From the NCBI GenBank assembly GCA_017554565.1, contig JAFZID010000095.1:1-33890 (forward strand): 33,890 bases of DNA, in the 5' to 3' direction. A model generated the notes under the pieces. That model searched no databases. It saw only the letters and a program-made list of their open reading frames with translations, and was not told the origin of the DNA. The stretch is from a bacterium (GTDB taxonomy: Bacteria > Auribacterota > UBA3054). Positions 1-33,890 of the stretch are shown here, piece after piece (within the stretch, counting starts at the first letter, position 1; the number at the start of each line of letters is the position of its first letter). The position numbers were made by a program, and so were the translations under genes.

Positions 1-246
1 ACCACCGTCATCGGCAGAAACGTCAAGCTCTACCAGGGCGTCACGCTAGGCGCCAAATCCTTCCCGCCCAACGCCAGGGAAGCCAGGAACTCCAAGCGCC
101 ATCCCACCATCGAAGATGACGTCATAATTTACGCCAACGCCACCATCTTGGGCGACGTGACGATCGGCAAAGGCGCCACCATAGGCGGCAACAGCTGGAT
201 GACATCCAACGTCGCCCCCGGTTCCGTCGTCACCTTCCGCTCATAA
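1..246 (+). CDS. cysE: Serine O-acetyltransferase (EpsC/CysE-type), 3' end only
   Basis: The reading frame is open from the first base and stops with TAA at 244-246, giving the last 81 residues of a protein that begins outside the window. The visible part is a left-handed beta-helix acyltransferase tail with hexapeptide repeats, including [33 protein letters not shown] and [14 protein letters not shown]. The order '[10 protein letters not shown]', 'KRHP..EDDV.IYA.ATILG', 'IG..A.IGGN.W' is characteristic of EpsC-like serine acetyltransferases, which make O-acetylserine from serine and acetyl-CoA in the cytoplasm. The product is the substrate of cysteine synthase; a cysK lies at the opposite edge of this window. 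The protein ends SVVTFRS and lacks the long flexible tail ending in Ile by which enterobacterial CysE docks into CysK. Another hexapeptide acetyltransferase is possible but less likely. Confidence 0.85.
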
Positions 247-299
247 CGTAAAATTCTGTAAACAGCGCACACTCGCTGCCATCCAGAAATACCTTTTAG

Positions 300-327
300 A
301 AATTTGGCACTCGCGAGTACCGAATTT
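300..327. repeat. Imperfect palindrome downstream of serine acetyltransferase
   Basis: Two abutting 14-base arms (300-313 and 314-327) form a near-perfect dyad around the core ACTCGCGAGT. Twelve of 14 positions pair and one of the remaining two is a G-T wobble. It sits between a possible -35 (TTGGCA, 304-309) and a possible -10 (TATATA, 328-333), so it could be an operator. It could also be a weak terminator of the upstream gene, although no clean T-run follows. Confidence 0.45.
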
Positions 328-333
328 TATATA
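304..333 (+). promoter_or_regulatory. Possible sigma70-type promoter for a non-coding transcript
   Basis: TTGGCA at 304-309 and TATATA at 328-333 are separated by 18 bases. Five of six and four of six positions match consensus, and there is no TGn extension. A start near 340 would give a transcript of about 110 bases ending at the terminator at 419-455. The evidence is positional only, and the region is AT-rich enough for chance matches. Confidence 0.3.
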
Positions 334-339
334 GTTTCT

Positions 340-455
340 TAATGGATAGGTGTCCATTTTGGTAGGGTCAAATCAAATGTTGCGCCAGTTGCGGCGAGCA
401 AGAAGCAACTTGTTTAACGCAAGCGACTTACGCTTGCTTTTTTTTTTTTTTTTTT
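340..455 (+). ncRNA. Candidate small structured RNA
   Basis: This gene-free stretch contains successive inverted repeats. AATGGA (341-346) pairs with TCCATT (353-358). TTGC-GCC (380-386) pairs with GGC-GCAA (393-401) around a 6-base loop, or alternatively AGTTGC (387-392) with GCAACT (405-410). GCAAGCG (419-425) pairs with CGCTTGC (431-437), followed by 18 Ts. A possible promoter lies just upstream and a separate gene promoter begins where the T-run ends, so the unit looks self-contained. I match it to no known RNA family. It may simply be a long 3' region of the upstream gene. Confidence 0.3.
419..455 (+). terminator. Rho-independent terminator with 18-base T tract
   Basis: A perfect 7-bp stem, GCAAGCG (419-425) with CGCTTGC (431-437), has a 5-base loop and is followed by an uninterrupted run of 18 Ts (438-455). 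The last two Ts are also the first two bases of the next gene's TTGACA -35 element. Confidence 0.85.
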
Positions 456-481
456 GACACAAAAGTATGGTAAAATAGTAT
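454..481 (+). promoter_or_regulatory. Promoter of the 1005-residue protein gene
   Basis: A perfect TTGACA (454-459) is followed after 16 bases by TAGTAT (476-481). An alternative -10 is TAAAAT (471-476), preceded by TGG as an extended -10. The stretch 461-478 matches the pst promoter (22650-22667) at 15 of 18 positions. An AT-rich T18 tract directly upstream could act as an UP element. The ribosome binding site GAAGG (514-518) precedes the ATG at 526. Confidence 0.65.
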
Positions 482-525
482 ATGAAGTTTTATAACCATG
501 TAACCCATCGCCCGAAGGTTATGCT

Positions 526-3500
526 ATGAAAAAGACAAATCTTTTGCTTGTTTTTGCAAGTATCATTTTTGCGCTTTGTGTTTCTTCTTTTGCGGATGAA
601 AACAATGCTTCGCTTACGCCCAAACAAAAACTAGCCGCGAACATTGAAAAATACGCTGCGGAAAAAGAGATCACAGATTCCCTTCAGGCTTCCTGGGAAT
701 ATCACAGGACTTCACCCAAGGAAGAGTGGCTGCCGATTTGGAAGGAGATCCTCTTGAACGGATCGCTGGCGGAATCTGTCACGAACTGGCTTGACTTTGC
801 GAAATATAAATTTTACTTTTTTAACGCAGATTATTTAGAAGTTCCGGAAGTGTTAAGTTTAGCGTCCGAATTCAAGGAGTTGTGCGCCAAAACGAATCAC
901 TTTACGTTGAATGATTTTTCTGATGCGCTTTTAAAAATACAAACTGATGATAATTGCTGTTATCCGGCGTGCACTGCATTTGTGTTCTATCCAAAGGACG
1001 AACAGAAAAAAATAGCTACAAGGAATTCTTATCATTTTTTTAGCGTAGGCGATGTGCTGAAAATTCTCGGTCTGAAAAACGAGAGTGAAAAGATTTTGCT
1101 GGACAAACTTGAGAAACTGGAAAAAGGTGATTATCGAGAATTCAGCGGAAACTCTTTGGGCAAGCAGTGCTTGGGAGATATTACTTCTTTTGGTTTTAAT
1201 AAGATTCCGATTAAGAACGATATTGTTAAAAAGTGGTGGGAAATGTGGGACTTTGCTTTAATGCAAGATCTAAAAGACGTATTCATGAAGGAACTGGAAA
1301 ATTTTGCCAATATTCAAACCAACTGCTTCTTCGTCGCAAAATTTTATTGCGAACATTTGGATGACAAAGATAAGGCGAAAGAGTTTCTACAAAAGAATTT
1401 TCCTTTTGACAAGATTTGTACTATGACGGAAGCTTATCCCGATTATTGCAGATTACGCCTCCTGTTGGAAGATCCTTTGCGCGGCGATGAAAAACCGGAT
1501 CCGCTATTTAAGTATATTTATTGGCAGCTCTATTCCGATCCCACTGAGTTTTGCCGCAATGCAAAATGGTTTTGGGAGGGAGAAGATAAATCTCGTTACG
1601 CGTTGCTTTTCGATTCATATGCAGATATAAAGAAGCGGTTAGCGAAACCGATGCTTGAAAATGTAAAAACCTCGTCTTTCCCAACTGTCAGGAGGTTATG
1701 CGAGATATCTGATAAGGATGATTTCATGTTTTATCTGAGAAAAAGATATCAAAAGCAGGAAGATTTCGTATGCGCATTGTATTTGGCAAGTTTGACCGAT
1801 GATTCGGATGAATTTGTGAAATGTTTGAAAACGCTATCGTCCATGAAAGACCAAGTGGGAATATCCTGCCTTATTTTAAACCTGAGAGATGATTTCCCTG
1901 CAATCTGCGCTAATGATATCCTTGACATGATAAAGAGAAGCGATATAAGGAGCAATCCCGATTTTCCTTATTATGCTGAAAAGTTAAAAAAATGGTGTTT
2001 AGCGAGAAACGTTCCGGAGGCGGCAGCCGAGATCAACGAAATATTGAAAAGCACCGAACAAAAAGAGCAGTGTGTTTGTTCTGATCCTCAATCAGAGCTT
2101 GAAAAAATAATAGATAATGAAATTGGAATTTCTTCTGTTTTGTCCAAGGAAGAAGCTTATTACTGCAGACATCAGCAAAGTGAATGGCTACCTTTGTGGA
2201 AACGCATCCTGGCTCAGGGAGATCTTTCTCAAACAGTGTCCAACTGGTTGTTTTTCGCAAAATTTCCCATGGGATATCTGAAGAATGATGGTGGGATCGT
2301 TAAACGAGAGTTGAAGGACCGTTTAATGAATCGTTGCGAGGAAAACAAAGAATTCTCGTTCTCTGAATTTGTTAAAGCATTGGTAAGCGCTCCAATGGGA
2401 GAAAACAGCCTTTATTCCAGCAGAGGGCTAAGATTTGTTTCAAGACCCCAAAGTGAAAATATGTACAATGAGTTAACGTATTATGAGATTGCCGATGTTC
2501 TTTTGTTCCTGGATCTGACCAATGAGATCCCAAGAGTAGCTGAAAGGGTTATGAACACCCTTGAATTAAATAAAAAGAATGAAGAAAGTAACAATGGTCT
2601 TTACGAGGCGTTGAACGAGAACGCACGATGGCGTGTTTCCAATATACCCACGCCCATAAGCACCTCTTTTAATAGTCGCGATTCTTGGGCGGCTTTCTGC
2701 TTTTGCAGGGATTGTAAAGCTTATGATTCCTATGAAAAAGCCGCTGTCAAACTTTTAAAGGAACATCCTGATGCGATCTTTTTGTTGGAACAGTATTGCT
2801 CTCACCTAGTTGAAATAGGAAAAGGGGAGGAGGCTTGGGAATTCATAAAAACAAATTATCCACCGGAAAAGATCTACCCTATTCCCGGTGCAAGCGTTCC
2901 TTATTACAATACGATTGGAAAGGTATATGGTTATATGATAGATAAATTGTGGGGCCCGGATATGGAGGAACGATTTGAAAAGGCAGGGTTGAACGACTTT
3001 AAATTTGGATTTGAGGAATTGGTTGAAAATTGCGTAAGGGCGCAGCTTGAAAACGATCCTGAGTCTTTTTTGAGGGCGTCTTGGTTTTGGGGTGAATATA
3101 TTAACAAGGAGAAGATCGCGCGGGAAGTCGTCCAGCCTTATCTGGCGGCTTTGCCCAAGCAGGATATGCTGACTTTGCGCCGGCTGGGTCAGATCTCCGA
3201 GACCAATTGGTTCAAGGCTTTCGTTAAAGAAGGTTGGGAGAAGGATAAGAGTGTGCCGTTTGCCATTGAAGAGGCCTGCCTTACGGAAGATCCTCAGGAG
3301 TTTGCCGAGTTGCTTTCCTTCATTGCCAAGGAAGGCTGTCCTGTGATGGGAGACATACCATTCTTAACAAGGAAGTTAAACGATGACAGCCCGGTGTCTT
3401 GCGCTGACGATATGATGACGCTGATAGAGAAGAGCGGAATTTTGGATAACAAGTCTTATATAGGATACTTAGATTATTTCTGTGTATGGTGCGTAAAGAA

Positions 3501-3543
3501 AGGCAGAAAAGACATTGCGGACAAAATAACTTCCCTCAAGTAG
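526..3543 (+). CDS. Exported protein of unknown function with internal tandem duplication
   Basis: The 1005-residue product starts with a Sec signal peptide: a basic start (MKK), a hydrophobic run at about residues 5-20 and a likely cut after SSFA (residue 24). There is no lipobox and no other membrane segment. The mature part consists of two diverged copies of a unit of about 490 residues. EWLPIWKEIL...NWLDFAK (from residue 67) returns as EWLPLWKRIL...NWLFFAK (from residue 553). A WFW motif (348-350 and 853-855) is followed in both copies by a TxRRLxxIS segment. Each copy ends with a Cys-Ala-[ND]-Asp-[IM]-[LM] helix followed by a WC[LV] motif. The helical, aromatic-rich, TPR-like flavour suggests a repeat solenoid, but I recognise no family and assign no function. 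The ATG follows GAAGG (514-518). The coding sequence is markedly more AT-rich than the gyr block downstream, although its last ~450 bases are closer to the local average. It is monocistronic, with its own promoter and terminator. Confidence 0.8.
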   Translation: MKKTNLLLVFASIIFALCVSSFADENNASLTPKQKLAANIEKYAAEKEITDSLQASWEYHRTSPKEEWLPIWKEILLNGSLAESVTNWLDFAKYKFYFFNADYLEVPEVLSLASEFKELCAKTNHFTLNDFSDALLKIQTDDNCCYPACTAFVFYPKDEQKKIATRNSYHFFSVGDVLKILGLKNESEKILLDKLEKLEKGDYREFSGNSLGKQCLGDITSFGFNKIPIKNDIVKKWWEMWDFALMQDLKDVFMKELENFANIQTNCFFVAKFYCEHLDDKDKAKEFLQKNFPFDKICTMTEAYPDYCRLRLLLEDPLRGDEKPDPLFKYIYWQLYSDPTEFCRNAKWFWEGEDKSRYALLFDSYADIKKRLAKPMLENVKTSSFPTVRRLCEISDKDDFMFYLRKRYQKQEDFVCALYLASLTDDSDEFVKCLKTLSSMKDQVGISCLILNLRDDFPAICANDILDMIKRSDIRSNPDFPYYAEKLKKWCLARNVPEAAAEINEILKSTEQKEQCVCSDPQSELEKIIDNEIGISSVLSKEEAYYCRHQQSEWLPLWKRILAQGDLSQTVSNWLFFAKFPMGYLKNDGGIVKRELKDRLMNRCEENKEFSFSEFVKALVSAPMGENSLYSSRGLRFVSRPQSENMYNELTYYEIADVLLFLDLTNEIPRVAERVMNTLELNKKNEESNNGLYEALNENARWRVSNIPTPISTSFNSRDSWAAFCFCRDCKAYDSYEKAAVKLLKEHPDAIFLLEQYCSHLVEIGKGEEAWEFIKTNYPPEKIYPIPGASVPYYNTIGKVYGYMIDKLWGPDMEERFEKAGLNDFKFGFEELVENCVRAQLENDPESFLRASWFWGEYINKEKIAREVVQPYLAALPKQDMLTLRRLGQISETNWFKAFVKEGWEKDKSVPFAIEEACLTEDPQEFAELLSFIAKEGCPVMGDIPFLTRKLNDDSPVSCADDMMTLIEKSGILDNKSYIGYLDYFCVWCVKKGRKDIADKITSLK

Positions 3544-3674
3544 CTGTAATGGATTTCCACGAGGAGAAAGATTGGATTAAAAAACGGAACGTATTGCAAT
3601 TTAATATCTTATAAAATAAATTGACGTGGTTTAGCAGCGCTTTGCTCGTAGGGGGAGCCGTGCTTGACGGGTAA

Positions 3675-3724
3675 GACCGCCTTTTGGGGCCTTGGAGGGC
3701 TTTAAAAGGCGGTCGGCCTTTTTT
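3675..3724 (+). terminator. Strong rho-independent terminator before gyrB
   Basis: A perfect 11-bp inverted repeat, GACCGCCTTTT (3675-3685) with AAAAGGCGGTC (3704-3714), is followed by GGCC and six Ts. It ends transcription from the 1005-residue protein gene. A smaller hairpin (CCGT 3658-3661 with ACGG 3667-3670) sits just upstream. The remaining gap at 3544-3650 shows nothing I can name. Confidence 0.85.
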
Positions 3725-3737
3725 GGAGGGGGCCGTT

Positions 3738-3766
3738 TTGACATTTTTCGGCTCATTTGATAGAAT
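3738..3766 (+). promoter_or_regulatory. gyrB promoter
   Basis: A perfect TTGACA (3738-3743), a 17-base spacer and TAGAAT (3761-3766), preceded by TGA as an extended -10. This is the best promoter match in the window, just after the terminator and 35 bases before gyrB. It probably drives the whole gyrB-to-tatD run, because no other clear promoter appears until priA. Confidence 0.85.
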
Positions 3767-3792
3767 ATCTTTATATAATAATTAACTAATAA

Positions 3793-6288
<2,496 letters not shown>

Positions 6289-6302
6289 AGGATCGATAAA
6301 AT

Positions 6303-8831
6303 ATGGATCAGAATCTTTATACCAGTACTGAGAAAGTCCAGCCGGTCTCTGTTTCGGCTGAGATGAAAAAATCCTTCATCGATTACGCCATGAGCGTGAT
6401 CATCAGCCGCGCTCTGCCGGAAGTCAGGGACGGTTTGAAACCGGTGCACCGCCGCGTTCTTTACGCCATGTTCCGGGAAGGTCTTTTGCACAACCGCAAA
6501 TACTCCAAGTGCGCCGGCGTGGTCGGCGAAGTCTTGAAGAAGTATCACCCTCACGGCGACTCGGCTGTTTACGACACCCTGGTGCGTATGGCGCAGCCCT
6601 GGAGCATGAGATATCCTCTGGTGGACGGGCAGGGCAACTTCGGCAGTATCGACGGCGACTCCGCCGCGGCCTACCGCTACACCGAGTGCCGCATGACGGC
6701 CCTCGCTGAGGAAATGCTCGCTGACATCGACAAGGACACCGTCGATTTCATGCCGAACTTCGACGAGACGGTGCCGGAACCCACGGTGCTGCCCACCAAA
6801 GTCCCGCAGCTTCTTCTTAACGGCACCAGCGGCATCGCGGTCGGTATGGCGACCAACGTTCCGCCCCACAACCTGGGCGAACTTTGCGACGCGCTTATCA
6901 TGTTCATCAAGAATCCGGAAGTGTCGTTGCAGGAACTTATGACCGTCCTGCCCGGACCGGACTTCCCGACCGGCGGCATCATCTGCGGCAACAGCGAGAT
7001 CATCAACATGTACAAGACGGGCCGCGGAAGACTGAAGATCAGAGGTGCGGCGGGCGTCGAGCCCGGAAAGATGGGCAAGGACAACATTGTCATCACCGAG
7101 ATACCCTACACCGTCAACAAAGCGAACCTCGTGACCTCGATCGCCGAGCTGGTCAACGACAAGAAGATCACCGGCATCTCCGACCTGAGGGATGAATCCA
7201 GCAAGGAAGGCATCCGCATCGTGGTGGAACTCAAGCGCGGCGAGATACCCGACGTCGTTCTGAACCAGCTCTACAAGCACACGCAGCTGCAGATGACCTT
7301 CGGCGCCATATTGATCGCCATCGAAGACGGCCAGCCCAGGACGGTCGGCCTTAAGCAGTGCCTGCACAGCTTCGTCAACCACAGGAAAGAAGTGGTGACG
7401 AGAAGGTCCGCCTTCGACCTGGCCAAGGCCGAAAAGCGCGCGCACGTAGTGGAAGGCTTCCTGAAAGCCCTAGACATGATCGACAAGGTCGTGGCTTTGA
7501 TCAGGGGCAGCAAAGACAGGGAAGAAGCGAGAGTCGGCCTCATCAACAAGCTGGGCTTCACCGAGCCCCAGGCCGTGGCGATCCTCGACATGCGACTCTA
7601 TCAGCTGACCGGTCTGGAACGCGGAAAGCTGGAAGACGAACTGAAAGAGCTGGAAAAAGAGATCGCTTTCTTAAAGAGCGTATTGTCCGACGAGAAAGTT
7701 CTTATCGGCCTCATAATAGACGAACTGGAAGATCTCAAGAAGCGTTACAGCGACGAACGCCGCACTGCGCTTGCGGGCTCCGCGGACGATCTGAAGATGG
7801 AAGACCTTATCGCCAACGAGACCACGGTCATCACCGTGACGCACTCCGGTTACATCAAACGCTGCCCGGTCTCAGCTTTCAGGAGCCAGCACAGAGGCGG
7901 CTCCGGTATCAGAGGCGTTGGCACGAAGGAAGAGGATTTCGTGGAGCAGGTCTTCACGGCTTCCACCCACGACTATCTCTTCTTCTTCACTTCAGCCGGC
8001 AAAGTCTATTGGCTCAAGGCTTATGAGATCCCGCAGATGCCCAGAGACTCCCGCGGCAAAGCCATCGTCAACCTGCTGCAGGTGGAAAGCGGAGAAAAGA
8101 TCTCCTCCATCCTGCGCGTGACGGGCTTCAACGACACCCAGAGCATCATCCTCTGCACCAGAAAGGGCATCGTCAAGAAGACGAAACTCAACGAGTTCCG
8201 CAATATGCGCAAGAGCGGACTCATCGCCATCAACCTCGAAGACGACGACACCATCTGCACCGCCAAGATGACCGGCGGCAACGACGACGTCATCCTCTTC
8301 ACCAGGAACGGCATGTCCATCCGCTTCTCCGAGCAGGACGCCAGGGAACTGGGCCGCAACACCAAGGGCGTCAGAGGCATCAAGCTGGAGAACAACGACT
8401 ACGTCATCGGCATGGAAGTCGTAAGCGACGAGAACACCAGCGTCCTGGTCCTGACGGAACAGGGCTTTGGCAAGCGCACCACCTTCCACGAATACCATAT
8501 CCAGCGCCGCGCCGGCAAGGGCTTGATCGCCATCAAGACCACCGAAAGGAACGGCAAGGTGGTCTCCGCCTTCACCGTGGATCCCACCACCGAGATCGTC
8601 ATGGTCACCCAGGGCGGGCAGCTCATAAGGACCAGGGCCGGCGAGTTCCGCGAGATCGGCCGCAACACCCAGGGCGTCATGGCCGCGAGATTGGACGAAG
8701 GCGACTCTCTGGTCGCCGCCGCCCGAGTCTTCACCACCGGCTTAGAGGAAGCCGAGGAAGAGGGCGGGGAAGAGTCCGGCCCGACCCAGGGCGAGCTCCT
8801 GCCCGAGGAAAACGAAACGGAAAAAGAATAA
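6303..8831 (+). CDS. gyrA: DNA gyrase subunit A
   Basis: Breakage-reunion subunit of gyrase, 842 residues. The winged-helix/tower core carries the catalytic tyrosine Y126 in AAAYRYTE. The quinolone-determining region reads [10 protein letters not shown] with Ser87 and Asp91, equivalent to E. coli S83 and D87, so there is no classical quinolone-resistance substitution. The C-terminal DNA-wrapping beta-pinwheel has a GyrA-box-like QRRAGKG near residues 734-740; canonical is QRRGGKG, so one Gly is Ala. This box separates GyrA from ParC. The protein ends in a strongly acidic tail rich in Glu, as in many GyrA proteins, where it modulates wrapping. It starts 14 bases after gyrB, with AAAGGA overlapping the gyrB stop. 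Confidence 0.97.
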
Positions 8832-8864
8832 ACTAAATATAACCACAACAATCAGAATAAATTT

Positions 8865-10157
8865 ATGGCAATCAAAGCTGAAATCTCAACCAAGACCCCC
8901 TGCGAAGTGGTGGTGAAAGCCACCGTCGGCAGCGAAGAACTGAAAGCCGCTTACGAAAGCGCCTTCGCGAAGAACAGCAAACTCATAGAGCTGCCCGGTT
9001 TCCGCCGCGGCAAGGCCCCCCGCTCCATGGTGGAGGGAAAGTTCAAGGAATACTTCGAACAGGAAGCCATGAGCGACCTTATCGAGAAAGTGGTCAAAAG
9101 CCTCGTTAAGCAGTACCGCCTCAACATGGTCACCGAGCTCAAGATGGAGGAAAAGCCCGTTTATCCTCAGGAAGGCGATTTCTCCTTCACCGTGGAGTTC
9201 GAAGTGGCCCCCAAGGTCGAGAACGTGGAATACACCGGGCTTAAGCTCAAAGGCCGCAAGACGGAAGTGACGGACGAGGAAGTCGAGAAAGAGATCCAAA
9301 ACGCCGCCGAGCGTTTCGCCACCTACGAAGAGATCAAGACCGACCGTCCCGCGCAGTTCGGCGACTGGGCCGTCTGCAGCTACAAAGCCTATTGCGGCGG
9401 CAAAGAGGTCTTCAAGAGAGAATCCTCCTGGGTGGAAGTCGCCCAGGACCGCAAGACCCCGGCCCCCGGCTTCTGCGCCGAGATAGCCGGCATGAAGAAA
9501 GGCGAGGAAAGAAGCTTCAAGCTGAACGCCGGACCGGAATTCTTCATGAAGGAATATGCCGACAAGGAACTGGAGTTCACCGTCTCCGTGGAAAGCATCA
9601 GGGAGAGGATCGTTCCGGAAGTGAACGACGAGCTGGCCGCCAAGATCGATCCCAACACCAAGACCGTGGAGGAGCTCAAGGTCAAGGTCAAGGAAGCCTT
9701 CGCCCAGAACAAGGCCGAGATCGAACAGAACCGCCTGTGCGAACTGGCCAAGGAACAGCTGGTCAAGAACCATCCGCTGCCGCTGCCGCCCTACTACGTG
9801 GCTCTTCAGACCAACGGACTTTTGCGCCGCGAACTGGAGAACAAGCTTAGAAGCGGCATGAAAGAGGAAGAGCTGAAGGAGGAGGCCGAAAAGCTGAGAC
9901 CCCAGTGCGAGGAGAAAGCCAAGCTCGGCCTCAACGCCGATTTCCTGCTCTCCTACATCGCTGAAAAGGAAAAGATCGTCCTGACCACCGACGACATCAT
10001 GCCCCGCCTCGAGCAGTACGCCAGAATGTTCGGCCGCAGCATCGGCTGGGTCTACAGGATGTTCGAGCAGTCCGGTAAGCTCGACGAGCTCAGGACCGGC
10101 ATCCTGCAGGAGAAGACCCTGCGCCTTGTCGTTTCCAAGGCCGAGGTTACGCAGTAA
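8865..10157 (+). CDS. tig: Trigger factor (ribosome-bound chaperone/prolyl isomerase)
   Basis: 430 residues, the usual length for trigger factor, which binds ribosomal protein L23 at the exit tunnel and shields nascent chains. The N-terminal ribosome-binding domain has the signature GFRRGKAP (residues 45-52). An FKBP-like prolyl isomerase domain follows at about 150-240, then a long helical, charged C-terminal chaperone domain. It lies 33 bases after gyrA, and the stretch before its ATG (8836-8864) has no purine-rich Shine-Dalgarno sequence. The start is nevertheless secure because MAIKAEISTK aligns with family N-termini. It presumably shares the gyr transcript; clpP/clpX, its common neighbours elsewhere, are absent. 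Confidence 0.96.
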   Translation: MAIKAEISTKTPCEVVVKATVGSEELKAAYESAFAKNSKLIELPGFRRGKAPRSMVEGKFKEYFEQEAMSDLIEKVVKSLVKQYRLNMVTELKMEEKPVYPQEGDFSFTVEFEVAPKVENVEYTGLKLKGRKTEVTDEEVEKEIQNAAERFATYEEIKTDRPAQFGDWAVCSYKAYCGGKEVFKRESSWVEVAQDRKTPAPGFCAEIAGMKKGEERSFKLNAGPEFFMKEYADKELEFTVSVESIRERIVPEVNDELAAKIDPNTKTVEELKVKVKEAFAQNKAEIEQNRLCELAKEQLVKNHPLPLPPYYVALQTNGLLRRELENKLRSGMKEEELKEEAEKLRPQCEEKAKLGLNADFLLSYIAEKEKIVLTTDDIMPRLEQYARMFGRSIGWVYRMFEQSGKLDELRTGILQEKTLRLVVSKAEVTQ

Positions 10158-10183
10158 CATTTCATTTTAAAAGGAGCGATCAT

Positions 10184-10612
10184 ATGCGCCGCACCTTAAT
10201 AACGGTTTTGTTTTTCGCTTTGGGAGCCGCCTCCGTGCTTTTCGCCCAGAAGGCCGGCTTCGTGAATCTGGAAGCCAAAGAAAAACGCGATCTGGTCGTG
10301 AAACTGATGATCGCCACCGACATGTACTCCACGCTGGATTTTTCCATCAACTCCATCGTGGCTTCCATGCCGGAGGAAATAAGGCCCAGCCTCAGGCAGG
10401 CCATCAAGACCGACGAACTGATGCGGCGCGTCATCCCCGTTTACGAACGCCACCTGAGTAAGGAGACCATCCAGGCGCTGCTCGATTTCTATCACAGCGA
10501 TCCCGGCAACGCCTGGCTCAGGGCCCAGGACGGCATCATGAAGGATACCATGGCTGTCTCCAAGGCTTACACCAGCGAATGTGTAAAATCTCTTAGTGAA
10601 AAGCGGCAATGA
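10184..10612 (+). CDS. Small exported DUF2059-family protein
   Basis: 142 residues with an N-terminal signal peptide (MRRTLITVLFFALGAASVLFA, likely cut near residue 21). The mature part is helical. The segment IPVYERHLSKETIQALLDFYHSDPG matches the conserved core of DUF2059 proteins (pattern 'P.Y..h....E...l..FY.s..G'), a periplasmic family without a firm biochemical function. AAGGAG (10171-10176) gives a strong ribosome binding site. It is 26 bases after tig, and its stop overlaps the start of the next gene (ATGA), so it is translationally coupled to the glycosyltransferase gene. Function unknown. Confidence 0.75.
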   Translation: MRRTLITVLFFALGAASVLFAQKAGFVNLEAKEKRDLVVKLMIATDMYSTLDFSINSIVASMPEEIRPSLRQAIKTDELMRRVIPVYERHLSKETIQALLDFYHSDPGNAWLRAQDGIMKDTMAVSKAYTSECVKSLSEKRQ

Positions 10613-11775
10613 GTAAGTTCTACGCTTTCTTTTCCACGCCCCAGGGCGAAGTGAAGCCGGCGCTGTACGTCGTGCTGTTCGTCTTCGCCCTGATCTCGAC
10701 CTGGCTTTTGACGAAGCTGGTCCTGGCGTTCGCTCTGAAGAAAAAACTCTTCGGCCCGGTGGGAGGACGCCATGTCGGCGGCCGCCAGATCCCGCGCTTG
10801 GGCGGGGTGGCGCTTATAATTTCCTTCGCTTTGACGGCGGCCCTTGCCGCTTTCCTGCATCCCGGAGTCGCCAGGGAATTCCTGCAGCCGCAGACCATTG
10901 CCATTTTCGCCGGGCTGCTCATTGTGGGAGCGTTGGGCGTGGTGGACGATCTTCTGCAGCTCAACTGGGCCACGAAATTCGTTTTCCAGATCGTGGCCAG
11001 CTGCCTGGTCATCGGCAACGGCGTCATCGTCGCCAAAATCACCAACCCCTTCGGCCCCACCTTGGATTTCTATCCCTGGATGGCCGTGGCCTTCACGCTT
11101 ATCTGGCTGGTGGGCATCACCAACGCCATCAATCTTAGCGACGGTCTGGACGGGCTGTGCGGCGGGATAATCTTCATCGTGGCGGTGGTCATATTCACCA
11201 ATTCCCAGATACTGACCCACGCCAGGCCGGAGCAGTTTTCGCTCTTTATTTTCCCCAGCGTGGTCTGCGCCATAATCCTGGGAGCGGTCCTGGGATTTCT
11301 GCGCTACAACTTTTATCCCGCCAAGATCTTCCTGGGGGACGGGGGAGCGCTTTTCCTGGGCTTTTTGGTGGCCTGCATGGCCATAAGGAGCTCACAGATA
11401 AGCGCCACCAGCGTGGCGCTGCTGGTTCCCCTGATCGCGTTGGGCCTTCCCATCCTGGACACCACGTTGGCCTTTCTGCGCCGCACCGCCAGAAGGGGCA
11501 ATCCCTTCCAGTCCGACGCCCAGCACATCCATCACAAGATCATGTACAGCGGGCTTACGCATCCCGAGACCGTGCTTGTCTTGTACGGCTTCTGCCTGCT
11601 CCTGGGCCTGGCGGCGTTGGCCTTATCCCTTAGGAGCAACCAGTACGCCGGCATCATATTGGTGGTGCTGACCATCATCATTCTTCTGGGCTTCAAAAAA
11701 TTCGGCGTTCTGGACGTCACCAGGCTCTGGGGCGTCAGGCGCCGCGGCGAAGCGGAAGACAAAGAGGAAAAATGA
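10609..11775 (+). CDS. Undecaprenyl-phosphate sugar-1-phosphate transferase (WecA/TagO-like)
   Basis: An integral membrane enzyme of 388 residues with about ten or eleven hydrophobic helices. It belongs to the polyprenyl-phosphate HexNAc-1-phosphate transferase superfamily that includes MraY. The active-site Asp pair lies in VVDDLLQLNW, followed by NLSDGLDGLCGG, and GDGGALFLGF marks the catalytic loop. QHIHHK is the HxHH[RK] motif that separates the WecA/TagO/WbpL branch from MraY. It most likely transfers GlcNAc-1-phosphate from UDP-GlcNAc to undecaprenyl phosphate, starting O-antigen, exopolysaccharide or similar polymers at the inner face of the cytoplasmic membrane. The sugar specificity cannot be read from the sequence. 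It overlaps both neighbours by four bases (ATGA). Confidence 0.9.
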   Translation: MSKFYAFFSTPQGEVKPALYVVLFVFALISTWLLTKLVLAFALKKKLFGPVGGRHVGGRQIPRLGGVALIISFALTAALAAFLHPGVAREFLQPQTIAIFAGLLIVGALGVVDDLLQLNWATKFVFQIVASCLVIGNGVIVAKITNPFGPTLDFYPWMAVAFTLIWLVGITNAINLSDGLDGLCGGIIFIVAVVIFTNSQILTHARPEQFSLFIFPSVVCAIILGAVLGFLRYNFYPAKIFLGDGGALFLGFLVACMAIRSSQISATSVALLVPLIALGLPILDTTLAFLRRTARRGNPFQSDAQHIHHKIMYSGLTHPETVLVLYGFCLLLGLAALALSLRSNQYAGIILVVLTIIILLGFKKFGVLDVTRLWGVRRRGEAEDKEEK

Positions 11776-12608
11776 GTCCCGACAAGCCTTTGATCCCGCT
11801 GGTGAAAGATTATCTCCGCCAGGAGATGACCCTGGGAAGGTGGCAGAACATTGCGCCTGAAACGCTGCCTCCGGAACCCGGGGACGTGAAGGCTTTTTTG
11901 GAAAAAATGGCGAAGGAAAAAAAGCGGGCGGCGGAAAAGGCCGCGTCGGCCGCATCGCCTTCCGGCGCGGGCAACGCCGCCGGAGAAAGCCTGCAGAAAA
12001 TCCGCCAGCCCTTCCGCCCCGAGGGCAAAAGCAAGGCTGAGGATCTTCATCAGCTCAGGGAATACATGCTGGGCTGCCGGCAGTGCCCGCTTTTCAAGGA
12101 CCGGCACAATCTGGTCTTCGGCTCCGGAGATCCGGAGACGAAGCTGATGTTCATCGGCGAGGCTCCCGGGGAGGATGAAGACCTGCAGGGCGAGCCCTTC
12201 GTGGGAAGAGCGGGGGAGCTTCTGACGGACATCATCGAAAAAGGCATGAAGATCCCGAGAAAGAGCGTCTATATCGCCAACGTCCTGAAATGCCGACCGC
12301 CCATGAACCGCGATCCCCAGCCCAACGAGATAGACTGCTGCACGCCGGCGCTGGTCTGGCAGATAAAGATAATCAGGCCCAAGGTAATAATCGCTTTGGG
12401 AGCCTTCGCGTCGCGCTATCTTCTGAACACCAGATCCGGCATCAACGCCCTGCGCGGCTCTTTCCACACTCTCAGGTTGGACGGCATGACCATTCCCGTT
12501 ATGCCGACCTATCATCCTTCCTATGTTTTGCGGGAATACACCGTGGACGTCAGAAGAAAAGTCTGGAGCGACGTCCTCCAGGTGGTGGAGTATCTCAAGA
12601 AAAATTAA
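11772..12608 (+). CDS. Uracil-DNA glycosylase, family 4 (Fe-S type)
   Basis: 278 residues. The C-terminal ~185 residues are a family 4 uracil-DNA glycosylase, which removes uracil from DNA in base excision repair. Motif 1 is GEAPGEDED (129-137), with the conserved GEPFVGRAG following. The late HPSYVLR motif supplies the base-flipping segment. Four 4Fe-4S ligands are predicted: C102 and C105 (GCRQC), C174 (LKCRPP) and C189 or C190. The first ~85 residues are a charged, Ala/Lys-rich, low-complexity extension not needed for the fold. Related domains occur as phage DNA polymerase N-termini, but no polymerase is fused here. It overlaps the upstream gene by four bases and is followed by AAGGAGG for the next gene. 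Confidence 0.93.
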   Translation: MSPDKPLIPLVKDYLRQEMTLGRWQNIAPETLPPEPGDVKAFLEKMAKEKKRAAEKAASAASPSGAGNAAGESLQKIRQPFRPEGKSKAEDLHQLREYMLGCRQCPLFKDRHNLVFGSGDPETKLMFIGEAPGEDEDLQGEPFVGRAGELLTDIIEKGMKIPRKSVYIANVLKCRPPMNRDPQPNEIDCCTPALVWQIKIIRPKVIIALGAFASRYLLNTRSGINALRGSFHTLRLDGMTIPVMPTYHPSYVLREYTVDVRRKVWSDVLQVVEYLKKN

Positions 12609-12617
12609 GGAGGCCTC

Positions 12618-13553
12618 ATGGCCGCAAGTTACAAGCATATTTTCGGACCCGTGGCTTCGCGCCGCCTGGGCCGTTCTCTGGGAATAGACCTTCTGCCCTT
12701 CAAGACCTGCACCCTGGACTGCGTTTACTGCGAGTGCGGCCGCACCACGGAACTCACCAAGCGAAGGAGAGATTTCTTTTCGCCGGAAGAAGTCCTGGCG
12801 GAACTGAAGGACTGGAAGGAAGCCGGCAACGAGGCGGACATAGTGACGCTGGCGGGCTCCGGAGAGCCGCTTCTGGCGCTCTCCCTTGAAAAGATCATAA
12901 AAGGCATCAAGGAGATCACGGGCCTGCCCTGCTGCCTCATCACCAACGGCACGCTTTTCATGGATCCCTCGGCCCGCCGGGCGGCCATGAATGCGGACAT
13001 CGTCATGCCCAGCCTGGACGCCGCGGACGAAGCCACCTTCAAAAAGATCAACCGTCCCGTCGAAGATCTTTCCTTCGCGGAATATCTGGAAGGTCTGGAG
13101 CTTTTCTGCCGGGAATACAGGGGAAAAGGCAAAATAAACCTGGAGATCTTCCTGGTGCCGGGCATAAACGACAACGAGGACCAGATCAAAGCCCTTTCCC
13201 TTTTGTCCCGCAGCCTCCATGCGGATTCCGTCCAATTAAACACCGCCGTCAGGCCGCCGGCGGACAAAGACGTCATGCCCATCCCCAGGGAAGAAATGGA
13301 AAAATGGGCCCGCTATTTCATCCCCAAAGCGGAAGTCATCGCCTCTTATCACAGCGCTCCTTTGAAAGAAAGCAAAGCGGTGAGCGAAGAGGCGCTTCTG
13401 GAAGCTTTGAGCCACAGGATAATGTCTTTGGAGGATCTGGTGGAAGCCAAAGGGTATCCCCGAAAGGAGACCGAAGCGCTGCTCAGGACTCTTCTTGAAA
13501 AAGGGCTGATCCGTTCCCGCGCCCAGGACGGGAAGGATTTTTATTATGTTTGA
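12618..13553 (+). CDS. Radical SAM protein with C-terminal winged-helix-like segment
   Basis: 311 residues. C31, C35 and C38 form the CxxxCxxC cluster that binds the radical-SAM 4Fe-4S centre (CTLDCVYC), and the Gly-rich SAM segment follows as LAGSGEP. It resembles COG0731, often labelled 'wyosine synthetase-like', but wyosine is an archaeal/eukaryotic modification, so that label should not be taken as function. Residues from about 262 to the end (HRIMSLEDLVEA...LLEKGLIRSR...YYV) look like a small winged helix, suggesting nucleic-acid binding. A very strong AAGGAGG precedes the ATG. It overlaps tatD by eight bases. Its place between a uracil glycosylase and a TatD nuclease hints at nucleic-acid metabolism; the actual reaction is unknown. 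Confidence 0.8.
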   Translation: MAASYKHIFGPVASRRLGRSLGIDLLPFKTCTLDCVYCECGRTTELTKRRRDFFSPEEVLAELKDWKEAGNEADIVTLAGSGEPLLALSLEKIIKGIKEITGLPCCLITNGTLFMDPSARRAAMNADIVMPSLDAADEATFKKINRPVEDLSFAEYLEGLELFCREYRGKGKINLEIFLVPGINDNEDQIKALSLLSRSLHADSVQLNTAVRPPADKDVMPIPREEMEKWARYFIPKAEVIASYHSAPLKESKAVSEEALLEALSHRIMSLEDLVEAKGYPRKETEALLRTLLEKGLIRSRAQDGKDFYYV

Positions 13554-14331
13554 CGTCCACGCCCATCTGACGGACGACTGTATTTTCCGGCATCTGGAAG
13601 AAACTTTGCGCCGCGCCCGCGAAGCGGGTGTGCGGCGTTTTTTAATACCGGCCTACAGTCCGCTGCTTTGGGAAAGAGCCCGGGACATTGCCGAACAAAA
13701 CCAGGACGTTTATTTCGCCATAGGCGTTCATCCGCTTTTCCTTGACGACAAGGAACCGGAAGGCCTCAGGGAAACGCTTATAAAGCATCCGAAATGCCTG
13801 GCGGCGGGGGAAGTCGGCCTCGACGCCTTCCTGCCCGGGAGCGATCTTGCCCGGCAGAGCGCCTGGTTTGAGCAGGAAGCGGCCTTCGCCGCCGAACACG
13901 ATAAACCGCTCGTTATTCATTGCAGGAAGGCTTATTCCGAGCTCCTGGCGCTTTTAAAGGACCAGTTCAAGATCAAGCCGCTTCCCTTTTTGCTTCACAG
14001 CTGCTCCAGCTCCAGGGAACAGCTCGGTCCTTTTCTGGAAATGGGGGCTTACGTAAGCTTTTCCGGGACTCTGACCAGAAGCAACGCCAGGAAAGTGAAG
14101 GAGCTGGCCCTTGGCGTTCCCAGTGAGAGAGTGCTTCTGGAGACCGACAGCCCCTACATAGGCACCGACAAGGTCAGGCCGCCCTTTGTGAGGCCCCTGC
14201 AGGTCATGGAAGTGGCCGAAGCTTATGCGGAGCTGACGGGGCTCAGCCTGGAGGAAACGGAAAAACTGACGGAGGCCAATTCCGAGCGCTTCTTCCGTTT
14301 TGGGAAAACAGTGACAGAACGTCAGTCTTGA
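13546..14331 (+). CDS. tatD: TatD-family metal-dependent hydrolase/DNase
   Basis: 261 residues, the standard TatD length. Metal-binding motifs of the amidohydrolase fold appear in order: HAHL at the N-terminus, GEVGLD, LVIHCRKA, HSCSSS and the late LLETDSPY. TatD proteins are cytoplasmic 3'-5' exonucleases acting on DNA or RNA, linked to repair of oxidative damage. The start overlaps the end of the radical SAM gene in another frame, so the two are coupled. It is the last gene of the gyrB-initiated run. Confidence 0.93.
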   Translation: MFDVHAHLTDDCIFRHLEETLRRAREAGVRRFLIPAYSPLLWERARDIAEQNQDVYFAIGVHPLFLDDKEPEGLRETLIKHPKCLAAGEVGLDAFLPGSDLARQSAWFEQEAAFAAEHDKPLVIHCRKAYSELLALLKDQFKIKPLPFLLHSCSSSREQLGPFLEMGAYVSFSGTLTRSNARKVKELALGVPSERVLLETDSPYIGTDKVRPPFVRPLQVMEVAEAYAELTGLSLEETEKLTEANSERFFRFGKTVTERQS

Positions 14332-14336
14332 GGAGA

Positions 14337-14365
14337 CGAAAAGTTTCCCCTTTCGGAAGTTTTCG
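14337..14365 (+). terminator. Weak hairpin after tatD
   Basis: CGAAAA (14337-14342) pairs with TTTTCG (14360-14365), with an inner TTCC (14345-14348) and GGAA (14355-14358). Only a broken T-rich stretch follows, so it may be an inefficient terminator or a boundary hairpin between tatD and priA. Confidence 0.4.
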
Positions 14366-14377
14366 CGGTTTTCCCTT

Positions 14378-14386
14378 TGCTATAAT
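14378..14386 (+). promoter_or_regulatory. Extended -10 promoter of priA
   Basis: TGC followed by a perfect TATAAT (14381-14386). There is no convincing -35 element; the matching position reads AGTTTT. An extended -10 compensates for a missing -35. The expected start, about seven bases downstream, falls at or next to the A of the priA ATG (14393). Confidence 0.7.
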
Positions 14387-14392
14387 TGAAAT

Positions 14393-16633
14393 ATGCCAGA
14401 ATACGTCTCAATAGCCTTTGAAGCCAACCTTGACACCCACTACACCTACCGCGTTCCGGAATCTTTGAGAGAGGGAGCCCGGATGGGAACGCGGGTCATG
14501 GCGCCTTTGGGAAGATCCCAGAGGATAGGCTACGTTGTGGAGGAAGACCCCGAAGTTCCCAAGGGCATAGAGTTGAAGGAGATCAGCTCCCTGGTGGACA
14601 AGGTGGCCATGATCACGCCGCCTTTGATGAAACTGGCCATTTTCGTCTCCGACTATTATTTCTGCGGCCTGGGCCAGGCTCTGCGCTGCTTCCTGCCGGC
14701 TCCTGTCCGCCACCGGGCCACGGATCTCGGATTGGTGCACGTGATAAAGATCAAGCGCTCCCCCGAAGAACTGGAAGAGCTTTACAAGAAAGTCGCCGAG
14801 CGCTTCTGGAAAAAAAGAAATCTGTTGCGCTGCCTGATGCTGAAGGCGGCTTCCCCCGACCATAAGACGCCTATGCTCCTGCAGGAACTCAGGGAAAGAG
14901 CGGAGTGCGACCTGGCCTCCGTGAGAGCCCTTGAAAAACAGGGGATAATAGAGATCGCTTTGGAAAAGCACTGGTCCCTGAGGGATGACGAAGCGGCGCT
15001 TCCCAACATTCCTCCCGAACTGACGGAGGACCAGAAGATCGCGGTGGAAAAAGTTCTGGAGAAGAAAAACGAATTCGGGGCTTTCCTTTTGCACGGCGTC
15101 ACCGGCAGCGGCAAGACGGAAGTGTATCTCCACATCATCGAAGAGGCCCTGAAAGCCAATAAGACCGCCATCGTTTTGGTGCCCGAGATAGCCCTGACTC
15201 CCCAGACCGCCGACCGCTTCCGGGGCCGCTTCGGCTCCAAGGTCGCCGTCTTGCACAGCGCCCAGAGCGACAAGGAGCGCCACAACCAGTGGTGGCGCAT
15301 CAGGGAAGGGCACGCCAGAGTCGTCGTGGGCGCCCGCTCGGCGATATTCTCGCCGGTCTCCGATCTCGGCTGCGTCATAGTGGACGAGGAGCACGAGGGC
15401 AGCTACAAGCAGAACGGCGAAGCGCCCTATTACAACGCCAGGGATCTGGCCGTCATGCGCGCCAAACTTGAAAACTGCCCGGTGGTCCTGGGTTCCGCCA
15501 CGCCTTCTTTGGAAAGCGTCAGGAACGTGCAGCTTGGAAAATACGCTCTGCTGAACTTGAAAAAAAGAGTCTGCGCCTCCGCGGACATCGAAACGGAACT
15601 GGTGGATCTCAATCAGGAAGTTTTGGCGGCGCCCCAGTTCGGGCTGGTCTCCCGCTCCCTGAAAGCCGCCCTGTCCAGCTGCCTGGAAAAAAGGGAGCAG
15701 GCCATTCTTTTTTTGAACCGCCGCGGCTATGTTCCCAGGCTCATTTGCCCCGAGTGCTACGAGACGCTTAAGTGCCCCAGCTGTTCCGTGCCGCTGGCCT
15801 ACCACAAAAGGGACAACCTCCTGAAGTGCCATCTCTGCGGCTATACGGAAGAATATCTTCCGCCTTACAAATGCCCCGAGTGCGACGTCAACCTGAAGCC
15901 GGCGGGCTACGGCACCCAGCGGGTGGAGAATCTTCTGCACGCCCTTTTCCCGGAATCGAAGATAGGCCGCATGGACAGGGACACCACGTCCAAAAGAGGC
16001 GCCCACGAAAAGATCCTGGGGGATTTTGCGGCCCATGAGTTCGACATACTCCTCGGCACGCAGATGATCGCCAAGGGCCTGGACTTCCACAACGTCACCT
16101 TGGTTGGCGTTCTGAACGCCGACATTTCCCTCAACACCCCGGATTTCCGTTCCGGAGAGAGGACCTTCCAGCTGGTCACCCAGGTGGTGGGCCGTTCCGG
16201 CAGGGGAGCCAAAGCCGGCAAATCCATAGTCCAGTCCTACACGCCGGAAGCCTCAGTCCTTCGCTGCGCTGTGGAAGGGAATTGGGAGGGCTTCGTGAAA
16301 AAAGAGATGGAGGAGCGAAGGGAATTCAATTATCCGCCCTTCAGCCATATCATAGAGATAGTGTTCCGCTCCAAGGACAGCAAAAAAGCCTACGCCGCCG
16401 CCGACAAAGTCCGGAAAAAACTCGCGGCGCTCTCCGACGGTATGACGGGATATTTTTACCTGACGGAAGTGGAGGAAGCATACCCCGCCTTCGCCTTCAA
16501 CGAATACCGCTGGCAGATACATATGCGGGTCTCCTCCGTCATGCGCGCCATGGAGACGCTGATTCGCCCGGTAAAGCCCTTCCTCAAGAGCGCCTCGAAC
16601 GTCAAGTGCCAGGTGGACGTCGATCCAGTCTGA
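14393..16633 (+). CDS. priA: Primosomal protein N' (replication restart helicase PriA)
   Basis: 746 residues, the usual PriA length. It recognises stalled forks and reloads the replicative helicase, acting as a 3'-5' superfamily 2 DNA helicase. The N-terminal 3'-DNA-end-binding domain is present (MPEYVSIAFEANL). The helicase core has Walker A GVTGSGKT near 235-243 and the DEEH box near 331. Zinc-binding cysteines follow in four CxxC pairs (CPEC, CPSC, CHLC, CPEC) between about residues 454 and 502, then helicase motifs V and VI (GTQMIAKGLDF; TQVVGRSGRG). The start is fixed by the conserved N-terminus. No Shine-Dalgarno sequence precedes it, and the -10 element ends only six bases upstream, so a leaderless mRNA is likely. 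Confidence 0.97.
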   Translation: MPEYVSIAFEANLDTHYTYRVPESLREGARMGTRVMAPLGRSQRIGYVVEEDPEVPKGIELKEISSLVDKVAMITPPLMKLAIFVSDYYFCGLGQALRCFLPAPVRHRATDLGLVHVIKIKRSPEELEELYKKVAERFWKKRNLLRCLMLKAASPDHKTPMLLQELRERAECDLASVRALEKQGIIEIALEKHWSLRDDEAALPNIPPELTEDQKIAVEKVLEKKNEFGAFLLHGVTGSGKTEVYLHIIEEALKANKTAIVLVPEIALTPQTADRFRGRFGSKVAVLHSAQSDKERHNQWWRIREGHARVVVGARSAIFSPVSDLGCVIVDEEHEGSYKQNGEAPYYNARDLAVMRAKLENCPVVLGSATPSLESVRNVQLGKYALLNLKKRVCASADIETELVDLNQEVLAAPQFGLVSRSLKAALSSCLEKREQAILFLNRRGYVPRLICPECYETLKCPSCSVPLAYHKRDNLLKCHLCGYTEEYLPPYKCPECDVNLKPAGYGTQRVENLLHALFPESKIGRMDRDTTSKRGAHEKILGDFAAHEFDILLGTQMIAKGLDFHNVTLVGVLNADISLNTPDFRSGERTFQLVTQVVGRSGRGAKAGKSIVQSYTPEASVLRCAVEGNWEGFVKKEMEERREFNYPPFSHIIEIVFRSKDSKKAYAAADKVRKKLAALSDGMTGYFYLTEVEEAYPAFAFNEYRWQIHMRVSSVMRAMETLIRPVKPFLKSASNVKCQVDVDPV

Positions 16634-16661
16634 GTTTTCTAAAGATCCCAAGCATATGTAT

Positions 16662-16698
16662 AAAAAAGGAACTTTGCTGTTAAGGCAGCAAAGTTCCT
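16662..16698 (-). terminator. Terminator of the subtilase operon (possibly shared with priA)
   Basis: A 13-bp stem (16667-16679 with 16686-16698) has a 6-base loop. On the reverse strand it is followed by six Ts (16662-16667 read as the complement), making a textbook terminator for the reverse-strand operon. On the forward strand the downstream sequence is only moderately T-rich, so it may also help end priA transcription. Confidence 0.85.
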
Positions 16699-16733
16699 AA
16701 AATTTTAAATTAGCTATTTGATGGTTTAAGCGA

Positions 16734-18857
16734 TCAGCATTTGCGTCTGCGCGAGGCCAAAAGGGCCAAGGAGAGCAGGAAGGTCATGACGGCGGTCGGT
16801 TCGGGAACGACCTCGTTCAGGCCGGAAACGCAGAGCGCGAAATTCTGGGGGCCTTCCATAACGTTGAATCCGCTGACTTTCACCTCGATGCGGCTGCCGG
16901 CGGGGAAATCGTCCACTCTGCAGCGCTCGCAGTTGTTTTTATAGTCGTTGTGTCCCGATTTGCCGCCGGAGTAATAATCGGTTTCTCCGTCGCTGACGAT
17001 GATGTCAAGATCGTTGACCAGGGCGAAAGCCGCGCCAACCGTGCCGGGATAGTCGCTCCAGCAGAGCGTGGCGGAAACAGGGCCATCGCTTTCCTTGGTG
17101 AAGAAATAGGAAACGGTTTTCCCGGTTTCTTCTATCGTTCCTTCCGTGACGAAGAGCTTGCCGTATGAGGGGTTCAGGCTTTCGTTAAGATTGACATGCC
17201 CGAAGCCGTTCACCCAGTTGGGGACGACTTCCGGGATCTCGGTGCAGCTGTCAAACTGACCTTTGCCCATAGTCCTGGCGCCGTTGATGAGCAGCGCTTT
17301 CACCAAAGCGCAGGAGGGGGAGGCGATGTCGGTATTTTCTTTCAGGTACTGCAGGGCGCAGGCCGCCGCGCCGGAAGTCAGGGGCGTGGCCATGGAGGTT
17401 CCGAACATAAAAGTGTAATAAGATTTTCTTTCGCCATCGTTGTCATCGTCATAGAGCGATTCCGTGGAGTAGATCCAGGTGCCGGGCGCCACGATGTCAG
17501 GTTTCGCCCTGCCGTCCTTGGCGGGTCCGCGGCTGGAGAAGTAGGCCATGCCCTGCTGCGTTTCGTTGAAGGGATAAGCGGCCTTGTCGTTATAATAGGG
17601 ATTGTCGATCGGCAATTCCCAGAGCATGCCGTAAGTATAGGGGTATTCCGGACGGTAACTTTCCGAGGCGCCCACCGTCATGGAGTTTTTGGCGACCGCT
17701 TCGCAGCCAAGGGAAAAATTATCCTCAAGGTCTATCCTTTCGTTCTCGTTCCCGGCGGCGAACAATAAGAGTAGATCGGGATATTGTATAGACAGCGCGT
17801 CATAGTATTGAGCCGTGCTGGTGTATTCTCCCTTGAAACTGTAGAAGCTGGAGCCCCAGCTGTTGTTCATGACTCTTCCGCCGGCTTCGTAAGCGTTCGC
17901 GATGTCGTTGTCCGAGAGATCCGCAATAGAAGAGGAGGCGTCGCCCAGGCAGATGAAATAGAGATCAGCTTCCCTGGCTGTTCCGGCGTAAGTGCCGCCG
18001 TAATGAGCGCCCGTTCCCGTTGCGGAGCCCGCCACGTGGGTACCGTGACCGTTAAGATCTTTCCAGTCAGTCCTCGTGGTGTTCAATTCGCCCACGACGC
18101 CGATCACGTTTTTATCCTGGAAGTCGTCGTGTATGTTGGCGGTGTCTCCGCTGTCAAGGCCGGTATCCGTCACTATGACCATCACGCCTTTTCCGGTATA
18201 GCCGGAGTTGTTGGCGCGGTCAACGTTCATGAGATTGTCGCCTCTGGCGACGTCGTTCATAAACTTTTTCACAGGTTTTATTTCAACGCTCAAGACTTCG
18301 CTTTTTGCGGCGAGAGAAGAAACTAGAGAGATGGGAATACTCGCTTCGACAATAGGCGGCTCTTTGTGAAGCAGTTTGTATTCCGTCACGTTTTTCTCTT
18401 TTAAGAATTCCGCGACCGCGTCATAACTGTCGGCTGTCGCAAGACCGATCAGAACTTTTTCCGAAGCGTCAGCTTCCGCGGTCTTCTTCTGGGAGGTTAA
18501 GGCTACCTTGTATTCCGGCTTGTATTCGGAGCAATACAAAAGAGGGAAGAGTTCGCCCAGCTCTTTTACCTGTTCTTTGGTGGCCAGGAAGATATAGGCG
18601 TTCGGCGGAATGGTGCCGATCTTTATTAGCCCCAGTTCTTTTATCTCTTTCAGCTCCGCGGAACTGAAATTGTTTTCCGGCTGCACGATGAACTGATACT
18701 TTCCGGAAGCGGTGGGGGAGGCTTGGAATGTTTCAGCGTTCGCAACTTTCGGAGAAGCGGGATCGATGGTGGCGTTTGAGAGCCTGATGAGGCCGGGGTC
18801 GGCCAGCAGAGAAAGGCTCAGAGAACTGAGGAAAATTATGGCGAAGAGTTTTTTCAT
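16734..18857 (-). CDS. Secreted subtilisin-like serine protease (S8) with PEP-CTERM-like tail
   Basis: 707 residues. A signal peptide (residues 1-19) is followed by a propeptide-like region to about 200. The S8 catalytic domain has Asp231 (TDTGLDSG), His271 (NGHGTHVAG), oxyanion Asn370 (AAGNE) and Ser488 (FGTSMATP), so the triad is complete. Residues ~560-680 form a beta-sandwich of the type following the catalytic domain in KP-43-like subtilases (LVNDLDI, NN-E-C, GPQNFALCVSG). The C-terminus is PEP (685-687), a hydrophobic stretch (about 690-701) and RRRKC, which matches PEP-CTERM-type sorting signals read by exosortases; no exosortase is in the window. It starts four bases after the stop of a paralogous protease gene and is the last gene of the operon. 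Likely an extracellular or surface endopeptidase; substrate unknown. Confidence 0.93.
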   Translation of the reverse strand: MKKLFAIIFLSSLSLSLLADPGLIRLSNATIDPASPKVANAETFQASPTASGKYQFIVQPENNFSSAELKEIKELGLIKIGTIPPNAYIFLATKEQVKELGELFPLLYCSEYKPEYKVALTSQKKTAEADASEKVLIGLATADSYDAVAEFLKEKNVTEYKLLHKEPPIVEASIPISLVSSLAAKSEVLSVEIKPVKKFMNDVARGDNLMNVDRANNSGYTGKGVMVIVTDTGLDSGDTANIHDDFQDKNVIGVVGELNTTRTDWKDLNGHGTHVAGSATGTGAHYGGTYAGTAREADLYFICLGDASSSIADLSDNDIANAYEAGGRVMNNSWGSSFYSFKGEYTSTAQYYDALSIQYPDLLLLFAAGNENERIDLEDNFSLGCEAVAKNSMTVGASESYRPEYPYTYGMLWELPIDNPYYNDKAAYPFNETQQGMAYFSSRGPAKDGRAKPDIVAPGTWIYSTESLYDDDNDGERKSYYTFMFGTSMATPLTSGAAACALQYLKENTDIASPSCALVKALLINGARTMGKGQFDSCTEIPEVVPNWVNGFGHVNLNESLNPSYGKLFVTEGTIEETGKTVSYFFTKESDGPVSATLCWSDYPGTVGAAFALVNDLDIIVSDGETDYYSGGKSGHNDYKNNCERCRVDDFPAGSRIEVKVSGFNVMEGPQNFALCVSGLNEVVPEPTAVMTFLLSLALLASRRRKC

Positions 18858-18861
18858 GTTT

Positions 18862-20967
18862 TTATCTCGTTTTTCTGCTTATAAGCAGGGCTAAAAATAG
18901 AAATGCGAAAGTTAAGGTAGGTTCAGGCGTTGCTTCGTCCACGCCGCTTATCGCGATGGCGAAGCGCTGGGGACCTTCCATAATATTATACCCTTTTACG
19001 CTGATCTCGATGTTTTCGCTCGTGGGGAAATCTTTGATTAAGATCTGCTCCACGTTATTGTTGCTGTCGCTTTTTTTAGCGGCGCCGCCGGCGTAGTAAG
19101 TGTTTTTGCCGTCGGAAAGCGTCAGGTCGAGGTCGTTGACAAGCGCGCTCTCGGCGCCGGTGGTTCCGGGATAATCGTTCCAGACCAAGGTCACCCTGAC
19201 GGGGCCCGCTGTAGTTTTCGAACACGGGAAAGAGATCGTATCGCCGGAATTTGTGAGCGTTCCCTCTATAGTGAAGAGCTTCCCGCAGGCGGGAGAAATG
19301 CTCTCTGAAAGATCGATATGCCCGTAGCCGTTGACGTTGTTGGGAGTTTTGTCAGGGATCTCTACGTATCCTTCGTACTGCCCCGTACCCATGGATCTTG
19401 TGCCGTTCAAGGCCACGGCCTTGATGAGAGCGGAGGAGGGATTTTTTACGCCGTTCTCTTTGAGGAACTGCAAAATGTCGGCGCAGGCTCCGCTGACCAA
19501 TGGCGCGGCCATGGAAGTGCCTGACAAGTAAGTATAAAATCTTTTTCGCTCGTAGTCGTTGTAACCGTCGAAAACCGATTCGGTGGAGCAGATCAAGGTC
19601 CCGGGCGCCGCTATATCCGGTTTTATGCGCCCGTCGCTGCAGGGGCCTCGGCCGGAAAAACAGGCCATGCCCTGGTGGACGCCGTCTGAGGGGTAGGCGA
19701 TCCTGTCGTCTTTGAAAAAATCGTTGGCGGTCAGCCGTTCGCTTCCGTAAGTCTCGGCGCTGTCCGGGCGGCAGCTTTCCGCGGCCGCCACCACCAGGAC
19801 GTTTTTGCAGGCCGCGAAGGAATGGATGTTGATGTTGTCTTCCGTTTCGATGTCGTCGTTGGCGTTGCCGGCGGAGAAGACGATCAACATGTCGTCGTAA
19901 TTATGCGCTAGTTCGTCGAACCAGACGGATTTCCAATTGTAGCTGCCGGTGTAGTCGGTGTCGCTCCAGCTGTTGTTCATGATGCGGGAGCCCGCGTCGT
20001 AGGCGGCCTTGACCTCGTCGTCTTTAACATAGCAAAGGCTGTAATCCTGGCAGCCGACGCAGATAAAGTATAGCGAAGCGTCGGGAGCCGCGCCGGCGTA
20101 CTTGCCGTTTTCAGCCGCGCCGGTTCCAACGGCTGAGCCCGCCACGTGGGTGCCGTGCCCGGCTATGTCGTAGCCCCAGTACTGGTCGCTTCCGCTGCTC
20201 AAAACGATCGTCACGTCTTTATCCTGGAAATCCGGATGAAAGTTGCTGTTGGGATTGCCGCTGTCAAGCCCGGTGTCAACGACGGCGACCTTAACGTCCT
20301 TCCCTGTGTAGCCGGTCTTGTTGACTTTTTCTATGTTCGTTAAACCATCGCCCTTCGCCACGTCATTGTTCGTTTTCAGAACGCCTTTTTCCGCAATGTC
20401 AATGACGGCGCTCAGCTTGGCAAGCCTGCTTGCCAATTCTTTTCCAATCACGGCTTCCATAATGAAGGGATCGCTGTGGATGACCTGGCAATCCGTCGCT
20501 CCGTTTTCCAAAAGGAAATCGTTGACCTCGCGATATTCTTCTTCGCTCGACAATATTATGGCCGCTTTGAAAGTCTGGCTTATGGAGGCTATCTTGGCGG
20601 ACTGGTAACGGCCGGTCTTGTATTCCGGCAGATATTCGCCGGCGTAGATGATCTCAAACCGCGCTTTCAAATTATCGATCTCGCTAGGCGTAGCCAGCGC
20701 AAGATAAGCGTTGGGCGGGAAGAAGCCCGTTATCTTGACGCCGAGGCTTTCCACGGCCTTCAATTCCGTAAAATTGAAATTCTTTTTGGGCTGCACGATG
20801 TACTGGTATTTTCCGGAAACGGTGGGAGCACACTTTGGCTCGGCGACGCTTTGCAGCGAAGGATCTTTGGGGTCTATTGTATTGTCCCTTAGGCGAATGA
20901 CGCCGGGATCGGCCAGAAGGCTTAGGCTGGAAATCAAAAAAAGAAGAGCAAAAGCAAGGTTTTTCAT
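18862..20967 (-). CDS. Secreted subtilisin-like serine protease (S8), paralogue with PEP-CTERM-like tail
   Basis: 701 residues, colinear with the downstream protease. It has a signal peptide ending SLLADPGVIRL, a propeptide-like segment to about 200 and a complete triad: Asp231 (VDTGLDSG), His271 (AGHGTHVAG) and Ser485 (SGTSMAAP), with oxyanion Asn368. The C-terminal beta-sandwich has ALVNDLDLTLSDG and GPQRFAIAISG. The tail is PEP (681-683), a hydrophobic run and SRKTR. The shared layout with frequent substitutions points to an old tandem duplication. It has more cysteines than its partner, possibly disulfides. It begins one base after the aminomutase stop, and its GGAG ribosome binding site lies inside the end of that gene, so the two are translationally coupled. 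Confidence 0.93.
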   Translation of the reverse strand: MKNLAFALLFLISSLSLLADPGVIRLRDNTIDPKDPSLQSVAEPKCAPTVSGKYQYIVQPKKNFNFTELKAVESLGVKITGFFPPNAYLALATPSEIDNLKARFEIIYAGEYLPEYKTGRYQSAKIASISQTFKAAIILSSEEEYREVNDFLLENGATDCQVIHSDPFIMEAVIGKELASRLAKLSAVIDIAEKGVLKTNNDVAKGDGLTNIEKVNKTGYTGKDVKVAVVDTGLDSGNPNSNFHPDFQDKDVTIVLSSGSDQYWGYDIAGHGTHVAGSAVGTGAAENGKYAGAAPDASLYFICVGCQDYSLCYVKDDEVKAAYDAGSRIMNNSWSDTDYTGSYNWKSVWFDELAHNYDDMLIVFSAGNANDDIETEDNINIHSFAACKNVLVVAAAESCRPDSAETYGSERLTANDFFKDDRIAYPSDGVHQGMACFSGRGPCSDGRIKPDIAAPGTLICSTESVFDGYNDYERKRFYTYLSGTSMAAPLVSGACADILQFLKENGVKNPSSALIKAVALNGTRSMGTGQYEGYVEIPDKTPNNVNGYGHIDLSESISPACGKLFTIEGTLTNSGDTISFPCSKTTAGPVRVTLVWNDYPGTTGAESALVNDLDLTLSDGKNTYYAGGAAKKSDSNNNVEQILIKDFPTSENIEISVKGYNIMEGPQRFAIAISGVDEATPEPTLTFAFLFLALLISRKTR

Positions 20968-20968
20968 G

Positions 20969-21982
20969 TTATATCTCCGAAAATACGATCTCGTTTTCTT
21001 TTGACGTGGCGTAGGAAAGGGGGACTTTGCCGTCCAGGGCGGGGCGGTCCACGATGAAGGTTGGGATAGCGATGCCGCTTAAGCGTTCGCGAAGTTCCTT
21101 CATGATCTTAAGGCCTGTCTCAAGCGGCGTCCAGAAATGCTCCGTGCCTGGGATCTTGTCGCACTGGAAAAGATAATAGGGCCGGACGCGGTTAATGACG
21201 AGCAGGCGGAAAAGTTTTTCCAATGTTTCCGTATTGTCGTTGACGCCTTTCAGAAGAACTGTCTGATTGTTGATGGGGAAGCCGCTGTCGGCTAATTTGC
21301 CTAAGGCTTCCTTGGCTTCTTCCGTTACTTCCTTGGGGTGGTTGAAATGAGTCTGGATCCAGATAGGGGAGAAGGCCTTCATTTTTTGGCAGAGATCATC
21401 GGTAATGCGCATGGGGCAGGTGACGGGCATTCTGGTGCCGAGGCGCAATATTTTAACGCCCTGCTTTTTAAAGGAAGAGATGATCTCTAATATTTCGTCG
21501 TCGGGAAGAGTTAGGGGATCGCCGCCGGAAATGATGATCTCCTCTATCTCAGGATGATCTTTTAAGTAGTCCAGGACTTTAGGCAGAGTTTCGCGCCAGG
21601 AGGAGCAGGCGTTCTTTATGATCTGCCATCTTCTGGTGCAGTGGCGGCAGCGGGAGGCGCAGTTAAGCGTCGCGGTATAGACGGCCCGGTCGTGATAGCG
21701 CCTGATAAGGCCTGGCACCGGCATGAATTTCTCCTCTTCCAGAGGGTCGCAGGAATTCTGTTCGTTCTTAATTTCCTCTGGGGAGGGGACGGTCATGGCG
21801 AAGATGGGGTCGCTGTGGTCAGCTTTTTCTATCAGCGAAGCATAGTATGGTGTGACGAACATCCTCATTGATATTTGAGAAACATCGCTGCCTTGAGGAC
21901 AGGGCAGGCCGTTAAGCTCGCAAATCTCTTGTAATGTTGTTAATCTATTTTTCAGCTGCTGCTGCCAGGAATCTGTTTTCAT
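20969..21982 (-). CDS. Lysine 2,3-aminomutase-family radical SAM enzyme (KamA-like)
   Basis: 337 residues. C108, C112 and C115 (CASRCRHC) bind the radical-SAM cluster, and SGGDPLTLPD is the conserved SAM-side motif. Lys319 in VDRPALDGK aligns with the PLP lysine of lysine 2,3-aminomutase. Asp275 (QCDKIPG-EHF) and Asp312 (VDRP) match the two aspartates that grip the lysine side-chain amine in the clostridial enzyme, so a lysine-type substrate is likely. The length is that of EpmB, the EF-P lysine aminomutase, and lacks the long C-terminal part of catabolic KamA, yet EpmB reads differently around the PLP lysine. Assignment between free-lysine and EF-P activity therefore stays open. Neither ablB nor efp is present. 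It starts six bases after the RelE-like toxin gene and runs into the subtilase gene. Confidence 0.88.
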   Translation of the reverse strand: MKTDSWQQQLKNRLTTLQEICELNGLPCPQGSDVSQISMRMFVTPYYASLIEKADHSDPIFAMTVPSPEEIKNEQNSCDPLEEEKFMPVPGLIRRYHDRAVYTATLNCASRCRHCTRRWQIIKNACSSWRETLPKVLDYLKDHPEIEEIIISGGDPLTLPDDEILEIISSFKKQGVKILRLGTRMPVTCPMRITDDLCQKMKAFSPIWIQTHFNHPKEVTEEAKEALGKLADSGFPINNQTVLLKGVNDNTETLEKLFRLLVINRVRPYYLFQCDKIPGTEHFWTPLETGLKIMKELRERLSGIAIPTFIVDRPALDGKVPLSYATSKENEIVFSEI

Positions 21983-21988
21983 AATTTT

Positions 21989-22255
21989 TTAGTATCTATC
22001 TAGAATGTCATGATGACCAACATCTAATAAAACAATAATTTCAGTACCTTCAAAATACCATATTATACGAACATTCATATTAACACTGCATTCATAAAGA
22101 TCATGAGTTCCTTTTATGCGTTTAACACGTAGAGATGGGTGCAAGGGGTTGGCTATTAAAAATACTAGTTTGTTTTTCAGCTGCCTTTTTTCTATAGAGT
22201 TTAGTGCTTCATAGTGTTTTAAAAATCTTTCAGTGTATGTAATTTTAAAAGGCAT
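21989..22255 (-). CDS. RelE/ParE-superfamily toxin
   Basis: 88 residues with the compact RelE fold pattern: an N-terminal strand (FKITYTERFLKHYEAL), two helices, NPLHPSLRVKRIKGTHDLYE, NVRIIWYFEG, and an ending VLLDVGHHDILDRY that matches the 'G.H...Y' end of ribosome-dependent mRNA interferases such as YafQ/RelE. The likely role is growth inhibition by mRNA cleavage when free of antitoxin. The start overlaps the antitoxin stop by one base (TAATG). The gene is AT-rich compared with its neighbours, typical of mobile toxin-antitoxin pairs. No ribosome-cleavage residues were verified, so an inactive toxin is possible. Confidence 0.85.
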   Translation of the reverse strand: MPFKITYTERFLKHYEALNSIEKRQLKNKLVFLIANPLHPSLRVKRIKGTHDLYECSVNMNVRIIWYFEGTEIIVLLDVGHHDILDRY

Positions 22256-22515
22256 TAATGTTTGTCTAATTTTTCGAAGAGGGCGTCAAGGTCGTCGAAA
22301 ACAGGCTGCTTGCCGGAAGCGATCTTTTCTTTGATCCCGTACACTTCTTTTTTTAGTTCCTCGACATAACTTTTGGGATAGACGCTTACCGGGATGATGT
22401 AGATCACCCCGTTCTTTTCTGATATGTCTATCTTGTCACCCTCGGAAAGACCAATCTTGTTTACGATGTCCTTGGGGATCGTTATCTGAGATTTCTGTCT
22501 GAATTCCGTTAACAT
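22255..22515 (-). CDS. AbrB/MazE-type antitoxin
   Basis: 86 residues. The N-terminal ~45 residues are a swapped-hairpin AbrB DNA-binding domain (KSQITIPKDIVNKIGLSEGDKIDI). The charged helical C-terminal half (SYVEELKKEVYGIKEKI...DDLDALFEKLDKH) is the likely toxin-binding part. It precedes and overlaps the toxin gene, the standard antitoxin-first order that permits autoregulation. The ribosome binding site AGGAG lies 8-9 bases before the ATG. It heads the reverse-strand run that continues into the aminomutase and protease genes. Confidence 0.85.
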   Translation of the reverse strand: MLTEFRQKSQITIPKDIVNKIGLSEGDKIDISEKNGVIYIIPVSVYPKSYVEELKKEVYGIKEKIASGKQPVFDDLDALFEKLDKH

Positions 22516-22535
22516 TTTAAGCTCCTGTAGCGTTA

Positions 22536-22550
22536 GTTAGAAATTCTTAC
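22536..22550. promoter_or_regulatory. Dyad-symmetric operator candidate of the toxin-antitoxin promoter
   Basis: GTTAGAAATTCTTAC is a 15-base imperfect palindrome with six of seven pairs matching around the central A. It lies between the predicted -10 (22561-22566) and the antitoxin start, where an AbrB-type antitoxin would bind to repress its own operon. Confidence 0.45.
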
Positions 22551-22560
22551 TTTCCAACTT

Positions 22561-22588
22561 ATTGTAGCATAATTTTAAATATAAGCAA
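22561..22588 (-). promoter_or_regulatory. Promoter of the antitoxin-toxin-aminomutase-protease run
   Basis: Read on the reverse strand: TTGCTT (22583-22588), a 16-base spacer, then TACAAT (22561-22566) immediately preceded by TGC as an extended -10. No other reverse-strand promoter is evident between here and the proteases, so all five genes may depend on it. Confidence 0.6.
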
Positions 22589-22636
22589 GATATGATGGCA
22601 GGGGGAGGGCATTCGGGGCTTTGTCTAGTTTGGGAC

Positions 22637-22665
22637 TTGACATTGTGGTGAAAGTGTGGTAAACT
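22637..22665 (+). promoter_or_regulatory. pst-like operon promoter with 11-bp direct repeat
   Basis: TTGACA (22637-22642), a 17-base spacer and TAAACT (22660-22665) with upstream TGG. The spacer contains TGTGGTGAA (from 22644) and TGTGGTAAA (from 22655), a direct repeat with exactly 11-bp period. PhoB-family response regulators bind 11-bp tandem repeats, although this sequence is not the E. coli Pho box. Confidence 0.75.
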
Positions 22666-22710
22666 AGTCGGCGAAAAATATAAAAATAACTTTTGAAAGG
22701 AGAAGAAATC

Positions 22711-23637
22711 ATGAAAAACAACTTAATCAAAGTGACGCTGCTTTTAGCGTCTTTACTGCTTTTCGGCTGCGGCAGCGCGGAAGATAAGAACGCGACTGTT
22801 TCCATTTCCGGCGCCTGGGCTCTTTACCCGATGGCTCAGCGTTGGAAAAGCGAATACGCCAAGATCCATCCCGAGATCAACCTGGAAGTGAGTGGCGGCG
22901 GCGCCGGCAAAGGCATGACCGACGTTCTTTCTGACCTTGTCGATATCGCCATGGTGTCCAGAGCCGTCTATCCGGAAGAATTGGAAAAAGGCGCGGTGCC
23001 TTATCCGGTGGCCAAGGACACGGTCGTGGTGGTCATCAACGAGAAGGCTCCCTTCGCTGAAACGCTCTTGAAGCGTGGCCTTAAGAAGTCCGAGTTCCAG
23101 AAGATCTGGCTGGAAGAAAATCCGACTGCCGAGATCTTCGGGGAAGAGGGCGCTCTCAACGTTTACACCAGAAGCGACGCTTGCGGCGCGGCTGAGACTT
23201 TCGCGGCTTTCCTGGGCAAGAAGCAGGAAAATTTGAAGGGCAGCGGCATCCCCAGCGACCCGGGCGTTCCCGAGGCCGTCAGGGGCGATGTGCGCGGCAT
23301 CGGCTACTGCAACCTGAACTACGGTTACGATCCCGAGACCGGCCGTCCGGTGCAGGGCGTCGTCACGGTTCCCGTCGATGTTAATGAGAACGGCGTGGTG
23401 GACAAGGACGAAGAGATCACCACCAAGGAATTTTTGATCAGCTCCATCCAGAAGGGCGTCTATCCCGCTCCTCCCGCCAGAGACCTTTACTTCGTGACGA
23501 AGGGCGAACTTAAGCCCGCCGCCAAGGAGTTCTTGCTCTGGACCATGACGGAAGGTCAGAAGTTCAACGACGCCGTCGGTTACATGTCTCCTAACAAGGA
23601 GAATCTGGAAAAAGCCATCGATAGCCTTAAGAAGTAA
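22711..23637 (+). CDS. Pst-type substrate-binding lipoprotein
   Basis: 308 residues. A lipoprotein signal peptide ends at LLLFGC with the lipidated Cys20. ATG 22711 is the start because AAAGGAG (22696-22702) precedes it; an upstream TTG would place that ribosome binding site inside the gene. The mature protein is a PstS-like periplasmic-binding fold (SGGGAGKG, DIAMVSR, PAPPARDLYFVTKG, TEGQKF-NDAVGY), of a subgroup I recall as widely annotated 'phosphate-binding' but not well characterised. Typical phosphate contacts are altered: the first loop reads SGAWALYP and the usual SGT reads CGA (158-160). D223-E234 (DVNENGVVDKDE) is a perfect EF-hand-type Ca-binding loop. It is followed by permease and ATPase genes; phosphate is the likeliest ligand but not proven. 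Confidence 0.85.
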   Translation: MKNNLIKVTLLLASLLLFGCGSAEDKNATVSISGAWALYPMAQRWKSEYAKIHPEINLEVSGGGAGKGMTDVLSDLVDIAMVSRAVYPEELEKGAVPYPVAKDTVVVVINEKAPFAETLLKRGLKKSEFQKIWLEENPTAEIFGEEGALNVYTRSDACGAAETFAAFLGKKQENLKGSGIPSDPGVPEAVRGDVRGIGYCNLNYGYDPETGRPVQGVVTVPVDVNENGVVDKDEEITTKEFLISSIQKGVYPAPPARDLYFVTKGELKPAAKEFLLWTMTEGQKFNDAVGYMSPNKENLEKAIDSLKK

Positions 23638-23650
23638 GAATTGTTTTTTT

Positions 23651-24553
23651 ATGCTGGGCGACTCATCTCTCAAATACCGCGTGCGCGAAGACTGCATCAC
23701 GGGCTGGCTTTTGAAAGTGCCTGTCCTGATCGCGGTGGGCATGCTTGTCCTTTTCTTCGTCGTTCTGACCGCCAAGTCCTGGCCGCTTCTTACGGGCGGG
23801 AATTTCTGGCAGGTCCTGACCTCTTCCGAGTGGCTTCCCTCCGAGGGAAAATTCGGACTGTGGCCCTTCATCATCGGAACCATCGCGGTGACTTTCCTGA
23901 CGATGGTCCTGGCGGTGCCGGTCTCAGTTCTGGCCGCGGTCTTTCTGAATGAGTTCGCCCCTCAAAAATTAAAAGAGCTGGCTCTGCCGGTCATCGACGT
24001 CCTGGCGGCCGTGCCTTCCGTTATTTACGGCGCCTGCGGCGTCATCGCTTTCATCCCGATGGTGAAAGCCTTGGGCGGCGCCCTGGGAATAAACACCACC
24101 GGCCGCTGCTTGTTGACGGCGGCTCTGGTTCTGGCCATCATGGTCATCCCGGTCATCCTGTCCATCGTCAGGGACGTGCTGGCGGCTATTCCCCAGGAAG
24201 CCAGGGAAGCTCTGCTGGCTCTGGGCGCCACTAGGTGGGAAGCCACCTACCACGTGGTTTTAAAGCTCGCTCTGCCGGGCATCATCGCCGCCATCATGCT
24301 GGGCGTGTCGAGAGCCTTCGGCGAGACCATGGCGGTCATGATGGTTGCGGGCAGCATTCCCGAACCGAAGCCCTCTTTGTTCAAGGCGGTCTATACGCTG
24401 CCGGCTCTTATCGCCGACAAGTACGGCGAGATGCTCTCCATCAAGATGTACGACGTCGCTTTAATGACGGCCGCGCTTATTCTGATGGCGGTCATCGCCT
24501 TCTTTAACTTCGGAGCGCATTTGATCCTCATCCGTTTAAGGAGGAAATACTGA
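23651..24553 (+). CDS. pstC: Phosphate-type ABC transporter permease PstC
   Basis: 300 residues with about six membrane helices and the binding-protein-dependent transport signature near residues 185-215 (AIPQEAREALLALGATRWEA), where the permease contacts the ATPase. 'PSVIYG' and 'SRAFGETMAVMMVAG' are characteristic of PstC. It starts 13 bases after the binding-protein gene, preceded by a run of seven Ts and no clear ribosome binding site, so translation may rely on coupling. Its stop overlaps the next ATG (TGATG). Confidence 0.92.
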   Translation: MLGDSSLKYRVREDCITGWLLKVPVLIAVGMLVLFFVVLTAKSWPLLTGGNFWQVLTSSEWLPSEGKFGLWPFIIGTIAVTFLTMVLAVPVSVLAAVFLNEFAPQKLKELALPVIDVLAAVPSVIYGACGVIAFIPMVKALGGALGINTTGRCLLTAALVLAIMVIPVILSIVRDVLAAIPQEAREALLALGATRWEATYHVVLKLALPGIIAAIMLGVSRAFGETMAVMMVAGSIPEPKPSLFKAVYTLPALIADKYGEMLSIKMYDVALMTAALILMAVIAFFNFGAHLILIRLRRKY

Positions 24554-25401
24554 TGCTATCTTGGAGACGTTTTGTTGAGAGATTCTGGATCGGCTTGATG
24601 ATCGCCATGCTTTCCATCGCTATCATCAGCGTTCTGGGGATCATCGGGATCGTTCTGTGGAGAGGCTTCGGAGCGCTTTCGCTGGAGATGTTCTTCTCAC
24701 TGAAGTTCAGCCCGGTGACGGGCGAGCCCGTGGGCATCGCCAACTCCATCATAGGTTCCGCTTATCTGGCGGGCGGCGGCGTGCTCCTGGCTTGCCTTAT
24801 CAGCATTCCGCTGGCTTTGGTCCTGCAGAGAGAATATCTCTCTGAAAACATAATAACCGCGGTGACGGTCATATTGGACGTCCTGTGGGGCATTCCTTCC
24901 ATCGTTTACGGCGCCATCGGTTACCTTATATTGATGAGCTGCCACCAGAGAGCGTCTTTATTGGGCGGCATCGTGACGCTGGCTCTGCTTTCGGTCCCCA
25001 TCATGACAAGAGCGGCCATGAACGTCATCTCTTTAGTGCCCATGCAGCTCAGGGAAACTTCCTACGGTCTGGGCGCCACCAGGTGGGAAACGATCAGCCG
25101 AGTCATCTTCAAACAGGCTCTGCCGGGCATGGCCACCGCCGTCATGCTTGCCTTCGGGCGCGCCATCGGCGACACCGCCGCGGTGCTCTTCACCGCCGGT
25201 TATTCCGACAAGCTGCCCAAGAGCATCCTGGAAGGCGCGGCCTCTCTTCCCATCACCATTTATTACAAACTGATGATGCCAGGGCAGCTGGCCCAGCGCC
25301 AGGCCTACGCGGCCTCCTTCGTGCTCATACTGATCGTGCTTATAGTCAGCGCGATCTCCCGCACGCTATCCAATCGTTTAAGCAAATACACGGTCAAATA
25401 A
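24553..25401 (+). CDS. pstA: Phosphate-type ABC transporter permease PstA
   Basis: 282 residues, second inner-membrane permease of the importer, with about six helices. 'GIPSIVYGAIGY', the EAA-like loop 'LRETSYGLGATRWET' and 'GRAIGDTAAVLFTAGY' identify PstA. It overlaps pstC by one base and is followed one base later by the ATPase gene, so the proteins are made together and form a heterodimeric channel. Confidence 0.92.
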   Translation: MLSWRRFVERFWIGLMIAMLSIAIISVLGIIGIVLWRGFGALSLEMFFSLKFSPVTGEPVGIANSIIGSAYLAGGGVLLACLISIPLALVLQREYLSENIITAVTVILDVLWGIPSIVYGAIGYLILMSCHQRASLLGGIVTLALLSVPIMTRAAMNVISLVPMQLRETSYGLGATRWETISRVIFKQALPGMATAVMLAFGRAIGDTAAVLFTAGYSDKLPKSILEGAASLPITIYYKLMMPGQLAQRQAYAASFVLILIVLIVSAISRTLSNRLSKYTVK

Positions 25402-25402
25402 C

Positions 25403-26215
25403 ATGTCACACTTGAGCATCAAAGATCTGCACGTCTATTACGAAGGCGTGGAAACCCTGAAGGGCATCGATCTCGAGATCCCGGACAAGTCTATCGTCGC
25501 CATCATCGGCCCCTCCGGCTGCGGAAAGACGACTCTGCTCCGCAGCATCAACAGGCTGCTGGAACTCTCCAGCGACGTCAAAGTGACCGGCCGCGTCGAG
25601 ATCGACGGCGAAAACATTTACGATCCGAAAGCCGACCTTATCTCTTTGAGGAAGAAGATGGGCTTTCTGTCCCAGCGTCCCTTCCCGCTGCCCTGCTCCA
25701 TATTCGACAACGTGGCCTACGGTCCCAAGATCCACCGCATGGACGCCGACGCCATCAACGCTGTGGCTTTGACTCTGGAATCCGGCAGCAAAGTCTCGGC
25801 GAACAGAAAGGAAGCTCTGGCGAACCTTGTGGAGATCTGCCTGAAGAAGGCCGGCCTCTGGGATGAAGTGAAAGAGCGCTTGGGAAGCCCCGCTTCGCGC
25901 CTTAGTATCGGGCAGCAGCAGCGCCTTTCCCTGGCCAGGGCTCTGGCCGTCGGCGCCGAGATGATCCTGGGCGACGAACCCACTTCCGCCCTGGACCCAA
26001 TATCCACCAAGCAGATCGAGGAGCAGTTCAAGGCTTTGAGCTCCCAGTATTCCATCGTGATGGTGACGCACATCCTGCGCCAGGCCAGGCGTCTCGCGGA
26101 CTACGTCGTTTTCATGTACCTGGGCGAACTTATTGAGCACGGCCCGGCGGAGAAGATCTTCAACTCCCCGGAAAAAGAAATGACCAGGCGCTACATCAAG
26201 GGCGACATGAGTTAA
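25403..26215 (+). CDS. pstB: Phosphate-type ABC transporter ATPase PstB
   Basis: 270 residues, slightly longer than typical PstB. Walker A is GPSGCGKTT. The signature motif is LSIGQQQR rather than the usual LSGGQQQR, a Gly-to-Ile change in the ABC signature. Walker B is ILGDEPTSALD, and the switch His is in VTHILRQARR. It energises import through PstC/PstA at the inner face of the membrane. No phoU follows; the next gene encodes an Rrf2 regulator after three bases. Confidence 0.93.
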   Translation: MSHLSIKDLHVYYEGVETLKGIDLEIPDKSIVAIIGPSGCGKTTLLRSINRLLELSSDVKVTGRVEIDGENIYDPKADLISLRKKMGFLSQRPFPLPCSIFDNVAYGPKIHRMDADAINAVALTLESGSKVSANRKEALANLVEICLKKAGLWDEVKERLGSPASRLSIGQQQRLSLARALAVGAEMILGDEPTSALDPISTKQIEEQFKALSSQYSIVMVTHILRQARRLADYVVFMYLGELIEHGPAEKIFNSPEKEMTRRYIKGDMS

Positions 26216-26218
26216 ATT

Positions 26219-26656
26219 ATGAAGCTGACCTCGAAAAGCGAATACACTCTGCTGGCCTTGATCTATATGGCCAGGCAGAAAAAAGGAGCCTTCGTCAAGA
26301 TCGAAGACATATGCAGCTGCTACGATATTCCTAAAAAATATCTTGAGCAGCTCCTCACGATCATGAGATCCAACGGACTCGTCAGAACGAGAAGGGGAGC
26401 CGAGGGCGGCTACGCCCTGGCCAAGGACAGCAAGGAGATAACCGCCGCCGACATCGTCCGCATCATGGACGGCCCCATCGCACCCACGGATTCCGTGAGC
26501 CAGTATTTCTATCAGGCTACGCCCTTGGAAAAAGAAGACGCGGCTCTTGAACTCTTCAGGAACATCAGAGATTACGCCGCCAAAGTCATGGAAAGCAAAA
26601 CGCTTTACGACCTGGCCTTGGCGCCTGCGATCAGGGAAGAAGCAATCACATATTGA
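26219..26656 (+). CDS. Rrf2-family transcriptional regulator, CymR-like (no Fe-S cysteines)
   Basis: 145 residues with the Rrf2 winged helix: MKLTSKSEYTLLALIYMA, the recognition region IPKKYLEQLLTIMRSNGLV and the wing RRGAEGGYAL. Fe-S members (IscR, NsrR) carry three clustered cysteines after the wing; here that region (residues ~85-110, DGPIAPTDSVSQYFYQ) has none. The only cysteines are 32 and 34, in the DNA-binding domain. The 'DGPIAP' stretch and overall length resemble B. subtilis CymR, which has no cluster and senses cysteine status through CysK. It is three bases after pstB and so co-transcribed with the importer it may control. The effector is unknown. Confidence 0.88.
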   Translation: MKLTSKSEYTLLALIYMARQKKGAFVKIEDICSCYDIPKKYLEQLLTIMRSNGLVRTRRGAEGGYALAKDSKEITAADIVRIMDGPIAPTDSVSQYFYQATPLEKEDAALELFRNIRDYAAKVMESKTLYDLALAPAIREEAITY

Positions 26657-26681
26657 CTTAGTATGTAAATAATGGTACCAT
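26653..26681 (+). promoter_or_regulatory. Promoter of the secretin gene, with palindromic -10
   Basis: TTGACT (26653-26658) overlaps the stop codon of the Rrf2 gene. After 17 bases follows TACCAT (26676-26681), preceded by TGG. The -10 is the right half of a perfect 10-bp palindrome, ATGGTACCAT (26672-26681), which could be an operator. The strong ribosome binding site AAGGAG (26711-26716) follows. Confidence 0.6.
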
Positions 26682-26720
26682 ATACCGAAAATAATTAACC
26701 AAAAAACATAAAGGAGAACT

Positions 26721-28157
26721 ATGAACAAGAAATCCTTACTTTTAACCACCAGTTTGGTATTGGCTTTCGGCCTCTCCGTCGGCGCCGCTGACATTCAGAT
26801 CAACACTCCGGCCCAGGCCCCGCAGGCTCCCGCCGGCGACGCTGAGCTCTACTACCACGCTATCCCCAGCACTCCCGCTGTCGGCCAGGCTATCAAGGTT
26901 GTTGAATCCAACGATGACACCGACTATGTCGTCAAGGCTTACAAGATGAAGCACAAAGGTATTGTGAACGAAATTCGATCAATCCTTGAGCGTACCATCC
27001 AAAAGGAAAACGGCAAATCGAAATCTATCGTCAACAACGTTAACGGCGACGAATTTCTCATCGTTACCGTCCCGTCCTTCCAGCTTCCCTACATAGAGGC
27101 TGTGATCGAGCAGTTGGACGCCGAGGGCACCAAGTTCGCCGGCGGCGGCACGGAACGTTTCGTTTACTACTGCAAGAACCGCCTTGCCACAGACCTTCAG
27201 AAATACGTCCTGGCCACCATGGGTTCCGGCCACGGCGAAGTCGTGGCTGACGACCTGACCGGCCGCATCATGGTGAACGATGCTCCTTCCTGCGCCAATA
27301 CGGTCAAGAAGTGGCTCCCTTACTTCGACGTCGCTCCCCAGCAGATCAGGCTGGAATGCCAGATCATCGAGATCGAGAACAGCGACGACTTCAACTTCGG
27401 CCTTGCTCTGGAAGCCTGGAAAGAAGCTCTGCCCGAAAGCGTCGATATGACCCTCGACTGGGACAAGAAGACCAACGGCAGCACTCCCGGACCGGAAGGC
27501 TGGGCCAGATACATTGCCCAGAACGTGAAGTTCTCCGGCATGCGCCCCAAAGCCGTGGCCAACTTCATCAACTATCTGGTCAGGAACGGCCACGCCAAGG
27601 TTTTGTCTAGCCCCGAAGCGGTCGCTCTGAACGGCCAGACCACGGTCATCGAATCCGTTGACAACGTCAACTACAAAGGCTACAACAGCGACCCCACCAA
27701 GACTCTCGACAAGCAGGTCCAGTCCGGCGTCATCCTTGAGATCACCCCGGTCATCGGCACTGAATCCATCTGGCTCGAAGTCAATGCGGAAGTCAACAGC
27801 GTAGTCGGCTGGACCACCGGCGCCCTGCCCATCGTCAACACCCGCAAGACCTCGGCCACCGTCGGCGTCGTCTCCGGACAGACCACCACGATTTCCGGCT
27901 TGAAGCGCGAATACATCACCAAGAGCGACGAGCGCGTCCCGGTTCTCGGCTACATCCCGCTTCTGGGCTACGTCTTCCGTCATGAAGTGGACGTCAAGAG
28001 AGATTCCGAGATCATCATCCTTGTAACTCCTTACGATATCAGCAAAGATATCCAGAACGGCACCGAGAAAGTCGAAGCCTTCGAGAAGGAATACAAAGCC
28101 GAAGTGGAAAAAGGCGCCGTTGACAGATTCGTCGACAGAGTCATCCTTAACAAGTAA
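26721..28157 (+). CDS. Short stand-alone secretin (type II/III secretion or pilus-type outer-membrane channel)
   Basis: 478 residues with a signal peptide (1-22). Residues ~70-135 and ~145-205 look like two N-domains; TGRIMVNDAPSCANTVKKWLPYFDV is the typical '..l.v.D.p.....i...l..lD' pattern. The C-terminal half is a secretin beta-barrel domain: IRLECQIIEIE, AKVLSSPEAVALNGQT, PIVNTRKTSATVGVVSGQTTTISGL and the hallmark VPVLGYIPLLGYVFR near 406-420, ending EIIILVTP. It would form a multimeric outer-membrane pore. It is shorter than GspD or PilQ, and no other secretion or pilus gene is nearby. Residues ~445-478 form a charged helical tail where a pilotin or S-domain might act. With its own promoter, strong ribosome binding site and terminator it looks monocistronic and well expressed. 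Confidence 0.88.
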   Translation: MNKKSLLLTTSLVLAFGLSVGAADIQINTPAQAPQAPAGDAELYYHAIPSTPAVGQAIKVVESNDDTDYVVKAYKMKHKGIVNEIRSILERTIQKENGKSKSIVNNVNGDEFLIVTVPSFQLPYIEAVIEQLDAEGTKFAGGGTERFVYYCKNRLATDLQKYVLATMGSGHGEVVADDLTGRIMVNDAPSCANTVKKWLPYFDVAPQQIRLECQIIEIENSDDFNFGLALEAWKEALPESVDMTLDWDKKTNGSTPGPEGWARYIAQNVKFSGMRPKAVANFINYLVRNGHAKVLSSPEAVALNGQTTVIESVDNVNYKGYNSDPTKTLDKQVQSGVILEITPVIGTESIWLEVNAEVNSVVGWTTGALPIVNTRKTSATVGVVSGQTTTISGLKREYITKSDERVPVLGYIPLLGYVFRHEVDVKRDSEIIILVTPYDISKDIQNGTEKVEAFEKEYKAEVEKGAVDRFVDRVILNK

Positions 28158-28171
28158 TTCCTTCCGCTTGT

Positions 28172-28213
28172 AAAAAAACGATCCGCCGGAATTTTCCGGC
28201 GGATCTTTTTTTT
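28172..28213. terminator. Bidirectional terminator between secretin and mfd
   Basis: A perfect 12-bp inverted repeat (28180-28191 with 28194-28205) is flanked by seven As on the left (28172-28178) and eight Ts on the right (28206-28213). It serves the secretin gene on the forward strand and the mfd operon on the reverse strand. Confidence 0.92.
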
Positions 28214-28232
28214 ATCGGAATTTGATTTCCAT

Positions 28233-31200
28233 TTATTCCTGGAAGCCCGGGAGAACGTCGATCCTGGAGAGGAAAGCCAGGATGACCATGACGGTCTGGG
28301 CGGAGTTTTTGAGATCCACCTTCGGCAGCTTCCCGAAGGGATTGTAGATCTTGCCGTGCCTTCTGACAACGAGCGTGCCGCTGGGAGACTCTATGGAGTC
28401 GATGCCCCGGGCGCGGGCTCTCAGTTTTATTTCCGTCAGGTCCAAAAGCAGCTCGGTCTGTTTGGGGATCTCGCCGAAGCGGTCCCGCATTTCTTCCTTC
28501 AGATCCTCTATGTCTTTTAATCTTCCGGCGCTGCTCAGGCGGCGGAAAAGATCGAGCCTGAGGACGGGGCTTTGGATATAGCTTTCCGGGATGTCTCCGG
28601 AAAGCGGCAGATGGATGGTGACGTCCTCCGCGACGGGATAGATGCCCGGGAGCTCCCGGCGCCAGTCGAATTTGCCGGCTTTTTTGACTTTCGGTTCAAA
28701 GGCCTCTTCGCTTTCTTCCCCGCCCTCCTCGTTCTCTACGAGTTTGGGAAGATGGCCTTCCTTTATCAGGCTGATGGCCCTGTTGAGGAGCTTGCAGTAA
28801 AGTCCGAAGCCGATGGCGGCGATGTGCCCGGACTGCTTCTCTCCCAGGATGTTTCCGGCGCCCCTTATTTCCAGGTCTTTCATGGCGATCTGATATCCGG
28901 AGCCCAGGGCGGTGTTCTCCATGATGGCCCTGAGGCGCTGGCGGGCCTGGCTGTCCAGGCTCAGATGGTTGGGGACGATGAGATAGGCGTAGGCCTGGCG
29001 GTCGGCGCGGCCCACGCGGCCCCTGAGCTGGTAAAGGTCGGAGAGACCGAAGCGATGGGCGTCGTCTATTATTATGGTGTTGACGTTCGGCATGTCGATG
29101 CCGGATTCCACGATCATGGTGCACAAAAGGAGGTCGTATTTTCCGTCCACGAAAGCCTGGATGACTTCCTCCAGATCCTCCTCAGGCATCTGTCCGTGGC
29201 CTACGGCGATGCGGACTCCCGGCAGGAGCTTCTCCAACTTTTCTCTCTCGGCTTCGATGGTCTCGACTCTGTTGTGAAGATAAAAGACCTGGCCGCCCCG
29301 CATGATCTCCCTTCTCACGGCGTCCTTGATGAGGGGACCGTTCTTTTTGATGAGGTTCGTTATGACCGGAAGCCTGTCAACGGGGGGGGTGTTGATGACC
29401 GACATGTCCCTTAATCCCGTCAGGGACTGGTAAAGAGTCCTGGGAATGGGGGTGGCGGAAAGGGAGATGACGTCGGTCAGGGCGCTCAGCCTTTTTAATT
29501 TTTCCTTGTGGCGGACGCCGAAGCGCTGCTCCTCGTCTATGACAACCAATCCAAGCTTGGGGATGGCGATGTCCTTGGAAAGAAGCCTGTGGGTGCCGAT
29601 TATTATGTCTATTTCCCCGGCGGCCAGAGCCTTCACGATCTCTTTCTGGCGCTTGGGGGAGACAAAGCGGCTCAGTTCCTCGACTTTCACGGGATAGTGG
29701 GCCACGCGGTCGGTGAAGGTCTTCAGATGCTGGTGGGCCAGGATCGTCGTGGGCACCAGCACCGCCACCTGGCGTCCCGACATGACGGCTTTGAAGGCGG
29801 CCCTCAGGGCCACTTCCGTTTTGCCAAATCCCACGTCGCCGCAGATAAGCCTGTCCATGGCGGCGGGAGACTCCATGTCTTTTTTGATTTCTTCCAGGGC
29901 TTTCTTCTGGTCCAGGGTCTCCGCGTAGGGGAACGCTTTCTCAAAGCCTGTCTGCCAGTCGCTGTCCTTCATGGCGGCGAAGCCCGGGATGGCTTTGCGC
30001 TTGGCCTGGCGTTCCAGCAGTTCCGAAGCCAGGTCCAGGACGGCTTTCTCGGCTTTCCGGCAGCGGCTTTTCCAGCGGCCGCTGCCCAGGGTGTCCAGTT
30101 CCGGCTCCCTTTTGCCCACGGTGATGTAGCGTTCCACCAGGGCCGCCTGGCCCAGGGAAACGTAGAGCATGGTGTCGTTGGCGTAGCGGATGGCGATCAT
30201 TTCGGATTCGCCTTCCCCGGTCTTGATATTCTTGATGCCTTCGTAGACGCCGATGCCGTAATTCAAATGCACGACATAGGAGCCGATCTTGATGGTGGCC
30301 AGATTGTCGATGGGTTCGCTGCGGCGGGCTTTGATCTTGGAGGGGCGGGGGCGCCGCAGGACTCTCCGGAAGATCTCGTCGTCCAGCAAAACGGCCTCCT
30401 TGTATTCCGGAAGGAGGAAGCCTCCGCTAAGAGAGCCTATGGCGGTCTTGAAAGAATCTTTCGGAGCTCCGGCTTCGCAAAGCAGCTCCCTCAGGCGGGA
30501 GGAATCGGAGGGAGTGGCGCAGTAGATCGTGACTTTCCAGCCCTCGTCTTTCCAAGTTTCAAGCTGCCTGGAAAGGCAGCGGAGAATGTTGCTGAAGGGA
30601 TCCCGCGTAATGTCTGTGAAGACGCTTCCCTGGAGTTCTGAGAGCGAGAAGCATCTGCTTTTTATTTCGAAGACGGACTTTTCTTTCAGATGGGGGAGGT
30701 CCGTGGCGAATTCGCTAAAAAAGAGGCTGCCGGCCTCCTTGGCTTTCTTTCGCAGAAGGTTCATGCGCTCGCCGGCGTTGGGCAGGAAGTCCTTGGCCAG
30801 TTCGCCCACGCTCCATTTTTCCCATTCCCTCAGGATGCCGGCGAATTCGTAAAAGACCACCAAAGGTTCAACGCGGTAAAAATCCAGAAGCGTGCTCTGG
30901 CATTTGGGATCGGGGATGTTCCGTTCGCTGGCGGAAAAGACGGTGAATTCGCCGAGGCCGGTTTCCACGCTGCGCTGGGTGGCGGCGTCGAAGCGCCTTA
31001 TGGAAGTGATCTCATCGCCGAAATATTCAATGCGCAGAGGGTCTTCTTCCGTCAGGGGGAAAATATCCACGAGCCCGCCCCGCTGGGCGAATTCGCCCCT
31101 GAACTGCACCATGTCGGCCCTTTCGTAGCCGAGGGGAAAAAGATCCGCGAGAAGTTTGTCCGGAGGATAGTCTTCGTTTAATTTCAGTTTTAGGCTGCGG

Positions 31201-31577
31201 CGCTGGAAAGACTGGGGATCGGGAGTGTCCTGCAGCAGGGAGAGCAGGGGAGCCACCACGCAGTTTAAGCGGGACTGCAAAAGCCCGGAATAACATTCCA
31301 TCCTTTCCAGGCTGACGGAAAGGTTCTCCAGCTCCTTTTCGTTCTGCCAGTTCTGGGCGCCGAAAAGGGCTGCCTCGTCTTTGAAAAAAGTGCGGTAGTC
31401 AAGAAGAACCTCCTCCGCCTGGGCGGAGGAGGCCGTGATCACTAAAAGGGGTCGGGAAAGTTTCTGCGCGGCCGCGCCGGCTATAAGGGCGGCCAGCGAA
31501 GGGGTGACGCCGAAAAGACCGGCGGCCCCGTTTTCGGCGTAACTGTCCAGAAGTCCTTTTAGAAAAGGGAAACGCAT
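28233..31577 (-). CDS. mfd: Transcription-repair coupling factor Mfd
   Basis: 1114 residues, near the usual length. Mfd displaces stalled RNA polymerase with its DNA translocase and recruits UvrA. In order: a UvrB-like N-terminal region (to about 330), the RNA-polymerase interaction domain (NLATIKIGSYVVHLNYGIG, about 430-505), and the RecG-like motor with Walker A GDVGFGKTE near 580, DEEQ (VIDEEQRFG), SATPIPRTL, then VESGIDMPNVN and QLRGRVGRADR. The C-terminal UvrA-masking domain (LLDLTEIKLRARARGI) completes it. It starts three bases after the rubredoxin stop with little ribosome-binding sequence, suggesting coupling. It is the last gene of the reverse-strand run, ending at the bidirectional terminator. 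Confidence 0.97.
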   Translation of the reverse strand: MRFPFLKGLLDSYAENGAAGLFGVTPSLAALIAGAAAQKLSRPLLVITASSAQAEEVLLDYRTFFKDEAALFGAQNWQNEKELENLSVSLERMECYSGLLQSRLNCVVAPLLSLLQDTPDPQSFQRRSLKLKLNEDYPPDKLLADLFPLGYERADMVQFRGEFAQRGGLVDIFPLTEEDPLRIEYFGDEITSIRRFDAATQRSVETGLGEFTVFSASERNIPDPKCQSTLLDFYRVEPLVVFYEFAGILREWEKWSVGELAKDFLPNAGERMNLLRKKAKEAGSLFFSEFATDLPHLKEKSVFEIKSRCFSLSELQGSVFTDITRDPFSNILRCLSRQLETWKDEGWKVTIYCATPSDSSRLRELLCEAGAPKDSFKTAIGSLSGGFLLPEYKEAVLLDDEIFRRVLRRPRPSKIKARRSEPIDNLATIKIGSYVVHLNYGIGVYEGIKNIKTGEGESEMIAIRYANDTMLYVSLGQAALVERYITVGKREPELDTLGSGRWKSRCRKAEKAVLDLASELLERQAKRKAIPGFAAMKDSDWQTGFEKAFPYAETLDQKKALEEIKKDMESPAAMDRLICGDVGFGKTEVALRAAFKAVMSGRQVAVLVPTTILAHQHLKTFTDRVAHYPVKVEELSRFVSPKRQKEIVKALAAGEIDIIIGTHRLLSKDIAIPKLGLVVIDEEQRFGVRHKEKLKRLSALTDVISLSATPIPRTLYQSLTGLRDMSVINTPPVDRLPVITNLIKKNGPLIKDAVRREIMRGGQVFYLHNRVETIEAEREKLEKLLPGVRIAVGHGQMPEEDLEEVIQAFVDGKYDLLLCTMIVESGIDMPNVNTIIIDDAHRFGLSDLYQLRGRVGRADRQAYAYLIVPNHLSLDSQARQRLRAIMENTALGSGYQIAMKDLEIRGAGNILGEKQSGHIAAIGFGLYCKLLNRAISLIKEGHLPKLVENEEGGEESEEAFEPKVKKAGKFDWRRELPGIYPVAEDVTIHLPLSGDIPESYIQSPVLRLDLFRRLSSAGRLKDIEDLKEEMRDRFGEIPKQTELLLDLTEIKLRARARGIDSIESPSGTLVVRRHGKIYNPFGKLPKVDLKNSAQTVMVILAFLSRIDVLPGFQE

Positions 31578-31580
31578 TTC

Positions 31581-31739
31581 TTATTTTTTATTGAAAGCGT
31601 CTTTTCCCATGCCGCAGACCGGGCAGGTCCAGTCTTCGGGAAGATCTTCGAATTTGGTTCCGGGGGCTATGCCGTGTTCGGGATCGCCTTTTTGGGGATC
31701 GTACTCGTAAGAGCAGACGGAGCAGATGTAGGATTCCAT
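31581..31739 (-). CDS. Rubredoxin
   Basis: 52 residues, typical rubredoxin length. Two CxxC pairs (C6/C9 and C39/C42) coordinate a single iron: [12 protein letters not shown] and [27 protein letters not shown] fills the middle exactly as in the family. It is a small cytoplasmic one-electron carrier that, mostly in anaerobes, feeds peroxide or superoxide reductases or oxygen-reducing flavoproteins. A purine-rich AAAGGAAAG precedes the ATG. It lies 12 bases after cysK and three bases before mfd. No partner reductase is in the window. Confidence 0.95.
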
Positions 31740-31751
31740 GGTGCTTTCCTT

Positions 31752-32693
31752 TTATGAAAGGTGATGCCGGAAGAGAGGAGTGCTGAAATAGCGCTCTCCC
31801 GTGTCCGGAAGAATTGTCACGACGCGTTTGCCGGGGCCGAGCTCGCGGGCCATCTTGAGGGCCGCGTAAACGTTGGAGCCGGAACTGATGCCGCACAAGA
31901 GCCCTTCCTTGAGGGCTAGCTGTTTGGCGGTGTAGAGGGCGTCCTCATCGCTGACGACGCAGCTGGAGGAGAAGATCTTGGTGTTGAGATTCTTCGGAAT
32001 AAGGCCGTCGCCGATGCCCATCTGCAGGTGCGTTTTGATGGAGCCGCCGGCCAATATGGCGGCGTTCTGCGGTTCCACGGCCCAGATGAGGATGTTGGGG
32101 TTCGCTTCCTTTAGGACTTCGCCGATGCCGGAGAGCGTGCCGCCGGTGCCGACGCCTGAGCAGTAGCCGTCGATGGGGCCATCTACATCGTTCAGTATTT
32201 CCTGAGCGGTCACTTTTCTCTGCACTTCGGGATTGTGGGGGTTCTCGAACTGCTGCGGGATGTAAACGTTTGGATTGTTCTTTTTCAGTTCCTCGGCCAT
32301 TTGCGCGCAGCGGTCGATGGCTTCGCCGATGTTGCCCTTGTCCTCCACAAGGATCACTTCCGCGCCGTACTGCTCCACGAGCATGCGGCGCTCGGCGCTG
32401 ACGGAATCGGGCATGATGATGACGACGTGATAGCCTTTGACGGCGCCGACAAGGGCGAGGCCTATGCCCTGGTTGCCGGATGTGGGTTCCACGATAATGG
32501 AGTCGGGATTGAGCAGACCTTCTTTTTCCGCGGCCTCCACCATGGCGCAGGCCGTTCTGGTCTTGATGGAGCCGCCCACGTTCAGGGCTTCGAATTTGAC
32601 AAGTATCTCCGCGTCGGCGAGAGTGGTCATTTTGTTGAGCCTGATGAGGGGCGTTTTGCCCATGGCTTCCAGTACGTTGTTATAGACAGGCAT
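31752..32693 (-). CDS. cysK: Cysteine synthase (O-acetylserine sulfhydrylase)
   Basis: 313 residues, a fold-type II PLP enzyme joining sulfide to O-acetylserine to give cysteine. Lys44 in GGSIKTR is the PLP Schiff-base lysine. The substrate loop is TSGNQG (71-76) rather than the common TSGNTG; the Q variant occurs in some members of the family. GVGTGGTLSG holds the PLP phosphate, and GISSGSN lies near the C-terminus. The start overlaps the stop of the ABC ATPase gene (TAATG). The serine acetyltransferase supplying its substrate is probably the truncated gene at the left edge. A cystathionine-beta-synthase-like activity cannot be excluded. Confidence 0.94.
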   Translation of the reverse strand: MPVYNNVLEAMGKTPLIRLNKMTTLADAEILVKFEALNVGGSIKTRTACAMVEAAEKEGLLNPDSIIVEPTSGNQGIGLALVGAVKGYHVVIIMPDSVSAERRMLVEQYGAEVILVEDKGNIGEAIDRCAQMAEELKKNNPNVYIPQQFENPHNPEVQRKVTAQEILNDVDGPIDGYCSGVGTGGTLSGIGEVLKEANPNILIWAVEPQNAAILAGGSIKTHLQMGIGDGLIPKNLNTKIFSSSCVVSDEDALYTAKQLALKEGLLCGISSGSNVYAALKMARELGPGKRVVTILPDTGERYFSTPLFRHHLS

Positions 32694-33490
32694 TAGCTTT
32701 CCTTAATGTTTATGATGTTCAGATGATAGCGTTCATCTTTGAAGTCAATTTTTATCTGAGCGTCGAAAAGATCGGAGAGGATCTCGTCCCGCATAAGGTC
32801 TTCGAGTTTTCCGCTCCGCAGCACGCGGCCGCATTTCAGGGCCAGAAGATGGGTGAAGACGGGCATGATGTCCTCCACGTGATGCGTGGTCATGACAAGG
32901 GAGGGGGCGTCGGGTGTGGAGGAGAAATTCTGCAGGAATCTGAGAAAGCGCTCCCGGGCAACCGGATCGAGGCCGGAGCAGGGCTCGTCCAATATTATGA
33001 CCAAAGGATCGATCATCATGGCGCGGCCGATCATCACTCTTCTTTTCTCGCCCTGGGAGAGGTACCCCCAGGCTCTGTTGCGGAGATATGAGCAGCCGAT
33101 GCGCTTCATGACCTCGTCGGCTTTTTCGTAGAGCTCTTCCGTTGGCTCGTCGTATAGCCCCAGCGAGGCGAAATAACCTCCTATCACCACGTCGGCGGCT
33201 GATTCCGCCGGACGGATGCGGGCTTCCAGTTCAGCGCTAACCATGCCTATTTTTCTTCTGAGCTCCGGCCAGTTGTACTCGCCGTAGGTGTGGCCGGCGA
33301 TCCTTATGGTTCCGCCGGAATAGCTGTCATAGGCGGTTATGGCGTGCAGCAGCGTGCTCTTTCCGGCGCCGTTGGCTCCCAATATGACCCAGTTCTCACC
33401 CGGCAGAACTTTCCAGCTGACGTTGTTGAGGATCGTTTCCGCCTTGAGGACGCAAAGGCCTTCCAGGTCTATGATGGGGACGGAACTCAT
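32693..33490 (-). CDS. ABC transporter ATP-binding protein
   Basis: 265 residues, a single nucleotide-binding domain. Walker A is GANGAGKST, the signature region YLSQGEKRR, Walker B LVIILDEPCSGLD, and the switch His is in TTHHVED. The order and the short N-terminus (ENWVILGANGAGKSTLL) resemble the ModF/YlmA-like branch of ATPases, which often lack an adjacent permease. Indeed no membrane component or binding protein is next to it, so either the permease lies elsewhere or the protein has a soluble role. It overlaps both neighbours (ATGA with the lipoprotein gene, TAATG with cysK). Confidence 0.88.
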   Translation of the reverse strand: MSSVPIIDLEGLCVLKAETILNNVSWKVLPGENWVILGANGAGKSTLLHAITAYDSYSGGTIRIAGHTYGEYNWPELRRKIGMVSAELEARIRPAESAADVVIGGYFASLGLYDEPTEELYEKADEVMKRIGCSYLRNRAWGYLSQGEKRRVMIGRAMMIDPLVIILDEPCSGLDPVARERFLRFLQNFSSTPDAPSLVMTTHHVEDIMPVFTHLLALKCGRVLRSGKLEDLMRDEILSDLFDAQIKIDFKDERYHLNIINIKES

Positions 33491-33890
33491 TTATTATTCA
33501 GAAGCGCGCGGATGGATTCCAGGCATTTTTCCGAGTCCTGGTAGGGGAATGGCACGGTGGCGATCATTTCCCCGCCGCTGTCCAGAATCAGAAGCGAGGG
33601 ACTTTGGCTGGCGTCGTATTTGGTCCTGAGAGCGCTGCAGGCGTCAGAGGGGTCCTGGTAGGGGCAGGAGAGATAAACAGGCACCAGGTCTTTCGACACT
33701 TCCGCAAGGAATTCTTTCCGGGAGAAGATGCGGCACCAGTTGCTTTCGCAGGCAGAGCAGTTCGGGGCGGTTATCAGAACGAGCAGAGGTTTGCCACTTT
33801 CAAGGCCTTCCTTCTGGGCGCAGCCGTAATCCGTACGCCAATAGGGGCACGGCGCGGCGCAGCCTGACAAAAAGAGCGCAAGAACGCTTA
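33487..33890 (-). CDS. Thioredoxin-like lipoprotein, 5' end missing
   Basis: The frame runs off the right edge. The first readable residues, SVLALFLSGCAAP, are the end of a lipoprotein signal peptide with lipobox LSGC, so the protein is a lipid-anchored envelope protein whose start lies just beyond the window. About 125 mature residues follow with a thioredoxin-like fold: the strand LLVLITAPNC, a CxxC centre in NCSAC where classical thioredoxin has WCGPC, and SPSLLILDSGGEMI after a Ser-Pro in place of the usual cis-Pro context. There are extra cysteines around it. It is probably a periplasm-facing thiol oxidoreductase or thiol-reduction partner. It overlaps the ABC ATPase start. Confidence 0.78.
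   Translation of the reverse strand, partial: SVLALFLSGCAAPCPYWRTDYGCAQKEGLESGKPLLVLITAPNCSACESNWCRIFSRKEFLAEVSKDLVPVYLSCPYQDPSDACSALRTKYDASQSPSLLILDSGGEMIATVPFPYQDSEKCLESIRALLNNK

Follow-up and report, generated by a model that had tools for sequence, protein, structure and literature searches.

A variable toxin-antitoxin pair, a KamA-family gene and PEP-CTERM-tailed subtilases adjoin at one locus of a bacterial genus

Introduction

Does a tight row of five genes, led by a toxin-antitoxin pair and running through an aminomutase-like gene into two subtilases, work as one unit, or do separate elements merely adjoin? The question is raised by a window of 33,890 nucleotides, the whole stretch of DNA analysed here, which forms contig C85 in a draft genome of 2.17 Mb. 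We compared this genome with seven relatives of the same genus (G001 to G007), giving a set of eight, all of them drafts; those relatives that carry names are bins assembled from gut metagenomes of ruminants (water buffalo, yak, sheep and goat). The answer we consider likely is that three separate things lie side by side, namely an old toxin-antitoxin cassette in the course of being lost, a kamA gene in the role of EpmB, and an array of PEP-CTERM-tailed subtilases.

Results

On the minus strand, from 22515 to 16734, the five open reading frames follow one another head to tail, with gaps of -1, 6, 1 and 4 bases. Their coordinates, together with those of one promoter and one terminator, agree with the layout given by a first-pass annotation of this DNA, and family matches and protein tails confirm the genes it had named: a toxin-antitoxin pair, a lysine-aminomutase-like enzyme and two PEP-CTERM-tailed subtilases. 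The features are as follows.

22535..22569, minus strand: predicted antitoxin promoter and operator, with an extended -10 element TGCTACAAT and an inverted repeat AGTTGGAA-N9-TTCTAACT
22255..22515, minus strand: AbrB/MazE-type antitoxin, 86 aa (PF04014, 1.7e-10; TIGR01439, 4.4e-10)
21989..22255, minus strand: predicted RelE/YafQ-type toxin, 88 aa (TIGR02385; RelE of PDB 4v7k)
20969..21982, minus strand: KamA-family radical SAM enzyme, 337 aa (TIGR00238, 275.7 bits; PDB 2a5h, 8.9e-83)
18862..20967, minus strand: subtilase S8, 701 aa, with a signal peptide-like start and a PEP-CTERM-like tail (PF00082, 3.9e-42)
16734..18857, minus strand: second subtilase S8, 707 aa, with a PEP-CTERM-like tail (PF00082, 6.8e-44)
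16667..16698, minus strand: intrinsic terminator after the last subtilase, with a 13-pair stem and a T tract

The KamA protein clears the TIGR00238 cut-off of 199.2 bits. In the alignment with PDB 2a5h it keeps the CxxxCxxC motif, the PLP lysine, and both of the aspartates that hold the side chain of lysine in the aminomutase; it is without most of the LAM C-terminal domain. No other KamA-family gene was found in this genome, and the same is true of nearly all genomes of the genus. On contig C120, efp is directly followed by epmA, which encodes an EpmA-sized GenX protein of 293 aa (score 274.7, just below the cut-off of 286.9). The encoded EF-P has Lys34 in a KPGKGQA loop, as in E. coli, with an overall identity of 47%. 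In E. coli, Lys34 of EF-P is beta-lysylated (PMC6544042). A search of the eight genomes for ablB found none, and the osmolyte route to N-acetyl-beta-lysine was rejected on this ground. Because the KamA gene is single, efp and epmA are adjacent and ablB is absent, kamA most likely acts as EpmB in the beta-lysylation of EF-P, to judge from gene content. The protein stays below the equivalog cut-offs of both EpmB (TIGR03821, 233.8 of 369.3 bits) and AblA (TIGR03820, 326 of 525 bits, with no AblB partner in the eight genomes). The models for lysine and glutamate aminomutases give it higher scores than the EpmB model does, and its sequence is closer to lysine 2,3-aminomutase than to EpmB.

Neither efp nor epmA was seen in G001, but the completeness of this genome is only 83%. 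In most genomes of the phylum that bear KamA and lie outside the order, the GenX model matches only full-length proteins of lysyl-tRNA synthetase size; we therefore argue the link between KamA and EpmA for the order and not for the phylum. The gene order seen here was not found beyond the genus, where kamA genes at the level of the order lie among other genes. In order-level relatives (L049:1284-3901, L050:6501-8913, L051:6361-8833) a long, lysine-aminomutase-like KamA adjoins a D-Ala-D-Ala-ligase-like ATP-grasp gene, which suggests a different use of beta-lysine. Near efp-epmA of the window's own genome (L124:5-3422) there are two genes that by eye resemble those of formylglycine-generating enzymes, at least one of them with an internal PEP-CTERM-like segment.

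The antitoxin, which itself has a single match in this genome, matches the MazE/AbrB family with 41 bits, and the toxin matches RelE_StbE (TIGR02385) with 29.9 bits against a cut-off of 27.9, as well as RelE of PDB 4v7k (E=3e-4). An AbrB/MazE-fold antitoxin first, with an adjacent toxin of the RelE superfamily, is the gene content of a type II AbrB-RelE system, a known and widely distributed combination (PMC2701414). The G+C content is 30% in the toxin and 42% in the antitoxin, compared to 51-54% in the neighbouring genes and 54% in the window; the AT-rich cassette therefore probably came from outside at some earlier time. Distant relatives of the toxin and antitoxin have neither kamA nor an S8 gene within about 1.5 kb.

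The extended -10 element TGCTACAAT occupies 22569-22561, and the inverted repeat AGTTGGAA-N9-TTCTAACT follows directly at 22559-22535. Operator and promoter are kept in G001, G002, G004 and G006, that is, in all antitoxin-bearing relatives with upstream sequence available, and are missing in G005 and G007, where the antitoxin is also absent. A repeat that adjoins the -10 element and is conserved with the antitoxin is the predicted arrangement of a type II AbrB-RelE operator overlapping its promoter. A whole-genome search returned this site as the only one with 0 mismatches, and the numbers of weak matches were similar in a reversed control, so that an antitoxin regulon across the genome was rejected. 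The single site with 1 mismatch (C120:20030-20054), although near efp-epmA, lies inside a phosphofructokinase-like open reading frame; given this position and the reversed control, we attribute it to chance.

How constant is the locus? In all seven relatives it adjoins pstS, as well as priA where the contig extends that far, and contains kamA (74-88% identical) with at least one subtilase next. The pair itself is variable. It is complete in this genome and G002 (2 of 8), reduced to the antitoxin in G001, G003, G004 and G006 (4 of 8), and absent from G005 and G007 (2 of 8). The toxin was searched for elsewhere in the toxin-less genomes and not found. Two contigs of G007 overlap with identical sequence inside kamA, and therefore its kamA is one gene and the absence of the pair is real as far as the assembly goes. 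G005 has kamA and two subtilases without the pair at a clean junction, and G007 likewise with an extra AAA gene. A search for the same order in the relatives showed that the five genes with these exact junctions occur in this genome alone among the eight.

Could the antitoxin have outlived its toxin as a regulator? Orphan antitoxins are common in other bacteria (PMC7192599). Between G001 and G006, which are both toxin-less and share one kind of junction, the antitoxin genes differ by 24 synonymous and 2 non-synonymous changes (omega 0.014, compared to 0.135 for kamA). If the toxin was lost once in the ancestor of these two genomes, the orphan would have been strongly constrained since; separate recent losses would make the ratio say less. 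The antitoxin of G004 (L044:1570-1830) is mosaic-looking: its N-terminal half is almost identical to the DNA of G002 and G003, and its C-terminal half is very different at synonymous sites, which looks like recombination. According to one explanation, the AbrB protein was kept after toxin loss as a dedicated repressor of kamA and would link the capacity for EF-P modification to the antitoxin level. The antitoxin is indeed retained without toxin in four genomes, and in three of them, those with a joined upstream region, together with operator and promoter, its omega is low between G001 and G006, and the N-terminal DNA-binding half is identical in the proteins of G002, G003 and G004. However, G005 and G007 manage without the antitoxin, the losses may be recent, the constraint could be older than the loss or stem from protection against toxins that arrive from outside, and the C-terminal half in G004 is strongly diverged; we regard this explanation as conceivable, if rather doubtful. 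Carried further, it would make the toxin-freed antitoxin an autoregulated repressor of an EpmB-type gene, whose unstable level sets EF-P beta-lysylation, with the toxin-bearing genomes as an intermediate state. We hold this extension to be unlikely. Within the library of papers searched, none links EpmB, EF-P and toxin-antitoxin systems.

Our preferred reading of the pair, an old cassette that is being lost, is drawn from the junctions. Alignment of the toxin-less junctions shows two kinds, both clean. In the first, seen in G001 and G006, the end of the antitoxin gene is joined to the bases just before kamA at AATAATTATG. The junction of G004 reads TAATGCC and then AATTATG, and that of G003 reads TAACGCC; in this genome TAATGCC comprises the stop codon of the antitoxin and, overlapping with it, the toxin gene's first five bases. 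Junctions of two kinds suggest that the toxin was lost at least twice, and because both are clean and one keeps the first bases of the toxin, loss in place appears to fit better than recent insertion. The toxins of this genome and G002, which belong to different clades of the genus, are 81% identical with saturated synonymous sites, and the kamA genes of the same two genomes are 76% identical; these values fit a pair already present in the common ancestor of both clades. The first-pass annotation had offered a recent insertion of the pair upstream of kamA as an alternative. In outline the pair is such an add-on; its presence in both clades and the identity of 81% between the toxins speak against recency. 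The number of losses is approximate, since the priA tree disagrees with the pstS-pstC tree, a sign of recombination between lineages at the locus, and since draft genomes add uncertainty. The N-terminus of KamA (window 20969-21982) varies among relatives with the presence or absence of the pair (MKTDSWQQQL, MIINNRL, MNDWQKRL), which looks as though the start of the protein had been reset when the cassette was gained or lost.

Independent recent insertions of the pair, or of the toxin, upstream of kamA in this genome and G002 would account for a toxin found in only two genomes from different clades, for the low G+C content of the pair, and for the KamA start that differs with its presence. Such insertions are improbable in our view, because the position is the same in both genomes, the saturated toxin divergence is about that of neighbouring genes, and G003 and G004 contain an apparent remnant of the toxin start.

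The two subtilases (Peptidase_S8 matches of 145 and 151 bits) both keep the GHGTH and GTSMA motifs, and a paralogue search placed the second at about 49% identity to the first. Judged by eye, both end in a PEP motif followed by a hydrophobic stretch and basic residues, and an exosortase gene is present in seven of the eight genomes, including this one, so that tail and sorting enzyme occur together. Subtilase matches number 9-16 per genome of the genus, several in tandem arrays, and the other arrays have no antitoxin; set against a single antitoxin match, these numbers imply that the proteases are not generally tied to the pair. A defence role of the subtilases was rejected, as PADLOC IetS and subtilase matches were weak or partial.

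In six of the seven relatives, kamA is followed by an intergenic stretch with promoter-like sequence. In G006, G002 and G007 this is TTGACT-17-TATAAT (11 of 12 consensus bases) before an extra AAA_14-DUF4143 gene, and in G003, G004 and G005 it is TGCTACAAT or TGCTATAAT, some 40 bases ahead of the protease, lacking a clear -35 element and not called by the scan in G005. A one-base junction between kamA and protease is confined to this genome and G001. The terminator structure at 16698-16667 is also visible at the G006 junction. The first subtilase of G001 (L041:4058-4353) is cut to its two ends by an internal deletion. The AAA_14-DUF4143 gene lies between kamA and the proteases in three relatives (L042:4511-5668, L043:9345-10499, L047:2452-3606), and its L042 copy matches the PADLOC candidate defence family PDC-S01 with 296 bits. 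Accessory cassettes of two kinds thus enter this locus.

Because of the one-base junction and the lack of a strong internal promoter, a single transcript is possible in this genome. The coupling of toxin release to secreted proteolysis that had been proposed for the five genes found no support as a conserved trait, given the variable pair and the promoter-like spacers. Both observations that the first-pass annotation had listed as counting against its model were made in relatives, namely a clean junction where the pair is absent and promoter-like sequence ahead of the genes after kamA. A functional unit, in which stress, acting through an autoregulated toxin-antitoxin promoter, would switch the aminomutase and the secreted proteases at the same time as the toxin is released, is very improbable: although in this genome the genes are spaced by -1, 6, 1 and 4 bases between a single strong promoter and a single terminator, and the operator is conserved together with the antitoxin, the order and junctions occur here only, the toxin is missing from six of eight genomes and the pair from two, promoter-like sequence parts kamA from the proteases in six of eight, the operator is unique, and other subtilase arrays lack the antitoxin. 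The five-gene row is a neighbourhood accident in one genome and no conserved system.

Discussion

For the three separate, adjoining elements that we favour, we propose the following course of events. An AbrB-RelE cassette with its own promoter and operator would have stood between pstS and kamA already before the two clades of the genus diverged. Its loss is apparently under way, at least twice with the toxin going first, which would leave antitoxin and operator directly before kamA. The kamA gene, always present at the locus, would make (R)-beta-lysine for EpmA to attach to EF-P. The subtilases would be one of several tandem PEP-CTERM-tailed arrays of a family that has expanded in the genus. 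In this genome the one-base junction probably puts the proteases into the same read-through transcript, which may be repressed by the antitoxin or the toxin-antitoxin complex, as in ordinary toxin-antitoxin autoregulation. The order and families of the genes, the variability of the pair, the junctions, the conserved operator and the joint occurrence of kamA with efp and epmA are observed; transcript, repression and enzyme product are what we infer here.

Eight draft genomes thus suffice to tell the constant members of a striking neighbourhood from those that come and go. What deserves further interest is the orphan antitoxin, retained with its operator before an EpmB-type gene. Should kamA indeed be under the control of the antitoxin once the toxin is gone, the genus would offer a natural series of pair, antitoxin alone and neither, in which to study how an antitoxin turns into the regulator of a housekeeping gene, here one for translation.

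How does the locus compare with known systems? As in PEP-CTERM/exosortase sorting, the proteases have the PEP motif, the hydrophobic stretch and the basic end, and the genome has an exosortase gene, but no curated PEP-CTERM model matched at the family-search thresholds used. With EpmB (YjeK) the KamA protein shares its short form without most of the LAM C-terminal domain (337 aa compared to 342 aa) and a genome that has epmA and an efp with the KPGKGQA loop. On the other hand, it is only 32% identical to E. coli EpmB, falls below the EpmB equivalog cut-off, and keeps both lysine 2,3-aminomutase aspartates, of which the second has no visible counterpart in the alignment of E. coli EpmB. The pair resembles type II AbrB/MazE-RelE systems in both families, in the 1-base overlap and in the palindromic predicted operator under the promoter; it differs in that kamA follows without a terminator and in that most relatives have lost the toxin. 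Finally, the orphan antitoxins of a Klebsiella survey (PMC7192599) are likewise retained in the same context without the toxin, whereas in the present genus the predicted operator is kept as well, the antitoxin is the first gene before an enzyme gene, and this arrangement extends over several species.
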